A DNA stretch of 64,000 nucleotides from contig NZ_SZPR01000008.1 in assembly GCF_005280195.1 (NCBI RefSeq), forward strand, positions 1 to 64,000, written 5' to 3'. The notes under the pieces were generated by a model, which saw only the letters and a list, made by a program, of their open reading frames with translations, was not told the DNA's origin and did no database searches. Shown in pieces: positions 1 through 64,000 of this stretch. Made by a program: the position numbers and the translations under genes. The stretch's first letter is position 1; every line of letters starts with the position of its first letter. This DNA is from Streptomyces galbus (GTDB lineage Bacteria > Actinomycetota > Actinomycetes > Streptomycetales > Streptomycetaceae).

Positions 1-2
1 AC

Positions 3-620
3 TACCTGTCCAAGTTCACCGCCTATCTGCAGCAGTTGGACATGGAGTCCAACGGCAAGTCGGTGGACCGCGAGGGCCGCCCGGTCGAATGGCAGACCGG
101 ACCGGTCGTCTGGGGCACCCCCGGCACCAACGGACAGCACGCCTACTACCAGCTCATCCACCAGGGCACCAAGCTCATCCCGGCCGACCTGATCGGCTTC
201 GCCCGCCCGGTCGACGAGCTGGACGACACCCTGAAGGCGCAGCACGACCTGCTGATGGCCAACCTGTTCGCACAGGGCCAGGCCCTCGCGTTCGGCAAGA
301 CCGCCGACGAGGTCCGCGCGGAGGGCGTGGCCGAGGAGCAGGTCGCCCACCGCACCTTCAAGGGCAACCACCCGACCACGACGATCCTGGCCACCGCGCT
401 GACCCCGTCGGTGCTCGGCCAGCTCATCGCGCTGTACGAGCACAAGGTGTTCGTCCAGGGCGCGATCTGGAACATCGACTCCTTCGACCAGTGGGGCGTG
501 GAACTGGGCAAGGTCCTCGCCAAGCGCGTCGAACCCGCCCTCACCGAGGGCGCCGACGTCCCCGGCCTGGACGCCTCCACCGCCGCCCTCGTGGCCGCCT
601 ACCGCGAACTCAGGAAGTGA
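3..620 (+). CDS. pgi: Glucose-6-phosphate isomerase, C-terminal part
   Basis: Interconverts glucose-6-phosphate and fructose-6-phosphate in the cytoplasm. The window opens inside the gene, and the frame is already coding at base 3. The [15 protein letters not shown] segment carries the conserved histidine region. [13 protein letters not shown] is the second classical isomerase signature near the C-terminus. The stop at 618-620 overlaps or sits just before the gnd start, so the two genes are probably one transcript. Pairing with a short 6-phosphogluconate dehydrogenase suggests the end of a pentose-phosphate gene group that continues upstream of the window. Confidence 0.97.
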
Positions 621-628
621 TCACGGAC

Positions 629-1510
629 ATGCAGCTCGGACTGATCGGTCTCGGCAAGATGGGCGGCAACATGCGCGAGCGGATCCGCCGCGCGGGCCAC
701 ACCGTCATCGGATACGACCGCAACCCCGACGTCTCCGACGTGGCGAGCCTCGCCGAACTCGTCGACAAGCTCGAAGCGCCGCGCACCGTCTGGGTGATGG
801 TGCCGGCCGGCGCCGCCACCCAGTCGGTCATCGACGAGCTCGGCGGCCTGCTGCAGAGCGGCGACACGGTCGTCGACGGCGGCAACTCCCGCTGGACGGA
901 CGACGAGAAGCACGCGGCGGAGCTCGGCGCCCGGGGCATCGGCTTCGTCGACGCGGGCGTCTCCGGCGGGGTGTGGGGCCTGAAGAACGGCTACGCCCTG
1001 ATGGTGGGCGGCGACAAGGAGCACGTCGACCGGCTCCAGCCGATCTTCGACGCGCTCAAGCCGGAGGGCCCCTACGGCTACGTCCACGCGGGCAAGGTCG
1101 GCGCGGGCCACTTCTCCAAGATGGTCCACAACGGCATCGAGTACGCGATGATGCAGGCGTACGCCGAGGGCTGGGAGCTGCTGGAGAAGATCGGCTCCGT
1201 GGAGAACGTCCGCGAGGTCTTCCGCTCCTGGCAGGAAGGCACCGTCATCCGCTCCTGGCTGCTTGACCTCGCGGTCAGCGCCCTCGACGACGACGAGCAC
1301 CTCGACCGGCTGCGCGGCTACGCCGAGGACTCCGGCGAGGGCCGCTGGACGGTGGAGGCCGCCATCGACAACGCCGTGCCGCTGCCGGCGATCACCGCGT
1401 CGCTGTTCGCGCGGTTCGCCTCCCGGCAGGAGGACTCGCCGCAGATGAAGATGGTCGCCGCGCTGCGCAACCAGTTCGGCGGCCACGCCGTCGAGTCGGC
1501 GAAGGAGTAG
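629..1510 (+). CDS. gnd: 6-phosphogluconate dehydrogenase, short (decarboxylating) type
   Basis: Oxidatively decarboxylates 6-phosphogluconate to ribulose-5-phosphate. The 293-residue protein has the Rossmann motif GLGKMG at residues 6-11 and the catalytic KMVHNGIEY segment near residue 170. It lacks the extra C-terminal region of the 470-residue form, so it belongs to the short, often NAD-preferring class. ATG 629 is chosen because AGGAAG lies 11 bases upstream. An in-frame GTG at 617 overlapping the pgi stop is a possible alternative. It follows pgi directly. Confidence 0.95.
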   Translation: MQLGLIGLGKMGGNMRERIRRAGHTVIGYDRNPDVSDVASLAELVDKLEAPRTVWVMVPAGAATQSVIDELGGLLQSGDTVVDGGNSRWTDDEKHAAELGARGIGFVDAGVSGGVWGLKNGYALMVGGDKEHVDRLQPIFDALKPEGPYGYVHAGKVGAGHFSKMVHNGIEYAMMQAYAEGWELLEKIGSVENVREVFRSWQEGTVIRSWLLDLAVSALDDDEHLDRLRGYAEDSGEGRWTVEAAIDNAVPLPAITASLFARFASRQEDSPQMKMVAALRNQFGGHAVESAKE

Positions 1511-1517
1511 GACCGCC

Positions 1518-2155
1518 GTGGGGGACCTCATCCTGGTCCTCCCCCACTGCCCGAAGGGCGTGGGAGGTGCCCCCACGGGGAGACCGAACGGAGCAGGTCG
1601 GGACAGCACACCAGCTGGACCGACCTGCCCTTGACGGAGCGGGGCGAGGAACAGGCCAAGTCCCTCGCCCCGCTGCTCTCCGGACGGCCGTACTCCCTGG
1701 CCCTCACCAGCCCGCTGGGCCGGGCGGTGCGCACCGCCGAACTCGCGGGCGTCCCGGGGGCCGTACCCGAACCGGACCTGCACGAGTGGGACTACGGTGC
1801 CTACGAGGGCGTCACCACCGTGGACATCCACCGCACCCGGCCCGACTGGGACCTGTGGACGCACGGCGCGCCGCCCGGGCCCGAGGGACACCCCGGCGAG
1901 TCGCCGGACGAGGTCGGCCGGCGCGCGGACCGCGTGCTGGCCCGGGTGGACGCCGCCCTGGCGCGCGACGACGGTGACGTCGTCCTCGTCGCCCACGGCC
2001 ACTTCCTGCGGGTCCTGACGGCCCGTCGGCTCGGACTGCCGCCCGCCGAGGGCCGGTTGTTCCAGCTCGCCACGGGCACGCTGAGCCGGCTGTCGACGGA
2101 ACACGGCCGGCCCGTGATCGCCGAGTGGAACGCCCGCGCACCGCAGGGGCGTTGA
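1518..2155 (+). pseudogene. Histidine phosphatase (phosphoglycerate mutase-like), split near its N-terminus
   Basis: From about 1574 the frame encodes a histidine phosphatase core: HGET, a typical LTERGEEQA segment, and VAHGHFLRVL with the second catalytic His. The expected N-terminus VGDLILV starts at GTG 1518, with AAGGAG ten bases upstream, but lies in another reading frame. A palindromic element of about 32 bases sits between LILV and HGET. It replaces the catalytic Arg of RHGE with Pro and shifts the frame. The core frame has no normal start before TTG 1631, which would drop the catalytic His, so the gene is probably inactive. A sequencing error is an alternative but would not explain the palindrome. 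Confidence 0.75.
1536..1573. repeat. Small palindromic element inside the histidine phosphatase gene
   Basis: The arms CCTCCCCCAC-TGCCC and GGGC-GTGGGAGG pair around a GAA-type loop. From memory this motif recurs between genes in Streptomyces genomes as a small mobile hairpin. Here it lies inside a coding sequence at the RHG motif. I saw no second copy in this window. Confidence 0.6.
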
Positions 2156-2188
2156 CAGCCGCGGTCCGGCCGGGTCGGATGACCGCTG

Positions 2189-3655
2189 ATGGAGATCGAC
2201 GAGCTGACCCCGGCCGAACGGCGTGTCCGTGCCGCGTTCGCCACGGGCACGCCGGTGGACCTGCGGGAGTCCGCGGACGACGACCCCGCCCGCGACGGCC
2301 CGCTGTGGGGCGAGGAGCGCACGGTGCGCGGCGAGGTGCTGCGCGCCCTGTTGCTGGACGCCCCGCCCCCGAGCGGTGAGATCCCGGCGCTGGATCTCGC
2401 GGGCGCCCGCGTCACCGGCCGGCTCGACCTGCAGTACGCGACGGTCGACCACCCCGTGCGGCTGCGGCACTGCCACTTCGCCGAGCCGCTGCGCTGCTAC
2501 GCGGCCCGGCTGCGCGAACTCAACCTGAGCGAGTCGGCGGTGCCGGGCCTCGTCGCCCACGCCGTCCACATCGACGGCGTGCTGCGCCTGACCCGGGCCC
2601 GCTGCACCGGGGTCGTACGGCTCGGCGGGGCGCACGTCGGCGGCAGCCTCTACCTGGAGAGCGCCCAGGTCCTCGCGCCCGACGCCGAGGAGCCGGTGCT
2701 CCAGCTCAACCAGGCGGTGATCGGCGCCGACGTGTGGGCTCCGGGCCTGCGCACCCACGGGTGGGTCCGGCTGAGCGGGGCCACGGTCGCCGGGTCCGTC
2801 AACCTGACCGACGCCCGGCTGACCGGTACCGGGGAGGCCGCGGTGGACGCCGAAAGCCTCACGGTCGAGGGGCAGTGGCTGCTGCGGTCCGCCGAGGTGC
2901 GCGGCTGGCTGGGGCTGCGCGGTGCCCGGATCGCGGGCCGTCTCGACCTGTCGTCCTGCCGTCTGGTGAACCCCGGCGGGCCGGGGCTGCGGGCCGGCAG
3001 TGCGACGCTCGGCGAGCTGTGGCTGCGCAAGGCACCGCCGATGGAGGGCACCCTGAACCTGCGCCGGGCGCGGATCGGGACGCTGCTGCTGGAGCCGGAG
3101 TCGGTGCCCGCCGAGGTGATGGTCGCGGACCTCTCCTACACCTCCCTCGCGCCGCACGAGCCCGCCGGACGCCGGCTGCCCCTGCTGGCCCGGGACCGCG
3201 ACGGGTACATCCCGCAGGCGTACGAGGAGCTGACCGCCGCGTACCGCCGGATCGGCGACGACCGCGCCGCGCGGCTCGTGCAACTGGCCAAGCAGCGCCG
3301 GCACCGCTCCACCCTGCCCTGGTACGGGCGGCTGTGGGGGCACGTCCAGGACGCGACCGTCGGCTACGGCTTCCGGCCGCTGCGGGCCCTGGGCTGGCTG
3401 CTGTCGCTGCTCGCGGTCGGCTCGGTCGCGTTCGCCTTGCACCACCCGCCGCCCCTGAAGGCGGGTGAGGCACCGCCGTTCAACCCGGTCTTCTTCACCC
3501 TGGACCTGCTGCTGCCGGTGATCTCCTTCGGCCAGGAGGGCGCCTTCGCCCCGGCCGGCGGGTACCAGTGGCTGTCGTACGTCCTCGTCCTCACCGGCTG
3601 GATCCTCGCCACGGCGGTCGTCGCGGGCGTGACCCGCGCCGTCAGCCGGCCGTGA
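2189..3655 (+). CDS. Membrane-anchored protein with beta-helix-like repeats
   Basis: A 488-residue protein of a kind often labelled membrane-associated oxidoreductase, although I see no nucleotide-binding or redox motif. Residues about 60-310 form repeating short segments such as LDLAGARVTGRLDL and LRGARIAGRLDLSSC, resembling pentapeptide or bactofilin-like beta-helical repeats. The C-terminal third has hydrophobic stretches (LGWLLSLLAVGSVAFAL, FFTLDLLLPVISFG, WLSYVLVLTGWILATAVVAG) that predict two or three membrane segments. A scaffold or sensor role at the membrane is only inference. It converges on the TetR gene with a 15-base gap. Confidence 0.8.
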   Translation: MEIDELTPAERRVRAAFATGTPVDLRESADDDPARDGPLWGEERTVRGEVLRALLLDAPPPSGEIPALDLAGARVTGRLDLQYATVDHPVRLRHCHFAEPLRCYAARLRELNLSESAVPGLVAHAVHIDGVLRLTRARCTGVVRLGGAHVGGSLYLESAQVLAPDAEEPVLQLNQAVIGADVWAPGLRTHGWVRLSGATVAGSVNLTDARLTGTGEAAVDAESLTVEGQWLLRSAEVRGWLGLRGARIAGRLDLSSCRLVNPGGPGLRAGSATLGELWLRKAPPMEGTLNLRRARIGTLLLEPESVPAEVMVADLSYTSLAPHEPAGRRLPLLARDRDGYIPQAYEELTAAYRRIGDDRAARLVQLAKQRRHRSTLPWYGRLWGHVQDATVGYGFRPLRALGWLLSLLAVGSVAFALHHPPPLKAGEAPPFNPVFFTLDLLLPVISFGQEGAFAPAGGYQWLSYVLVLTGWILATAVVAGVTRAVSRP

Positions 3656-3670
3656 ACGCCCGCGGCCGGC

Positions 3671-4279
3671 TCAGCCCGGTGCCGCCGCGCCGTCCAGCAG
3701 GGGCGCCAGCTCCGCCACGACCGTCGTCAGGGCCCGGCTGTCCTGCTCCGCGCGGGCGATGAGGATCGCGCCCTCCAGGGCGCTGATCATGAGCGTGGCC
3801 AGGGAGGCCGCCCGGGTGGCGGGGACGCCCATGTCGGTCAGGGCCGCGGCGACCGGGGCGGTCCAGGTGGCGAACGCCGTGGCAGCGGCGCGGCGGGTGT
3901 CCGCGTCCGTGGCCGCGCACTCCGTGGTCGCGGCGGCCACCGGGCAGCCCGTGCCGTACCCGCCGGCCTCGTACTCCTCGGTCCACTGCCGGACCATCGC
4001 CGCGAACAGCCCCGAGGGGGTCGGCGTCCCGGTCCGGGACAGCTCGGCCAGGAAGCGGGCGACGCGGTTGCCGGCGTACCGCCCGGCCCAGTCCACCGCC
4101 TCCCCCACCAACTGCCGCTTGCCGCCGGGAAAGTAGTGCTGGAGCGAGCCACGGGGGGCGCCGGCGTGCTCGGCGACCTCCCGCATGCCGGTCGCGGCGA
4201 CCCCGTCGCGGCGGATGAGCTGGGCGGCGCTGAAGACCATGCGCTCGCGCGGTCCGCGCTCCGACGACGATCCGGGCAT
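3671..4279 (-). CDS. TetR/AcrR-family repressor
   Basis: A 202-residue DNA-binding regulator. The N-terminal helix-turn-helix reads MREVAEHAGAPRGSLQHYFPGGK, typical of the family, and the rest is the ligand-binding domain (YxxGCPVAAATTE, as in the LmrA/YxaF-like subgroup). ATG 4279 is chosen because GAGGAGG precedes it; a longer reading frame would run through the operators. It is divergent from the dehydrogenase at 4402, and two palindromes lie between them, so it probably represses itself and that gene. Confidence 0.9.
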   Translation of the reverse strand: MPGSSSERGPRERMVFSAAQLIRRDGVAATGMREVAEHAGAPRGSLQHYFPGGKRQLVGEAVDWAGRYAGNRVARFLAELSRTGTPTPSGLFAAMVRQWTEEYEAGGYGTGCPVAAATTECAATDADTRRAAATAFATWTAPVAAALTDMGVPATRAASLATLMISALEGAILIARAEQDSRALTTVVAELAPLLDGAAAPG

Positions 4280-4305
4280 ACGACCTCCTCGTGCTCGCGC
4301 CCACC

Positions 4306-4323
4306 CTATGACCGGCGTCATAG
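4306..4323. promoter_or_regulatory. TetR operator, copy 1
   Basis: Inverted repeat CTATGACCGGCGTCATAG with perfect 7-base arms and a 4-base centre. It lies between the divergent TetR and dehydrogenase genes, 27 bases centre-to-centre from copy 2. Confidence 0.75.
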
Positions 4324-4332
4324 AGCGCGCTA

Positions 4333-4350
4333 CTATGACCGCGGTCATAG
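4333..4350. promoter_or_regulatory. TetR operator, copy 2
   Basis: Perfect 18-base palindrome CTATGACCGCGGTCATAG. It overlaps a TACTAT sequence at 4331-4336 that could be the -10 of the rightward promoter, so binding would block transcription of the gene at 4402. Confidence 0.75.
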
Positions 4351-4401
4351 CGGCCCGGGGACGAAGCGTCCGGGGCGCCCGGAGCGGAAGGCGGACCCGC
4401 C

Positions 4402-5283
4402 GTGCACGTCGGTTTCCTCGGTCTCGGTGTGATGGGCGCGCCCATGGCCCTGCGGTTCGCCCACGCCGGCACCCCCCTGCTGGTCTGGAACCGGACCCCC
4501 GCCCGCGCCGAGCCCCTGCGCGCGGCCGGCGCCGAGGTGGCCGCCGACGCCGCCGAGGTGTTCGCGCGCACCGAGGTGGTGTTCCTGATGCTGGCCGACG
4601 AGGCCGCCGTGGACGCCGTACTGGCCCGTGACACCGCGGGGTTCGCCGGTCGGGTGCGGGGGCGGACCGTCGTCCACATGGGCACCACCTCGCCCGAGTA
4701 CTCCCGCGCGCTGGCCGCCGACGTCCGCGCGGCCGGGGGGAGGTACGTCGAGGCCCCCGTCTCCGGCTCCCGGGTGCCCGCGCAGCAGGGGCAGCTGGTG
4801 GCGATGCTGGCCGGCGACGAGGACGCGGTCGCGACCGTACGGCCGCTGCTCGCCCCGCTGTGCCGGGAGACGTTCACGTGCGGGCCGGTCCCCGGCGCGC
4901 TGCTGATGAAGCTCGCGGTGAACCTGTTCCTGATCACCCAGGTCACCGGCCTCACCGAGGCGTTCCACTTCGCGGACCGGCAGGGCCTGGACCGGGGGCT
5001 GTTCCTGGACGTCCTGGACGCGGGCCCGATGGCCAGCGCGGTCTCCCGGATGAAGGCGCCCAAGCTGCTGCACGGGGACTTCACGGTGCAGGCGGCCGCC
5101 CTGGACGTCCTGAAGAACAACCGCCTGATCGCCGAGTCCGCCCGCGCCGCCCGCCTCGCCTCCCCCCTGCTCGACACCTGTCACGCGCTGTTCGAGGAGA
5201 CGGTGAAGCTGGGCCACGGCGACGCGGACATGGTGGCCGTCCTGCACGCCCTGGAGGCCCGCACCGCCGGGGGCCGCCCCTGA
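4402..5283 (+). CDS. NAD(P)-dependent beta-hydroxyacid dehydrogenase (3-hydroxyisobutyrate dehydrogenase-like)
   Basis: A 293-residue oxidoreductase starting at GTG 4402. It has the N-terminal dinucleotide motif GLGVMGAPM, the substrate-binding segment [14 protein letters not shown] and the catalytic Lys in [10 protein letters not shown]. This places it with 3-hydroxyisobutyrate/tartronate-semialdehyde reductases and glyoxylate reductases; the substrate is not evident. It is the likely target of the divergent TetR regulator, since both operators lie in its promoter. That suggests induction by the substrate or a toxic aldehyde or acid. Confidence 0.88.
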
Positions 5284-5296
5284 CCGGGCGCCCGGG

Positions 5297-5746
5297 TCAG
5301 CCCTGGTTCGCGCCCCGCGGGATGCCGTACGCCCGCTCGACGCGCAGCCGGACCACCAGGCGGCGGTCGCGGACCATCGCGGCACGGTAGTCCTCCCAGT
5401 CCGGGTGCTCGCCGAGAACGTCCCGGTACAGCCGGATCAGCTCCTCCACCGTGTCGTCGTAGGGGTCCGCGGCCACGGGTGAGAGCTCCGCGGTGCCCTC
5501 GACGACCGTGTAGGCGCGGTGGTCGGGCGCGGAGACGTGGTACGAGGCGCGGGGGTCCCGCCGCAGGTTGCGGGTCTTGGCCCGGTCGTCGGTCACGGAG
5601 ATCCGCAGGACGCCCTCCTGCGGGTAGTAGTGGTGGCTCACGTTCGACAACTGGGGCCGCCCGTCGCGCTTGAGGGTGACCAGTACGCCGTTGCGCCCGT
5701 CGGAGAGCAGTGCGAGCAGTGCGTGGTGCGTCGTGTCCTGAGTCAT
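5297..5746 (-). CDS. PPOX-class split-barrel flavin/F420-dependent protein
   Basis: A 149-residue single-domain protein of the pyridoxamine-phosphate-oxidase-like fold. It begins with a short helix, then the NGVLVTLKRDGRPQLSNV strand pair, RISVTDDRAKTRNLRRDPRASYHV (typical phosphate-contact region) and ends ERAYGIPRGA. Actinobacterial members (Rv1155-like) bind F420 and reduce small molecules; the substrate is unknown. It converges on the dehydrogenase with a 13-base gap. It diverges from the second TetR gene, so the operators at 5813-5852 may also control it. Confidence 0.85.
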   Translation of the reverse strand: MTQDTTHHALLALLSDGRNGVLVTLKRDGRPQLSNVSHHYYPQEGVLRISVTDDRAKTRNLRRDPRASYHVSAPDHRAYTVVEGTAELSPVAADPYDDTVEELIRLYRDVLGEHPDWEDYRAAMVRDRRLVVRLRVERAYGIPRGANQG

Positions 5747-5812
5747 ACGGGGAGAACCCGCACCGCCGCGGCGCGCATTCCTGCCGCCCTTCCCGCCGGA
5801 CCGCGAACTGAG

Positions 5813-5829
5813 CGTAGACAGTGTCTACG
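5813..5829. promoter_or_regulatory. Operator for the TetR at 5853, copy 1
   Basis: CGTAGACAGTGTCTACG is a perfect 17-base palindrome around a central G, 24 bases centre-to-centre upstream of copy 2. Confidence 0.75.
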
Positions 5830-5837
5830 CACTTCTG

Positions 5838-5852
5838 GTAGACACTGTCTAC
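5838..5852. promoter_or_regulatory. Operator for the TetR at 5853, copy 2, touching the start codon
   Basis: GTAGACACTGTCTAC is a perfect 15-base palindrome ending at the base before ATG 5853. No ribosome-binding site fits between it and the start codon, so the transcript is probably leaderless and the operator covers the core promoter. Confidence 0.75.
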
Positions 5853-6428
5853 ATGACCGATCCGGAGCAGGGACTCCGCGCGCGACTCGTCGACGCCGGG
5901 GTGGAACTGGTGGACCGCGAGGGCCTCGGGGCGCTGTCCCTGCGGGAGATCGCCCGGCGCGCCGGTGTCTCGCACGGGGCGCCGCGCCGCCACTTCCCCA
6001 CCCACCTGGACCTGCTGTCGGCCGTCGCGCGCCGCGGGTTCGCCGACCTCGCGGCCCGCGTCCAGGAGGTGCCCGACGCGGCGCCGCCGCGCATCCGCGT
6101 CGCCGAACTGGCCCGCGTCTACCTCGACTTCGCGCTCGCCCGGCCCGGCATGTACGAGCTGATGTTCCGTCACGACCTGCTGGAGAGCGGCCGGCTGGGG
6201 CTGCGGGAGACCAGCCTGCCCCTGTTCGGCGTGCTCGTGGACCTGGTGGGCGCGGTCCGCCCGGGCGCCGACGCGCGCACGGTCGCCGCCGCCCTGTGGG
6301 CCAACCTGCACGGCCTCGCCCAGCTCTGGCGCTGGGGCAGCCTGTCGCTCGCCACCGGCGCCGACGACGTCTCCGGGCTGCTCGGGGCCCTGCTGGACGC
6401 CCACCTAGGCCCGGAGGCCCCGGCGTGA
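5853..6428 (+). CDS. TetR-family regulator of the adjacent MFS exporter
   Basis: A 191-residue regulator with an N-terminal helix-turn-helix (LREIARRAGVSHGAPRRHFP) and a C-terminal TetR_C ligand domain (LALARPGMYELMFRHDLL, as in the WHG subgroup). ATG 5853 directly follows operator copy 2. Its TGA overlaps the GTG of the transporter gene (GTGA at 6425-6428), so regulator and exporter are co-transcribed and translationally coupled. This is the usual layout for autorepression relieved by an exported compound. Confidence 0.92.
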   Translation: MTDPEQGLRARLVDAGVELVDREGLGALSLREIARRAGVSHGAPRRHFPTHLDLLSAVARRGFADLAARVQEVPDAAPPRIRVAELARVYLDFALARPGMYELMFRHDLLESGRLGLRETSLPLFGVLVDLVGAVRPGADARTVAAALWANLHGLAQLWRWGSLSLATGADDVSGLLGALLDAHLGPEAPA

Positions 6429-7822
6429 GGCCGGCCGTCACCCTGGCGGCGAGCATCGCGGGGGCCGTGGTCGTCGCCCTCGACGGCACCGTCCTCACCG
6501 TGGCCCAGCCCACCCTGCAACGCGACCTGCACGCGTCCTTCGCCGGCGTCCAGTGGACCAGCACCGGCTATCTCGTCGCCGTGGCGGCCCTGCTGGTGTT
6601 CGCCGGGCGGCTCGGCGACCGGTACGGGCACCGGCTCACGTTCGCCGTCGGGATGCTCGGCTTCGGCGCCGCGTCGGCGGGTGTCGCGGTCGCGCCCGGC
6701 ATCGGCTGGGTGATCGCCCTGCGGGTCGTCCAGGGGGTGTTCGGCGCGCTGCTGCAGCCGGCGACGCTGGGGATGCTGCGGGCCGCGTTCCCGGCGGACC
6801 GGCTGCGCGGTCCGCTCGCCGCGCGCACGGCCGCCATCGGCGTGGCCGCCGCGGCCGGTCCGGTGGTGGGCGGGGCCCTGGCCACCGGGTTCGGCTGGCG
6901 GGCGGTGTTCCTCGTCAACGTCGTCCCGGCCCTGCTGTTCGGCGGGCTCGCGCTCGCCCGTGCGCCGCGCCGCGTCCGGCCGGGCGTCGCGCTGGACCTG
7001 CCCGGTGCGCTGCTGCTGGCGGCTTGTCTGGCCGGTGCGGCGCACGCCCTGGTGACCCTGCCGGGCGCCGGCCGGTGGGTGCCGGGCGGGCCGGTCGCGG
7101 CGGCCGCCGTCCTCGCGGGGGCGGCGTTCGTCCGGCACGAGCGCCGGACGCCGCGCCCGCTGATACCCGCCGACGTGGTCGGCGTTCCGGCCGTGCGGGC
7201 CGCGCTCGGTGTCCTGGTCGCCGTGTCGGCCGCCCTGAACGGCGCCCTGTTCGCCTGCGTCTACGCCCTCCAGCGCGACCTGGGCCTCACCCCGCTTCGC
7301 TGCGCGCTGGTCAGCCTGCCGCTGCCGGCGCTGCTGATCGCGGCCGCCCCGGCGAGCGCCGTGCTGCTGCGCCGGGCGGGGGCGCGGCGTACGACGGCGA
7401 CCGGCGTCGGCGTGCTCGCGCTGGGGGTGCTGGTGCTGGCCCGCGCTCCCGGGCCCGCCGCGTTCGCCGCCGGGTTCGCGCTGGTCGGCGCCGGGTTCGG
7501 CACCGTGATGGTGACGGCCACGCACGTGGTCGTACGGCAGTCCCCGGTCACGTCGGCCGGAGTGGCGGGCGGGCTCCAGCAGACGGCGATGAACACGGGC
7601 CCGGTACTGGGCGTGGCCGCGGCGACCGTGCTGATGGACCTCGGCGACGCCCGCACCCCCCTCGCGGTGCTGGCCCTCGGCGCGGCGGCCGCCCTGCCCC
7701 TGGCCCGCGCCCTGCCCGGACCGAGCGGACCCGCCGTCGCCGACCCGGTCGGCCGGCCCCGCGCCACGCCCCCGGCCGAAACGATTCCGCCGCGGCGATC
7801 ACTGCGCCACGATGACGTCTGA
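6425..7822 (+). CDS. MFS drug-efflux transporter, DHA2 (14-helix) type
   Basis: A 465-residue inner-membrane protein starting at GTG 6425. LDGTVLTVAQPTLQRDL is the motif found in helix 1 of EmrB/QacA-type exporters. The GRLGDRYGHR loop is MFS motif A, and GPVVGGALATGFGWRAVFLVNV is motif C, the antiporter signature. The many hydrophobic stretches fit 14 helices. It is probably a proton-driven exporter of an antibiotic or toxic organic compound sensed by the coupled TetR. The C-terminal tail is short and polar. Confidence 0.9.
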   Translation: MRPAVTLAASIAGAVVVALDGTVLTVAQPTLQRDLHASFAGVQWTSTGYLVAVAALLVFAGRLGDRYGHRLTFAVGMLGFGAASAGVAVAPGIGWVIALRVVQGVFGALLQPATLGMLRAAFPADRLRGPLAARTAAIGVAAAAGPVVGGALATGFGWRAVFLVNVVPALLFGGLALARAPRRVRPGVALDLPGALLLAACLAGAAHALVTLPGAGRWVPGGPVAAAAVLAGAAFVRHERRTPRPLIPADVVGVPAVRAALGVLVAVSAALNGALFACVYALQRDLGLTPLRCALVSLPLPALLIAAAPASAVLLRRAGARRTTATGVGVLALGVLVLARAPGPAAFAAGFALVGAGFGTVMVTATHVVVRQSPVTSAGVAGGLQQTAMNTGPVLGVAAATVLMDLGDARTPLAVLALGAAAALPLARALPGPSGPAVADPVGRPRATPPAETIPPRRSLRHDDV

Positions 7823-7881
7823 GGGACGTCCGTGCGGGGTACGACGGTTCGCACCTCGAGGAACGGGACCGGAGGAGAACG

Positions 7882-9114
7882 ATGGCACGTCTGCGGCAAG
7901 AGGTGGACCCGAGCGAGGCCGGGCTGGACGAGAAGGCGCTGGACCGTCTGGACCGGCACCTCGTCCAGGAGGTCGACGAGGGCCGGCTGCCCGGCTTCCT
8001 CGTGGCCGTCGCGCGGGGTGGCCGCGTCGCCCACCTCACCACGCACGGACACCGTGACGTCGCCGCCGGGCTGCCGGTGGAGCCGGACACGCTGTGGCGG
8101 ATCTACTCGATGACCAAGCCCGTCACCACCGTCGCCGCGCTGACCCTGGTCGAGGAGGGCCGGCTCTCGCTCGACGACCCGGTCGCCGACCACCTGCCCG
8201 CCTTCGCCGAGCCGCGCGTGTACGCCGGCGGCTCGGGCCCCGACCTGGTGACCCGCCCGGCGGAGGGCCCCCTCCTGGTCCGCCACCTGCTCACCCACAC
8301 CGCGGGGCTGACCTTCGCCTTCTACCACTGCCACCCGGTGGACGCGCTGTACCGGGAGGCCGGCCTGGACTCCTCCGTCGCGCCGGGCGAGGACCTGGCC
8401 GGCACGGTCGACGTGTACGCCTCGCTGCCGCTGCAGTTCGAGCCGGGCACCCAGTGGAACTACTCGGTCGCCACCAACGTCCTCGGCCGGCTCCTGGAGG
8501 TGGTGGCGGGGCAGCCGCTGGACGAGGTGATCGCCGAGCGGGTGCTGCGCCCGCTCGGCATGGCCGACGCCGGGTTCTGGGTCGACGACGCGCGGGCGGA
8601 CCGGCTGTCGGAGCTGTACGGCGAGACCGAGGACGGCGGCATCACACCGATCGCGGGGCTGCCCCTGCGCGGCGGCCGGCCGCGCTTCCTGTCCGGCAGC
8701 GGCGGCCTGGTGGCGAGCGCCCACGACGTGCACCGCTTCATGGAGCTCCTGCGGCGGCGCGGTGAGGTGGACGGGGTGCGGCTGCTGTCGCCGGACACGG
8801 TCGGCCTGATGACCCGCAACCACCTCCCCGGCGGCGCCGACCTCAGGTCCTTCGGCAGCCGCCCGGCCCACGACGAGCCCGGCAACGACGGCGTGGGCTT
8901 CGGCCTGGGGGTCTCCGTGGTGATCGACCCGTCCCGCACCCGCGCCCCGTCCGGGCTCGGCACGTACGGCTGGAGCGGGGTGGCGACCACGACCTTCTGG
9001 GTCGACCCGGGCCGCGACCTCACGGTCCAGTTCATGACCCAGGTCCGCCCGCGCTCCTCCCACCCGCTCTACCAGGACCTCAAGCGCCTGGTCCACGAGG
9101 CGGTCGTCGGCTGA
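7882..9114 (+). CDS. Serine hydrolase of the class C beta-lactamase/EstB family
   Basis: A 410-residue protein with the active-site SMTK at Ser76-Lys79 (SxxK) and WNYSVATNVLG, with the catalytic Tyr of the Tyr-Ser motif used by EstB-type esterases. LLTHTAGLTFAF is a further family hallmark, and GTYGWSGVATTTFWVDP matches the C-terminal HxG-like strand region. No signal peptide is seen, so it probably acts in the cytoplasm as an esterase or transesterase (LovD-like) rather than a lactamase. GGAGGAG lies just upstream of ATG 7882. Confidence 0.88.
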   Translation: MARLRQEVDPSEAGLDEKALDRLDRHLVQEVDEGRLPGFLVAVARGGRVAHLTTHGHRDVAAGLPVEPDTLWRIYSMTKPVTTVAALTLVEEGRLSLDDPVADHLPAFAEPRVYAGGSGPDLVTRPAEGPLLVRHLLTHTAGLTFAFYHCHPVDALYREAGLDSSVAPGEDLAGTVDVYASLPLQFEPGTQWNYSVATNVLGRLLEVVAGQPLDEVIAERVLRPLGMADAGFWVDDARADRLSELYGETEDGGITPIAGLPLRGGRPRFLSGSGGLVASAHDVHRFMELLRRRGEVDGVRLLSPDTVGLMTRNHLPGGADLRSFGSRPAHDEPGNDGVGFGLGVSVVIDPSRTRAPSGLGTYGWSGVATTTFWVDPGRDLTVQFMTQVRPRSSHPLYQDLKRLVHEAVVG

Positions 9115-9138
9115 GCCGACCCGCCCCCGACGGCGCGA

Positions 9139-9176
9139 GCCTGCTCCAGCACCGCTTCGACGAGGCTGGAGCAGGC
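9139..9176. terminator. Bidirectional terminator hairpin
   Basis: GCCTGCTCCAGC at 9139-9150 pairs perfectly with GCTGGAGCAGGC at 9165-9176, giving a 12-bp stem and 14-base loop between two convergent genes. No U-tract, as is usual in Streptomyces. Confidence 0.7.
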
Positions 9177-9216
9177 GGCAGGGGTGCCGCCCGGCGGCGC
9201 GGCCGGGCGGGGAGGG

Positions 9217-9876
9217 TCAGAACCAGTGGGCCACCGCGTCCAGGTGGGGCAGGTGGTGGTCCATGCGCTCCCGCTTGGTGCGCAGGTAGGTGATGTTGTT
9301 CTCGCACGGCGGGATCAGCAGCGGCACCGTCTCCGTCACCTGGATGCCGTTGTCGGTGAGCGCCTCGCGCTTGCGGGGGTTGTTCGACATCAGCCGCACC
9401 GAGCGCACTCCCAGGTCCCGCAGGATCTCCGCGGCCACGCCGTAGTCGCGGGCGTCCACCGGCAGGCCCAGCGCCAGGTTCGCCTCGACCGTGTCCAGGC
9501 CCTCCGCCTGCAGGGCCATCGCGCGCAGCTTGGCGAGCAGTCCTATCCCCCGGCCCTCGTGGCCGCGCAGGTAGACGACGACGCCGCTGCCCTCGGCGAC
9601 GACCGCCCGCAGCGCGGCGGCGAGTTGGTCACCGCACTCGCAGTGCTGGGAACCGAAGGCGTCACCGGTGAGGCACTCGGAGTGCAGCCGGGTGAGCACG
9701 CCCTCGCCGCCGATGTCCCCGTACACCAGGGCGACTTGTTCGTCGCCGCGGTCGTGGTCCAGGTAACCGACCGCCTGGAACTTCCCGTACACGGTCGGCA
9801 GCGGGGCGCTGACCACCCGTTCCGCGCCGGTGTGCTGGGGTGCCTTGGTGCCGAGTACGCCGATTTTTTCTGTCAT
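9217..9876 (-). CDS. ribA: GTP cyclohydrolase II paralogue with Met at position 120
   Basis: A 219-residue protein that opens the imidazole ring of GTP. Zinc ligands are Cys68, Cys79 and Cys81 (SECLTGDAFGSQHCEC), and the catalytic GHEGRGIGL loop is intact. Position 120 is Met (KLRAMALQ) where ordinary enzymes have Tyr (KIRAYALQ in E. coli). In the S. coelicolor homologue SCO6655 this Met is known to make the enzyme release the formylated intermediate FAPy instead of the riboflavin precursor. The same outcome is expected here. It diverges from the creatininase gene by only 39 bases. AGGAA precedes ATG 9876. Confidence 0.93.
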   Translation of the reverse strand: MTEKIGVLGTKAPQHTGAERVVSAPLPTVYGKFQAVGYLDHDRGDEQVALVYGDIGGEGVLTRLHSECLTGDAFGSQHCECGDQLAAALRAVVAEGSGVVVYLRGHEGRGIGLLAKLRAMALQAEGLDTVEANLALGLPVDARDYGVAAEILRDLGVRSVRLMSNNPRKREALTDNGIQVTETVPLLIPPCENNITYLRTKRERMDHHLPHLDAVAHWF

Positions 9877-9915
9877 GATCTGGTTCCTAAGCGTCAGACG
9901 GAGGGCCGGGAGAAG

Positions 9916-10695
9916 ATGAGTGGTTCGCGGATACGGCCGGTGGCGTACGGTCCGCTGCCGGCGGACACCACCGAGGACGTCCGGGCGATCGGGGCGGGCG
10001 CGGCGCCGCGGGTCGCGGTCCTGCCGGTCGGCAGCTTCGAGCAGCACGGCCCGTACCTGCCGCTCGCCACCGACACCCTCGTCGCCTGTGCCGTCGCCGG
10101 GGAGATCGCCGCGGCGTACCCGGTGCACCTCCTTCCGCCCGTGACCATCGCCTGCTCGCACGAGCACGCGGCCTGGCCGGGGACCGTCAGCATCTCCTCC
10201 GTGACCCTTCACGCGGTGGTACGGGACATCGCGGCGTCGTTGCGCCGCTCGGGCGTCGAGGCCCTGGTGGTGGTCAACGGGCACGGCGGGAACTACGTGC
10301 TCGGCAACGTCGTCCAGGAGGCTTCCGCCCGCGGCGAGCGGATGGCGCTGTTCCCGGCCCCGGAGGACTGGGAGACGGCGCGGGAGCGGGCCGGGGTGGT
10401 GACGTCCCTGCTCACCGACATGCACGCCGGGGAGATCGAGACGTCGATCCTGCTGCACGCCCACCCGGACGTGGTGCGGCCGGGGTACGCGTCCGCGGAC
10501 TTCGTCGCGGACGACCGCCGCCACCTGCTCACCACGGGCATGTCCGCCTATACCGATTCGGGCGTCATCGGCCGTCCCTCCCTGGGGTCCGCGGACAAGG
10601 GGAAGGACATCCTGGCGAGCCTGGCGGACTCCTTCGGCGCGTACTTCTCGCTGCTGACCGAGGGGGCGGGTCCCGCGGGGGGCGAGCGCGGGTAG
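9916..10695 (+). CDS. Creatininase-family amidohydrolase, probable FAPy deformylase
   Basis: A 259-residue metalloenzyme. Metal ligands are visible in LPVGSFEQHGPYLPLATDT and VVNGHGGN, with a further conserved Glu in DMHAGEIETS. The family includes creatinine amidohydrolase and the archaeal deformylase that acts on FAPy. Adjacent to a cyclohydrolase predicted to release FAPy, deformylation to the diaminopyrimidine is the most economical role; this is inference from family and context. ATG 9916 has GGGAGAAG before it. The 3' 148 bases overlap the convergent membrane-protein gene. Confidence 0.85.
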   Translation: MSGSRIRPVAYGPLPADTTEDVRAIGAGAAPRVAVLPVGSFEQHGPYLPLATDTLVACAVAGEIAAAYPVHLLPPVTIACSHEHAAWPGTVSISSVTLHAVVRDIAASLRRSGVEALVVVNGHGGNYVLGNVVQEASARGERMALFPAPEDWETARERAGVVTSLLTDMHAGEIETSILLHAHPDVVRPGYASADFVADDRRHLLTTGMSAYTDSGVIGRPSLGSADKGKDILASLADSFGAYFSLLTEGAGPAGGERG

Positions 10696-11801
10696 CGGGC
10701 CTCGGGGGCGCAGTCGGCGACCGGTCCCGGTGCGGGCGCGGGGGCCGCGTCGCGGCGGGGTTCCGTCGTCGCGGCGGTCCGGGTCCGCAGGCCCGCGTAC
10801 CAGCGGGCGGCCAGGACGACGGCGCCCGGCAGCGCGGCCACGAAGCTCAGCACGCCGTACACCACGGCCGTCGACAGCCCGGTGCCCGCGCCGAGTCCGG
10901 CCGCGCCGAACGCCCAGGCGGTGACGCCCTCGCGGGGCCCGAAGCCGCCGACGTTCAGCGGGACGCCCATCGCGAGCAGCGCGAGCACGGCCGGCGGCAG
11001 CAGCGACAGCACCGCGGCGCCCGATCCGGCGACCCGGGCCGCGACGACGAACACGGCGACGTGCCCGGCCAGGACGACCAGGGACGACAGGGCGACGCCC
11101 GGCCCGTTGCGGCGGGACAGCAGCCCCTGGCGCGCCTCGGCGAGTACCGCCCGCACCCGCCGGCCCCCGGTGGGCGCCGACGCGGCGCGGTTCATGCGCA
11201 GGGCGAGCAGCACGGCGAGGGCGCCGGCGCCGGCCAGGGCGGCGAGCGGGACGACGTGCCGGACGTCCGCCCTGACCGGCGAGGGCACGGTCAGCAGCAC
11301 CGCGGCGCCCACGACGGCCAGCGCGGTCTGGCCCGCGGCGCGCTCCAGGACGACGGCACGGACCCCGCGGCCCACGTCGCCCTCGCTCTGCCCGTGCCGC
11401 ACGGCCCGGTGGACGTCGCCGAGGATGCCGCCGGGCAGGGCCGCGTTGAGGAACAGCGCCCGGTAGTAGTCGGCGACGGCCGCGCCGAGCGGCAGCCGGA
11501 TCCGCAGCCCGCGTGCCACCAGCGCCCAGCGCCAGGCGCTGAACACGGTCGTCACGGCCCCGATCCCGAGCCCGAGGAGCAGGGCCGCGGCGTCGACGCG
11601 CTGCAGCCCGTCCAGGAAGACGCCGGTGCCCATGCGCCACAGCAGCACCGTCATGATGACGACGCCGGTGACGGTGCCGAGGTGGCGGCGCAGGAGGGGC
11701 AGGACCGTCGGGCGCGCCGCGACAGTCGCGCCCGGCGGGCCCGCCGCGTGCGTCCGTGAAGCCGCTCCCGGCAGCGTCGTGCTCCGGGTGGCCGTGGTCA
11801 T
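10548..11801 (-). CDS. YbhN/AglD-type integral membrane protein (LPG-synthase TM domain family)
   Basis: A 417-residue polytopic protein, last gene of a five-gene operon. Hydrophobic segments alternate through residues about 30-345, with the family segments ALPGGILGDVHRAVRH and LNVGGFGPREG. Members include flippase-like or lipid-modifying proteins, which suits an operon with a glycosyltransferase and a nearby CDP-alcohol phosphatidyltransferase. ATG 11801 overlaps the methyltransferase stop (ATGA). The last 70 or so residues are low-complexity and hydrophilic, and run 148 bases into the convergent creatininase gene. Confidence 0.85.
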   Translation of the reverse strand: MTTATRSTTLPGAASRTHAAGPPGATVAARPTVLPLLRRHLGTVTGVVIMTVLLWRMGTGVFLDGLQRVDAAALLLGLGIGAVTTVFSAWRWALVARGLRIRLPLGAAVADYYRALFLNAALPGGILGDVHRAVRHGQSEGDVGRGVRAVVLERAAGQTALAVVGAAVLLTVPSPVRADVRHVVPLAALAGAGALAVLLALRMNRAASAPTGGRRVRAVLAEARQGLLSRRNGPGVALSSLVVLAGHVAVFVVAARVAGSGAAVLSLLPPAVLALLAMGVPLNVGGFGPREGVTAWAFGAAGLGAGTGLSTAVVYGVLSFVAALPGAVVLAARWYAGLRTRTAATTEPRRDAAPAPAPGPVADCAPEARYPRSPPAGPAPSVSSEKYAPKESARLARMSFPLSADPREGRPMTPESV

Positions 11802-12879
11802 CGGTGGCCGCCCGTCGGGCGGGGCAGGGCGAGGAGGTCGCTGTGGTGGACCGTGACGTGGAGGTCGCCCGCGGCGCACGCGGCCAGGCGGGCGGCGAGG
11901 TACCGCTCGGCGCGGCCGGCGAGTTCGGGGCGCTGCTCGACGGCGGCGCCGACCCAGCCGCGCAGCCACTGCGCCGTCAGGGCCGCCTCGTCGGGGCCGA
12001 GCCGCCAGGGGCTCGGCTGGATCTTCACCGTGGCGCCCCGGTCGGCGAACGCCTCGGCGGCCACGGTGACCGCGTCGGGACCGAGCAGCCCGTCCCGCCG
12101 CTGGTGCGCGTCGAACGCCGCGGCGATCTCCTCGTCCAGCGTGTCTGCGGGGGTCAGTTCGACGCGGCCGGCGACGGAGAGGGTGAGCAGGGCCGGGCAG
12201 CCGGCGCCCGCGCAGGCGTCGGCGAGGGTCTCGACCTCGGCGCGGGTGAGGACGTCCAGCAGGGCCGAGGCGGTCACCAGGGACGCGCCGGCCAGGGCGT
12301 CCGGGGTCAGCCGGGCGACGTCGCCGCGCCGGGTCTCCACGGTGACCGGGCTGCCGTCGGCGGCGGCGCGCGGGGAGGCCACGGCGGCGAAGTGCAGGAG
12401 GTAGGGGTCGCGGTCGTGCAGCACCCAGTGCTGGGCGCCGGCCAGGCGCGGGGCGAGCCAGCGGCCCATCGAGCCGGTGCCGCAGCCCAGGTCGTGCACG
12501 ACGGTCCCGCCGGCGCGGCCCGGCAGGTCGGCGAGGCGCGGGCGCAGCGGGTCCAGCAGGCCGAGGGCCCGCGCGCAGGCGTCGGCGCCCTCGCGCAGTC
12601 GGAGCCACTCCGGCGCGTAGCGAGGCGGCTCCTCGGGGTCGCCCTCGCGCAGCCGTACGGTGGGCCGTTCGGGCCCCGCGACCGGTCCGGCGCCCGGGAT
12701 CACGGAACCCTGGTCCGCGGGTCGGCCCGGCGCCGCCGAGGGCCCCGGCCCGGTCTGTCCGCCCTGTGTCACCGCGTCCACCTCCGTCGGGGTCTCGGCG
12801 TCCCGCGGCCCGGGCTGCGCCGGTATGCGCCCGCCTCCCGCGCGTCGTGCCAGGTCCGCCGGGGTCGCCGTCGTCCTCC

Positions 12880-12883
<4 letters not shown>
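11798..12883 (-). CDS. SAM-dependent methyltransferase, class I
   Basis: A 361-residue protein. About 90 disordered Pro/Gly-rich residues precede a Rossmann methyltransferase domain with motif I VVHDLGCGTGSMG and an acidic VLHDRDP strand end. The substrate is unknown. It lies between the glycosyltransferase (4-base overlap) and the membrane protein (4-base overlap), so it acts in the same pathway. ATG 12883 is the start used; the N-terminal region is weakly constrained, so an internal start is possible. Confidence 0.82.
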
Positions 12884-15583
<2,700 letters not shown>

Positions 15584-15594
15584 CCCCGTCCTCC

Positions 15595-15615
15595 TGAACG
15601 ATCTCGTGAACGATC
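15595..15615. repeat. Direct repeat in divergent promoter region
   Basis: TGAACGATC occurs twice (15595-15603 and 15607-15615) with a 12-base period, just upstream of the dehydrogenase start. It could be a regulator half-site pair. The rest of 15584-15701 shows no other clear structure. Confidence 0.4.
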
Positions 15616-15701
15616 GGCGACGTCTCCACGTACCGAGGTGTGCACAGGCCGCGCACAGTACGCGGCGCTGATCGACTTGTCACACGGCCGGAGGGTGTGC
15701 G

Positions 15702-16469
15702 GTGGCCCTGAACAACACGTACGACGCGAGGCTGGTCCAGCAGGAGACCGCTGTGGGAGCGGGCGTGCAGATCCTGTTGCTGGCCCTGCTCGGCTCGGCG
15801 ACCGGCCTGGGAACAGCGGGCTGGCTGGCCGGGCTGGCCTTCGCGGTCACCGGCTGGGCGGTGCTCTCGCGGGCGCTGCACCGCGCCCGGCTGCGCTCCT
15901 TCGGCCCCGCCAACCGGGTCACCCTCGGGCGGGCCACCCTGGTCGGCGGGGTGACGGCGCTGGTCGCGGACTCCTTCACGGGCCGGCCCCCGGTGGCGCT
16001 GCTGGTGGTCCTCACCGCGGTGGCCCTGGTCCTCGACGGCGTGGACGGCAAGGTCGCGCGCCGCACCGGCACCTCGACCGCGCTGGGCGCCCGCTTCGAC
16101 ATGGAGGTGGACGCGTTCCTCATCCTGGTGCTCAGCGTGTACGTCTCCACGCAGGTGGGCCCGTGGGTGCTGCTGATCGGCGGGATGCGGTACGCGTTCG
16201 TCGCCGCGGCGTGGCTCGCGCCCTGGCTCGACGCGCCGCTGCCGCCGTCCGTGGCCCGCAAGACGGTCGCCGCGCTCCAGGGCATCTGCCTGCTGCTGGC
16301 CGGCTCCCGACTGCTGCCGTACGGCGCGGACTTCGGGGTCGTCCTGCTCGCCCTGGGCTCCCTGCTGTGGTCGTTCGGCCGGGACGTGCTGTGGCTGTGG
16401 CGCACCTCGCGGGTGGCGCGGCGGGTGCCGGTGGCACGGCTGCAGGAACTGGTGCCGGCCGGGCGCTGA
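15702..16469 (+). CDS. CDP-alcohol phosphatidyltransferase family membrane protein
   Basis: A 255-residue membrane enzyme that transfers a phosphatidyl or related group from a CDP-alcohol. The full signature DGVDGKVARRTGTSTALGAR followed by FDMEVD gives the eight conserved residues of D-x2-DG-x2-AR-x8-G-x3-D-x3-D. Five to six hydrophobic segments surround it. Start is GTG 15702. It is divergent from the dehydrogenase-to-YbhN operon and probably makes a lipid-linked or inositol-like phosphodiester in the same pathway; the acceptor alcohol is unknown. Confidence 0.9.
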   Translation: MALNNTYDARLVQQETAVGAGVQILLLALLGSATGLGTAGWLAGLAFAVTGWAVLSRALHRARLRSFGPANRVTLGRATLVGGVTALVADSFTGRPPVALLVVLTAVALVLDGVDGKVARRTGTSTALGARFDMEVDAFLILVLSVYVSTQVGPWVLLIGGMRYAFVAAAWLAPWLDAPLPPSVARKTVAALQGICLLLAGSRLLPYGADFGVVLLALGSLLWSFGRDVLWLWRTSRVARRVPVARLQELVPAGR

Positions 16470-16491
16470 GGGCCGGCCGCCGTCGGCCGCC

Positions 16492-17367
16492 TCAGCCGAG
16501 GAAGCGCTCGACCGCCGCGGTGAACGCCGCTGGATCGTCCAGCCACGGGTGGTGGGACGCCCCGGCCTGTACGACCAGCTCGGCCGCGGGGAACAGGGCG
16601 GCGACCTCGGCCATGGCACCGGGCGGCGCGGCGACGTCGGTCTCACCGGCCAGGACCAGGACGGGCGCCGTGCAGCGCGCGAGCGCGGCGCGGGTCGCCT
16701 CCGGCGCGAAGGCGCCCTCGCCGGCGAAGACGGGGATCGCGTCGTGGTTCTTCTCCACGGCGTCGGCGGCCTGCAGAGCCTGCGCGGCGGCGTCCCAACG
16801 CCCGTACCAGAACGGTCCGACGACCTCCCACGCCTCAGGGGTCGCCCGCCCCTGGGTGATGCCCTCCAGCGCGCCGTAGGCGACGTCGAACCAGGGTTCC
16901 GCCTTCCGCAGCCGGGCTGCGGCGAGCCGGTCCTCCGGTGCGATGTCCACGCCGACGGCCATGACGCTGGGCGTGACCAGCACGAGCCGCGCGACCCGCT
17001 CGGGGTGCCGCTCGACGTAGCGCACGGCGAGGTTGGCCCCGGCGGAGTGCCCCAGCAGGTCGAGCCGTTCGACGCCGAGGGCCCGGCGCAGCGCCTCGAC
17101 ATCGTCCACGAGCCGGTCGCACCGGTACGACGACGCGTCCCGGGGCCGCTCCGACTCCCCCGTCCCCCGCAGGTCGAGCCGGACGAGCGGACGCCGTGCG
17201 GCCAGTCCCCCGAGGTCGCCGAGGTAGGAGGAGGCCCGCAGGGGTCCGCCGGGGAGGCAGACGAGCGGGGGCGCGTCCGTCACCTCCCCCGCGTCTCCCG
17301 TGTCCTTCGTGTCTCCCAGGAGGTGGTAGGTGAGCCGGGTGCCGTCGGGGGCGGTGAAGGTGGGCAT
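16492..17367 (-). CDS. Alpha/beta hydrolase (proline-iminopeptidase-like)
   Basis: A 291-residue cytoplasmic hydrolase. The oxyanion region is PLVCLPGGPLRASSYLGDL and the nucleophile elbow is LLGHSAGANLA. LVLAGETDVAAPP carries the acid and GASHHPW the catalytic His. The RLDLRGTGESERP segment is typical of proline iminopeptidases and related esterases. Start ATG 17367 is chosen since residues upstream are Cys/Arg-rich and not family-like. It converges on the phosphatidyltransferase with a 22-base gap. The 280 bases upstream (17368-17647) show no gene. Confidence 0.88.
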   Translation of the reverse strand: MPTFTAPDGTRLTYHLLGDTKDTGDAGEVTDAPPLVCLPGGPLRASSYLGDLGGLAARRPLVRLDLRGTGESERPRDASSYRCDRLVDDVEALRRALGVERLDLLGHSAGANLAVRYVERHPERVARLVLVTPSVMAVGVDIAPEDRLAAARLRKAEPWFDVAYGALEGITQGRATPEAWEVVGPFWYGRWDAAAQALQAADAVEKNHDAIPVFAGEGAFAPEATRAALARCTAPVLVLAGETDVAAPPGAMAEVAALFPAAELVVQAGASHHPWLDDPAAFTAAVERFLG

Positions 17368-17647
17368 GGCGGGAGCCTGACAGCGGCGCCCGCCGCACCA
17401 CAACCGGTTTCCGTACGGGCGCAGTTGGGCGATGACGGCTGGACGACGCCGGGGCGCGGCCGGGCGACGGCTCCGGGGTGTCGCCTCGCCCGGCCGCAGC
17501 GAGGTCCGGTCCGCATCCCCTTGCGCACCGGACGGCGACGGCCCGACGGAGCCCCCTCGTCAGCGCAGCAACGTCACTGCTCGACCGGTCGCGCCGCGTA
17601 CGGCGCCCGAGGCGGTGGCGACCGGCGGCCGGCGCCCGTCCGGCCGC

Positions 17648-18046
17648 TCAGAGGCCGGCGCGGGCCAGCAGCAGGGGCAGGGCGGCCGGCTTCACCTTCT
17701 GCACCGAGCGGACCTGGCCCAGGCCGAGTTCGTCGCGGCCGACCGGGGTGCGGTAGAGCGCCTTCGTCGCCTCGGTGAGCAGCGTCACCGGGACGAGGTA
17801 GGACACGTCGGGGTCGTCGGGGTCCACCCGGGGCTCCTCGTCGACCTCGCCCACGGCGGCGACGGCCGCGTCGGGGCTGGTGAAGAAGAACCAGACGCGG
17901 TCGCCGGGCACCATGCGGTTGCGCCGGCTGAGCCAGAACTCCGCCTCCGGATCCTCCTGCGCGAGCCCGAGGATCTTCTCCTTGTCACACGGCTCCTGGT
18001 CCAGGACGTCCCTGTGCGGGTTGAGGATGTAGATCCAGTCCGCCAC
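17648..18046 (-). CDS. EVE/PUA-like domain protein
   Basis: A 132-residue protein. It begins MADWIYILNP and has GDRVWFFFTSPDAAVAAVGEVDEEPRVD, the pattern of EVE-domain proteins (aromatic strand, GDxVxFY-like strand, then a beta strand ending in a small-residue turn). EVE domains bind modified bases in DNA or RNA, often in restriction or RNA-processing contexts; no such neighbour is present here. Assignment rests on this pattern only. Confidence 0.6.
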   Translation of the reverse strand: MADWIYILNPHRDVLDQEPCDKEKILGLAQEDPEAEFWLSRRNRMVPGDRVWFFFTSPDAAVAAVGEVDEEPRVDPDDPDVSYLVPVTLLTEATKALYRTPVGRDELGLGQVRSVQKVKPAALPLLLARAGL

Positions 18047-18143
18047 GGTTTCCCCCTAGATCAGGACCACTTCGACCAGGACATGCGCCGCACCGCGCGC
18101 AACGCACAGTGCGGCGGCCCATGTTGCCAGGCCGACGCCCCTC

Positions 18144-18341
18144 GTGCGTACACATTTTCGCGCACGGCTCCCGGCAGTGCCGCTCCGGGGTGCACCCGGG
18201 TGCTTCCGCTTCCACAAGAACTGCTGCGGCGGCCCCGGGTACCGCCCGCGCACGCTGCGAGAGGTGCGCGAGCGGTTGGCGTACGCACGGCGGACGGGGG
18301 AGCCGTACGGGCGGGCGCTCACCCGGCCCGAGGTGCCCTGA
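18144..18341 (+). CDS. Possible small protein, unassigned
   Basis: A 65-codon frame from GTG 18144 to TGA 18341. The second half (GYRPRTLREVRERLAYARR onward) has nearly all G/C third positions, as real Streptomyces genes do, while the first 20 codons do not, so the true start may be further in. A Cys cluster (GCFRFHKNCCGG) is present. It stops 24 bases from the convergent GH16 gene. No function recognised. The rest of 18047-18365 shows nothing else clear. Confidence 0.3.
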   Translation: MRTHFRARLPAVPLRGAPGCFRFHKNCCGGPGYRPRTLREVRERLAYARRTGEPYGRALTRPEVP

Positions 18342-18365
18342 GCGCCGGACACACGCGGGTACCGG

Positions 18366-20273
18366 CTACCGCTTCTGCTCCACCCGCACCCAGTCCACCT
18401 CCGCCTGCACCCCGCCGCCCGCGATGCGGTCCACGCTGGACTGGGGCAGGCCCCAGTACGGGGTGGTGACCTTGTTCCAGCCGGCCGGGTAGGCGCCGCC
18501 CAGGGCGAGGTTGAGGATGACGTACTGGTTGTGGTCGTAGACCCACTGGCCGCGGGTCGACTCCAGCACCGTGCGGGTGGTCTCCTGCACCAGGCGGTCG
18601 TCGACGTAGAAGCGCAGGGCCGTCGGCGTCCACTCCACCGCGTACGTGTGCCACTGGTCGGCGCGGCCGCCGTTCGGGTAGGTCTGGCGGGCGCCGATGT
18701 TGCCGTCGGCCGAGTAGCCGGGGCCGTGCAGGGCGCTGCTGGTCCAGTCGGCGTAGCCGATGTTCTCCATGATGTCGGTCTCGCCGGAGGCGGGCCAGGA
18801 CACCGACGGGTCGTCGACGTTGGAGCCGAGGAGCCAGAACGCGGGCCAGAAACCGTCCCCGACCGGGAGCTTCATGCGGGCGCTCACCCGGCCGTAGGTG
18901 AAGTCGAACTTGGTGTGGGTGTCGATGCGGCCGGAGGTGAAGTCGTAGGTGCCGCCGCCCGCCTGGGTGCAGCCCTTGCAGTACTTGGCGCGCAGGATCA
19001 GGCTGCCGTTCTCCGTGCGGATGGTGTCCGGGGAGTCGACGTACGCCTGGGACTCGCCGTTGACCGGGCCCATCTCCGTGCCGGTGCGCACCACGCGCCA
19101 CTTGGAGCGATCGAGCGAGCCTGTGGTGAAGTCGTCGAAGAACGTGGTCTGGTACGTGCCCTGCTGTTCACCGGGCAGGGCCGGGTAGGCCGCCGCCGCG
19201 CTGCCGCCGGTCCCCCAGACCTGGAACTCGTAGAGCGAGTAGCCGAACTGGGCCGTCGCGGGCGCCGGGTTGTAGAACGAGCGGCGCTCCTTGCCGAGCA
19301 TCCGGACGTAGCGGCCGGTGGCGGGTGAGGGCAGGCGCACCGTGTCGTGCCGGCCGACCGCGTCCCCCGGTGACTTCACGTCGGCGCGGCGGGCGGCGGC
19401 CTCGGACGCGGAGGGCTGGTACACCGTGCGCCAGGTGCGGTTGTCGTCGGAGACCTGGAGCTGGTAGTCGACGGCGTAGGCCGCCTCCCAGTACAGGTCG
19501 ACCGTGTCGATCGTCGAGGTGGCCCCGAGGTCCACGGAGACCCAGCGGTCCGCGTTCCAGTCGCTCGACCAGCGGCTCGCGTCGTCCTTGAGGTTGGCCG
19601 GCCAGCCGCCGTCGGTGACGAACGCGGGTGAGACGCCCGCGTGCTGGTAGAAGTTGGAGTAGGCGGGGTGGTTCAGGGCGAGGTTGGTGCGGGTCGTGGA
19701 GGCCGGGGCGGGTTCGCCGCCGTAGACCCGGAAGGACCACAGTGAGTAGCCGTAGGGGGTGGCGCGCTGGATGCCGCGCAGGCGGATGTAGCGGCCCGTC
19801 ACCTCCTGCGGGTAGGTCTGGGCGGTCACCGTGCCGCCGGTGCCCGCGGTCTCCGTGTAGAACGGCGTCCAGTCCGTGCCGTTCTTCGACACCTCCAGGA
19901 CGTAGCGCTTGCCGTAGGCGGCCTCCCAGTCCAGGACCACCCGGTCGACGCGGATGGTCGCGCCGAGGTCGAGGCGGATCCAGGCGTCGTCGGCGAAGTT
20001 GCTGGACCAGCGGGTGGAGCCGTTGCCGTCGAAGGCGAGGCCGGGCGCGCTGCCGGCGTTCTCGCTGCCGGAGGCGGTGACGGCCGCGGGGTCGGCGGCG
20101 TAGGCGGCGGCCGCGCGGTCGGTGTCCCAGGTGGCCGCCGCGGCGGTGGGCGCGGCCGCGGCCGGGGTGGTCAGGGCGGGGCCCGCGGCGAGCAGGGCGA
20201 GGGCGGCCAGGGCGGTCAGGAGGACGCGCGGGGTGCGTGGCGCGCGGGGTCGGCCGGGGGTCTGGGGGGTCAT
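18366..20273 (-). CDS. Secreted GH16 beta-glucanase with two discoidin (F5/8-type, CBM32-like) domains
   Basis: A 635-residue exported enzyme, probably cleaving beta-1,3 or mixed-linkage glucans. Residues 1-45 are a signal peptide (Arg-rich start, VLLTALAALALLAAGPAL, AAA cleavage region). Two discoidin domains follow, roughly 60-205 and 210-375, each with the WSSNFADDAWIRLDLG or WSSDWNADRWVSVDLG pattern. The catalytic GH16 domain spans about 395-635, with ETDIME at 498-503 giving the nucleophile (Glu498) and acid/base (Glu503). It lies next to GH1 and sugar-uptake genes on the same strand and probably feeds them oligosaccharides. Confidence 0.93.
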   Translation of the reverse strand: MTPQTPGRPRAPRTPRVLLTALAALALLAAGPALTTPAAAAPTAAAATWDTDRAAAAYAADPAAVTASGSENAGSAPGLAFDGNGSTRWSSNFADDAWIRLDLGATIRVDRVVLDWEAAYGKRYVLEVSKNGTDWTPFYTETAGTGGTVTAQTYPQEVTGRYIRLRGIQRATPYGYSLWSFRVYGGEPAPASTTRTNLALNHPAYSNFYQHAGVSPAFVTDGGWPANLKDDASRWSSDWNADRWVSVDLGATSTIDTVDLYWEAAYAVDYQLQVSDDNRTWRTVYQPSASEAAARRADVKSPGDAVGRHDTVRLPSPATGRYVRMLGKERRSFYNPAPATAQFGYSLYEFQVWGTGGSAAAAYPALPGEQQGTYQTTFFDDFTTGSLDRSKWRVVRTGTEMGPVNGESQAYVDSPDTIRTENGSLILRAKYCKGCTQAGGGTYDFTSGRIDTHTKFDFTYGRVSARMKLPVGDGFWPAFWLLGSNVDDPSVSWPASGETDIMENIGYADWTSSALHGPGYSADGNIGARQTYPNGGRADQWHTYAVEWTPTALRFYVDDRLVQETTRTVLESTRGQWVYDHNQYVILNLALGGAYPAGWNKVTTPYWGLPQSSVDRIAGGGVQAEVDWVRVEQKR

Positions 20274-20509
20274 GCGGCTCTCCTCTGGGTGGGGTGAGGG
20301 ACAGCAAATGACGCGTTCATGACACGCGAGGCGGCGTGCCGAGGGGGGATGCGCAGGGGGGAGGTGTGCGGGGGCCCCTGGGGACGGACCCCCGCCGGGG
20401 TCGGGGCGGGCGCCGGCTCCCGTACCGGCACCCACCCCGACCAGGGCTCAGACGGCTGCCACCGTCCGGCCGATCAGGCTCGGGCGGTCGTCCACCGCCC
20501 GGCCGGGGC

Positions 20510-21868
20510 TCACGCGGCCTTCGCCGCCCGGTCCCGGTGGCTGCGGATGATGTCGGCGTACCGGTGGCCCGTGCCCTTGATCGTGCGGGCCTGGGTGCGG
20601 TAGTCGACGTGGACCAGGCCGAAGCGCTTCTCGTAGCCGTACGCCCACTCGAAGTTGTCCAGCAGCGACCAGGCGAAGTAGCCGGCCAGCGGGGCACCCC
20701 GGCGGGCGGCCGAGGCGCACGCGGCCAGGTGGCCGACCAGGTACTCCTGGCGCTCGGGGTCGTCGATCGTGCCGTCGGGGCGGACCACGTCCGGGTACGC
20801 CGAGCCGTTCTCGGTGACGTACAGGCGGCGGGCGCCGTAGTCGTCGGTCAGGCGCATCAGCAGCGTCTCGATGCCGCTCGCGTCCACCTCCCAGTCCATG
20901 CCGGTGCGCGGGACCCCGGAGCGGCGCACGGAACGCACGTACGGGGCCGGGCCGTCGGGGTCGTCGGCGACCGTCTGCGGGAAGTAGTAGTTCAGGCCCA
21001 GCCAGTCCAGCGGCGCGGCGATCGTCTCCAGGTCGCCCGGCTGCTCGGGGAGGTCCACGCCGTACAACTCGCGCATGTCGGCCGGGAAGCCGCGGCCGTG
21101 CACCGGGTCGAGCCACCAGCGGTTGGTGTGGCCGTCCATGCGCCGCGCGGCGGCGATGTCCTCGGGACGGTCCGAGGCGGCGTGCACGGTGGAAAGGTTG
21201 TTGACGATGCCGACCTCGGCGTCCGGGACGGCCGCGCGCAGCGCCTGCGCGGCCAGGCCGTGGCCCAGCAGCAGGTGGTACGAGGCGCGCACGGCCGCCG
21301 TGAGGTCGGTCAGGCCGGGGGCCATCAGGCCCTCGAGGTGGCCGATCCAGGCGGAGCACAGGGGCTCGTTGAGCGTGGCCCAGTGGCGCACGCGGTCGCC
21401 CAGCCGCTCGGCGACGACGGCCGCGTACGCGGCGAAGTGCTCGGCGGTGTCCCGCTCGGGCCAGCCGCCGCGGTCCTGCAGGGTCTGCGGGAGGTCCCAG
21501 TGGTAGAGGGTGACGGAGGGGGTGATGCCCGCCGCGAGCAGCCCGTCGACCAACTGGTCGTAGAAGTCGAGGCCCTTGGGGTTGGGCGGCCCGTCGCCGC
21601 CGGGCACCACCCGCGGCCAGGCGACCGACAGCCGGTAGGCGTTGGCGCCCAGCCGGCGCATCAGCGCGATGTCCTCGCGCCAGCGGTGGTAGTGGTCGCA
21701 GGCCACGTCGCCGTGGTCGCCGCCCGCGGTCTTGCCCGGGGTGTGCGAGAAGGTGTCCCAGATCGACGGCGCACGGCCGTCCTCGGCCACGGCCCCCTCG
21801 ATCTGGTACGCCGACGTGGCCGTGCCCCACAGGAAGTCGGGCGGGAGTGCGTCGAGGTCGATGGTCAC
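20510..21868 (-). CDS. GH1 family beta-glucosidase
   Basis: A 452-residue cytoplasmic retaining glycosidase that hydrolyses imported beta-gluco-oligosaccharides. The acid/base Glu168 is in WATLNEP and the nucleophile Glu353 in RLYVTENG. The N-terminal [14 protein letters not shown] motif and [16 protein letters not shown] are family signatures. GTG 21868 has GAAGGGA nearby. It is the last gene after the two permeases (29-base gap), the usual order in ceb-like operons. Confidence 0.95.
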
Positions 21869-21897
21869 GGGAGTCCCTTCACAGCGAGGAGAGTCGG

Positions 21898-22767
21898 TCA
21901 CTTCACGGCTCCGGCCGTCAGCCCGGCGACGAGGTAGCGCTGGAGCAGCAGGAAGCCGGCCACCACGGGCACGCTCACCACGAGCGAGGCGGCCATGATC
22001 TGGTTCCAGTACACGTCGTTGAGCGTGGAGTAGCCCTGGAGGCCGACCGCGAGGGTGCGGGTGGTGTCGTTGGTCATGACGGAGGCGAAGAGCACTTCGC
22101 CCCAGGCGGTCATGAAGGCGTAGACGGCGACGGCGACGATGCCGGGGATCGCGGCCGGCACGACGATGCGGAACAGCGCGCCGAGCGGGCCGCAGCCGTC
22201 CACCAGCGCCGCCTCGTCCAGGTCGCGCGGCACCGAGTCGAAGTACCCGATGAGCATCCAGATGGAGAACGGCAGCGAGAAGGTCAGGTACGTGAGGATC
22301 AGTCCGCCGCGCGAGCCGAACAGCGCGATGCCGGTGGCGTTGCCGATGTTGACGTAGAGGAGGAACAGCGGGAGGAGGAAGAGGATGCCGGGGAACATCT
22401 GGGTCGACAGCACGGTGACCGTGAAGACCCGCTTGCCGCGGAACTGGTAGCGGCTCACCGCGTAGGCGCTGAAGACGGCGATGACGACGGAGCACACGGT
22501 CGCCGCGCCCGCCACGATCAGCGAGTTGACGAAGTACCGCGCCAGCGGGACCGTCGACCAGATGTCGATGTACGGGCGGATGGTCAGGCTGCTCGGCAGC
22601 CAGCGGAACCGGCCCGTCACGTCGGCGAGCGGCTTGAGCGAGCTGGAGATCATCACGTACACCGGCACCAGGACGAAGCCGGTGAGCAGCGTGAGGAAGA
22701 TCCGTCGCGTCCACAGGAACGAACGCGGCGACGCCATCGGCGACTTGACCGCGGGCGGGCTAGACAT
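21898..22767 (-). CDS. CUT1 sugar ABC transporter permease (MalG-type)
   Basis: A 289-residue membrane protein with about six helices. The EAA loop that contacts the ATPase reads [21 protein letters not shown]. The N-terminal [20 protein letters not shown] is typical of MalG-like permeases. It overlaps the preceding permease by 8 bases. No ATPase gene is in the cluster; Streptomyces often use the shared MsiK ATPase encoded elsewhere. Confidence 0.93.
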
Positions 22768-23755
22768 CGGCGGCCCTCCGTCCGCGCGAGGTGACGGCGA
22801 GGTACACGCCCGTCACGAGGAGCAGGAACAGCAGGAGCAGCACGGACATCGCCGAGCCGGTGCCGAAGTTCCAGGTGACGAAGGACGCCTGGTAGATGTG
22901 GACCGAGATGAGGTCCGCGGCCTCCGGGGCGGCCTTGCCGAACAGCACGTACGGCGTGTTGAAGTCGTTGAACGTCCACAGGAACAGCACGAGCACCAGC
23001 ACCTGGTTGACCGGGCGCAGCGACGGCAGGGTGATGCGGCGGATCTGCTGCCACACCCCGGCGCCGTCCAGCGCCGCGGCCTCGTACAGCTCGCGGGGGA
23101 TGTTCTGCAGGCCGGCCATGACGATGAGGAAGGCGAACGGCCAGCCCTTCCACACCGAGACGGTCAGCAGCGCCCAGAAGCTGTTGTCGCCGATCAGCCA
23201 GAAGGACGGCTTGTCGGTGAGGTGGAGCTGGTCGTGCAGGACGTGGTTCACCAGGCCGTTGTCGTGCTGGAACATGAACACCCAGGTGATGACGGCCGCG
23301 TAGACCGGCAGCGCGTAGGGCACCAGGAACAGCGCGCGCAGCAGGCCGCGGCCGCGGAAGGTGTCCTGCATGAAGATCGCGGCGGCCGTGCCGATCAGCC
23401 AGCACAGGCCGACCGAGAGCAGGGTGAAGCCCACGGTGACGAAGAAGGAGTGCAGCAGCGCCTCGCCGACGGGGGCGTCGAAGTCCACCGACATGCGGTA
23501 GTTGTCGAGGCCCGACCAGGGCGCGGTGCCCCAGTCGCGGATGTAGAACTGCGTGAGTTCCTTGAAGCTCATCACGATGCCGATGACCATCGGCACCAGG
23601 TGGACGAGGAGTTCGAGGATCAGGGCGGGCAGCAGGAGCAGGTAGGGCAGTCCGATGCGGCGGACCCGCCCGGTGCGGCGGCTCTGGCCGCTCGCCGCAC
23701 CGGGGGAGCTCTTGTGCACGGGATGCTCGACCGCCTCCGGGGTGGTGGTGGTCAT
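22760..23755 (-). CDS. CUT1 sugar ABC transporter permease (MalF-type)
   Basis: A 331-residue permease starting at ATG 23755. Six or more hydrophobic helices, with the EAA loop YEAAALDGAGVWQQIRRITLPSL. About 35 polar residues precede helix 1. It forms the membrane channel with the following MalG-type permease (8-base overlap) and lies five bases after the binding-protein gene, so the three are one transcription unit. Confidence 0.93.
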   Translation of the reverse strand: MTTTTPEAVEHPVHKSSPGAASGQSRRTGRVRRIGLPYLLLLPALILELLVHLVPMVIGIVMSFKELTQFYIRDWGTAPWSGLDNYRMSVDFDAPVGEALLHSFFVTVGFTLLSVGLCWLIGTAAAIFMQDTFRGRGLLRALFLVPYALPVYAAVITWVFMFQHDNGLVNHVLHDQLHLTDKPSFWLIGDNSFWALLTVSVWKGWPFAFLIVMAGLQNIPRELYEAAALDGAGVWQQIRRITLPSLRPVNQVLVLVLFLWTFNDFNTPYVLFGKAAPEAADLISVHIYQASFVTWNFGTGSAMSVLLLLFLLLVTGVYLAVTSRGRRAADV

Positions 23756-23760
23756 CGTGC

Positions 23761-25077
23761 TCACTTCGTCGGCATCTGCTGCTGGGCCTTCTGGAGCTTG
23801 GCCTTGACCGACTCCGTGGTCACCGCGCGGCCGGCGGCGGCGTCGGCGAACAGCTCCTTCACGGCCGTGCCGACCGCGGTCTCGAACTGCGACTCGTCGG
23901 CGACCTGGGGAAGGGGCGCGGCGCTCTGCGCGAGGGTGTTCTTCAGCACCGCGTTGGCCTGGTTGTTGAAGGCGGGGTCGGCCTGGGCGCCCTTGACCGG
24001 CGGGATGGAGCTGTAGGCGGTGTTGAGGATCTTCTGCTCGGCGTCGCTGGTCATGAACTTCACGAACTTGGTGGCGCCGTCGAGGTTGCCGCTGTTCTTG
24101 AACACGGCGAGGTTGATGCCGGCGACCATGGAGTTGACCTGGGTGCCGGTGCCGGGGGTGCCGGACTGGACGGGGACGGGCGCGATACCGTAGGCGGACT
24201 CGCTCAGGCCCTGCGACTTGAGGTTGGCGGCGGCGGACTGCCACAGCAGCATCGCCGTCTTGCCCTTGGCGAAGTCGCTGACCGACTGGTTCTGCGCGTA
24301 CTCGGCGTTGCCCTGCGGGATGGCCTTGTCCTTGGCCATCAGGTCCACGTACTGCTTGACGCCCGCGACCGCCGCGTCGGAGGTGAAGTCGGGCTTGCCC
24401 TCGGGGGTGAAGAAGTCGGCGCCGTGCTGCTTGGCGAAGACGAAGACGTGGTGGATGTTCTCCGACACGTTCGCGCCCTCGGCGCCGATCACCTGCTTGC
24501 CCTTGGCCTGGATCTTCTTGCCGTCGGCGACCAGTTCGGACCAGGTGGCCGGCGGCTTGGTGATACCCGCGTCGGCGAAGATCTGCTTGTTGTAGTAGAG
24601 GGCGTAGGCCATCGAGTACAGCGGGACGGCGGCCGGGTCCTTGCCCTGCGCGCCGGTGGAGCCGAGCGCGGAGTCCACGAAGCGGTCCTTGCCGCCGATC
24701 TTGGCGAAGTTGTCGGCGTCCCAGGGCAGCAGCGCGCCGGTCGCCTGCAGCGAGGCGGACCAGGTGTTGCCGATGTTCAGCACGTCGGGGCCCTGACCCG
24801 AGGTGGTGGCGGTGAGGATGCGGTTCAGCAGGTCGGACCAGGGGACGACCTCCAGCTTGACCTTGATGCCGGTCTGCTTCTCGAACTTGTCGAGCTCCGG
24901 CTGGAGGACCTTCTTGTCGATGGCGATGCTGGCGCCCTGGTTCGAGGCCCAGTAGGTCAGCGTCTTGGGGTTGCTGTCGGATCCGCCCCCGTTCGACGAT
25001 CCTCCCCCGCAGGCCGTGGCGGCGAGCGCGAGGGACAGGGTGACGGCGCCTATGGCCGCGGCTCGGATGGTGCGCAT
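23761..25077 (-). CDS. Sugar ABC transporter solute-binding lipoprotein
   Basis: A 438-residue extracellular lipoprotein. The signal peptide ends in the lipobox LALAATAC followed by GGGSS, so Cys is lipidated. The mature protein is a family 1 extracellular binding protein (KTLTYWASNQGA, GQGPDVLNIGNTWSA, FAKGKTAMLLWQSAAAN). It presumably binds beta-glucan oligosaccharides, given the GH16 and GH1 neighbours. ATG 25077 is used rather than an ATG 33 bases upstream because it begins a normal signal peptide. Confidence 0.93.
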   Translation of the reverse strand: MRTIRAAAIGAVTLSLALAATACGGGSSNGGGSDSNPKTLTYWASNQGASIAIDKKVLQPELDKFEKQTGIKVKLEVVPWSDLLNRILTATTSGQGPDVLNIGNTWSASLQATGALLPWDADNFAKIGGKDRFVDSALGSTGAQGKDPAAVPLYSMAYALYYNKQIFADAGITKPPATWSELVADGKKIQAKGKQVIGAEGANVSENIHHVFVFAKQHGADFFTPEGKPDFTSDAAVAGVKQYVDLMAKDKAIPQGNAEYAQNQSVSDFAKGKTAMLLWQSAAANLKSQGLSESAYGIAPVPVQSGTPGTGTQVNSMVAGINLAVFKNSGNLDGATKFVKFMTSDAEQKILNTAYSSIPPVKGAQADPAFNNQANAVLKNTLAQSAAPLPQVADESQFETAVGTAVKELFADAAAGRAVTTESVKAKLQKAQQQMPTK

Positions 25078-25113
25078 GGCTGGTGGTGTCCCTTCCCGGG
25101 GTCCCGTCATGGC

Positions 25114-25135
25114 TTAATTTAGGACGTGAGTTAAA
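25114..25135. promoter_or_regulatory. AT-rich motif upstream of the transporter operon
   Basis: The 22 bases TTAATTTAGGA-CGTGAGTTAAA contain TTTA-N10-TAAA in an otherwise over 70% G+C region, 37 bases upstream of the binding-protein start. It may be a -10 region or a regulator site. I found no second copy in the window. Confidence 0.4.
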
Positions 25136-25234
25136 CCCCCGGAGCGGGCAGCGTCAAGGGTTTGGGCAGCAGGAGGACAAGTCGTGACCCACATCTTGAC
25201 GTCTTCGTTCACGCAGTGAAGCATCGGCGAGCGA

Positions 25235-25246
25235 GAGAGCGCTCTC
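25235..25246. promoter_or_regulatory. LacI-family operator (CebR-like)
   Basis: GAGAGCGCTCTC is a perfect 12-base palindrome close to the CebR box TGGGAGCGCTCCCA. It lies 90 bases upstream of the beta-helix gene and 158 upstream of the binding-protein gene, so one LacI-type repressor could control both directions. A TTGACG at 25196-25201 could be the rightward -35. Confidence 0.65.
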
Positions 25247-25335
25247 ACAACGCTGTCTCCTTCTGTTCCCGAAGGTTCCCCGCACCTTTGGTTCCTGAGG
25301 GTTCCTGCTTCGTCGCCGACCAGGAGAGCCGCCCC

Positions 25336-27147
25336 ATGCCCGCTGTCTCCCCGCAGTCCCCCGACGCCGGACAACCCGGCGCCGGCCGCCGCGCCCTCGG
25401 GCGCAGGACCGTGCTCGGCGCCGCCGCGGCGTCCGTACCGGCCCTCGCCGCCCTGTCCGCGCCGGCGGCCGCCGCCGCCCCGGCCCGCGCCTCCCGCCCG
25501 CTGCGCGGCGGCGGTGACCTCGGGCCCAACGTGCTGGTCTTCGACCCGTCGACGCCCGGCATCCAGGACCGGCTCGACGCCGTGTTCGCCGAACAGGAGT
25601 CGGCCCAGTTCGGCACCGGCCGCTACGCGCTGCTGTTCAAGCCCGGCACCTACCAGAACCTCACCGCCCGCATCGGCTTCTACACCTCGATCGCGGGCCT
25701 CGGCCTCTCCCCCGACGACACGACCATCAACGGGGACGTGACGGTCGACGCCGGGTGGTTCGGCGGCAACGCCACACAGAACTTCTGGCGCTCGGCGGAG
25801 AACCTCGCCCTGGTCCCGGCCGACGGCACCAACCGGTGGGCGGTCGCCCAGGCGGCCCCGTTCCGCCGCATGCACGTACGCGGCGGCCTCAACCTCGCGC
25901 CGAGCGGGTACGGCTGGGCGAGCGGCGGCTACATCGCGGACAGCCGCATCGAGGGCCAGGTCGGCCCGTACTCCCAGCAGCAGTGGTACACCCGGGACAG
26001 CGCGATCGGGAGCTGGCTCAACGGCGTGTGGAACATGGTCTTCTCGGGCGTCGAGGGGGCGCCCGAGCAGGGCTTCCCGAACCCGCCGTACACGACGCTC
26101 GCGACCACGCCCGTCTCCCGGGAGAAGCCGTTCCTGTACGTCGGCCGCGACGGGTACCGGGTCTTCCTGCCCGCCCTGCGCCGCAACGCCCGCGGGGTGT
26201 CCTGGGGCAACGGCACCCCGCGCGGCACGTCCCTGCCGCTGTCCCGCTTCTACGTCGCCCGGCCCGGCGACGACGCGGCCACGCTCAACCGGGCGCTCGC
26301 ACAGGGACTGCACCTGCTGCTGACGCCGGGCATCTACCGGCTGGACCGGCCGATCCGGGTGCACCGGCCCGACACGGTGGTGCTGGGCCTCGGGTACGCC
26401 ACCCTGATCCCCGACCACGGCGCCACGGCGGTGAAGGTGGCCGACGTCGACGGCGTCCGGCTGGCCGGCTTCCTGATCGACGCCGGGCCCGTCACCTCCG
26501 ACACGCTGCTGGAGGTCGGACCGAAGGGCGCCCACCGGGACCACTCCGCCAACCCGACCACCGTGCAGGACGTGTTCGTGCGGATCGGCGGCGCGGGCCC
26601 CGGCCGGGCCACCACCAGCATGGTGATCAACAGCCGGCACACCATCGTCGACCACACCTGGGTCTGGCGGGCCGACCACGGCGAGGGCGTCGGCTGGGAG
26701 ACCAACCGCGCCGACTACGGCGTGGTCGTCCACGGCGACGACGTGCTGTGCACGGGCCTGTTCGTGGAGCACTTCAACAAGTACGACGTCCAGTGGTACG
26801 GCGAGCGCGGGCGCACGATCTTCTTCCAGAACGAGAAGGCGTACGACGCCCCGAACCAGGCCGCGATCCAGAACGGGGCCGTCAACGGCTACGCCGCCTA
26901 CAAGGTGGGCGACCGCGTCCGCACCCACGAGGCGTGGGGGCTGGGCAGCTACTGCTTCTACAACGTCGACCCGACGATCGTGCAGCACCACGGCTTCGCC
27001 GCACCCGAGCGGCCCGGCGTGAAGTTCCACGACCTGCTGGTGATCTCCCTGGGCGGCCAGGGCCAGTACGCGCACGTCATCAACGACACCGGCGCGCCCA
27101 CCTCGGGCACCTCGACCGTGCCGTCCACGGTGGTGTCGTACCCGTGA
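25336..27147 (+). CDS. Tat-exported right-handed beta-helix protein, GH55-like
   Basis: A 603-residue exported protein. The twin-arginine signal GRRTVLGAAAASVPALAAL precedes an Ala-rich cleavage region. The mature part has repeated beta-helix features (GTYQNLTARIGFYTSIAGLG, ESAQFGTGRYALLFKPGTY, SRHTIVDHTWVWRADHGEGVGW). Such proteins are often misnamed adenylyl cyclase or F5/8 domain protein; the fold fits exo-beta-1,3-glucanases of family GH55, which is the likeliest role beside GH16, GH1 and sugar uptake. Catalytic residues were not identified. ATG 25336 has GGAGAG nine bases before it. Confidence 0.7.
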   Translation: MPAVSPQSPDAGQPGAGRRALGRRTVLGAAAASVPALAALSAPAAAAAPARASRPLRGGGDLGPNVLVFDPSTPGIQDRLDAVFAEQESAQFGTGRYALLFKPGTYQNLTARIGFYTSIAGLGLSPDDTTINGDVTVDAGWFGGNATQNFWRSAENLALVPADGTNRWAVAQAAPFRRMHVRGGLNLAPSGYGWASGGYIADSRIEGQVGPYSQQQWYTRDSAIGSWLNGVWNMVFSGVEGAPEQGFPNPPYTTLATTPVSREKPFLYVGRDGYRVFLPALRRNARGVSWGNGTPRGTSLPLSRFYVARPGDDAATLNRALAQGLHLLLTPGIYRLDRPIRVHRPDTVVLGLGYATLIPDHGATAVKVADVDGVRLAGFLIDAGPVTSDTLLEVGPKGAHRDHSANPTTVQDVFVRIGGAGPGRATTSMVINSRHTIVDHTWVWRADHGEGVGWETNRADYGVVVHGDDVLCTGLFVEHFNKYDVQWYGERGRTIFFQNEKAYDAPNQAAIQNGAVNGYAAYKVGDRVRTHEAWGLGSYCFYNVDPTIVQHHGFAAPERPGVKFHDLLVISLGGQGQYAHVINDTGAPTSGTSTVPSTVVSYP

Positions 27148-27153
27148 GCGGGG

Positions 27154-27189
27154 GTCGCGCCCCGCACGCGCTCGCGTGCGGGGCGCGAC
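27154..27189. terminator. Bidirectional terminator hairpin
   Basis: GTCGCGCCCCGCACGC (27154-27169) and GCGTGCGGGGCGCGAC (27174-27189) form a perfect 16-bp stem with a 4-base loop, between the convergent beta-helix and EF-G-like genes. Confidence 0.85.
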
Positions 27190-27210
27190 GCCGCCCTCAG
27201 TGGCCGGTGC

Positions 27211-29271
27211 CTACCGGTCCGCGGACTCCGCGGGGGCCGGGGCGTACCCGGTGGGCCGGGCGGTGAACGTGCCCCGGCCCTGGGTGCGGCCGCGCAACCG
27301 GGCGGCGTAACCGAACAGTTCGGCCAGCGGCACGGTCGCGGTGACCACGGCGGCACCGGCGCGCACCACCGAGCCGGTGACCCGGCCGCGCCGGGCCGCC
27401 AGGTCGCCGAGGACCGCGCCGACGGCGTCCTCGGGCACGGTGACCGTGACCTCGGCGACCGGCTCCAGCAGGACCATCGCGCAGGAGCGCAGGGCCTGCC
27501 GGAGCCCGAAGCGGCCCGCCGTGCGGAACGCGGTGTCCGAGGAGTCCTTCACGTGGGTCGCCCCGTCGGTGAGGGTGACCCGCAGCCCGGTGACCCGGTG
27601 GCCGCCCAGGGGCCCCTCGGTGAGGGCGTCCCGGCAGCCGGCCTCCACGGCGCGCACGTACTCCTGCGGCACCCGCCCGCCGACCACGGCGGAGCGGAAG
27701 GCGAACTCCTCCTCCCACGGCTCCACGTCGAGCACCACGTGCGCGAACTGCCCGGCTCCACCGTCCTGTTTGACGTGGCGGTACACCGTCCCGGTCACCC
27801 CGCGCCCGACCGTCTCCCGGTAGGTGACCCGCGGCCGGCCGACGGCGACCTCCAGCCCGAGGGCGCGGCGCACCTTCTCCACCGCCACCTCCAGGTGCAG
27901 CTCCCCCATGCCGGACAGGACCGTCTGCCCGGTCTCGCCGTCGGTGCGCACCACCAGCGAGGGGTCCTCCTCGGTGAGCCGGGCGAGCGCGGGCGCCAGC
28001 CGGCCGGCGTCAGCCCGGCGGCGCGCCTCCACGGCCACCGACACGACCGGCTCGGCCACGCCGGGCGGTTCCAGGACGAGCGGGGCGTCCGGCGCGCACA
28101 GGGTGGTCCCCGCACGCGCCGCCTTCAGCCCGACGACGGCGACGATGTCCCCGGCCACCGCCCGCTCCAGCGGGACGTGCCGGTCGGCCTGGACCCGCAG
28201 GACGCGGCCGACGCGCTCGGTGCGGCGGGCGGTCGGGTCCCACACGGTGTCTCCCTTCTCCAGCGTGCCCGCGTACACGCGCAGGTAGGTCAGCCGGCCC
28301 GTCGGCGTGGCGTTCACCTTGAAGGCGAGCGCGGCGAACGGGGCGCCGGGGTCGGCCGCCCGCCGCACCTCGGCTCCGTCGTGGCGGCCGCGCACGGGCG
28401 GTACGTCCAGGGGCGACGGCAGGTAGGCGACCACGGCGTCCAGCAGCAGCTCCACACCGCGGTCGCGGTAGGCGGAACCGCACAGCACGACCACGCCGTC
28501 CCCGCTGCGGGTGAGGTCCCGCAGGGCGCCCGTGAGCGTCGCGGCGGAGAGCGTGCCCCGGTCGCAGAACTCCTCCAGCGCCGCCGGATGGCGTTCGGCG
28601 ACGGCCTCCTCCAGCAGGCGGCGCCTGCGCAGCGCCTCCTCCCGCAGCGCGTCCGGCACGGGCTGCCCGGCCGGGGCCGCGGCGTCCTCGGCGCGCACCA
28701 CGGCGCGCATGCGCACCAGGTCCACGACGCCGACGAAGCCCTCCTCCGCCCCGATCGGCAGGTGCACGACGAGCGGGGCCGGGTGCAGCCGCTCCCGCAG
28801 GGAGGCGACGGCCGCGTCGAGGTCGGCGCCCGCCCGGTCCATCTTGTTGACGAACGCGATCCTGGGTACGCCGTGCCGGTCGGCCTGCCGCCACACCGAC
28901 TCGCTCTGCGGCTCCACGCCCGCGACCGCGTCGAACACCGCCACGGCGCCGTCGAGCACCCGCAGCGCGCGCTCCACCTCGTCGGCGAAGTCGACGTGCC
29001 CCGGGGTGTCGATCAGGTTGATGCGGTGTCCGGCCCAGTCGCAGCTCACCGCGGCGGCGAAGATGGTGATGCCGCGGTCGCGCTCCTGCGGGTCGAAGTC
29101 GGTGACGGTGGTGCCGTCGTGGACCTCGCCGCGCCGGTGCGTGGTGCCGGTGGCGTACAGGATCCGCTCGGTGAGGGTGGTCTTGCCGGCGTCGACGTGG
29201 GCGAGGATGCCCAGGTTGCGCACGGCGGACAGGCGGGTGGACGGGGTGGTGGACAGGGAGGGAGCGCGCAT
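27211..29271 (-). CDS. Elongation factor G paralogue
   Basis: A 686-residue translational GTPase. G-motifs: AHVDAGKTT at 24-32, RGITI, DTPGHVDF and NKMDRAG. Domain IV and V segments follow (ELHLEVAVEKVRRALG, GAGQFAHVVLDVEP). It is more EF-G-like than TetM-like in the G domain, and at 686 residues is close to full-length EF-G. Lone extra copies of this kind act as specialised or antibiotic-linked factors in some bacteria. It is not beside the rpsL/rpsG/tuf genes, so it is not the housekeeping fusA. ATG 29271 is used. A leader ORF lies upstream. Confidence 0.9.
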   Translation of the reverse strand: MRAPSLSTTPSTRLSAVRNLGILAHVDAGKTTLTERILYATGTTHRRGEVHDGTTVTDFDPQERDRGITIFAAAVSCDWAGHRINLIDTPGHVDFADEVERALRVLDGAVAVFDAVAGVEPQSESVWRQADRHGVPRIAFVNKMDRAGADLDAAVASLRERLHPAPLVVHLPIGAEEGFVGVVDLVRMRAVVRAEDAAAPAGQPVPDALREEALRRRRLLEEAVAERHPAALEEFCDRGTLSAATLTGALRDLTRSGDGVVVLCGSAYRDRGVELLLDAVVAYLPSPLDVPPVRGRHDGAEVRRAADPGAPFAALAFKVNATPTGRLTYLRVYAGTLEKGDTVWDPTARRTERVGRVLRVQADRHVPLERAVAGDIVAVVGLKAARAGTTLCAPDAPLVLEPPGVAEPVVSVAVEARRRADAGRLAPALARLTEEDPSLVVRTDGETGQTVLSGMGELHLEVAVEKVRRALGLEVAVGRPRVTYRETVGRGVTGTVYRHVKQDGGAGQFAHVVLDVEPWEEEFAFRSAVVGGRVPQEYVRAVEAGCRDALTEGPLGGHRVTGLRVTLTDGATHVKDSSDTAFRTAGRFGLRQALRSCAMVLLEPVAEVTVTVPEDAVGAVLGDLAARRGRVTGSVVRAGAAVVTATVPLAELFGYAARLRGRTQGRGTFTARPTGYAPAPAESADR

Positions 29272-29423
29272 GGCCCTCGGCCTTTCGGGATGATCCGGGA
29301 GAACGGGCTGCGCGATGCGCCCCGGCGCCACCGTCCCGAGGTGTGCGGCGGACGCCGACACGCCGAACGTCCGGCCTGCTCACGTCGGTTCGCGGCAGGC
29401 CCCGTCCGGGGGCTGGTGGTACG

Positions 29424-29528
29424 TCAGGGCATCCGGTGCCGGCCGCGCCGCGGGCACCGGACGGCCCAGGACACGAGGATCACCTCGGACCGGCGACGGG
29501 GAGCGACGACGGCGCTGTGCGCACGCAT
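29424..29528 (-). CDS. Candidate leader peptide upstream of the EF-G paralogue
   Basis: A 34-codon ORF from ATG 29528 to TGA 29424, preceded by GAGGGGAGC at about nine bases. The peptide begins MRAHSAVVAPRRR and ends RGRHRMP. It ends 152 bases before the EF-G start and includes a hairpin (29432-29461). The arrangement resembles ribosome-stalling attenuators of translation-related resistance genes. It is not proven; the 359-base region 29272-29630 shows no other gene. Confidence 0.4.
   Translation of the reverse strand: MRAHSAVVAPRRRSEVILVSWAVRCPRRGRHRMP
29432..29461 (-). promoter_or_regulatory. Hairpin in the EF-G leader
   Basis: TCCGGTGCC (29432-29440) pairs perfectly with GGCACCGGA (29453-29461) across a 12-base loop. 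It lies in the last third of the leader ORF, where a stalled ribosome would change its folding. Confidence 0.5.
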
Positions 29529-29630
29529 GGCCCGGCTCCCCTCGATCGTCACGGTACGGCGCGCGACCCCCTGTCGTGGGCGGCGCGATGGGGTGAGTGT
29601 AGGGACGAACGGGTGCGCGGGGCGCGGGAT

Positions 29631-30335
29631 TTATCCGCGCGAGGCGACCGGGGCGGCGTAGAAGGCGTGCCGCACCCGGCGCAGCCACGCCTCCGCCGGG
29701 GCCTCGTCGGGGTGGTCCGGCAGGGCGCTGCGGGTCTCGGCGAAGGCCGTCTCGAAGCGCCGCAGCAGCGGCTCGGCGGCCCCGGGGTCGGCCGCGACCT
29801 GCTCGCCGAAGCGGTGGTAGGCGTCCGGGTCGTCGACCCGGATGGTCAACTCCCCCGTGCGGTACAGCTCGAAGCCCTGCTCGCACAGCCGCCTGAGGTG
29901 GCGGGCGTGCTTGGCGGTGCGCCCGCGGGTGCCCGGCGGGAGCGGACCGGCGCTGCGCGACAGGAGCTTGCGGAACTGCTGGGTGGCGTAGCCCAGGTAG
30001 GCGTCGCGGACCCGGCCGGCGCTGAGGAAGGAGGCGCGGATGCCGATGAGCTCCTCGCCGAGCGGGGTGCGGACCTCGTACAACTCGTCCGGCAGCCAGA
30101 CGAGTTCCATAACCGTGGGGTTGCCGCCGAGGGCGAGGCGGCACCACTTGGCCGCCTCGTGCAGGGTGCGGTCCGGGGCGGTGCTGACGTGGGACTCGGC
30201 CGGCCGGTGCAGGCCGTGCAGGTCCTCGGTGGGCGCGGCGAACAGCCCGAGGCGGTCCACGTCGGAGCCCGCGCGGGCGAGTCCGTACGCGGTCGAGCCG
30301 ACGATGCCGGACAGCAGGACGTTGGTGACGGACAT
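29631..30335 (-). CDS. Predicted nucleotidyltransferase (DNA polymerase beta superfamily)
   Basis: A 234-residue protein. The N-terminal GIVGSTAYGLARAGSDVDRLGLF contains the GS-x-GLx-SDxD core of the nucleotidyltransferase fold, with two metal-binding aspartates. The rest is helical (KHARHLRRLCEQGFELYR). Members are widespread in actinomycetes and phages, with mostly unknown substrates. It ends with TAA, unusual here, and is read in the same direction as the EF-G paralogue but about 360 bases upstream. Confidence 0.85.
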   Translation of the reverse strand: MSVTNVLLSGIVGSTAYGLARAGSDVDRLGLFAAPTEDLHGLHRPAESHVSTAPDRTLHEAAKWCRLALGGNPTVMELVWLPDELYEVRTPLGEELIGIRASFLSAGRVRDAYLGYATQQFRKLLSRSAGPLPPGTRGRTAKHARHLRRLCEQGFELYRTGELTIRVDDPDAYHRFGEQVAADPGAAEPLLRRFETAFAETRSALPDHPDEAPAEAWLRRVRHAFYAAPVASRG

Positions 30336-30532
30336 GGTGTTCCCCCTAGGTGTGGCCCGGCCATGATGCCGCGTCGGACGGGTCGGTCACCCGCCATTTT
30401 CCGGGTCGGCGCAGGTCAGCCCCGCCCGGCGCCGCCCGTCCCGCGAGGCTTTGGCCATACCCTCACCCCTCTCGCAAGACCGTCCCCCTGTGATCCTTGT
30501 CGCCGGTGTGCGGGGAGTGCGAGGAGTTCCGC

Positions 30533-30589
30533 ATGGGCAGCCTGCCCGTGCGTGAGAGGTCGGTGTCGTTCCTGTGGGGGAATCCGTGA
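30533..30589 (+). CDS. 18-residue leader peptide coupled to the flavin monooxygenase
   Basis: ATG 30533 is preceded by GAGGAG at eight bases. The ORF encodes [18 protein letters not shown] and its TGA (30587-30589) overlaps the GTG start of the monooxygenase (GTGA at 30586-30589). It is too short to be an enzyme. The tight overlap points to translational coupling. Trp four residues before a terminal Pro-stop recalls the TnaC leader, which senses tryptophan; here that is only an analogy. Confidence 0.6.
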
Positions 30590-31872
30590 GCGTGTGTGTC
30601 ATCGGTGCGGGCCTGTCCGGGCTGGCGGCGGCACGCGCCCTCAAGGCGCGGGGCGTGGAGTTCGTCTGCCTGGAGAAGTCGCCCGGCGTCGGCGGCATCT
30701 GGCGGGCGCCCGGCGCGGGTGAGCGCGGCCCGGGTTACCTGTCGCTGCACCTCAACTCCACGAAGCAGCTCACCGGTTACGCCGACCACCCGATGCCGGA
30801 CTCCTACCCGGTCTACCCGCGCCACAGCGACATGGCCGCCTACCTGCGGGCGTACGCCGAGTGGGCCGGCGTGCTCGACCACATCGAGCTGGAGACCACC
30901 GTGGAGTCCGTGCGGCCGACGGCCGACGGCGCCTGGACGGTGGTCAGCCGGTCCGCGGGCGGCGCGCGCACGGCCCGCGCGTTCAGCCAGGTGCTCGTCG
31001 CCTCGGGGCACAACACCGAACCGTTCCTGCCGGCCCCGCCCCCGGGTTCCGAGACCTTCGGGGGAACGATTCTGCACGCCTACGACTACCGCGACGGCAG
31101 CGACTGGGCGGGCCGGCGGGTCGTGGTCGTGGGGCTCGGCGCCTCGGCCGTGGACATCGCCGCGGACCTCTCCCGGTACGCCGAACGTACCCTGCTGTCG
31201 GTGCGCCGCGGGCTGCACATCCTGCCCAAGCAGCTCTTCGGCGTCCCGCTGGACGAGGTGGCCGAGGCGCCCTGGTGGACCGCGATGTCGCTGGCCGAGC
31301 AGCGCCGCTTCCTCGAACAGGCGCTGCTGGTGGCCCGCGGCAAGCTCTCCGACTACGGGCTGCCCGAGCCCGACCACCCGGTCTTCGCCTCGGCGGTGAC
31401 GCTCTCGGACGAGATCCTCAGCCGGATCCGCCACGGCGGTGTCGTGCCCAGGCCGGCGATCGACCGGCTCGACGGCGACCGGGTGCACTTCACCGACGGC
31501 AGCTCCGAGCGCGCCGACGCCGTCGTCTACTGCACGGGGTACCGCATGGCGTTCCCCTTCCTGCCCGACGGCTGCCCGATCGGCCCCCAGGGTGCGGTCG
31601 AGCTGTACAAGCGGGTCGTGGCTCCCGACCACCCGGGGCTGTTCTTCATCGGGCTGGTCCGTCCGCACGGGTCGATCACCCGGCTCGTGGAGGCCCAGGT
31701 GGACTGGGTGGCGCGGCTGGCGACGGGCGAGGCGGCGCTGCCCGAGCCGGAGGTCATGCGCAAGGAGATCGCCACGTACCTCGGGGGCATCGCCGGCCAG
31801 TACGGCAGCCGCGAGGGCGCGTCGATCCAGGTCAACTTCGCGCCCTACCTGGAGGAGTTGCGGGAGGTGTGA
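30586..31872 (+). CDS. Flavin-dependent monooxygenase (FMO), IptB-like
   Basis: A 428-residue FAD/NADPH enzyme. FAD-binding GAGLSG is at the N-terminus, the FMO signature [11 protein letters not shown] (FxGxxxHxxxY) lies near residue 160, and NADPH-binding [11 protein letters not shown] follows. GTG 30586 is preferred over GTG 30574 because GGGGGA lies just upstream and the leader stop overlaps it. With the DMATS-type gene 1 kb away, the pair matches known actinobacterial tryptophan prenyltransferase/FMO loci that make prenylated indole carbaldehydes or acetonitriles; the exact product is inferred only. Confidence 0.87.
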
Positions 31873-32151
31873 GACGGCGGCCGGGGCTGCTCCCGGCCGA
31901 GCGGCCAGGGTCCGGACGCGGGTCGTCTCCCGCCACCGGGCCCTCGGTGCGTCCGGCAGTGGTCGCATGATGTCCCGGTCGGGGTCGGTTTCTCTTCGCC
32001 GCAGGTGACGGTCGTCCGATGCATGCAGATGCCGATGAAACAACCGTCCGGAATGGCCAGTTTGTGCGTGGTGACGCTCTCCCACCTGCCCCCACACTCT
32101 TGCGTGTCCATGGCAGACAGGTCGTGGACACACAACGGGGAGGAAACATCC

Positions 32152-32532
32152 ATGACAGCACTGAATCGGACCGGGTTGGCGTTCGCGGCTGTGGCCGCGT
32201 TCGTCGTCCCCACGGTCACAGGCATGACCGTCACCACCGCAGCGGCGCACGCTCCGTGCAGTTCGTCGGCCCCTGCGGACCGGGACAGCACGGGCTGGAA
32301 CGCAACGGGCGACAACAGCCGGATGCGCACCGGTTCGAGCACGACCTGCACGGCAGTCAGTAGCGCTCGTCCGGGCGACCACCTGGACTACCACTGCTAC
32401 ACGTTCGGCAACGACGGCTACACCTGGACCTACCTCCGCAACGACACCCGGAGCCCCGACACGTACGGCTGGGTTCGCGACGATGTCCTGTCCGACGGCG
32501 GCAGCGGTGTCCTGTGCCCCGAGTACGACTAG
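32152..32532 (+). CDS. Small secreted SH3-like protein
   Basis: A 126-residue exported protein. The signal peptide runs from MTALNRTGLAFAAVAAF to AAAHA. The mature part has four cysteines, probably two disulfides, and ends with YTWTYLRNDTRS then YGWVRDDVL, the pattern of bacterial SH3 domains. GGGGAGGAA precedes ATG 32152. Codon use is less G/C-rich than its neighbours, suggesting recent arrival. Role unknown; it sits between the two prenyl-indole genes and has its own terminator. The 279 bases before it hold a weak GTGTCCA/TGGACAC repeat (32104-32131) and no gene. Confidence 0.75.
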   Translation: MTALNRTGLAFAAVAAFVVPTVTGMTVTTAAAHAPCSSSAPADRDSTGWNATGDNSRMRTGSSTTCTAVSSARPGDHLDYHCYTFGNDGYTWTYLRNDTRSPDTYGWVRDDVLSDGGSGVLCPEYD

Positions 32533-32604
32533 GTTCTGGGCCCTCGGTCAGCACCGTGACCGGATCAGGATGAAGGAGCTTGCCTGAGCTCGCGCCGCTT
32601 TGAG

Positions 32605-32645
32605 AAGGCCCGTACCCCTTGCGCTCCGCAAAGGGTACGGGCCTT
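32605..32645 (+). terminator. Terminator after the SH3-like gene
   Basis: AAGGCCCGTACCC (32605-32617) and GGGTACGGGCCTT (32633-32645) form a perfect 13-bp stem. The remainder of the gene-free interval 32533-32857 shows no convincing feature. Confidence 0.85.
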
Positions 32646-32857
32646 CGCCCCGTGCGAGTTCGCACGGCGTGCCGTGACGGCAGCAGCGCCGGACCTCACG
32701 ACTTCGTGCGCGACGGCGGAGGGGACGGCGCGGTTGAAGCGAAGGCAGCTTGGCACCGCCCAGCCCATCAACCGCGCTGAAGGACCGGCCGTCAGCGTGG
32801 TCGGTGACGCTCGCACTCATCCGTGACATCCACCGCCGTCCGACGGCGCTGCACGGC

Positions 32858-34015
32858 TCAGGGTACCCGCGCGACCGCGGGTCGCCCCGCCCGCAAGGGG
32901 GCCGGGGGACGGACGTGGTACGCCTCGCAGGAGAGGTACGTCGTCACCCGCGGCGGGTGGCCGTCCTGGTGGGCGGCGGAGAGGTAGGCGACGAGGCCCA
33001 CGCCGTCCTCCGGGCGGCGGGCGGTCAGGGCCCGGGTGGCCTCGCGCAGGACCCCGTCGTCGATGCCGTGGCGGTGCAGCAGGGCCGTGGCGCGGGTCAG
33101 GGCCTCGCCGTCGTGGGCGGCGTAGTCCCGGACCGGTACGTGCAGGGTGAAGCCGCTGGGCCGTCCGGTCGCCGTCTCGGTGAAGGCGTGGCAGGACTGC
33201 ACGGGCCGGCGGGTGGGCCGTCCGCCCGGTCCGGTGTCCGCCTCGTCCTCGTGGCCGAGTCCGGACGCGATGCGGAAGAACGTTTCTGTCTCCTCGGCCG
33301 GCGGTCCCCCGGCGGTCCGGCACAGTGCTCCCGCCTCGGTGGCCGAGAGGTTCTGGTGGGCCAGGTAGACCTTCACCCGCGGCGCGTCCCAGTCCCCGAG
33401 GTCCAGGGCGAGGAACAGGTGCCGGTCGCCCTCCGGCAGCGCGGCGAACGCCCGGCCGTGACCGAGCCGCGCCAGCGCCTCCCGTACGGTGTCGGCGGCG
33501 CGGTCGGCGCCGCGGGCCGCCGGGTTGAGGTACGCCTTCAGTCGGGGCACGCCGCCGGGCCGCAGCTCGAGCGCGCACCACAGGGCCAAGGGTCCCTCGG
33601 GGGCGTCGGGGAAGAACAGGTCCTCCAGCTCGTCGAGCCGGTCGGTCGGGAAGGCCCACCGCCGCGCCGTCTCCCGCAGGAACCGCAGCCCCGCACGGCC
33701 GTTTCGGGCCAGGGTGCCTGCGCCGCACCCCGGTTCCAGCAGCACCCGCAGGGTCGGGGCGGCGTCCGGCACGAAGGACAGCGAGAACTCGACCGGGGTG
33801 TGGTCGTCGGAGAGGAAGGAAGGGTGGGGCGGCGGCAGGTCCAGCGGCCGTTCGGCCGCCGGGCCCAGGGCCTCCAGCAGGACGCGTACGTAAGCGGCGG
33901 CGTCGCTCCCGTCGAGGCCCGCGACCTCGCACAGCCGCAGGAGCTGCCGGGCGGTGTGGCCGCCGAGCGAGGCGGCCTCGGGGAGCGTGGGTGTGCCGTC
34001 GCCGGGGGCTCTCAC
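32858..34015 (-). CDS. DMATS-type aromatic prenyltransferase, IptA-like
   Basis: A 385-residue ABBA-barrel enzyme that attaches a dimethylallyl group to an indole, probably tryptophan. Family motifs: TPVEFSLSF (the Glu that contacts the indole N-H), RLKAYLNP, RVKVYLAHQ and VTTYLSCEAY, with Lys/Arg/Tyr residues for the diphosphate. GTG 34015 is used because the leader ORF stop overlaps it (GTGA) and GGAGG lies upstream; a start at 34165 would add an Arg-rich, unfamily-like segment. It probably acts with the flavin monooxygenase at 30586. Confidence 0.88.
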   Translation of the reverse strand: MRAPGDGTPTLPEAASLGGHTARQLLRLCEVAGLDGSDAAAYVRVLLEALGPAAERPLDLPPPHPSFLSDDHTPVEFSLSFVPDAAPTLRVLLEPGCGAGTLARNGRAGLRFLRETARRWAFPTDRLDELEDLFFPDAPEGPLALWCALELRPGGVPRLKAYLNPAARGADRAADTVREALARLGHGRAFAALPEGDRHLFLALDLGDWDAPRVKVYLAHQNLSATEAGALCRTAGGPPAEETETFFRIASGLGHEDEADTGPGGRPTRRPVQSCHAFTETATGRPSGFTLHVPVRDYAAHDGEALTRATALLHRHGIDDGVLREATRALTARRPEDGVGLVAYLSAAHQDGHPPRVTTYLSCEAYHVRPPAPLRAGRPAVARVP

Positions 34016-34137
34016 CACGCCTCCGACCGCCGGCCGGTCAGCCGGACAAGAAGATACCCGCCGTCGTGGGCGGGTATCGGGGGGAGCACGACGAGGGGCC
34101 GGGGTATGTGAACGGCGTCGGTGGATAGAGGGTCCAC
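34012..34137 (-). CDS. 41-residue leader ORF coupled to the prenyltransferase
   Basis: GTG 34137 has GAAGGAGGTG directly upstream, an almost perfect ribosome-binding site. The peptide begins VDPLSTDAVHIPRPLVVLPP and ends SEAW, and its TGA overlaps the prenyltransferase GTG (GTGA at 34012-34015). A strong hairpin lies inside it. Like the monooxygenase leader it ends near a Trp, the likely substrate of the pathway. Coupled translation is strongly suggested; sensing of Trp is hypothesis. It could also be a small functional protein. Confidence 0.6.
   Translation of the reverse strand: MDPLSTDAVHIPRPLVVLPPIPAHDGGYLLVRLTGRRSEAW
34053..34078 (-). promoter_or_regulatory. Hairpin inside the prenyltransferase leader ORF
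   Basis: GATACCCGCC (34053-34062) pairs perfectly with GGCGGGTATC (34069-34078), 6-base loop. It lies about 40 bases before the prenyltransferase start and could act as an attenuator or stop read-through from the conservon. Confidence 0.6.
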
Positions 34138-34154
34138 GACACCTCCTTCGACTC

Positions 34155-34184
34155 GTGAGCAACACGGATGACCGCGTTGCTCAC
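34155..34184. promoter_or_regulatory. Inverted repeat upstream of the prenyltransferase leader
   Basis: GTGAGCAAC (34155-34163) and GTTGCTCAC (34176-34184), 12-base centre. It lies just upstream of the leader ribosome-binding site, a position fitting an operator near the transcription start. Confidence 0.55.
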
Positions 34185-34240
34185 TACCCAAGAGGTTGAA
34201 TCGTCATGCGACGGTGATGAGTTGGTGGATGTTGCGTGAA

Positions 34241-35590
34241 TCACCTAGTCAGCCAGTTGAGGAACTGGCTCCACATACCTCCGCGTTCGGTCTTGCGGTC
34301 CGTCGCGGCGGCCGGTTCCTGGCGCGCGGAGGTGTCGGCCGGGGCGGCGGCCGAGGAGCGGCGCGCGACGTCGACCGGGGTGAACCGGGCGGGCAGGGTG
34401 GCCAGTCCGCGGTTGAACGGGCCGGGGCGCCAGGTCAGGCTGTCCGCGGGCACCGCGAGCTCCACGTCGGGCAGCTTGTTCAGCAGGTTCTCGATCGCGG
34501 TGACGGTGATCTGCCGGGCGGGCTCCTTGGAGGGGCAGGCGTGCGGGCCCGCGCTCCACGCCAGGTGCGCCCGGTTGCTGCCGGCCTGCCGGGCGGCGGT
34601 CAGCGCCGGGCCGGTGTTGGCGGCGGCGAAGCTGACCAGCAGCAGGTCGCCGGCCTGCAGCCGGGTCCCGCCGAACTCCATGTCGGCCACCGGGTAGTGC
34701 GGGGCCAGGTTGGACATGGGCGGGTTCTCCCACAGCGTGTCGTCGATCGCCTCGTCGATCAGCCCGCCCTGGTGGGCGTACGCGTCGTGGGTGAGCAGCC
34801 GGTGCAGGGTGTTGCCGATGAGGTTGCGCAGCGGCTCGTTGCCGCCCACCATCAGCAGCGCGAGCTGGTGGACCATCTCCTCGTCGGTGAGCTGCGCCGG
34901 GTGCTGCATCAGCCAGGTGGTGACGTCGTCGCCGGGCCGGCTCCGCTTGAGCGCGACCAGTTCACCGACGGCCGTGAACAGCACGCCCATGGCCTTCTCG
35001 GCGTTGACGCCGTCGAACATGCCGGCGATGCCGAACACCACGCGGTCGCCGATGTCGGCGGGGACGCCGAACAGCTCGTTGAAGACGAACAGCGGGAGCT
35101 GCTTGGCGTAGTCGCCCAGCAGGTCGGCCGAACCCCGGGCGCCGAACTGGGAGATGAGGAAGTCGGAGACGCGCGCGGTGGCCTGGCTGACCTTGCGGGG
35201 GTCCACCTTGGCCATGCTGTCGGTGATCGCCTGACGCAGCCTCAGGTGCTCGGCGCCGTCGCTGAACATGGCGTTCGGGCGGTACGCCAGCACCGGCGCG
35301 ACCGGGCTGTCCGGCGGGACCTTGCCCTCGCCCAGGGCGCGCCAGCGGCGGGCGTCCTTGCGGAACGAGGCGGAGTCCTGCAGGAGTTGCAGCGCGGTGG
35401 CGTAGTCGGTGACGAGGGTGGCCTCGACGCCGGGGGCGAGCTCGACGGGCGCGGTGGGGCCGTAGTGGCGCAGGTAGGCGTAGTACGCCTGGGGGTCCGC
35501 GGCGAACTCGGGGCCGTACAGGGGCACTCGGGCACCGGAGTGGTGCGCCGGGCACCCCGGCGGGGGCACAGGGGTGGAGAGGTCGTCCAA
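34241..35590 (-). CDS. Conservon-associated cytochrome P450 (CYP157-like) lacking ExxR
   Basis: A 449-residue P450, last gene of the conservon. The haem loop is LAWSAGPHACPS with Cys352; the usual Phe is Trp, and the Gly after Cys-x is Ser. The K-helix ExxR is replaced by DDTLW at 283-287, as in the CYP157 family, whose S. coelicolor member is known for EQSLW instead of ExxR. The I-helix reads LLMVGGNEPLRN, also divergent. The C-terminus ends MWSQFLNWLTR, an amphipathic tail. TTG 35590 is chosen for the TAGGAG upstream. Activity is uncertain. Confidence 0.87.
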   Translation of the reverse strand: MDDLSTPVPPPGCPAHHSGARVPLYGPEFAADPQAYYAYLRHYGPTAPVELAPGVEATLVTDYATALQLLQDSASFRKDARRWRALGEGKVPPDSPVAPVLAYRPNAMFSDGAEHLRLRQAITDSMAKVDPRKVSQATARVSDFLISQFGARGSADLLGDYAKQLPLFVFNELFGVPADIGDRVVFGIAGMFDGVNAEKAMGVLFTAVGELVALKRSRPGDDVTTWLMQHPAQLTDEEMVHQLALLMVGGNEPLRNLIGNTLHRLLTHDAYAHQGGLIDEAIDDTLWENPPMSNLAPHYPVADMEFGGTRLQAGDLLLVSFAAANTGPALTAARQAGSNRAHLAWSAGPHACPSKEPARQITVTAIENLLNKLPDVELAVPADSLTWRPGPFNRGLATLPARFTPVDVARRSSAAAPADTSARQEPAAATDRKTERGGMWSQFLNWLTR

Positions 35591-35601
35591 GGGGGTGGCT
35601 C

Positions 35602-36195
35602 CTAGTGGGCGCGGTCCTGCAGGTGGCGGACGAGGGTGATGAGTGCTTCGGCGGAGGATCGCTCGTCGCGCGCGTCGCAGGTGACGACGGGGGTGTCGTC
35701 GAGGAGGTCGAGTGCCTCGCGCAGGGCGGACTCGTCGCGGGGCGTGCTGCCGTCGAACCGGTTGACGGCGATGGCGTAGTCCAGGCCGTACTGCTCGATC
35801 AGGTCGATCACGGCGAAAGAGTCGGCCAGCCGCTCGGGGTCGACCAGCACCAGCGCGCCGAGCGCGCCGCGGGCCATGTCCTCCCACATCTGCACGAAGC
35901 GCTGCTGGCCGGGCGTGCCGAACAGGTAGAGCACGACGCGGTCGCTGATGGTCAGCCGGCCGAAGTCCATGGCGACCGTGGTGGTGGTCTTGCCCTGGAC
36001 GCCCTTGAGATCGTCGACGGACTCGGCGGCCCGGGTCATCGTCTCCTCGGTGGACAGCGGCTCGATCTCGGAGATCGCCCCGATGAACGTGGTCTTGCCG
36101 ACCGCGAAGTGGCCCACCACGAGGATCTTCACGGCGGTCTGGGTCGCGCCGCCGCGGACGTACGCCGCCTCATCCAAACTTGGCCCTGAGACCAT
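35602..36195 (-). CDS. cvnD: Conservon GTPase/ATP-GTP-binding protein
   Basis: A 197-residue small G-protein-like protein. P-loop GHFAVGKTT at 28-36, switch-like KTTTTVAMDFGRL, and NRFDG as the guanine-specificity (NKxD-like) motif. It works with the sensor-like, roadblock and DUF742 proteins at the membrane in a eukaryote-like signalling complex. Its start lies 26 bases inside the DUF742 gene, and 11 bases separate its stop from the P450 start. Confidence 0.92.
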   Translation of the reverse strand: MVSGPSLDEAAYVRGGATQTAVKILVVGHFAVGKTTFIGAISEIEPLSTEETMTRAAESVDDLKGVQGKTTTTVAMDFGRLTISDRVVLYLFGTPGQQRFVQMWEDMARGALGALVLVDPERLADSFAVIDLIEQYGLDYAIAVNRFDGSTPRDESALREALDLLDDTPVVTCDARDERSSAEALITLVRHLQDRAH

Positions 36196-36547
36196 TCAGC
36201 ACCTCCTCCAGGATGTCCCGGTCGGCGAGGGGGGCCCGCTGCACGGGCGGGCGGGTGATGAGGTAGCCGCCTTCGGTGAGGGCGGCGAGAAGGATCTTCA
36301 CCACGCCGAGCGGCAGCTGGGTGTGGCCCGCGATCTCGGCGACCGAGAGGTAGCCGGCCGAGCACAGGTCCAGCAGGTTCTGCTCCTCCGGTGACAGGCG
36401 GGTCGGCCGTTGCCGGTGGTCGGCCACCGCCGTGACCAGGGTGATCAGCGAGAGCTGGTCCTCGTCGGGCAGCCCGCGTCCCTTGGTGATGACGTACGGA
36501 CGCACTAACTCGGGCGTCTGCGGCTCCAGTTCGTCGTAGCCGGTCAT
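36170..36547 (-). CDS. cvnC: Conservon DUF742 protein
   Basis: A 125-residue winged-helix-like DUF742 protein. LVRPYVITKGRG and LCSAGYLSVAEIAGHTQLPLGVVKILLAAL match the family. It is expected to bridge the roadblock and GTPase components. ATG 36547 overlaps the stop of the roadblock gene (ATGA), and the GTPase gene begins within its 3' end. Confidence 0.92.
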   Translation of the reverse strand: MTGYDELEPQTPELVRPYVITKGRGLPDEDQLSLITLVTAVADHRQRPTRLSPEEQNLLDLCSAGYLSVAEIAGHTQLPLGVVKILLAALTEGGYLITRPPVQRAPLADRDILEEVLNGLRAKFG

Positions 36548-36942
36548 GAGCGCGCGCCCAGGTTCTCGCGCGGCGGCGTGGTGAGCGCCTTGCCGAGCTG
36601 GCCGACGAGCTGCTGCATGCGGAAGGTGATGTCCGCCATGTCGACGTCCGGGGAGGCGGACACGCCGAGGTAGGCGCCCTCACCGGCGGAGATCAGGAAC
36701 ACCCAGCCGCCGTCGAACTCGACGAGCGTCTGCCGCCACTGCTGGTTGGCGCCCTCGCAGAAGAACCCCAGCGAGCGGCTGAGCGACTGCACCCCGCTCA
36801 TCGCGGCGGCCACCCGGTCGGCGTTGTCCTTGTCGAAGTCCTTGGTGCGGGCCATCAGCAGGCCATCCGCGGAGATCAGCACCGCGTGCAGAGCCCCGGG
36901 AATCTCCAGGGCGCTGTCCAGCATCCATGACAGATCGTTCAC
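36544..36942 (-). CDS. cvnB: Conservon roadblock/LC7-domain protein
   Basis: A 132-residue roadblock/LC7 protein (LDSALEIPGALHAVLISADGLLMA, GEGAYLGVSASPDVDM). Such proteins regulate the partner GTPase, like MglB for MglA. ATG 36942 overlaps the stop of the kinase-like gene, so translation is coupled. Confidence 0.93.
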   Translation of the reverse strand: MNDLSWMLDSALEIPGALHAVLISADGLLMARTKDFDKDNADRVAAAMSGVQSLSRSLGFFCEGANQQWRQTLVEFDGGWVFLISAGEGAYLGVSASPDVDMADITFRMQQLVGQLGKALTTPPRENLGARS

Positions 36943-38141
36943 GAGATCTCATGCCCTTCACTGCTCGCACCACGGGTGCTGCTCGTCATGTCGGTGTCCG
37001 CCTGTGTGGCCCGGCCCGACTGCGTACCCCGCTGGAAGGCGCCCATGATCGCCGCCGACTCGGCGCCGCTGCGCCGGGACGCACCGGCCGGGGCGGCGGG
37101 AGGCAGGGAGGGGGCGGGCGCGGCCGACGGCGTGCTCGGCACGACCGCCATGGGGCGCTTGCGGCGCCGCTTGGGCAGGCCGTCGGCGGTAGTGGTGCCG
37201 CCCAGCGCCGGCTCGGGACCGCCGAGGCTCGCCGTGGTGGCGACCGTGGGCAGGACCGGAGCGGGCTCCCGCTGCTCGGGCGCGCTGGTGAGCAGGTCGT
37301 GGGGCAGCAGCAGGACGGCGCGCACACCGCCGTACGGGGACGTGGAGTCGACGGAGACCTCGAAGCCGAAGCGCTCGGCGAGCACACCGATCACCGCGAA
37401 CCCGAACTGCGGCGGGTTGCCGAGACCGGCGACGCCGGAGACGCGCTCGGTGGACAGGAGCTTCTCGGCGCGGGCCCGCTCCTCGTCGTTCATGCCGACA
37501 CCGGCGTCGTCGACGACGATGCAGATGCCCTTGGGCACGGTCCGGATGTTGATCTCCACGACCGTGTCGGGGCTGGAGTAGCTGGTCGCGTTGTCCAGCA
37601 GCTCGGCGAGGGCCAGGGCGACGGGCTCCACCGCGCGGCTGGTGATGCCGAAGTCGACCTGGGAGAGGATCTCCACCCGCCGGTAGTGGCGGATCCGGCC
37701 CTGGGCGCTGCGCACCACGTCGTAGACCGAGGCGACGTCGCGCTGCCGGCCGAGCCAGCCGTCGCACAGCACGGCGATGGACTGGGCGCGGCGGCCGAAC
37801 TGGGAGTTGGTGTGGTCGATCTCCAGCAGGTCCTGGAGGATGACCGACTCGCCGTACTTGGTCTGCAGCCGTGACACGATCAGCTGCTGCTCGGCGGCGA
37901 GGCCCTGCAGGGTCCGCATGGCCGACTTCAGCACGGTCTTGGTGGCGTCGTCGGCGCGCTCCTGGGCCGTCTGGACCGACTGGGCGTACTGGTTCTCCAG
38001 CTCGGAGTAGTGGGAGCGGAGGCCGTCGATCTCCTGCCTCAAGGCGCGTGCCGCCCTGCGCTGGCGTACCACGAGCGCAATGGCGGCGATGACGGCGACC
38101 AGGAGAATCCCGGCCACCGGGTCCGGTATGTAATGCGTCAT
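36939..38141 (-). CDS. cvnA: Conservon sensor histidine-kinase-like membrane protein
   Basis: A 400-residue protein: a short N-terminus, one transmembrane helix (VAGILLVAVIAAIALVV, about 9-26), a coiled coil (ALRQEIDGLRSHYSELENQ), then a GHKL ATPase domain with LAELLDNATSYS (N box) and DDAGVGMNDEE (G1 box). No clear phospho-acceptor His of a classical kinase was seen. The C-terminal third is Pro/Ala-rich and disordered. It lacks the long extracellular nitrate-sensor domain of larger CvnA proteins. ATG 38141 is preceded by GAAGAGAG. Confidence 0.9.
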   Translation of the reverse strand: MTHYIPDPVAGILLVAVIAAIALVVRQRRAARALRQEIDGLRSHYSELENQYAQSVQTAQERADDATKTVLKSAMRTLQGLAAEQQLIVSRLQTKYGESVILQDLLEIDHTNSQFGRRAQSIAVLCDGWLGRQRDVASVYDVVRSAQGRIRHYRRVEILSQVDFGITSRAVEPVALALAELLDNATSYSSPDTVVEINIRTVPKGICIVVDDAGVGMNDEERARAEKLLSTERVSGVAGLGNPPQFGFAVIGVLAERFGFEVSVDSTSPYGGVRAVLLLPHDLLTSAPEQREPAPVLPTVATTASLGGPEPALGGTTTADGLPKRRRKRPMAVVPSTPSAAPAPSLPPAAPAGASRRSGAESAAIMGAFQRGTQSGRATQADTDMTSSTRGASSEGHEIS

Positions 38142-38321
38142 AAGACTCTCTTCAGGCGACTGACGGCCAGTTGCTGAATTTCCGTCGACGCGGGTGGACC
38201 GGCGGACCGCCCGCACCGGGGTCACCGCCCGGACCGTCCCCTGCAGTCGGGGATGTCGTCTTGCACGCATCCGCCCGCTCTACAAACGAGCGTGATCGTA
38301 TCACCGTGCGAACCGCTCACC

Positions 38322-38359
38322 GACCGTCAATACCCGTGCCGGGATGAACATTGACGGTC
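38322..38359. promoter_or_regulatory. Inverted repeat in the conservon promoter region
   Basis: GACCGTCAAT (38322-38331) and ATTGACGGTC (38350-38359), perfect 10-base arms, 18-base centre, about 180 bases upstream of cvnA. Each arm contains TTGACGGT, which could also serve as a -35 element. The rest of 38142-38471 is slightly AT-rich and shows no gene. Confidence 0.55.
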
Positions 38360-38471
38360 AGTCAGCTGAGGTCGGGCTGACACACCGACAACGCAACCGA
38401 TAAACGGGATTCCGCCGCAATGGGTCCTTATTCGGGCACGCTTCACCATGTCCCGAAAACGCCCGGCCGGG

Positions 38472-40010
38472 TCATTTCAGCGCATCGGCCTTCAGGTCGC
38501 GCCCGACGACCAGGGTGACGGAGCCGGCCTGCGCGGAGGCGTCCCGCCCGGAGCCCGCCCTGGGCAGCCAGCCGGTCAGCACCGCGGCCTGCCGCTCCTG
38601 CCCCGCGGGGTACGACACCGTGGTCGTGGCCGAGGTGCGGGGCGCGTTGCCCGTGCCCACCACGGTGAACCCGGCCGCCCGCAGCTTCTCCGCGACGGCG
38701 GCGGCCCGCCCCTGCACTCCGGTGGCGTTGAGGACCCGGACGCGTACGGCGGAGGCGTACACCGGGTTCTTCGACTGCGCCGCCAACTGCTCCTTGCTGA
38801 CTTCCCTGTCCCGGGCCAGCGCGCTGAACAGGCCGCTGGCCTGCGGGTACTGCCAGACCACGTTGGCCTTGTCGGCCGGGACGTCCGCCTCGCGCGGGTA
38901 GTTGGGCACGGTCAGGAAGGTCAGCCGGTCGCTGGGGACGCCCTTGAGCTCGTCGGCCAGGCCGTACAGCGGCTGGATGCCGGCCAGATCGGGGTCGGTG
39001 GTCAGCGACTTGGTCGCCGACTGCAGGAAGCCGTAGAGGGCGTTGGGGCTGGTGAGCTTGGACTTGGCCTTCTTCGCCAGGGCGTCCATGAACTCCTGCT
39101 GGCGGCCGATGCGGCCGATGTCGGAGCCGTCGCCCACGCCGTAGCGGGCGCGGACGTAGCCGAGCGCCTTCTCCCCCGCGACCGTCTGGCAGCCCGCGTC
39201 CAGGTCGAGCTTCGCCTTCTCGTCGTGGATGGCCTGCTTCGGGCAGACCTCGATGCCGCCCAGGGAGTCGACCATCCCCTTGAAGCCCTGGAAGTCCACC
39301 GACATGAAGTGGTCGATGCGCAGGCCCGTGTTGGCCTCGACGGTCTTGATGGTGCAGGCGGCGGCCGAGGCGACCTCGCCGGTGCTCCCGCCGAGCGCGA
39401 ACGCCTCGTTGATCTTGAAGTGGTGGGGGTCGGAGGTGCTGCCGTCGCCCTTGGCACAGGCCGGGATGCGCACCCACGAGTCGCGCGGGAAGGACACGAC
39501 CGTGGCCCACTTCCGGTCGGCCGGCACGTGCAGCACCATCAGCGTGTCCGACTGCATGGTGGTGAGGTCCTTGCCGTACTTGGCGTTGGCGCCCTCACGG
39601 CTGTCGGACCCGACGACCAGGATGTTCTTCGACCCCGGGCTGAGGTTCTCCGGACGGTCGCCGCCGAGCTTGTCGTCGACGTCGGCGGAGGTGATGTTGT
39701 TGTTGAGGTCCTCGTAGATCCACGCGCCGACCCCGCCCACGCCGAGCAGCACGAGCGCGCTGACCCCGGCGCCCCAGACGACGATCCGGCCGCGCCGGGT
39801 GAGCCGCGTACCGCCGGCGGCCCGTGCCGCCGCGGGCCCGGGCCCGGCCGCCCGGCCGCGCCCGCCGTCGGCCGGGCGGCGGGCGGCCCGTGCGGCGCCG
39901 CCCTGGCCGCCGCGTCCGTGCCCGCCGCCGCTGCGCCCGGACCCGCTCTGCCCGGTGCCGTTCCGTCCGGCCCCGGACGCGCCCGACCTCCGCCTGCCCG
40001 ATCCGCCCAC
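38472..40010 (-). CDS. LytR-CpsA-Psr (LCP) family cell-wall ligase
   Basis: A 512-residue membrane protein that attaches teichoic acids or other glycopolymers to peptidoglycan outside the cell. About 70 disordered Gly/Arg/Ala residues are followed by one transmembrane helix (IVVWGAGVSALVLLGVGGVGAWIY). The LCP domain then shows ILVVGSDSREG, VSFPRDSWVRIP and DIGRIGRQQEF, with the conserved Asp/Arg residues that bind the lipid diphosphate. The C-terminal LytR_C domain spans about 400-505 (VRVLNATGVQGRAAAVAEKL). GTG 40010 is the start. Confidence 0.92.
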   Translation of the reverse strand: MGGSGRRRSGASGAGRNGTGQSGSGRSGGGHGRGGQGGAARAARRPADGGRGRAAGPGPAAARAAGGTRLTRRGRIVVWGAGVSALVLLGVGGVGAWIYEDLNNNITSADVDDKLGGDRPENLSPGSKNILVVGSDSREGANAKYGKDLTTMQSDTLMVLHVPADRKWATVVSFPRDSWVRIPACAKGDGSTSDPHHFKINEAFALGGSTGEVASAAACTIKTVEANTGLRIDHFMSVDFQGFKGMVDSLGGIEVCPKQAIHDEKAKLDLDAGCQTVAGEKALGYVRARYGVGDGSDIGRIGRQQEFMDALAKKAKSKLTSPNALYGFLQSATKSLTTDPDLAGIQPLYGLADELKGVPSDRLTFLTVPNYPREADVPADKANVVWQYPQASGLFSALARDREVSKEQLAAQSKNPVYASAVRVRVLNATGVQGRAAAVAEKLRAAGFTVVGTGNAPRTSATTTVSYPAGQERQAAVLTGWLPRAGSGRDASAQAGSVTLVVGRDLKADALK

Positions 40011-40291
40011 CCGCGCTCGCCCTCCGCCTCGGCCGTGTCGCCCCTACACCCTGCCCGGCCCCTGCGGCCCGGTCCCGCCGGGCGACCCGGCGCCCCCTGC
40101 CGGACGTCCCCCGGTGTCCCGGAGGACCCGTGGTGACATACGCACGGACCACCCGGACGTCTCACCTTCCTCAGACAGCGGTACGGGCCCCCTCGGTTGC
40201 CTGTGTCGCACACTTACCCGGAAATCACCCGGTCATCGAGGGCGGCGGGGCCAAGATCGACAGCCCGGCCGGCGCCGCCCGGCACAACGAA

Positions 40292-40317
40292 AGAGACCCC
40301 TGCGAACAGGGGTCTCT
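40292..40317 (-). terminator. Terminator of the tRNA-Leu gene
   Basis: AGAGACCCCTG (40292-40302) and CAGGGGTCTCT (40307-40317), 11-bp perfect stem with a 4-base loop, four bases after the tRNA 3' end; TTTCGTTG follows on the minus strand. The rest of 40011-40320 shows no gene. Confidence 0.88.
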
Positions 40318-40320
40318 CAC

Positions 40321-40408
40321 TGGTGTCCGAGGGGGGACTTGAACCCCCACGCCCGATAAAGGGCACTAGCACCTCAAGCTAGCGCGTCTGCCATTCCGCC
40401 ACCCGGAC
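40321..40408 (-). tRNA. tRNA-Leu(GAG), CCA encoded
   Basis: Acceptor arms GTCCGGG and CTCGGAC pair (one G-U), followed by A73 and an encoded CCA at 40323-40321. The anticodon stem CTAGC/GCTAG encloses TTGAGGT, giving anticodon GAG. The long variable arm (TGCCCTTTATCGGGCG) marks a class II tRNA, and GGTTCAAGTCC is the T-loop. Confidence 0.97.
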
Positions 40409-40550
40409 CAGGTGTGCGCCGCGCGGGGTGTTCCCCGCGGCGACACACACCACAATAGCAAGCTTTCCGAGTGGGTCTCACCCGAGTATCCGCAGGCAGG
40501 GGGCGCGTGGGGTGCTCCTCACACCCCGGTCACCGCTCGTGTGCCCTCCG

Positions 40551-41708
40551 TCACGCGCGGCGGAGGGCGGCCAGGTTGTGGTAGCCGGTGGCCGCGTGCC
40601 GCAGCGACTGGGCCGGGTCGGTGGAGCTGGGCGCGTTGTCCTGCTCGACCATCGGGTTGTGGTAGGTGCGGTGGCCGACGCGGGAGAAGAACGTCGTGTA
40701 GTCGATGACGCCGGTGCCGAACGGCACCATGTCGTAGCCCATCCCGTTGGTGGTGTCGACGACGCCGTCCTTGGCGTGGAACAGCGGGTAGCGCCGGTCG
40801 TGGCGCTGGACCAGTCCGGCCGGGTCGAAGACGCGGGTGCGGGTGGAGCCGTCGTGGGCGGTGTAGGTGCGGAACTTGTACTGGGCGACGTGCGCCCAGA
40901 AGACGTCCATCTCGAGCCAGACCAGGCGGGGGTCGGTCACGGAGAGGAAGTACTCCAGCTTGCGGATGCCGGAGCTGCGGGTGGGGCGGCCCTGGTCGTC
41001 GAGCGGGCCGCCGTCCAGCAGGAAGCCGTACGCCGCGTCGTGGTTGTGGGTGTAGAGCTTCAGGCCGGCGCGGCGGGCGATCTCGCCGAGGGCGTGCCAC
41101 TTGTCGGCGGCGGCGTCCCAGTCGGCCCGGTAGGAGCTGTTCGTGGGGTCGCCGCCGGTGCCGACGTGGGGCATGCCGAGGATGTTGGCGATCTCCAGGT
41201 GCTTCTTGAAGGTGTCGAGGTCGGCGGTGGTCAGCGGCCAGCTCCCGGGGATGAATCCGTGGTTGCCCTGGGCGCGCAGCCCGTACTCGTCGAGCCAGCG
41301 GCGCAGCAGGCGGGCTCCGGCGGCGGACTCCAGGTTCGCGCCGCCGGGGGCGTCGGCGTGCTGGCCGTAGCCGGCGAACTCGACCTGCCGGTAGCCGAAG
41401 CGGGCGAGCTGCTCGAAGACGGCACGGAAGCCGGAGGGCAGCGTGGTGGAGCCCGGGTCGCGGCCGATGGCGTCCCGCACCGTGTAGAGGATGATGCCGC
41501 GCTTGTCGGCGGGGACCAGGGCGTGGCCCTTGCCGGGTCCGGCGTCGGGCCGCGGGGCCGCCGCCACGGGGGCCGCGCCGAGGACGGGGGCGGCGATCGC
41601 GCCGGCCGCGACGGCGGTGCAGGTGCTCAGGAAGCGGCGGCGGCCGATGCCGAGGCTGCGGCGCAGCCGGTCGTCGGGGGTGGGATACGTGTCGTGTGTC
41701 TCGTTCAC
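40551..41708 (-). CDS. Tat-exported sugar isomerase/epimerase-like TIM-barrel protein
   Basis: A 385-residue exported protein, last gene of the ebo-like operon. A twin-arginine signal (GRRRFLSTCTAVAAGAIAAPVLG) precedes a xylose-isomerase-like (AP-endonuclease 2) barrel: LYTVRDAIGRDPGSTTLPSGF, GYRQVEFAGYG, HNHDAAYGFL and WLEMDVFWAHV carry the usual metal ligands. Tat export of such a barrel suggests a folded metal enzyme acting on an extracellular sugar-like substrate. GTG 41708 overlaps the phosphatase stop (GTGA). Confidence 0.85.
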   Translation of the reverse strand: MNETHDTYPTPDDRLRRSLGIGRRRFLSTCTAVAAGAIAAPVLGAAPVAAAPRPDAGPGKGHALVPADKRGIILYTVRDAIGRDPGSTTLPSGFRAVFEQLARFGYRQVEFAGYGQHADAPGGANLESAAGARLLRRWLDEYGLRAQGNHGFIPGSWPLTTADLDTFKKHLEIANILGMPHVGTGGDPTNSSYRADWDAAADKWHALGEIARRAGLKLYTHNHDAAYGFLLDGGPLDDQGRPTRSSGIRKLEYFLSVTDPRLVWLEMDVFWAHVAQYKFRTYTAHDGSTRTRVFDPAGLVQRHDRRYPLFHAKDGVVDTTNGMGYDMVPFGTGVIDYTTFFSRVGHRTYHNPMVEQDNAPSSTDPAQSLRHAATGYHNLAALRRA

Positions 41709-43111
41709 GGGTGCCTTTCGGTGGAGGGGTCCGCGCCGAGGCCGGCAAGGCGGAGCAGGAGCGACTTCACGTCGGTGGCCGCCACGCGGTCGCCGACGGC
41801 GTGGGGGGTGGAGCACAGCAGGAGCGGACCGTCGTCGTCGCTCGCGGGGAGGCGGCCGTGGCTGCCCCGGACCGGTGCCGGGTCGAGGGGCACGACGGCC
41901 ATCCGGTAGCGCAGGCCGAGCTTCTTGCGGGCCAGCGCGGTGGCCGCCTTGACCTTCACGTAGGGGTCCTGCGGGTCCATGAACAGCTCGACCGGGTCGT
42001 AGCCGGGCTTGCGGTGGATCTCCACCAGCCGGGCGAAGTCGGGCGCGCGGGCGTCGTCGAGCCAGTAGTAATACGTGAACCAGGCGTCGGGCTCGGCCAC
42101 GGCGACCAGTTCGCCCGAGCGCGGGTGGTCCAGGTGGTGGGCCTTCTTGCCCTCGTCGCCGAGGAGTTCGGCGAGGCCGGGCAGGTCCTCGAGGGCGGCG
42201 CGGGTGGCGGGCAGGTCCTCGGGGCGGCGGACGTAGACGTGGGCGATCTGGTGGTCGGCGACGGCGAAGGCCCGGGAGGCCATCGGGTCCAGGTACTCCA
42301 TGCCGTCCTGGGTGTGCACCTCCAGCAGTCCGGCGCGGCGCAGGGCGCGGTTGATGTCGACGGGGCGGCGGACGTCGGTGATGCCGTACTCGGACAGCGC
42401 GACGACGGTGCGCCCCTCGGCGCGGGCGTCCGCCAGCAGGGGGGCGAGGGCGGTGTCCAATTCGGCGGCGGCCCGGGCCGAGCGCGGGTCGCCGGGGCCG
42501 TGGCGCTGGAGGTCGTAGTCGAGGTGCGGGAGGTAGCAGAGCGTCAGGTCGGGCCGGCGGGTGCGCTGGATGTGCCGGGTGACGTCGATGATCCAGCGGC
42601 TGGAGGCGATCCCCGCGCCGGGGCCCCAGAACTGGAAGAGCGGGAACGTGCCGAACATCTCGGTGAGTTCGTCGTGCAGCTCGGGCGGGCGGGTGTAGCA
42701 GTCGGGTTCCTTGCGGCCGTCGGCGTAGTAGACGGGGCGCGGGGTGACCGTGAGGTCGGTGTCGGCGCCCATGGCGTACCACCAGCAGATGTTGGCGACC
42801 GTGTAGCCGGGGTGGGCGCGGCGGGCGGCGTCCCAGAGCTTGTCGCCGGTGACCAGGCCGTTGTGCTGGCGCCACAGCAGGACGTCGCCGAGTTCGCGGA
42901 AGTACCAGCCGTTGCCGACGATGCCGTGTTCCGAGGGCTGGGCGCCGGTCAGGAAGGTGGACTGGGCGGCGCAGGTGACGGCGGGCAGCACGGTGTCGAG
43001 GGGGGCACGGGAGCCGGCGGCGCCGAGGGCCCGCAGGTTCGGCATGTGGGCGAGCAGGCGCGGGGTGAGGCCGACCACGTCCAGGACGAGGAGCGGGGTG
43101 GGGGCGGTCAT
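41705..43111 (-). CDS. eboF: Alkaline-phosphatase-fold nucleotide pyrophosphatase/phosphodiesterase, EboF-like
   Basis: A 468-residue protein of the type I phosphodiesterase/nucleotide pyrophosphatase family. LLVLDVVGLTP gives the first metal Asp, LPAVTCAAQSTFLTG holds the Thr nucleophile, YLPHLDYDLQRHG and SEYGITDV supply further ligands, and ADHQIAHVYV the last His. No signal peptide is seen. In ebo clusters the matching gene is eboF; its substrate is unknown but would be a phospho- or pyrophospho-ester of the pathway metabolite. Confidence 0.85.
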   Translation of the reverse strand: MTAPTPLLVLDVVGLTPRLLAHMPNLRALGAAGSRAPLDTVLPAVTCAAQSTFLTGAQPSEHGIVGNGWYFRELGDVLLWRQHNGLVTGDKLWDAARRAHPGYTVANICWWYAMGADTDLTVTPRPVYYADGRKEPDCYTRPPELHDELTEMFGTFPLFQFWGPGAGIASSRWIIDVTRHIQRTRRPDLTLCYLPHLDYDLQRHGPGDPRSARAAAELDTALAPLLADARAEGRTVVALSEYGITDVRRPVDINRALRRAGLLEVHTQDGMEYLDPMASRAFAVADHQIAHVYVRRPEDLPATRAALEDLPGLAELLGDEGKKAHHLDHPRSGELVAVAEPDAWFTYYYWLDDARAPDFARLVEIHRKPGYDPVELFMDPQDPYVKVKAATALARKKLGLRYRMAVVPLDPAPVRGSHGRLPASDDDGPLLLCSTPHAVGDRVAATDVKSLLLRLAGLGADPSTERHP

Positions 43112-44277
43112 GGCAGCTCCTTCAGGCCGAGGTCGGTCAGGAGGTCGCGGGCGAGGGAGAGTTCGGCGGCGATGCCGTCGGTGAGCTGCGCCCGGCCGCG
43201 GGGGCGCTGGGCCGGCGGGAGGGCCTGCCAGGTGTAGGTCTCGACCTCGAGGTGGCGGGTGCGCGGGCGGGGTCCGCCGACGAGGCGGGCGAGGGCGTCG
43301 CGCAGGACGTCGTGGGTGGCCGTGAGCGGAGCGGCGGGTGCCGCGTGCAGCGGGACGTGGAAGTGGGCGCGCCAGGGGGCGGCGGTGGGCAGGGCGTCGC
43401 CGCCGAGGGCCTCCCCGAGGTCGTCGGTGCCGCGCAGCCGCCCGGCGTCGACCGTGCGGGTCTGGTGCAGGAAGCGGGGCTCGGCGAAGGCGGCCAGGGC
43501 GCTGCGCACCTCGGGCCGGTCGGGACGGTCGGCGTGCAGGGCGGCCGAGAGCTGGGACTTGACGACCGGCACGTGGGCCTCGGCGAGGGCGTCGAGGGCG
43601 CGGGCGGGGTCCTCGAAGGAGGTGGCGAGGTGGCAGGTGTCGACGCAGACGCCGATGCGGGGGTGGCCGACGGCGGTGAGCGGTGCGAGGGCGTCGCCGG
43701 TGGTCTCCACGACGCAGCCGGGCTCCGGTTCCAGGCCGACGCGCACGGAGCGGCCGGTGAGGTCCGCGAGCGCGTCGAGGCGCTCGGCGAGGGTCGTCAA
43801 GGCACGGTGGCCCGCCGCGGCGCGCTCGGCCGGCCAGGCGGTGCGCCAGCCGAGCGGCAGGGTGGAGACGCTGCCCTCGGTGACGTCGTCGGGGAGCAGC
43901 CCGGCGAGGATCCGGGCGAGCGCGGTGGTGTGTTCCAGGCGCTCGGTGTCGGCCCAGTCGGGCCGGTAGACGCGGTACTTGACCTCGTCGGCGCCGAACC
44001 CCTCGTAGGGGAAGCCGTTGAGGGTGACGACCTCCAGGCCGCGCCGGTCCAGTTCGCCGCGCAGGGCGCGCAGGGCGGCCGGGTCGGTGTCGAGGGTGCG
44101 GGCGGCGTCGCGGGCGAGCCACAGGCCGATGCCGAGGCGGTCGCGGCCGAGCCGGCGGCGCACCGGCTCGCAGTGGTCGCGGAGTTGGGCGAGGACGCCG
44201 TCGAGCGTCTCGGCCGGGTGGACGTTGGTGCAGTAGGCCAGGTGGACGGTGGTTCCGTCGGGGTGGCGGAAGCGCAT
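43108..44277 (-). CDS. eboE: Metabolite traffic protein EboE (xylose-isomerase-like TIM barrel)
   Basis: A 389-residue cytoplasmic barrel protein. HLAYCTNVHPAETLDGVLAQL is characteristic of EboE, and GLEPEPGCVVETTG, GVCVDTCHLATSF and THDVLRDALARL carry the metal ligands of the AP-endonuclease-2 fold. It overlaps eboF by 4 bases. No reaction is established for the family; it is linked to prenylated-metabolite export in cyanobacteria. Confidence 0.85.
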   Translation of the reverse strand: MRFRHPDGTTVHLAYCTNVHPAETLDGVLAQLRDHCEPVRRRLGRDRLGIGLWLARDAARTLDTDPAALRALRGELDRRGLEVVTLNGFPYEGFGADEVKYRVYRPDWADTERLEHTTALARILAGLLPDDVTEGSVSTLPLGWRTAWPAERAAAGHRALTTLAERLDALADLTGRSVRVGLEPEPGCVVETTGDALAPLTAVGHPRIGVCVDTCHLATSFEDPARALDALAEAHVPVVKSQLSAALHADRPDRPEVRSALAAFAEPRFLHQTRTVDAGRLRGTDDLGEALGGDALPTAAPWRAHFHVPLHAAPAAPLTATHDVLRDALARLVGGPRPRTRHLEVETYTWQALPPAQRPRGRAQLTDGIAAELSLARDLLTDLGLKELP

Positions 44278-44280
44278 CGC

Positions 44281-45129
44281 TCACTCCCCGCCGCGCAGGA
44301 CCGAGTTGCCTTCGTGGGTGGCGTCGGGCGCGGTGACCTCCAGGTCGAGGCGGCCGCTGAGGCCGTAGAAGGCGACGGGGTTGCGCCACAGAACCCGGTC
44401 GACGTCGTCCTCGGTGAAGCCCTCGGTGAGCATCAGGTCGGCGACCTTGCGGGTCTTGAGGGGGTCGCTGCGGCCCCAGTCGGCGGCGGAGTCGACCAGC
44501 ACCCGCTCGGGTCCGTACGCGCGCAGGAGGGCGACCATGCGCCGCTCGTCCATCTTGGTGTCGGGGTACACCGAGAAGCCGAGCCAGCACCCGCTGTCCT
44601 TGGCCTCGCGCACGGTCGTCTCGTTGAGGTGGTCGACCAGGACGCGGTCGAGGGGCAGGGCGGACTCGCGGACCACGTCGAGGGTGCGGCGCAGGCCGGT
44701 GAGCTTGTCGCGGTGCGGGGTGTGCACCAGGGCGGGCAGGCCGTGGTCGGCGGCGAGCTGGAGCTGGACGGCGAGCGCCTTGTCCTCGGCCGGGGTCATC
44801 GCGTCGTAGCCGATCTCGCCGACGGCCACCACGCGGTCCTTGACGAGGTAGCGGGGCAGTTCGTCGAGGACGGGCGTGCAGCGCGGGTCGTTGGCCTCCT
44901 TGGGGTTGAGGGCGAGGGCGCAGTGGTGGGCGATGCCGTACTGGGCGGCGCGGAAGGGCTCCCAGCCGAGCAGCGAGTCGAAGTAGTCGAGGAAGGAGGC
45001 GGGCGAGGTGCGGGGCTGGCCCAGCCAGAACGCCGGCTCGACCACGGCGCGCACCCCGGCGGCGTGCATCGCCTCGTAGTCGTCGGTGGTGCGGGAGGTC
45101 ATGTGGATGTGGGGGTCGAAGATGCGCAT
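44281..45129 (-). CDS. eboB: TatD-family metal-dependent hydrolase, EboB-like
   Basis: A 282-residue amidohydrolase-fold protein. It begins MRIFDPHIHMTSRT with the HxH metal pair. ALVHTPHRD, VLVDHLNE and VLVDSAADWG carry the remaining His/Asp ligands. EboB is the TatD-like member of ebo clusters. Three bases separate it from eboE, and its ATG overlaps the eboA stop by 1 base. Confidence 0.85.
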   Translation of the reverse strand: MRIFDPHIHMTSRTTDDYEAMHAAGVRAVVEPAFWLGQPRTSPASFLDYFDSLLGWEPFRAAQYGIAHHCALALNPKEANDPRCTPVLDELPRYLVKDRVVAVGEIGYDAMTPAEDKALAVQLQLAADHGLPALVHTPHRDKLTGLRRTLDVVRESALPLDRVLVDHLNETTVREAKDSGCWLGFSVYPDTKMDERRMVALLRAYGPERVLVDSAADWGRSDPLKTRKVADLMLTEGFTEDDVDRVLWRNPVAFYGLSGRLDLEVTAPDATHEGNSVLRGGE

Positions 45130-45833
45130 CAGGACTCCTTGCCGTGGGGGTGGTCCGTGCTGCTGTGGTCCGCGGCCGGGGAAGGGGCCGAGGAGGGGGC
45201 CGGGGCGGCGCCGGTCAGGGCGAGCACGTGCCGCAGGTCCTCGGGGACGGTCCGGCCGGCGGCGGTGCGTTCGGCGGCGTGGTCGGTGAGCATCCGGGCG
45301 AGTTCGCCGTCGCCGCGGGCGCGGTCGGCGAGGCGGGCCACCGCGTCGACGGGGACGCCGGTGAACAGGCACTTCAGGACCGCGTGCCGCCAGGCGTGGG
45401 CGTCGAGGTGGCGGGCGGCGTAGGGGCCGACGGCGGCGGCGAGCAGGCGGGTGTCGTTGGTGCGCAGGGCGTCCTCGACCAGGGGCAGGGCGTCGGGGCC
45501 GGGCACCAGGTGGGGCAGGGCGTGCAGGACGGCGCGGCGTTCGTCGGCGGTGCCCTGGTGGTAGACCCGGGTGAGGGTGGCGGCGTCGGCGCGGGCCGCG
45601 TGCAGCAGCAGGACCCGTACGGCGTCGGCGTGGCGGTTGCCGCAGCGGCGCCCGGCTTCGGCGAGGCGCAGTTCCCACACGGAGATCGGCCCGTGGGTGC
45701 CGGGGTGCGCGGCGGCCTCCTGGAGGGCGCGGTGGAACCAGGCGCGGGCGTCGGCGCCGAGGCCGGCGTCCAGGTCGGCGCGCAGCGCGTCCAGACGGGC
45801 GGGTGCCGTGCCGGCGGAGCGCAGGGGGGTCAT
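45129..45833 (-). CDS. eboA: EboA-domain protein
   Basis: A 234-residue helical protein with no catalytic motif. DARAWFHRALQEA, ISVWELRLAEAGRR, VLHALPHL and WRHAVLKCLFTGVPVDAV match the EboA pattern, including the conserved LKCLFTG segment. It is the marker gene of ebo clusters. Expected to be a scaffold or carrier; function unproven. It overlaps both neighbours. Confidence 0.82.
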   Translation of the reverse strand: MTPLRSAGTAPARLDALRADLDAGLGADARAWFHRALQEAAAHPGTHGPISVWELRLAEAGRRCGNRHADAVRVLLLHAARADAATLTRVYHQGTADERRAVLHALPHLVPGPDALPLVEDALRTNDTRLLAAAVGPYAARHLDAHAWRHAVLKCLFTGVPVDAVARLADRARGDGELARMLTDHAAERTAAGRTVPEDLRHVLALTGAAPAPSSAPSPAADHSSTDHPHGKES

Positions 45834-46735
45834 GCGGTGCTCCCTTCTGGGGTGGCGGAGCGGGGCGCGGGGGTGTCGGCCGCCGCTCGGCGCAGGAACG
45901 GCAGGGACCGCTCGGCGTGGTGCGGTCCGGCGTGCGAGTGGCGGGGCAGTTCGACGACGGTCAGGCCCCGGTAGCCGATGTCGGCGAGCGCCGCGAGCAC
46001 GGGCGGGAAGTCGATCTCGCCCTCGCCGAACGGCAGGTGGTCGTGGACGCCGCGGCGCATGTCCTCGATCTGCGCGTGCCGCAGCCAGGGCGCGGCGGCG
46101 CGCACGCAGTCGGCGGGCGGGAGCGGCTCCAGGCACTGGCAGTGGCCGATGTCGAGGGTGAGGCCGAGCGGTGCGGGGTCGCCGAGGAGCCGGCGCAGGT
46201 GGTGGAAGTCGGCGAGGGTGGCGAGCAGGTGGCCGGGCTCGGGTTCGACGGCGAGCGGCACGCCCGCGCCGGCGGCCGCCTCCAGCACGGGGGTCAGGGA
46301 GGCGGCGAGGCGCTCCCAGGCCGCCTCCCGGTCCGTACCGGGCGGAACGATTCCGCTGAAGCAGTGCACCGCGTGCGCGCCGAGGTCGGCGGCCACCCGG
46401 ACGGCCCGCAGCAGCAGGCCGGTCCGGCGCCGGCGGTCCTCGGGCGCGGCGTCCAGGAGGGTCGGGCCGTGCTTGCGGCGCGGGTCCAGGACGTAGCGGG
46501 CACCGGTCTCCACGGTCACCTCCAGCCCCAGCGCGGCCAGCCGGTGGGCGACGTGCCGGGTGCGGGCGGCGAGGTCGGGGGCGTACGGGTCGAGGTGCAT
46601 GTGGTCGAGGGTCAGGCCGACGCCGTCGTAGCCGAGGTCGGCGAGCAGGCCCAGCGCGTCGTCCAGCCGCAGGTCGGCGAGGCCGTTGGTGCCGTACCCG
46701 AAGCGCAAGGAGCGGGGGTCCGCCGGGGTGGTCAT
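45830..46735 (-). CDS. Sugar-phosphate isomerase/epimerase-like TIM-barrel enzyme
   Basis: A 301-residue AP-endonuclease-2-fold protein. LRFGYGTNGLADLRLDDAL, VPLAVEPEPGHLLAT, LTLDIGHCQCL and HAQIEDM hold the Glu/Asp/His metal set. It is likely to isomerise or epimerise the sugar or cyclitol phosphate produced by the inositol-phosphate-synthase-like enzyme. ATG 46735 overlaps the UbiA gene stop. It is an addition to the standard ebo set. Confidence 0.85.
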   Translation of the reverse strand: MTTPADPRSLRFGYGTNGLADLRLDDALGLLADLGYDGVGLTLDHMHLDPYAPDLAARTRHVAHRLAALGLEVTVETGARYVLDPRRKHGPTLLDAAPEDRRRRTGLLLRAVRVAADLGAHAVHCFSGIVPPGTDREAAWERLAASLTPVLEAAAGAGVPLAVEPEPGHLLATLADFHHLRRLLGDPAPLGLTLDIGHCQCLEPLPPADCVRAAAPWLRHAQIEDMRRGVHDHLPFGEGEIDFPPVLAALADIGYRGLTVVELPRHSHAGPHHAERSLPFLRRAAADTPAPRSATPEGSTA

Positions 46736-47610
46736 GTGACGCTCACCCGCCTGGCGAAGGCGCGGGCGAGCGGGGCGAGGGCCGCCGTGCACAGGGCCGT
46801 GGCGGGGGCGCCGGAGCGGGCGGTGAGGGCGGCCTGCAGGGGGATGGTCGCGCGGATGCCGGCGCCCACGGCGCGCTGGGTGAGCGGTGCCGACGGGTTG
46901 AGCGCGGCGTGCAGGTAGGGGCGGACCGTGGTCAGGGCGTACCCGGCGGCGAGGGCGAGCGGCAGGGGTTCGGCGGGCGCCGGGGCCTGCGGCCGGCCGG
47001 TGGCGCGGCGGCGCAGGCGCCAGGTCAGGGCTCCCGTGGTGGCCAGCGCGGTCAGCGGGGCGAGCGGGGTACCGCCGCCGGTCTCCTGGCGGGACACGGT
47101 GGTGACCGCGAGGGTGTGGGCGCCGAGCAGGACCGCCGAGGGCAGGGCCGGGCGGACCCGTCCGGCGGTGGCGGCCGCGCCGAGCAGCAGGTCCAGGCCG
47201 CGGGCGGCCGCCATCGCGAGCGGGCCGGCCGGTGTGCGCTTGAGGACCAGGTCGTACGACCAGACGGTGGCCGCCAGCGGCACGGCGACCGCGAGCGCCG
47301 TCCGGCCCGCGCCGGCGGCCAGCGCCAGCCCGGCGGCGGTGAAGGCACCGGCGGCGCCCAGCGCGGCCGCGGGACGGATCCGCCCGGACGGCAGCGGGCG
47401 GTGGGGGCGCTCGGCGGCGTCCTCGTCCCGGTCGGCCCAGTCGTTGAGGGCCATGCCGGCCTCGTACAGGCACAGCGAGGAGGTGATGCCCAGCAGGGTC
47501 CGCCCGGTGGGGCGCGTGCCGAGGGCCGCGGCCCCGGCGAGCGCGTCGCCGGGGACGGTGAACAGGGCGGGCAGCCGCAGCAGTTCCGCCCAGGCGCGCG
47601 ACCGGCTCAT
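46732..47610 (-). CDS. eboC: UbiA-family prenyltransferase (EboC position)
   Basis: A 292-residue membrane enzyme with eight or nine hydrophobic segments. The first Asp-rich motif is NDWADRDED (NDxxDxxxD), which binds the magnesium-prenyl diphosphate. The second is weaker (YDLVLKRTPAG). It fits the SCO3242-like UbiA subgroup that sits beside inositol-phosphate-synthase-like genes. It would transfer a prenyl group to the product of its neighbour. Confidence 0.87.
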   Translation of the reverse strand: MSRSRAWAELLRLPALFTVPGDALAGAAALGTRPTGRTLLGITSSLCLYEAGMALNDWADRDEDAAERPHRPLPSGRIRPAAALGAAGAFTAAGLALAAGAGRTALAVAVPLAATVWSYDLVLKRTPAGPLAMAAARGLDLLLGAAATAGRVRPALPSAVLLGAHTLAVTTVSRQETGGGTPLAPLTALATTGALTWRLRRRATGRPQAPAPAEPLPLALAAGYALTTVRPYLHAALNPSAPLTQRAVGAGIRATIPLQAALTARSGAPATALCTAALAPLARAFARRVSVT

Positions 47611-48731
47611 CGGGCCTCACTCAACTGCCGGGCGAACTCGACCAGTTCGGCGTACTGGGCGGCGAGCGCGGCCGGTGCCGTGCCGACCGGGTCCTTGAAG
47701 AAGAACGCCAGCTCGCCCAGCGGGCCCGACCGGCCCGTCTCGTGCGCGCGGGCCACCAGGCGGGCCAGGTCCAGGATCAGGGGCGCCGCGAGCGCCGAGT
47801 CGCAGCCCTGCCAGATGGTCTGCAGGACCATGCGGGTGCCGAGGAACCCGTCGAAGGCGATGTGGTCCCAGGCGGTCTTCCAGTCGCCGAGGGCCGGCAC
47901 GTCGTCGATGTGGACCTCGCCCTCGGGCACGGTGCCGAGGGTGTCGGCGAGGACGCGCTCCTTGCCCGCGTTCTTGGCGGCGGCCGCCGCCGGGTCGGCG
48001 AGCGCGGCGCCGTCGCCGCCGCCGAGCAGGTTGGTGCCGGACCAGGCGCGCACCGCGAGCGCCCGCTGGGCGAACATCGGCCCGAGCGCGGCCCGCAGCA
48101 GCGTCTGCCCGGTCTTGCCGTCCCGCCCGGCGTACGGCGGTCCGCCGGCCGCGGCCTGCCCGGCGAGGGCGGGGTGGTGCAGGCCGGTGGAGGGGGTGAA
48201 GTTGACGTAGGGGCAGCCGGCGCGCAGGGCGGCGGCCGCGTAGAGCGAGCTGGGCGGCAGGTCGTCGCCGGTCGCGACCGGCTCGGTGGAGGCGACGTTG
48301 ACCACGACCGCGCGGGCCAGGCCGTTGCGCCGGACGAAGCCGCGCAGGTCCTCGGTGAAGGCGGCGATGAGTTCCTCGTCGGTGCGGGTGTCGCCGGGCA
48401 GCGGCCCGCCGGTGGTGATCTCCCGGTCGGCGGCGGCGAGTTCGGCGGCGACGGCGCCGGGCAGCCGGTGCGGCAGGACCCCGCCCGCGGCGAGCTGCTC
48501 GGCGCGCTTGGGCAGGGGGCAGTCGGTGGTGTCGTGGCCGCCGAAGACGAGGGACGACAGGGCGGGCAGACCGCTGCCGGCGAACTCCGGGCCCTCGGTG
48601 ACCAGGCCCGTCGGCGGGTGCAGGCCCGCGGTCAGTGCGGCGCAGCCCGCGACCACGGTGGTGGCGACGGAGCCGCGGGCTCCGATCAGCCAGACGCCGA
48701 CGCGCGGGGAACGGGCGGGGGGCGCGGACAT
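47607..48731 (-). CDS. Inositol-3-phosphate-synthase-like NAD-dependent cyclase
   Basis: A 374-residue protein of the inositol-1-phosphate synthase family. NAD-binding GARGSVATTVVAG at the N-terminus, VVNVASTEP and YVNFTPSTG in the core, and GKTGQTLLRAALGPMFAQRAL and SGTNLLGG in the catalytic domain. It should cyclise glucose-6-phosphate or a related sugar phosphate. It starts the ebo-like operon and takes the place that a 3-dehydroquinate-synthase-like cyclase (EboD) occupies in cyanobacteria. It overlaps the UbiA gene by 4 bases. Confidence 0.88.
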   Translation of the reverse strand: MSAPPARSPRVGVWLIGARGSVATTVVAGCAALTAGLHPPTGLVTEGPEFAGSGLPALSSLVFGGHDTTDCPLPKRAEQLAAGGVLPHRLPGAVAAELAAADREITTGGPLPGDTRTDEELIAAFTEDLRGFVRRNGLARAVVVNVASTEPVATGDDLPPSSLYAAAALRAGCPYVNFTPSTGLHHPALAGQAAAGGPPYAGRDGKTGQTLLRAALGPMFAQRALAVRAWSGTNLLGGGDGAALADPAAAAAKNAGKERVLADTLGTVPEGEVHIDDVPALGDWKTAWDHIAFDGFLGTRMVLQTIWQGCDSALAAPLILDLARLVARAHETGRSGPLGELAFFFKDPVGTAPAALAAQYAELVEFARQLSEAR

Positions 48732-48823
48732 GGGCAGCCTCCTTGTCGTACGCGGACACCGGGAAGGGGGTGAGGGGAAGGACGCGCTGCCTTCCGCAGC
48801 GGCTGGTGCGCGGGTGGGGCGCG

Positions 48824-48877
48824 GATCGTGCGGGGCGACGACGGGTCGCGGATCGAGCGGGGCGACGACGGGTCGCG
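48824..48877. repeat. Tandem 27-base repeat, two copies
   Basis: Units 48824-48850 and 48851-48877 differ at one base (T/A at unit position 6). They lie upstream of the ebo-like operon, in its probable promoter region (48732-48913). Confidence 0.8.
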
Positions 48878-48913
48878 GGCCGGCGGAGTCCGGCTGGAGT
48901 CACGGGGAGCGAC

Positions 48914-48945
48914 GGCGGGCGGGAGTCCGGCGTCCCCCGCCCGCC
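48914..48945 (-). terminator. Terminator after the ThuA-DUF1080 gene
   Basis: GGCGGGCGGG (48914-48923) and CCCGCCCGCC (48936-48945), 10-bp perfect stem, five bases past the stop codon. It separates the sugar locus from the ebo-like operon. Confidence 0.75.
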
Positions 48946-48950
48946 GCCGG

Positions 48951-50270
48951 TCAGCGGCCCCTGACGGGCAGTTCCTTGATCCGGACGTTGCGGAAGGACA
49001 CCTCGTCACCGGCCCCGTGGTTCTGCAGGCCGATGTGTCCGTCGGTGAGGCTGCGCGCCGGGTCGGTGTTGGTGAAGTCGTTGATCTTCACGCCGTTGAG
49101 CCAGACGCGCAGGCGTTCGCCCTCGACCCGGATCTCGTACGTGTTCCACTCCCCCGGCGGGTTCAGCGCGCGGTCGCGCTTCTTCAGGTCGGCGGAGCGG
49201 AAGCCGTAGACGGACCCCGTGGTCTTCTCGGGGACGTCGGTGGCGTCGATCTGGACCTCGTAGCCGTGGTCGACGGCCGACCACGGGTCGTCCGAGGGCG
49301 GGAAGCCCACGAACACGCCCGAGTTGTCGTCGCCGGCCGTCTTCCAGTCGAGCTTCAGGGAGTACGACCCGAAGCCGCGGTCGGCGTACCAGAGCAGGCC
49401 CATCCCGCCGGTCGAGGTGAGCGTGCCGTCCTCGGACAGGGTGAAGGAGCCGGGGCCCGCCTGGCGCCAGCCGTCGAGCGAGCCGCCGTCGAACAGGGCG
49501 GTGTATCCCGTCTCCGGTCGGCAGTCGGCCTGTGCGGCGCCGATCGCGTACCGGATTCCGCCGAGCAGGTGGCGGCGGAACGCGGGGTCCGCGTACGACT
49601 CCTGGGTGTGGCCGCCTCCGGTGTAGAAGGCCCGGCCGCCCCGGTACTCCTGGCACCAGGCGATCGGGTGGTCGCCGTTCATGGTGCCGCCGCTGTAGGA
49701 CGTCTCGTCGAGCGAGGCGAGGACGTGGGCCCTCTCCCTGGGGTCGGAGCGGTAGTTGTACCACTCGTCGGTCCGCTGCCAGGTCGGTCCGAGGCCGGCG
49801 GTGGCCGGGTGGGCGCGGTCCTCGACCCGCACGGTGGCGGGCTGGATCGCGGGGTGCGACTGGAAATAGGCCCCGGCCAGGCCGCCGTAGAACGCCCAGT
49901 CGTACTCGGTGTCGGCCGCCGCGTGGACGCCGACCCAGCCGCCGCCGTGGCGGACGTAGTCCTCGAACGCCCGCTGCTGGGCCGCGTCGAGGACGTCGCC
50001 GGTGGTGGACAGGAACACCACGGCGTCGTAGCGCCTGAGCCCGGCCGGGGTGAAGGCGCGGGCGTCCTCGGTGGCGTCGACCGTGAGGCCGGCGCTCTCG
50101 CCGAGTTCGCGCACCGCCGCCACACCGGCGGGGATCGAGTCGTGCCGGAAACCGGCCGTCTTGGAGAAGACCAGCACCCGTCCGCCGTCGTCCGCGTCCT
50201 GCGACGCGGCCGGTGCGGAGGCGCAGCCGAGGAGCAGGGCGGCCGTGGCGATGGCAGTCACTGTGCGCAT
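48951..50270 (-). CDS. Secreted ThuA-domain plus DUF1080 lipoprotein
   Basis: A 439-residue exported lipoprotein. The signal ends in LLLGCAS, so Cys is lipidated. Residues about 30-245 are a ThuA-like class I amidotransferase-fold domain (VLVFSKTAGFRHDSIPAG, WVGVHAAADTEYDW, GGRAFYTGGGHTQESY). Residues 255-435 are DUF1080 (GYTALFDGGSLDGWRQAG, YEVQIDATDVPEKTTGSVYG), now named 3-keto-disaccharide hydrolase. It likely acts outside the membrane on an oxidised glycoside. It follows the PQQ-type dehydrogenase gene with a 12-base gap. Confidence 0.88.
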   Translation of the reverse strand: MRTVTAIATAALLLGCASAPAASQDADDGGRVLVFSKTAGFRHDSIPAGVAAVRELGESAGLTVDATEDARAFTPAGLRRYDAVVFLSTTGDVLDAAQQRAFEDYVRHGGGWVGVHAAADTEYDWAFYGGLAGAYFQSHPAIQPATVRVEDRAHPATAGLGPTWQRTDEWYNYRSDPRERAHVLASLDETSYSGGTMNGDHPIAWCQEYRGGRAFYTGGGHTQESYADPAFRRHLLGGIRYAIGAAQADCRPETGYTALFDGGSLDGWRQAGPGSFTLSEDGTLTSTGGMGLLWYADRGFGSYSLKLDWKTAGDDNSGVFVGFPPSDDPWSAVDHGYEVQIDATDVPEKTTGSVYGFRSADLKKRDRALNPPGEWNTYEIRVEGERLRVWLNGVKINDFTNTDPARSLTDGHIGLQNHGAGDEVSFRNVRIKELPVRGR

Positions 50271-50282
50271 GTGCGGCTCCTC

Positions 50283-52784
50283 TCAGCCCGTGGTGAAGGT
50301 GAAGTCGTCGACGTCGAACAGGGCTCCGGTGCCGCCCTTGGCCACCAGGTAGAGCGTGGTGGTGCCGCGCGGGGCGCGCGACAGGTCGGCCTGGACGTCC
50401 TGGAAGGTCTCCCAGCCGCCGGTCGCCGGCACGGTGGCCCTGCCGAGCAGGGTGCCGCTCGCCGAGCCGGCCCGGATCTCCAGGGTCCCGCCGGCGCCGC
50501 CGGAGGCGACCCGCGCGGTGATCTTCCGGGCGTTGTCCACGACGTACGGCGTGAACGAGATCCAGTCACCGTGCTGGAGGTCGCCGACGACCCTGCCGCC
50601 GTGCGCGGTGTCCTTGGCGATCACCGAGGCGCCGGCGCTGTCGCCGAAGTGCTCGGCCTGGCGGTGGCGGGGCTGCAGGACGCTCTGGTCGTGCGAGGTG
50701 AGCGCCGCCTGGCCGCCGCCTCCGTTGTCGGTGTACTCGGCGTTCAGCACGCCGAAGATGTTGGCGTCCTCGTCGTGTCCGCCGTCGGCGCTGGTCTGGA
50801 TGGTGCCGGAGCAGCCGGTGGCGGAGGTGAGCGGGTGGCCGTGGGTGTCGTGGCCGAGGACGAAGGTCACCTTGACCTTGGCGCAGTCGATCCGGCGTCC
50901 GTCCTCGGGGTCGGTCACCTTCACGGTGAAGGGGACGGCGTCGCCGAAGCTGAAGAGCTGGCCGTCCTTCGGGGTCTGCAGCACCACGGTGGGCGCGGTG
51001 TTGCCGACGACGATCTGCACGCTGGCGCTGCCGGTGCGGCCCGTGGGGTCCTTGGCGGTCACCGTCGCGGTGTACGTGCCGTTCGTGCGGTAGGTGTGCC
51101 GCGGGGCGGCGTCGGTCGACCGTGTGCCGTCGCCGAAGTCCCAGCTGTAGGTCAGCGTGTCGCCGTCCTGGTCGCTGGTGCCCGCCGAGGAGAACTGCAC
51201 CTTCAGCGGGGCCCGGCCGGAGGTGCGGCTCGCCGTGGCCTGCGCGACGGGCGAGTGGCCGTCGGTCGCGTTCTCGATGCGGTACAGCGCCGAGTTCTCG
51301 TCGCCGCCGAACCAGGAGACGCCGTAGTCGAGGACGTACAGCGCGCCGTCGGGCCCGAAGGCCATGTCCATCACCTGCGTGCCGGTCCACGGCACGTCGT
51401 TCACGGCCTGCACGGTGCCGTCGGCGTCGCTGGTGATGCGCTTGATCCAGCGCCGGCCGAACTCCCCGGCGAAGAAGTCGCCGTCGTAGGCCTCGGGGAA
51501 CTTCACCGGCGAGTCGAGCGCGGGGTCGTAGTGGTAGACCGGGCCGCCCATCGGGGACTCGGAGCCGTCGCCGAACTCGGGCACCGAGGGGCCGTCGTAG
51601 GGGATCCAGGCGGGCTGGGCCGGGGGCAGTTCGGTCAGGCCGGTGTTGTGCGGCGAGGTGTTCCGCGGGGCGGAGCAGTCGAAGGCGGCGCCGGAGGTGC
51701 GGGTGGCGAAGTCGTAGTCGACGTAGGCGTCGTTGCCGCCGGTGCAGTACGGCCAGCCGAAGTTGCCGGGACCGGTGACGCGGGCGAACTCGACCTGGCC
51801 GGCCGGTCCGCGGGCGGGGTCGGCGGCGCCGGCGTCGGGGCCGTAGTCACCGACGTAGAGGATGCCGGTCTGCCGGTCGACGCTGAAGCGGAACGGGTTG
51901 CGGAAGCCCATCGCGTAGATCTCGGGCCTGGTCCGGTCCGTGCCGACGGGGAAGAGGTTGCCGTCGGGGATGGAGTAGCCGCCGTCCGCCTGGACCTTGA
52001 TGCGCAGGATCTTGCCGCGCAGGTCGTTGGTGTTGCCGGAGGTGCGCTGGGCGTCGAAGCCGGGGTTGCGGTTCGCGCGTTCGTCGATCGGGGTGAAGCC
52101 GTCGGACTGGAAGGGGTTGGTGTCGTCACCCGTCGACAGGTAGAGGTTGCCTGCCGCGTCGAAGTCGATGTCGCCGCCGACGTGGCAGCACAGACCGCGG
52201 GTGGTGGGGACGTCGAGGATCTTCGTCTCGCTGGCGGTGTCGAGCGTGCCGTCGGTCCTCAGCATGAAGCGGGACAGGCGGTTGACGCCGTCGTACGGGG
52301 CGAAGTCGGCGGCGGTGCCGGTCTCCGGGGCGTCGCCCGCGGGGGTGTCCAACGGGGGCGCGTAGTAGAGGTAGATGAACCGGTTGGTGGCGAAGCCGGG
52401 GTCGACGCCGACGCCTTGCAGGCCCTCCTCGTCGTGGGAGTAGACGGCGAGCTTGCCGGCCAGTCTGGTGGTGCCGGCCGCGTCGGTCAGGCGCAGTTCG
52501 CCGTCGCGTGAGGTGTGCAGGACCGAGCGGTCCGGCAGGACGGCCAGCGACATGGGTTCGCCGACCTCCGGCTCACCCTTGGCGAGGGTGACCTGCTGGA
52601 AGTCCTCGGCGGCGACGGCCGGGGCGGTGTCCGGGGCGGCGACGGCTGCGCCGGCGACGGGGGTGGAGAGGGTGAGGGAGGCGCCCGCGAGCAGCGCTCC
52701 GCCGAGCAGGGCGACGGCCCGGTGCAGGCGCCGCCGGGGGGTGGTGGGTCTTGCCGTGGGGGTGGTGCGGTCGTTCCCGTGCAC
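50283..52784 (-). CDS. Secreted sorbosone/PQQ-type sugar dehydrogenase with PKD and CBM-like domains
   Basis: An 833-residue exported protein. The signal peptide (LHRAVALLGGALLAGASL) is followed by a six-bladed propeller, about 60-480, with the PQQ-type sugar dehydrogenase motifs EEGLQGVGVDPGF, GLCCHVGGDIDFD, GNTNDLRGKILRI and AMGFRNPFRFSVD. A PKD domain lies at about 490-575 (YSWDFGDGTRSTD), and the C-terminus resembles a carbohydrate-binding CBM6 domain (HGDWISFTPYVV). It probably oxidises an extracellular sugar. GTG 52784 has GGAGG upstream. Confidence 0.9.
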   Translation of the reverse strand: MHGNDRTTPTARPTTPRRRLHRAVALLGGALLAGASLTLSTPVAGAAVAAPDTAPAVAAEDFQQVTLAKGEPEVGEPMSLAVLPDRSVLHTSRDGELRLTDAAGTTRLAGKLAVYSHDEEGLQGVGVDPGFATNRFIYLYYAPPLDTPAGDAPETGTAADFAPYDGVNRLSRFMLRTDGTLDTASETKILDVPTTRGLCCHVGGDIDFDAAGNLYLSTGDDTNPFQSDGFTPIDERANRNPGFDAQRTSGNTNDLRGKILRIKVQADGGYSIPDGNLFPVGTDRTRPEIYAMGFRNPFRFSVDRQTGILYVGDYGPDAGAADPARGPAGQVEFARVTGPGNFGWPYCTGGNDAYVDYDFATRTSGAAFDCSAPRNTSPHNTGLTELPPAQPAWIPYDGPSVPEFGDGSESPMGGPVYHYDPALDSPVKFPEAYDGDFFAGEFGRRWIKRITSDADGTVQAVNDVPWTGTQVMDMAFGPDGALYVLDYGVSWFGGDENSALYRIENATDGHSPVAQATASRTSGRAPLKVQFSSAGTSDQDGDTLTYSWDFGDGTRSTDAAPRHTYRTNGTYTATVTAKDPTGRTGSASVQIVVGNTAPTVVLQTPKDGQLFSFGDAVPFTVKVTDPEDGRRIDCAKVKVTFVLGHDTHGHPLTSATGCSGTIQTSADGGHDEDANIFGVLNAEYTDNGGGGQAALTSHDQSVLQPRHRQAEHFGDSAGASVIAKDTAHGGRVVGDLQHGDWISFTPYVVDNARKITARVASGGAGGTLEIRAGSASGTLLGRATVPATGGWETFQDVQADLSRAPRGTTTLYLVAKGGTGALFDVDDFTFTTG

Positions 52785-52898
52785 GAAATGCCTCCAGTGA
52801 GGGGCCGGTGGTACGGGCGGGTGCGATCGCCGGGATGCGCCGTCATCCCGGAGGGGGTGCCGACCGGCGTGGTGCCGTGGGGGCCGGTCGGACCAGGG

Positions 52899-52965
52899 GG
52901 CTACGGGGTGCGGTCAGGTGGGCTACGGGGGTGCGGTCAAGTGGGCTACGGGGTGCGGTCAGGTG
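52899..52965. repeat. Three tandem 22-23-base repeats at the end of a gene
   Basis: GGCTACGGGGTGCGGTCAGG and variants occur at 52899-52920, 52921-52943 and 52944-52965. The last copy runs through the stop codon (52959-52961) of the isomerase gene, so the repeat arose by copying the gene end. Confidence 0.85.
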
Positions 52966-53957
52966 GAGAAGGCCGCGTCGAACGAGGCCGACGGCGGCTC
53001 GAAGTCGTAGGTCTTGAGGCGCCTGAGTGCCTCGGGGGCGCCCTGGAGGCGGTCCATGCCGGCGTCCTCCCACTCCACGGAGACCGGTCCGCGGTAGTCG
53101 ATGGAGCGCAGCATCCGGAAGACGTCCTCCCAGGGGACGTCGCCGTGTCCGGCGGAGACGAAGTCCCAGCCGCGGCGCGGGTCGCCCCAGGGCAGGTGGG
53201 AGCCGAGGCGGCCGTTGCGCCCGTCGAGGCGCTTGCGGGCCTCCTTGCAGTCGACGTGGTAGATCCGGTCGCGGAAGTCCCAGAGGAAGCCGACCGGGTC
53301 GAGGTCCTGCCACACGAAGTGGGAGGGGTCGAAGTTGAGTCCGAAGGCCGGCCGGCGGTCGACGGCCTCCAGGGCGCGTACGGTCGTCCAGTAGTCGTAG
53401 GCGATCTCGCTCGGGTGGACCTCGTGGGCGAAGCGCACGCCCTCCGCGTCGAACACGTCGAGGATCGGGTTCCAGCGCTCGGCGAAGTCCTCGTAGCCGC
53501 GGTCGACCATCGACGCGGGCGCGGGCGGGAACATGGCGACCAGGTGCCAGATGGCGGAGCCGGTGAAGCCGACGACGGTGTCGACGCCGAAGGCGGCCGC
53601 GGCGCGGGCCGTGTCGCGCATCCGGTCGGCGGCGCGCCGCCGCACCCCCTCGGGGTCGCCGTCGCCCCACACGTCGGCGGGCAGGATCGCCCGGTGCCGC
53701 TCGTCGATGAGGGCGTCGCACACGGCCTGCCCGACCAGGTGGTTGGAGACGGCCCAGCACTTCAGCCCGTACTTGTCGAGCAGGTGGTGGCGGGAGTCGA
53801 CGTACCCCGGGTCGGTGAGGGCCTTGTCGACCTCGAAGTGGTCGCCCCAGCAGGCGAGTTCGAGTCCGTCGTAGCCGAAGTCGCGGGCCAGGCGGCAGAC
53901 CTCCTCCAGCGGCAGGTCGGCCCACTGTCCGGTGAACAGGGTGAACGGGCGGGGCAT
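52959..53957 (-). CDS. Sugar-phosphate isomerase/epimerase-like TIM-barrel enzyme
   Basis: A 332-residue cytoplasmic AP-endonuclease-2-fold enzyme. [77 protein letters not shown] and [10 protein letters not shown] give the metal and catalytic ligands. It pairs with the next-upstream Gfo/Idh oxidoreductase (12-base gap), a combination common in pathways that oxidise and isomerise sugars or inositols. Confidence 0.9.
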
Positions 53958-53969
53958 GGCGGTGCCTCC

Positions 53970-55280
53970 TCAGTCCGCGATCGGGGTGTAGACGGAGTTC
54001 TTCTCGGCGCTCTCCTCGACGGCGGCCAGCACGCGCTGCACCTGGAGCCCGTCGGCGAAGGAGGGGTCGGGGCGGCGGCCCTCGGCGACGGCGTGGACGA
54101 GGTCGCGGGCCTGGTGGACGAAGGTGTGCTCGTAGCCGAGGCCGTGCCCCGGGGGCCACCAGGCGTCGAGGTAGGGGTGGTCGGGTTCGGTGACGAGGAT
54201 GCGGCGGAAGCCCGCCTCGGCGCCCGGGTCGGTGCCGTCGTGGAACCACAGCTCGTTCAGCCGCTCCAGGTCGAAGGCGAGGGAGCCGCGCTCGCCGTTG
54301 AGTTCCAGGCGCAGGGCGTTCTTGCGTCCGGTCGCGTACCGGGTGGCCTCGAAGGAGGCGAGGGCGCCGGAGGCGAAACGGCCGGTGAACAGGGCGGCGT
54401 CGTCGACGGTGACGGTGCCGGTGCCGCCCGCCGCGACGGCGCTCAGACCGCTGCGGGTCCCGCCGGGCAGGGGGCGTTCCCGTACGAACGTCTCGGTGAG
54501 CGCGGACACCCCGGCCAGTCGCTCCCCGGCCAGGTGCTGGGCGAGGTCGACGATGTGCGCGCCCAGGTCGCCGAGCGAGCCGGAGCCGGCCAGTTCCCTG
54601 CGCAGCCGCCAGGTCAGCGGGAACCCCGGGTCCACGAGCCAGTCCTGGAGGTAGGCCACCCGCACGTGCCGCAGCGTGCCGAGCCGGCCGGCGGCCACCA
54701 TTCGCCGGGCCAGGGCGGTGGCGGGCACCCGGCGGTAGTTGAAGCCGACCATCGCCATCTGCCCTCGCCCGTACGCCTCTTCGGCGGCCCGGGTCATCGC
54801 CTCGGCCTCGGCGACGGTGTTGGCGAGGGGCTTCTCGCACAGCACGTGCTTGCCGGCCGCGAGCGCGGCGAGGGCGATCTCGGCGTGGCTGTCGCCGGGG
54901 GTGCAGATGTCGACGAGGTCGACGTCGTCCCGGGCGATCAGGGCCCGCCAGTCGGTCTCGGTGTCCGCCCAGCCGAGCCGGTCGGCCGCGGCCCGCACGG
55001 CTGCCCGGTCCCGTCCGCAGACCACCGACAGCACGGGCCGGCGGGGCAGGTCGAACACCCGGCCCGCGGTGCGCCAGCCCTGGGAGTGCGCGGCACCCAT
55101 GAACGCGTACCCGACCATGCCGACGCGCAGCGGGGGCCGGTCGGCCGGGGCCGGTGACCGCGTGGTCCGCCCGGACGGGTCCGTGGCTTCGGTCCCGGCC
55201 GTTGCGGGCCCCGCCGCCGCGGTGTCCGCCGGTGCGGTGTCCTCCGCCTCCGGTTCCGCTGGCTGCTGCGGCTGTTCCAT
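53970..55280 (-). CDS. Gfo/Idh/MocA-family NAD(P)-dependent sugar oxidoreductase
   Basis: A 436-residue protein. About 50 disordered Pro/Ala/Glu residues precede the Rossmann domain (RVGMVGYAFMGAAHSQGW). The catalytic EKP motif is KHVLCEKPLANTV. The C-terminal alpha/beta domain includes GSLGDLGAHIVDLAQHL. It likely oxidises or reduces an imported sugar. The long N-terminal extension is unusual for the family; an internal start is possible but no good alternative is seen. Confidence 0.92.
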   Translation of the reverse strand: MEQPQQPAEPEAEDTAPADTAAAGPATAGTEATDPSGRTTRSPAPADRPPLRVGMVGYAFMGAAHSQGWRTAGRVFDLPRRPVLSVVCGRDRAAVRAAADRLGWADTETDWRALIARDDVDLVDICTPGDSHAEIALAALAAGKHVLCEKPLANTVAEAEAMTRAAEEAYGRGQMAMVGFNYRRVPATALARRMVAAGRLGTLRHVRVAYLQDWLVDPGFPLTWRLRRELAGSGSLGDLGAHIVDLAQHLAGERLAGVSALTETFVRERPLPGGTRSGLSAVAAGGTGTVTVDDAALFTGRFASGALASFEATRYATGRKNALRLELNGERGSLAFDLERLNELWFHDGTDPGAEAGFRRILVTEPDHPYLDAWWPPGHGLGYEHTFVHQARDLVHAVAEGRRPDPSFADGLQVQRVLAAVEESAEKNSVYTPIAD

Positions 55281-55333
55281 GCGGTGCTCCTCCTCTTCGT
55301 GGTGGCGCGGTGGGGGGTGCGGGGCAGGGCGCC

Positions 55334-56377
55334 TCAGCGGAAGCCGGTGGGCATGTACTGGTCGACGTTGTCCTTGTCGACGACGGCCGAGTAGAGGGTG
55401 ATCGACGAGGGGATCTCGAACTCGGCGAGCCCGCCGACACCCTTGCCCTGGCCGAGGGCGCGGGCGAGGTCGATCGCGGAGGCGGCCATGGTCGGCGGGT
55501 ACAGCACGGTCGCCTTGAGGACGCCGTTGTCCTGCTTGATGGCCTGGAAGGCGGACAGGGCGCCGGCGCCGCCGACCATCAGGAAGTCGTCCCGGCCGGC
55601 CTGTTCGATGGCGCGCAGCGCTCCCACGCCCTGGTCGTCGTCGTGGTTCCACAGGGCGTCGAACCTCGGCTGGGCCTGCAGGAGTTGCGCCATCTTGGCC
55701 TGGCCGGACTCGACGGTGAACTCGGCCGCCTGGCGAGCCACCTTGCGGATGTTGGGGTAGTTCTTCAGGGCGTCGTCGAAGCCCTGGGTGCGCTGCTTGG
55801 TCAGCTCCAGGTTGTCCAGCCCGGCGAGCTCGATGACGCGAGCACCGGACTTCCCCTTGAGCTTCTCGCCGATGTAGTGGCCGGCGCTCAGGCCCATGCC
55901 GTAGTTGTCGCCGCCGATCCAGCAGCGGTACGCCTGCGGGGTGTTGAAGATCCGGTCCAGGTTCACGACGGGGATCCCGGCGCGCATCGCCTTCAGGCCG
56001 ACCTGGGTGAGGGCCTTGCCGTCGGCGGGCAGCACGACCAGCACGTCGACCTTCTTGTTGATCAGCGTCTCGATCTGGCCGATCTGCTGGGCGGTGTCGT
56101 TGGAGCCCTCGGTGATCTCCAGGCTGACGTCGGCGTACTTCTTCGCCCGCTGCTCGGCATTGTCGTTGATCGCGTTGAGCCAGCCGTGGTCGGCCTGGGG
56201 GCCCGCGAAGCCGATGGTGACGTGCTTGCCGGGCTTGTCGTCGGCGGCCGGCCGGGTGCCGCCGGCGGCCGACGACTCGTCCTTGGTGTCGTTGCTGGTG
56301 CAACCGGCCAGGAGTGCGCCGGCCGAGACGGCGGCGGTCCCGAAGAGCAGTCCTCTGCGACTGGTGCGGTGCGACAT
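55334..56377 (-). CDS. RbsB-type sugar-binding lipoprotein
   Basis: A 347-residue exported lipoprotein with a twin-Arg-like signal (SRRGLLFG) and lipobox LLAGC. The mature part is a periplasmic-binding-protein type 1 fold (VTIGFAGPQADHGWLNAIND, VDVLVVLPADGKALT, GIPVVNLDR, FDALWNHDDDQGVGALRAI). It delivers a sugar to the permease and ATPase encoded just upstream. The ligand is unknown but is probably a pentose, inositol or glycoside. Confidence 0.92.
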   Translation of the reverse strand: MSHRTSRRGLLFGTAAVSAGALLAGCTSNDTKDESSAAGGTRPAADDKPGKHVTIGFAGPQADHGWLNAINDNAEQRAKKYADVSLEITEGSNDTAQQIGQIETLINKKVDVLVVLPADGKALTQVGLKAMRAGIPVVNLDRIFNTPQAYRCWIGGDNYGMGLSAGHYIGEKLKGKSGARVIELAGLDNLELTKQRTQGFDDALKNYPNIRKVARQAAEFTVESGQAKMAQLLQAQPRFDALWNHDDDQGVGALRAIEQAGRDDFLMVGGAGALSAFQAIKQDNGVLKATVLYPPTMAASAIDLARALGQGKGVGGLAEFEIPSSITLYSAVVDKDNVDQYMPTGFR

Positions 56378-56394
56378 GACGGTGAACCCTTTCC

Positions 56395-57414
56395 TCAGGT
56401 CGTGCTCGCGGTACGGCGCTGGACCAGCACGGCGGCGACGATGATCGCGCCCTTGGCGATCTGCTGGACGTCGCTCTGCAGGTTGTTCAGGGCGAAGATG
56501 TCGGTGATCGTGGTGAAGATCAGCACACCGAGCACGGAGCCGGTGATGGTGCCGCGCCCCCCGCTGAGCAGGGTCCCGCCGATGATCGCGGCGGCGATGG
56601 CGTCGAGTTCGTAGAGGTTGCCGTTGGTGTTCTGGCCCGAGCCGGACAGGACGACCAGCAGGAAGGCGGCGATGCCGCAGCACAGTCCGGACAGCAGGTA
56701 GAGGTACAGGCGCTGGCGGCGGACGTCGATGCCGGCCAGCCGGGCCGCCTCCGCGTTGCCGCCGACCGCCACGGTGCGCCTGCCGAAGGTCGTGCGGTTG
56801 AGCACCAGCCAGCCGAGGACCGTCACGAGTGCGAAGACCAGGACGAGCGGGGGGATGCCGAGAAGGTAGGAGTCGCGCTCGCCGAGGGACAGGACGCCGT
56901 CGACGGTGACGATCTGGGTGCGGCCGTCGGTGATCTGCAGGGCCAGTCCGCGCGCCGAGGCCAGCATGGCGAGGGTCGCGATGAACGGCACCATCCCGCC
57001 GTACGCGACCAGCAGGCCGTTGACGAGCCCGCAGCCGAGGCCGACGAGGACCGCGGTGAACAGGATGCCGCCGAAGCCGTACTCCTGGGTAGCGACGGTG
57101 GTGGCCCACACGGAGGCCAGGGCGACGATCGCGCCGACGGACAGGTCGATGCCGCCGGAGGTGATGACGAACGTCATCCCGACGGTGACCACGCCGATCA
57201 CCGACGCCTGGGTGAGCACCAGTTGGAGGTTGCGGGTGTCGAGGAACTCGTCCGGCTTGGTGACGCCGCCGATGACGACCAGCGCGGCGAGCACGCCGAG
57301 CAGGGAGAGGGTGCGGACGTCGGCGCGGGCCCGCAGGCCGCGCCAGGCGGGGGTGCGGCCGGCCGGGGCGACCGTGTCGGCGCTGTCCCGCGGCGGGGAG
57401 GCGTGCTGCGTCAT
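56395..57414 (-). CDS. RbsC-type sugar ABC transporter permease
   Basis: A 339-residue CUT2-family permease with about ten hydrophobic segments. GMTFVITSGGIDLSVGAIVALASV is the hallmark family segment, and GGTLLSGGRGTITGSVLGVLIF the second. It overlaps the ATPase gene by 4 bases and lies 17 bases before the binding protein gene. Confidence 0.94.
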   Translation of the reverse strand: MTQHASPPRDSADTVAPAGRTPAWRGLRARADVRTLSLLGVLAALVVIGGVTKPDEFLDTRNLQLVLTQASVIGVVTVGMTFVITSGGIDLSVGAIVALASVWATTVATQEYGFGGILFTAVLVGLGCGLVNGLLVAYGGMVPFIATLAMLASARGLALQITDGRTQIVTVDGVLSLGERDSYLLGIPPLVLVFALVTVLGWLVLNRTTFGRRTVAVGGNAEAARLAGIDVRRQRLYLYLLSGLCCGIAAFLLVVLSGSGQNTNGNLYELDAIAAAIIGGTLLSGGRGTITGSVLGVLIFTTITDIFALNNLQSDVQQIAKGAIIVAAVLVQRRTASTT

Positions 57415-58934
57415 GACGCCTGGCTTCCTTCCATGACGAGGTCGAGGACGCGGTGTTCGTCGAGTGCGGGGGCGGGCGCGGTGTGCACCACCCGCCCCTC
57501 GCGGAGCACCAGCACGCGGTCGGCGAGGCCGAGGACCTCGGGGACCTCGCTGGAGACCAGCAGGACGGCGAGTCCCTCGTCGGCCAGTCGCCGGACGACC
57601 GCATACAGTTCGGCGCGGGCGCCGACGTCGACGCCGCGGGTGGGTTCGTCGAGCAGCAGCACCCGGCAGCCGCGCAGCAGCCAGCGGGCCAGGACGGCCT
57701 TCTGCTGGTTGCCGCCGGACAGGGTGCGCACGGGCACGGCCGGGTTGTCGGGCCGCAGCGACAGCTCGCGGGTGGCGGCGCGGGCGGCGGCCCGCTCGGC
57801 GCCGCGGTCGATCCAGCCGGCCCGCGCGAAGCGGGAGAGGGAGGAGACCGAGACGTTGCGGGTGACGGACTCCAGCATCAGCAGCGCCTGGGCCTTGCGC
57901 TCCTCGGGGGCGAGGCCGAGTCCGGCGCGGACGGCGGCCCGTACGCTGCCGGGGCGCAGCGGCCGGCCGTCGACGAGCACCTGTCCGGCGGTGGGCCTGC
58001 GCGCGCCGTACACCGTCTCCAGGATCTCGGACCGCCCCGACCCGACCAGTCCCGCCAATCCGACGATCTCCCCGGCGCGCACCTCGAGGTCCAGGGGCTC
58101 GAACTCGCCGTCGCGGGCGAGTCCGCGCACCTGGAGGACGGGAGTGCCGCCGTCGCCGGGCGGCGGGGCGGGCCGCTCGGGGAAGACGTACTCGACGGTG
58201 CGGCCCGTCATCAGCGCCACGACCTCGCGGGTGGGCGTCGACTTCGCGGGCAGGCCGCCCGCCACCGCGCGTCCGTCCTTCAGCACGGTCACCCGGTCGC
58301 CGATGCGGCGGATCTCCTCCAGCCGGTGCGAGATGTACACGACGGCCACGCCGTCCGCGGTCAGGCCGCCGACGATGCGGAACAGGTTGTCGACCTCGTC
58401 GGGGTCGAGCGCGGCGGACGGCTCGTCCATCACGATGAGCCGCACGTCGTGCGACAACGCCCGCGCCATGGACACGATCTGCTGCTGGGCCGCCGACAAC
58501 TCCCCCACCAGACGCCCGGGATCGACCTCCGGGTGCCCGAGCCGCCGCAGCAGGCGGCCGGTGGCCTCCTTGGCGGCCCGGCCGCGCACGACGAACCCGG
58601 CGGTCGTGGGCTCGTGGCCCAGGTGGACGTTCTCGGCCACCGACAGGTGTTCCACCAGGTCGAGTTCCTGGTAGATGGTGGCGATGCCGAGGCGCATCGC
58701 GGCGATCGGGGAGCGCAGGGTGACCGGCTCGCCGCGCCAGCGGATGACACCGTCGTCCGGCTGGTGGGCGCCGGCCAGCACCTTGATGAGGGTGGACTTG
58801 CCGGCGCCGTTCTGGCCGAGCAGGCAGTGCACTTCGCCGGCCTGGACGTCGAGGTCGACGCCGTCCAGGGCCCGGACGCCGGGGAACGACTTGGTGATGC
58901 CGGACATGCTGAGCAGCGGTGGTTCGGGTGCCAT
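57411..58934 (-). CDS. RbsA-type sugar ABC transporter ATPase (two-domain)
   Basis: A 507-residue ATPase with two nucleotide-binding halves. Domain 1 has Walker A GQNGAGKST, signature VGELSAAQQQIVSMARAL and Walker B LIVMDEPSAALD. Domain 2 has degenerate Walker A VGSGRSE, signature LSGGNQQKAVLARWLL and Walker B VLLLDEPTRGVD. This is the usual CUT2 arrangement. It is the first gene of the transporter operon, with the promoter in 58935-59206. Confidence 0.95.
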   Translation of the reverse strand: MAPEPPLLSMSGITKSFPGVRALDGVDLDVQAGEVHCLLGQNGAGKSTLIKVLAGAHQPDDGVIRWRGEPVTLRSPIAAMRLGIATIYQELDLVEHLSVAENVHLGHEPTTAGFVVRGRAAKEATGRLLRRLGHPEVDPGRLVGELSAAQQQIVSMARALSHDVRLIVMDEPSAALDPDEVDNLFRIVGGLTADGVAVVYISHRLEEIRRIGDRVTVLKDGRAVAGGLPAKSTPTREVVALMTGRTVEYVFPERPAPPPGDGGTPVLQVRGLARDGEFEPLDLEVRAGEIVGLAGLVGSGRSEILETVYGARRPTAGQVLVDGRPLRPGSVRAAVRAGLGLAPEERKAQALLMLESVTRNVSVSSLSRFARAGWIDRGAERAAARAATRELSLRPDNPAVPVRTLSGGNQQKAVLARWLLRGCRVLLLDEPTRGVDVGARAELYAVVRRLADEGLAVLLVSSEVPEVLGLADRVLVLREGRVVHTAPAPALDEHRVLDLVMEGSQAS

Positions 58935-59070
58935 GTGGGTTCCCCTCGGCGGGCGTTCGGGCCGGTTCAGGGTGTGCTCGCCCTCCCGGCGGCGGTGGCG
59001 CGGGAGCAGCCGGGTGACGTCGGGCGGAAGCGGGTGGGTCGGTGGGTCCGGGGCCGGACTGGGCAGGACT

Positions 59071-59152
59071 GTGCTGTGCTGTGCTGTGCAGGGTCGTGCC
59101 GGGCAGGGTGCGCTGAGCGGAGTCGAGCTGAGCAGGGTCGTGCCGGGCAGGG
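59071..59152. repeat. Simple and direct repeats upstream of the RbsABC-like operon
   Basis: Four tandem GTGCT-type units (59071-59090), then the direct repeat GCAGGGTCGTGCCGGGCAGG at 59088 and again at 59132. The gene-free interval 58935-59206 holds these and no ORF. Confidence 0.8.
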
Positions 59153-59206
59153 CAGGGCAGGCCGGAGCGAGCGCCGTGCGCCGTGCCGGTCGCGCGGGTT
59201 ACCGGG

Positions 59207-60397
59207 TCAGGCGGGTGAGAACAGGTGGTCGCTGATCAGCCGGGCCCCGCCGATCACACCGGCGGTGGGACCCAACTCCCCCAGGACGATGGGCAGGTTG
59301 CCGGTGGCCAGCGGCAGCGACTGGCGGTAGACCTGGGTGCGGATCGCGGCGAGCAGGGTGTGGCCGAGGCCGGTCACCCCACCGCCGATCACCACCAGGC
59401 CGGGGTTGAAGAAGGAGACGAGTCCGGCGATGACCTGGCCCGTGCGGGTGCCGCCCTCGCGGATCAGGTCGAGGCAGGTGGCGTCACCCGCGGCGGCCGC
59501 GGCGGCGACATCGGCGGCGGTGAGCGCGCCGTGCGTCTCCAGCCGTACCGCGAGCTCCGGCGACAGGCCCTGCTGGGCCGCCTCCACCGCGTCGCGGGCC
59601 AGTGCGGCGCCGCTGAAGTGGGCTTCCAGGCAGCCCCGGTTGCCGCAGGCGCAGGGACGCCCGTCGGGTACGGCCTGGATGTGCCCGATGTCGCCCGCGC
59701 TGCCGGTGGTGCCGCGGTAGACGTGGCCGCCCACGACGATCCCGCAGCCGATACCGGTGCCGATCTTGACGCACAGGTAGTCGGCGACGGTCCGGGCGAC
59801 CCCGGCGTGCTGCTCCCCCATCGCCATGAGGTTCACGTCGTTGTCGACCATGACCGGGCAGCCCAGCTCCTGGCTGAGCGCCTCCCGCACGGGGAAGCCG
59901 TCCCAGCCCGGCATGATCGGCGGGGCGACCGGGACGCCCTCGGGGAAGCGGACGGGTCCGGGGACGCCGATGCCGGCGCCGTCGAACCCTTCGGCCAGCC
60001 CGGTCGCCCGCAACTTGGCGGCCATGGACAGGACCTGCTCGAAGACCGCGACCGGTCCCTCGCGCACGTCCAGGGGCTGGTTGAGGTGACCGAGGATCTC
60101 CAGTTCGGCGTTGGTGACGGCGACGTCGACCGAGGTCGCGCCGATGTCCACGCCGAGGAAGCGCAGGTCCGGGTTGAGCCGGACGTTGTGCGAGCGGCGC
60201 CCGCCGCGTGAGGCGGCGAGTCCGTCGGCCACCACCAGCCCCGTCTCCAGCAGGCGGTCCACCTCCACGGCCAGCTTGGACCGCGAGAGGTCGACCTGGT
60301 CGCCGAGCTGGGCACGGGAGTTGGGGCCGCCGTCCCGCAACAGCTTGAGCAGGCGGGCCTGGTGCGCGTTCGCCGGTCGTGCCGTCATGCGTCTCAC
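59207..60397 (-). CDS. ROK-family transcriptional regulator
   Basis: A 396-residue repressor with an N-terminal winged helix (GPNSRAQLGDQVDLSRSKLAVEVDRLLE) and a ROK sugar-kinase-like domain. GVDIGATSVDVAV is the phosphate-binding motif, and CACGNRGCLE with an upstream GHIQ forms the zinc site. It lies directly upstream of the sugar transporter operon and likely controls it in response to a sugar. GTG 60397 is preferred (GGAGG five bases before); ATG 60388 is the alternative. Confidence 0.92.
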   Translation of the reverse strand: MRRMTARPANAHQARLLKLLRDGGPNSRAQLGDQVDLSRSKLAVEVDRLLETGLVVADGLAASRGGRRSHNVRLNPDLRFLGVDIGATSVDVAVTNAELEILGHLNQPLDVREGPVAVFEQVLSMAAKLRATGLAEGFDGAGIGVPGPVRFPEGVPVAPPIMPGWDGFPVREALSQELGCPVMVDNDVNLMAMGEQHAGVARTVADYLCVKIGTGIGCGIVVGGHVYRGTTGSAGDIGHIQAVPDGRPCACGNRGCLEAHFSGAALARDAVEAAQQGLSPELAVRLETHGALTAADVAAAAAAGDATCLDLIREGGTRTGQVIAGLVSFFNPGLVVIGGGVTGLGHTLLAAIRTQVYRQSLPLATGNLPIVLGELGPTAGVIGGARLISDHLFSPA

Positions 60398-60471
60398 GTG
60401 CCCCTCCCCGCCTGGTTCCGGCCACCGATGTCGGGCTTTCGAAGGGAACGTAGCAGTGGCTGCCGAGCCTG

Positions 60472-60508
60472 GGAAGAAGTCATGCACGGATTGCCGCAGA
60501 CTTCTTCC
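60472..60508. promoter_or_regulatory. Long inverted repeat upstream of the ROK gene
   Basis: GGAAGAAGTC (60472-60481) and GACTTCTTCC (60499-60508), perfect 10-base arms with a 17-base centre, 75 bases upstream of the ROK start and 121 before the divergent gene. A candidate autoregulatory operator. Confidence 0.6.
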
Positions 60509-60629
60509 ACTCTCAGGACAAAGAGCGGGGCGGTGGGGTCGCGATCCGGCCGGTACACCAAGTAGTCCGGGAGACAGGCGACTTGGCCTACTCTGGGGTC
60601 TCGCGTGCCGCGGCGATCGGGGGGAGTTC

Positions 60630-61103
60630 ATGACGACACCGCAGACGGCGACGGGTGCCACGGGGTCCGGACCGGACTACGCCATGGGCCTCGCCGACCG
60701 CTCCTACGCCTGGTACCAGCGGGCCGCGACGAAGGCCCGCCGCTACTACCGGATCACCGAGACCCTCCAGTTGCTGGTCTCCGCCGCGATCCCCGTGACC
60801 GCGGTGCTCGCCCCCGGTGAGGCGCGGGTGCCGGCGCTGCTCGGCGGGGTCGTGGTGGTCCTGACCGGTATGCGCTCGGTGTTCCACTGGCAGGACGACT
60901 ACCTGCGGTTCAGCCAGGCCCGGGAGGCGGTCGAGGCGGAGCGCAGGCTGTACCGCACGGGGTCTGCGCCCTACGACGACGAGAGCACGCGCGAGCGGGC
61001 GCTGGCCGCGGCGGTGACCAGGATCGAGCAGGGCGAGATGAGCGCCTGGTCCCAACTGGTCAGCACCCGCGGCCGGGAGGAGCCGCCCCCGGTCACGCCC
61101 TGA
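60630..61103 (+). CDS. DUF4231-type small membrane protein
   Basis: A 157-residue protein with two adjacent transmembrane helices (TLQLLVSAAIPVTAVLA and ALLGGVVVVLTGMRSVFHW) between a polar N-terminus and an acidic helical C-terminus (REAVEAERRLYRTGSAPYDD). This matches the DUF4231 pattern of bacterial proteins linked in some contexts to nucleotide-sensing or effector systems; no such partner is visible here. GGGGGAG precedes ATG 60630. Confidence 0.8.
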   Translation: MTTPQTATGATGSGPDYAMGLADRSYAWYQRAATKARRYYRITETLQLLVSAAIPVTAVLAPGEARVPALLGGVVVVLTGMRSVFHWQDDYLRFSQAREAVEAERRLYRTGSAPYDDESTRERALAAAVTRIEQGEMSAWSQLVSTRGREEPPPVTP

Positions 61104-61165
61104 GGGGACCGGGACCGGGGCGAAGCGGCAGGGCCGGCTCACGCGCACTCTCCGCGTCCATCGGG

Positions 61166-61267
61166 TCACTTCCGTTTGCGAAGAGATCCATTGACCCACA
61201 TGGAGCCGTAAAAAAGGTACATGAGAAGTAGAAGTACAAGAGCTGCCCAGACGCTCCAGCGGGCCAC
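61166..61267 (-). CDS. Possible 33-residue single-span membrane peptide
   Basis: GTG 61267 to TGA 61166 encodes VARWSVWAALVLLLLMYLFY, then GSMWVNGSLRKRK: a single hydrophobic helix with a basic C-terminal tail, in a locally AT-richer stretch after the fabH-like gene. The ribosome-binding site is weak and the frame stays open upstream without a start codon, so it could be accidental. Confidence 0.35.
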   Translation of the reverse strand: MARWSVWAALVLLLLMYLFYGSMWVNGSLRKRK

Positions 61268-61385
61268 TCCATCGACATGCCCGCTGACCCACGATGCAGC
61301 GCCACGCGCACCGGCCGGCTGGCCGGAGAAACCGAGGTGCCCGGCGAGTCCGCTCTCGACGCGTCACCGCGGCCGGCTCCCCCGG

Positions 61386-62333
61386 TCACGGGCACCGTAC
61401 GACCTGCCCGGCGTACGACAGGTTGCCGCCGAACCCGAACAGCAGCACCGGGTCGCCGCCTGAGACCGCGCCCTGCTCGACCAGCTTGGACAGGGCGAGC
61501 GGGATGCTGGCGGCGGACGTGTTCCCGGACTCGGTGACATCCCGCGCGACCACGGCGTTGACGGCGCCGAGCTTCTCCGCGAGCGGCTCGATGATGCGCA
61601 GGTTCGCCTGGTGCAGCACCACCGCGGCGAGGTCCTCGGGCGCCAGACCGGCTCGCTCGCAGGCCTGCCGGGCGAGCGGCGGGAGGTGGGTGGTGGCCCA
61701 CCGGTAGACGCTCTGCCCCTCCTGCGCGAACCGCGCCGGCTGCCCCTCGATGCGCACGGCGTGCCCCATCTCCGGCACCGAACCCCACAGCACGGGCCCG
61801 ATGCCGGGCCCCGTGCCGGGCGGGCAGGCCTCGACGACGGCGGCCCCCGCGCCGTCGCCCACCAGGACGCAGGTGCTGCGGTCGGTCCAGTCGGCCACCT
61901 CGGACATCTTGTCGGCGCCGATGACCAGGGCCCGGCGGGCGGCACCGGCGCGCACGGTGTGGTCGGCGGTGGCGAGCGCGTGGGTGAACCCGGCGCACAC
62001 CACGTTGACGTCCATCGCCGCGGGGTGCGGGATGCCGAGGCGGGCGGCGACCCGCGCCGCCATGTTGGGCGACCGGTCCACGGCCGTGGAGGTCGCCACC
62101 AGCACCAGGTCGATGTCCTCCGGCGCGGTCCCGGCGCCGGCCAGCGCCTTGGCGGCGGCGTGCGCGGCGAGCTCGTCGACCGGCTCGTCGGGGCCGGCGA
62201 TGTGGCGGGTGCGGATGCCCACCCGGCTCCTGATCCACTCGTCGCTGGTGTCGACCAGGGCCGCCAGGTCCTCGTTGGTCAGCACCTTGGCGGGCTGGTA
62301 GTGGCCGACCGCGGTGATGCGCGAGCCGTTCAT
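61386..62333 (-). CDS. 3-oxoacyl-ACP synthase III (FabH-like)
   Basis: A 315-residue thiolase-fold condensing enzyme. The catalytic triad is visible: Cys in VNVVCAGFTHAL, His in VVLHQANLRII and Asn in SGNTSAASIPLAL. It starts fatty-acid or polyketide-like chains by condensing an acyl-CoA with malonyl-ACP. It is not beside fabD/acpP/fabF, so it is an extra copy, possibly with altered acyl specificity. GGGGGA precedes ATG 62333. Confidence 0.92.
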   Translation of the reverse strand: MNGSRITAVGHYQPAKVLTNEDLAALVDTSDEWIRSRVGIRTRHIAGPDEPVDELAAHAAAKALAGAGTAPEDIDLVLVATSTAVDRSPNMAARVAARLGIPHPAAMDVNVVCAGFTHALATADHTVRAGAARRALVIGADKMSEVADWTDRSTCVLVGDGAGAAVVEACPPGTGPGIGPVLWGSVPEMGHAVRIEGQPARFAQEGQSVYRWATTHLPPLARQACERAGLAPEDLAAVVLHQANLRIIEPLAEKLGAVNAVVARDVTESGNTSAASIPLALSKLVEQGAVSGGDPVLLFGFGGNLSYAGQVVRCP

Positions 62334-62378
62334 CGGGTGGTCCCCCTCGTTGCCGTGGGTCGCGGATCCACCAGTCTG

Positions 62379-62391
62379 GTGAGTGACTCAC
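62379..62391. promoter_or_regulatory. Palindrome between the FabH-like and fdhD genes
   Basis: GTGAGTGACTCAC is a perfect 13-base palindrome 46 bases upstream of the FabH-like start. The remainder of 62334-62640 shows no gene. Confidence 0.5.
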
Positions 62392-62640
62392 GGGTACGGC
62401 GGCAGGTGATACGACAGGAAACAGCCGCCCGGATTGTCGGCTTCCCGCAGACCCTCGGACGCCCGAACAGCCGTCGCACACCCCGAGGAGTCCGACGGGT
62501 GCGCAGCGGGTACCCGGGACGACACGCCGGACGGGACCACCGCCGTCCGCGCCCACCGCGCAGGCGGTCGCCACCCGGCGCCCCCGGTGCAGGACAATGA
62601 CACCGTCGAGGTCACTTACAGAACCGGGGCTGATCAGGAC

Positions 62641-63489
62641 ATGGGACGCGTCACGGAACGTCGCAAGGTGATCCGCATCCGGGACGGGGCGGTCTCCGCC
62701 CGTCCGGACACCCTCGTCGCCGAGGAACCACTGGAGATACGCCTCAACGGCAAACCGCTCGCGATCACCATGCGCACGCCCGGTGACGACTTCGCGCTGG
62801 CCGCCGGGTTCCTGGTCAGCGAGGGGGTGCTGGCGACCGACGACGACCTGCAGAACATCGTCTACTGCGCGGGGGCGACCGCCGACGGCTCCAACACCTA
62901 CAACGTCGTCGACGTGCGGACCGCCCCGCACGTGACGCCGCCCGACATCACCCTCGAGCGGAACGTGTACACGACGTCGTCCTGCGGTCTGTGCGGCAAG
63001 GCCAGCCTGGACGCCGTGCGCACGACCGCCCGCTGGCCCATCGCCGACACTCCCCCGGTGCGCGTCGCTCCCGAGCTGCTCGCGAGCTTGCCCGACCGGC
63101 TGCGCGCGGCCCAGCGGGTCTTCGACCGGACCGGCGGCCTGCACGCGGCGGCCCTGTTCAGCGAGGAGGGCGAGCTGCTCGACGTCCGCGAGGACGTGGG
63201 CCGGCACAACGCGGTCGACAAGCTCGTCGGCCGCGCCCTGCAGAGCGGTGACCTGCCGCTGTCCCGCGCGGTCCTGCTGGTGTCGGGCCGGGCGTCCTTC
63301 GAGCTGGCCCAGAAGGCCGTCATGGCCGGCATCCCGGTGCTGGCGGCCGTCTCGGCGCCGTCCTCGCTGGCGGTGGACCTGGCCGCGGAGACGGGCCTGA
63401 CCCTGGTGGGCTTCCTGCGCGGCACCTCCATGAACGTGTACGCGGGTGAGGAGCGCGTCGCCCTGCGGGCCGGGGCCGCGCAGGGCTGA
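62641..63489 (+). CDS. fdhD: Formate dehydrogenase accessory sulfurtransferase FdhD
   Basis: A 282-residue protein that transfers sulfur from IscS to the molybdenum cofactor of formate dehydrogenase. The Cys motif is SSCGLCGKASL, and DVREDVGRHNAVDKL and VSGRASFELAQKA are family segments. ATG 62641 begins MGRVTERRKV, with AGGA upstream. No formate dehydrogenase gene is in the window. Confidence 0.95.
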   Translation: MGRVTERRKVIRIRDGAVSARPDTLVAEEPLEIRLNGKPLAITMRTPGDDFALAAGFLVSEGVLATDDDLQNIVYCAGATADGSNTYNVVDVRTAPHVTPPDITLERNVYTTSSCGLCGKASLDAVRTTARWPIADTPPVRVAPELLASLPDRLRAAQRVFDRTGGLHAAALFSEEGELLDVREDVGRHNAVDKLVGRALQSGDLPLSRAVLLVSGRASFELAQKAVMAGIPVLAAVSAPSSLAVDLAAETGLTLVGFLRGTSMNVYAGEERVALRAGAAQG

Positions 63490-63513
63490 CCCGGGACCCC
63501 GCCGCACCCTCAG

Positions 63514-64000
63514 CTACGTGCGCTTCCCGGCCCCGTCACCCGTCCCGTCCCCATCCTCGTCACCCGTCCCGTCCCTGTCCCCTTCCCGGGCGGGCCGCGC
63601 CCCCGTCGCACCGGCTCCCGCGCGCCTCGCGACCTCCACGAACGCGGTGATCAGCGGCGTGGCCCGGCTCGCGTCCCAGGCGAGCAGCACCTCGTCGGGC
63701 TCGGCGTCGGGAACGGGCACGTAGGTGATGTCGGGACGGGCGTACTGCTCGGCCACCGAGCGCGGCACCAGGGTGATGCCGGCGCCGCCGGCCACGCGCT
63801 CGAACTTCTCCTCGATGGTGCGGATCGGCACGTCACCGGGGCGCGGGTCGTTGTAGCGCAGCCAGGTCTCGCCGTCGAGGTCGGCCAGGGCCAGCTCCTG
63901 CTTGCCGGCGAGGCGGTGGTCGGCGGGCAGCATCGCCACCCGCGTCTCGCGGTGCAGCGGCAGCAGCGTGAGGCCCTCGTCGCGGACGGGCCGGCGCAGG
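63514..64000 (-). CDS. LysR-family regulator, C-terminal part
   Basis: The ligand-binding part of a LysR-type regulator, cut by the window edge. REGLTLLPLHRETRVAML-like residues lead into LPADHRLAGKQELALADLDGETWL, then TLVPRSVAEQYARPDITYVPV, typical of the effector domain. The last 30 residues are Gly/Asp-rich. It converges on fdhD with a 24-base gap. The DNA-binding domain is outside the window. Confidence 0.88.
   Translation of the reverse strand, partial: LRRPVRDEGLTLLPLHRETRVAMLPADHRLAGKQELALADLDGETWLRYNDPRPGDVPIRTIEEKFERVAGGAGITLVPRSVAEQYARPDITYVPVPDAEPDEVLLAWDASRATPLITAFVEVARRAGAGATGARPAREGDRDGTGDEDGDGTGDGAGKRT

Follow-up and report, generated by a model that had tools for sequence, protein, structure and literature searches.

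The window, by which we mean the whole stretch of 64,000 nucleotides analysed here, belongs to a 7.8-Mb genome and carries on its minus strand, in this order, a conservon operon, a P450-like gene and, after about 100 nt, a short leader ORF followed by a Trp_DMAT prenyltransferase (PT) gene (Table 1). The PT matches the PF11991 profile above its cut-off (E=2.5e-13), which places it in the DMATS/Trp_DMAT family; the TIGR03429 profile also matches, with E=1.8e-44, but its 152.7 bits fall below the cut-off of 163.85. The locus is close to that of Streptomyces longwoodensis (L002), whose PT is 94% identical, and the start listed for the PT of S. cadmiisoli is the GTG equivalent to the one at which we begin the gene. 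The P450-like protein has no Pfam match and the P450 models in NCBIfam stay below cut-off, while the S. cadmiisoli gene at the same position is annotated as a cytochrome P450. The flavin monooxygenase (FMO) gene runs toward the PT gene, as it does wherever else an FMO was identified. The locus matches, in these respects, what is described for the SCO7467/SCO7468 cluster, whose product is 5-dimethylallylindole-3-acetonitrile (PMC3617294). Between the convergent FMO and PT genes sits a small ORF (32005-32532, plus strand) that seems to encode a signal peptide.

Table 1. Features of the prenyltransferase locus, in window coordinates
Feature	Coordinates	Strand	Remarks
SigB-like promoter of FMO, GNNTN-N15-GGGCAG	30515..30540	+	overlaps ATG of the claimed FMO leader
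Flavin monooxygenase (FMO) gene	30574-31872	+	convergent to PT
Tryptophan prenyltransferase (DMATS family, SCO7467/IptA-like)	32858..34015	-	start GTG 34015, alternative in-frame GTG 34018
Leader ORF, 41 codons and stop, spans hairpin	34012..34137	-	GTG 34137, TGA 34014-34012
T-rich tail TTCTTG after hairpin	34047..34052	-	
Near-invariant hairpin GATACCCGCC-CACGAC-GGCGGGTATC, ten pairs, N6 loop	34053..34078	-	inside leader ORF
Leader Shine-Dalgarno (SD) AAGGAGG	34142..34148	-	GGAGG 4 nt from leader GTG
13-bp dyad GTGAGCAACGCGG..CCGTGTTGCTCAC	34155..34184	-	overlaps expected transcription start
SigB-family-like promoter GCATGA-N14-GGGTAG	34184..34209	-	upstream of leader
Conservon operon: kinase-like, Roadblock, DUF742, GTPase, P450-like	34241..38270	-	HATPase_c, Robl_LC7, DUF742, ATP_bind_1

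An earlier note on this DNA had described a strong ribosome-binding site, a 41-codon ORF with a 10-bp hairpin inside it and a stop lying on the PT GTG, all of which we confirm; the ORF translates as VDPLSTDAVHIPRPLVVLPPIPAHDGGYLLVRLTGRRSEAW up to its stop, and that TGA overlaps GTG 34015 as GTGA. The ending SEAW, singled out in the same note, is indeed present in the window and recurs only in its sister L002; among the other non-fused leaders just one, L101, has a terminal W, and Arg closes 59 of the 71 non-fused leaders. An open frame of 41 codons means little by itself at such GC content. The leader is nevertheless unlikely to be a product of chance, because its start, frame, hairpin and stop overlap recur in most of 99 loci and in a plasmid locus outside the discovery set.

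These loci were the best 80 of 124 GTDB relatives, 29 more from the window's genus (whose search gave DNA for 30 of 43 PT matches, one being the window itself) and the window, 110 in all and 99 after removal of near-identical ones. A leader was called from an SD on a short list, a GGGTA box 46-68 nt upstream and a frame open through the hairpin, whereas the end of the ORF was not used; the SD, promoter and openness rules thus select the counted loci, and those features are partly pre-selected. By this rule the ORF is far from absent in close orthologues: 85 of the 99 non-redundant loci have a leader, 79 have the hairpin with at most 4 mismatches, and 77 have both. The 14 loci leaderless by rule are L030, L035, L056, L060, L062, L071, L072, L076, L077, L078, L079, L080, L099 and L100, among which L035 and L100 have the hairpin; L035 has a leader-like start 134 nt from the hairpin (2 mod 3) that was missed since its SD is outside the list. 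In two PT matches, L110 and L112, one in-frame TGA lies inside the matched region.

The end of the leader played no part in its selection. In each of the 71 non-fused leaders the stop, as xTGA, coincides with an in-frame PT start, the overlapping stop and start of a translationally coupled pair, and the other 14 of the 85 are fused in frame to the PT. The distance from leader start to hairpin takes 15 values from 44 to 140 nt in 69 loci, every one of them 2 mod 3, and a single value of 60 nt (0 mod 3) in the 8 loci of one clade. A PT tree of 97 of the 99 rows, built by a quick method, requires at least 20 changes of this distance and one of its residue mod 3 (P=1.2e-8, assuming that a third of distance changes keep the frame by chance). 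Between leader start and PT start the leader frame contains a stop in 0 of 67 loci, the PT frame in 15 and the third frame in 43, with openness up to the hairpin being part of the choice rule; from the hairpin to the PT start, which includes the stretch beyond the hairpin that the rule did not cover, the counts are 0, 11 and 5. All 77 leaders with a hairpin stay open through it, as far as its end by pre-selection, and we saw no locus in which a homologous leader start had been passed over because its frame closed ahead of the hairpin. Length varies between 32 and 83 codons among the 67 non-fused leaders with a hairpin. Of the 85 leaders, 75 start after a 6-nt SD match, SD being part of the choice rule, and a 4-nt SD-like motif lies ahead of the PT start in 43 of the 71 non-fused loci.

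Departures from the common arrangement fall into a few lineages. L003, L005, L007, L009, L010, L011, L016 and L075 form one clade in which the leader uses another frame and is fused to the PT, of which it is possibly an N-terminal extension; six of seven loci of this clade keep the hairpin sequence to within 2 mismatches, the seventh, L075, shows paired changes, and in the eighth, L016, the hairpin is degraded. In the sub-clade of L063, L064, L066 and L067, and also in L116, a leader of 77-79 codons and the stop overlap are kept and the hairpin is absent, and in the Kitasatospora loci L049, L055, L059 and L081 a leader without a hairpin is fused to the PT; judging from these loci, the hairpin is not obligatory. 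L115, L116 and L117 are prenylindole-type clusters on large Streptomyces plasmids, with conservon genes upstream in L115 and L116. Four plasmid loci were examined after the discovery, and two of them (L115 and L116) have a coupled leader, in both cases at the listed PT start. In L115, from S. cadmiisoli, a promoter box, a 35-codon leader and a perfect hairpin are followed by an overlap exactly at the listed start, and the PLSDB table, which is incomplete, gives no annotated gene over this leader. L116 (NBC_00470), where the cluster is of tryptophanase type, combines a 77-codon leader with the overlap and lacks the hairpin; L117 and L118 have neither coupled leader nor hairpin.

Whereas the frame is retained, the peptide appears free to drift. 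Outside the hairpin, an omega-like ratio of 0.85 compares with 0.90 and 0.79 in the two off-frame controls (23 locus pairs that share no row but may share branches, scored at codons with at most one difference), so the conserved peptide expected of a RiPP precursor or a functional small protein is not seen, and differences fall evenly on the three codon positions (79, 93 and 80). Differences affect 4 of 460 sites in the hairpin arms and 252 of 1952 sites outside the hairpin. Within the hairpin, the corresponding codon slots hold ATA in 62 of 66 cases and TAT in 64 of 66, two codons that, within the 5' part of the PT gene, encode only 8% of the Ile and 6% of the Tyr residues; this use of rare codons, together with the T-rich tail, points to constraint on nucleotides. 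With an omega-like ratio no different from the wrong frames, nearly frozen arms and rare codons, what is kept is the hairpin's nucleotides and an open frame, not a peptide, and we suggest from these comparisons that selection appears to keep the passage of ribosomes. Retention of a leader ORF and retention of its peptide are commonly taken to be linked; here they come apart, the ORF being strictly kept without its peptide. We also considered control through polyproline and EF-P and rejected it: PP precedes the hairpin in 33 of 77 loci, and the off frames give 37 and 44.

The hairpin itself is flagged, on the minus strand, as one of four sites in a terminator scan of 30000-36500 (shuffles give 1.2, sd 1.1); the remaining three sites each have 5 pairs. 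Its mean stem energy is -19.4 kcal/mol in the 77 loci, and in alignment A1, which holds 58 of these loci with a start-to-hairpin distance of 44-71 nt, 99.0% of cells are paired. Two of the ten pairs changed on both sides, covariation being limited because the stem hardly varies, and one-sided G-U changes occur in 3 sequences at one pair. The core arms ACCCGCC/GGCGGGT are intact in 75 of the 77 loci, broken in L016 and L023, and the loop is 6 nt in all 77; L062, outside that count, has 7 nt. Where the hairpin has no more than 2 mismatches (73 loci), T makes up 66% of the 5 nt after the stem as against 12% on either side, and the sixth base after the stem is G without exception (73 of 73). At least 3 T fall in those 5 nt in 60 of the 73 loci, mostly interrupted, which leaves a short U-rich tail with breaks in the majority of loci.

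Its distribution is restricted. Allowing at most 1 mismatch, we find the hairpin in 26 of 246 genomes of the genus, as a single copy each time and never in the reversed control, and all 26 copies sit just upstream of a PT gene (coordinates compared by eye). The PT gene occurs in 39 of the 246 genomes; 13 of those lack a hairpin at this threshold, and some of the 13 carry more diverged versions (L075/L085, L108, L016/L089). The window's own genome has one perfect copy and otherwise only matches with 2 and 3 mismatches. Since the hairpin is single copy per genome, we rejected a regulon-wide operator.

Upstream of the leader, the pattern GNATN-N15-GGGTA is found with exact spacing in 84 of 85 leader loci, in which GGGTA was pre-selected and only the -35 part and the spacing are independent. 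This agrees with the SigB-family pattern of GNNT and GGGTA about 12-16 nt apart, activity being predicted from sequence, and the window promoter is near-identical to the mapped promoter SCO0566p, GCATAA-N14-GGGTAT, as given in Table 2 of PMC8346170. The dyad next to it is conserved and shows compensatory changes, with 80.7% of cells paired and 6 of 12 pairs changed on both sides (58 loci); in the form GTGAGCAAC-N12-GTTGCTCAC it is unique in the genome, allowing up to 3 mismatches, and is possibly an operator, perhaps of a pathway regulator, or a 5' stem-loop. A mini-helix at the start codon, GTGGA..TCCAC, is 92.4% paired, with 1 of 5 pairs changed on both sides, and the consensus fold contains the ten-pair hairpin and one weak 4-pair helix.

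RNA folding added little to this picture. The predicted fold of the window pairs the PT start with leader codons; over 67 loci, however, the PT start region has a mean unpaired fraction of 0.30, against 0.26 when the upstream part is shuffled (lower in 26 of 67 loci). Folding the downstream part by itself gives 0.35, a value that 49 of 67 loci fall below, so the start region is slightly less accessible than in that part and no less accessible than in shuffled controls. We dropped folding of the leader over the PT start as evidence for this reason. A pseudoknot between the hairpin loop and the PT ribosome-binding region was likewise weak, with a mean of -9.72 versus -9.41 kcal/mol and 5 of 100 permutations at least as low. 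Rfam returned no relevant family for 33700-34500 and one chance match (E=4.9).

The earlier note had further claimed that two enzymes of one pathway, the PT and the FMO, share the same coupled-leader design, and this found no support. Among 54 FMO loci whose match starts in the first 10 residues, the window's ATGGGCA box is present in 39 and missing from 15. An in-frame xTGA occurs at the window's position (+16) in four loci, namely the window, L002, L061 and L070 (TTG), and at other places near the FMO start in L014, L039, L045 and L052, which gives 8 of the 39 box-bearing loci with such a stop near the start; in 4 FMO loci the box frame is in frame with the FMO, two of them without the usual start codon. 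By comparison, GNNTN-N15-GGG[CT]A lies upstream of the FMO in 42 of 54 loci as against 1.7% of random windows. We therefore rejected a coupled FMO leader as not conserved, its ATG belonging to a SigB-like promoter box. Transcription starts about 8-10 nt past the promoter box in most rows of Table 2 in PMC8346170, and from a start point so far downstream the claimed leader ATG would not be transcribed from the FMO promoter. What the PT and FMO genes seem to have in common is thus a promoter class and not a leader design, and they may be under shared SigB-family control.

Taken together, these loci conserve the leader start, its frame across the hairpin, the overlap of the stop with the PT start, the hairpin and its tail, with no detectable selection on the peptide. 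We consider it an even chance that a translated, largely content-free leader ORF gates the PT gene by pyrBI-like attenuation combined with translational coupling. On this account, a SigB-family-type promoter would start a short mRNA, and ribosomes would load at the strong leader SD, cross the GC-rich terminator-like hairpin, halt at the TGA and re-initiate at the PT start overlapping it, or in some lineages run in frame into the PT. A ribosome close behind RNA polymerase would block the hairpin and let transcription continue; were leader translation to fail or lag, the hairpin would form and transcription would end before the PT. Translation of the leader, termination at the hairpin, its suppression by the ribosome and a signal that modulates leader translation are each inferred, and the case for attenuation relieved by a translating ribosome comes from the pyrBI-like anatomy, in which a leader ORF runs through a terminator-like hairpin with a promoter upstream. 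Delivery of ribosomes to the PT start seems the better supported part, because clades without the hairpin keep the overlap or the fusion.

The same observations lend some weight to translational coupling alone, in which the leader would feed a poorly initiating PT start and the hairpin would tune spacing, mRNA stability or structure. Stop overlap or fusion holds in 85 of 85 leaders, hairpin-less clades included, and the PT start has the weaker SD of the two, with a 4-nt motif in 43 of 71 loci as opposed to a 6-nt match in 75 of 85 at the leader. We regard coupling alone as possible and still rather doubtful, as it leaves the near-invariant arms, the T-rich tail and the restriction of the hairpin to PT genes unexplained, and no sequestration of the PT start is predicted beyond that of shuffled controls.

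Several observations count against an attenuator: the short, mostly broken U-rich tail, the lineages that keep a leader without the hairpin, the low T content ahead of the hairpin, the lack of any predicted sign that the leader specifically hides the PT start, and a stem whose sequence is more invariant than a plain terminator needs. The stem and the sixth-base G vary less than a terminator alone would lead us to expect, which keeps a binding factor in play as a serious rival: the hairpin would be a sequence-specific site, as an RNA stem-loop or a DNA dyad, at which a putative regulator blocks the ribosome or polymerase crossing the leader. The core arms intact in 75 of 77 loci, the constant 6-nt loop, the single perfect genomic copy and the invariant G six bases past the stem in 73 of 73 all suit such a site. 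On the other hand, a DNA operator accounts less well than an RNA hairpin or terminator for the one-sided G-U changes and the T-rich tail, the 246 genomes contain no further site at one mismatch, and the regulator is only hypothetical; we judge this reading unlikely. A further and rather doubtful reading is that the message is the act of translation itself: the ORF would stay open and drift while the ribosome must cross a frozen hairpin read by a putative dedicated factor, tying prenylindole expression to ribosome timing, with a possible link to the conservon operon that precedes it.

A classical leader peptide that senses tryptophan or prenyl-tryptophan, as the earlier note envisaged, is very improbable. 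The window leader does end in Trp next to a Trp-consuming enzyme; Trp, however, is present in 10 of 71 non-fused leaders and at differing positions, unlike the control codons of a trp-type attenuator, selection on the peptide is not seen, and the hairpin lies inside the ORF and not after it, so the trp-type layout of a terminator past the leader stop with antiterminator pairing is not seen. Programmed frameshifting that fuses leader to PT, to which the 14 natural in-frame fusions among 85 leaders might point, has next to no chance, given that 11 of 67 overlap loci have a PT-frame stop somewhere from the start of the hairpin to that of the PT.

Translationally coupled gene pairs are characterized by an ATGA or GTGA overlap and a strong SD on the first ORF, and the leader shares both with them; it differs in that its first ORF is without product selection and contains a conserved hairpin. 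In the pyrBI operon a U-rich, UTP-sensing pause tract precedes the hairpin, whereas window-type leaders have no such tract, T making up 12% of the 25 nt ahead of the hairpin. The E. coli terminator is reported to lie within the 135-bp leader gene (PMC4824070), and an advancing ribosome to suppress termination at the pyr leader (PMC5021804). Here too, a short leader ORF (126 bp in the window, 135 bp for E. coli pyrL) contains a terminator-like hairpin and leads to a structural gene, and a closely following ribosome would prevent the hairpin from forming. Unlike pyrBI, however, the leader varies in length, its stop overlaps the next start, its hairpin is nearly invariant, and it belongs to another pathway and phylum. 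The Streptomyces trp attenuators trpL1 and trpL2 of S. lividans, as described in PMC8079986, likewise place a short ORF and a hairpin before an amino-acid-related gene, and the PT leader differs from them in having no run of control codons, a hairpin within the ORF and an SD-led instead of a leaderless start. A description of a PT leader was not found in the literature searched (open-licence PMC papers), and in PMC3617294 the terms "leader" and "start codon" give 0 matches, so that no leader is mentioned there under those terms. The clusters described in that paper, SCO7467/SCO7468 (type B) and IptA/tryptophanase (type A), are the closest in content, sharing the PT family, the upstream conservon and an FMO or tryptophanase partner. 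As genes of potential clusters in general are often silent or weakly expressed (PMC3617294), a translation-gated switch before the first enzyme would, if true, offer a testable reason for weak expression and a handle to turn the pathway on.
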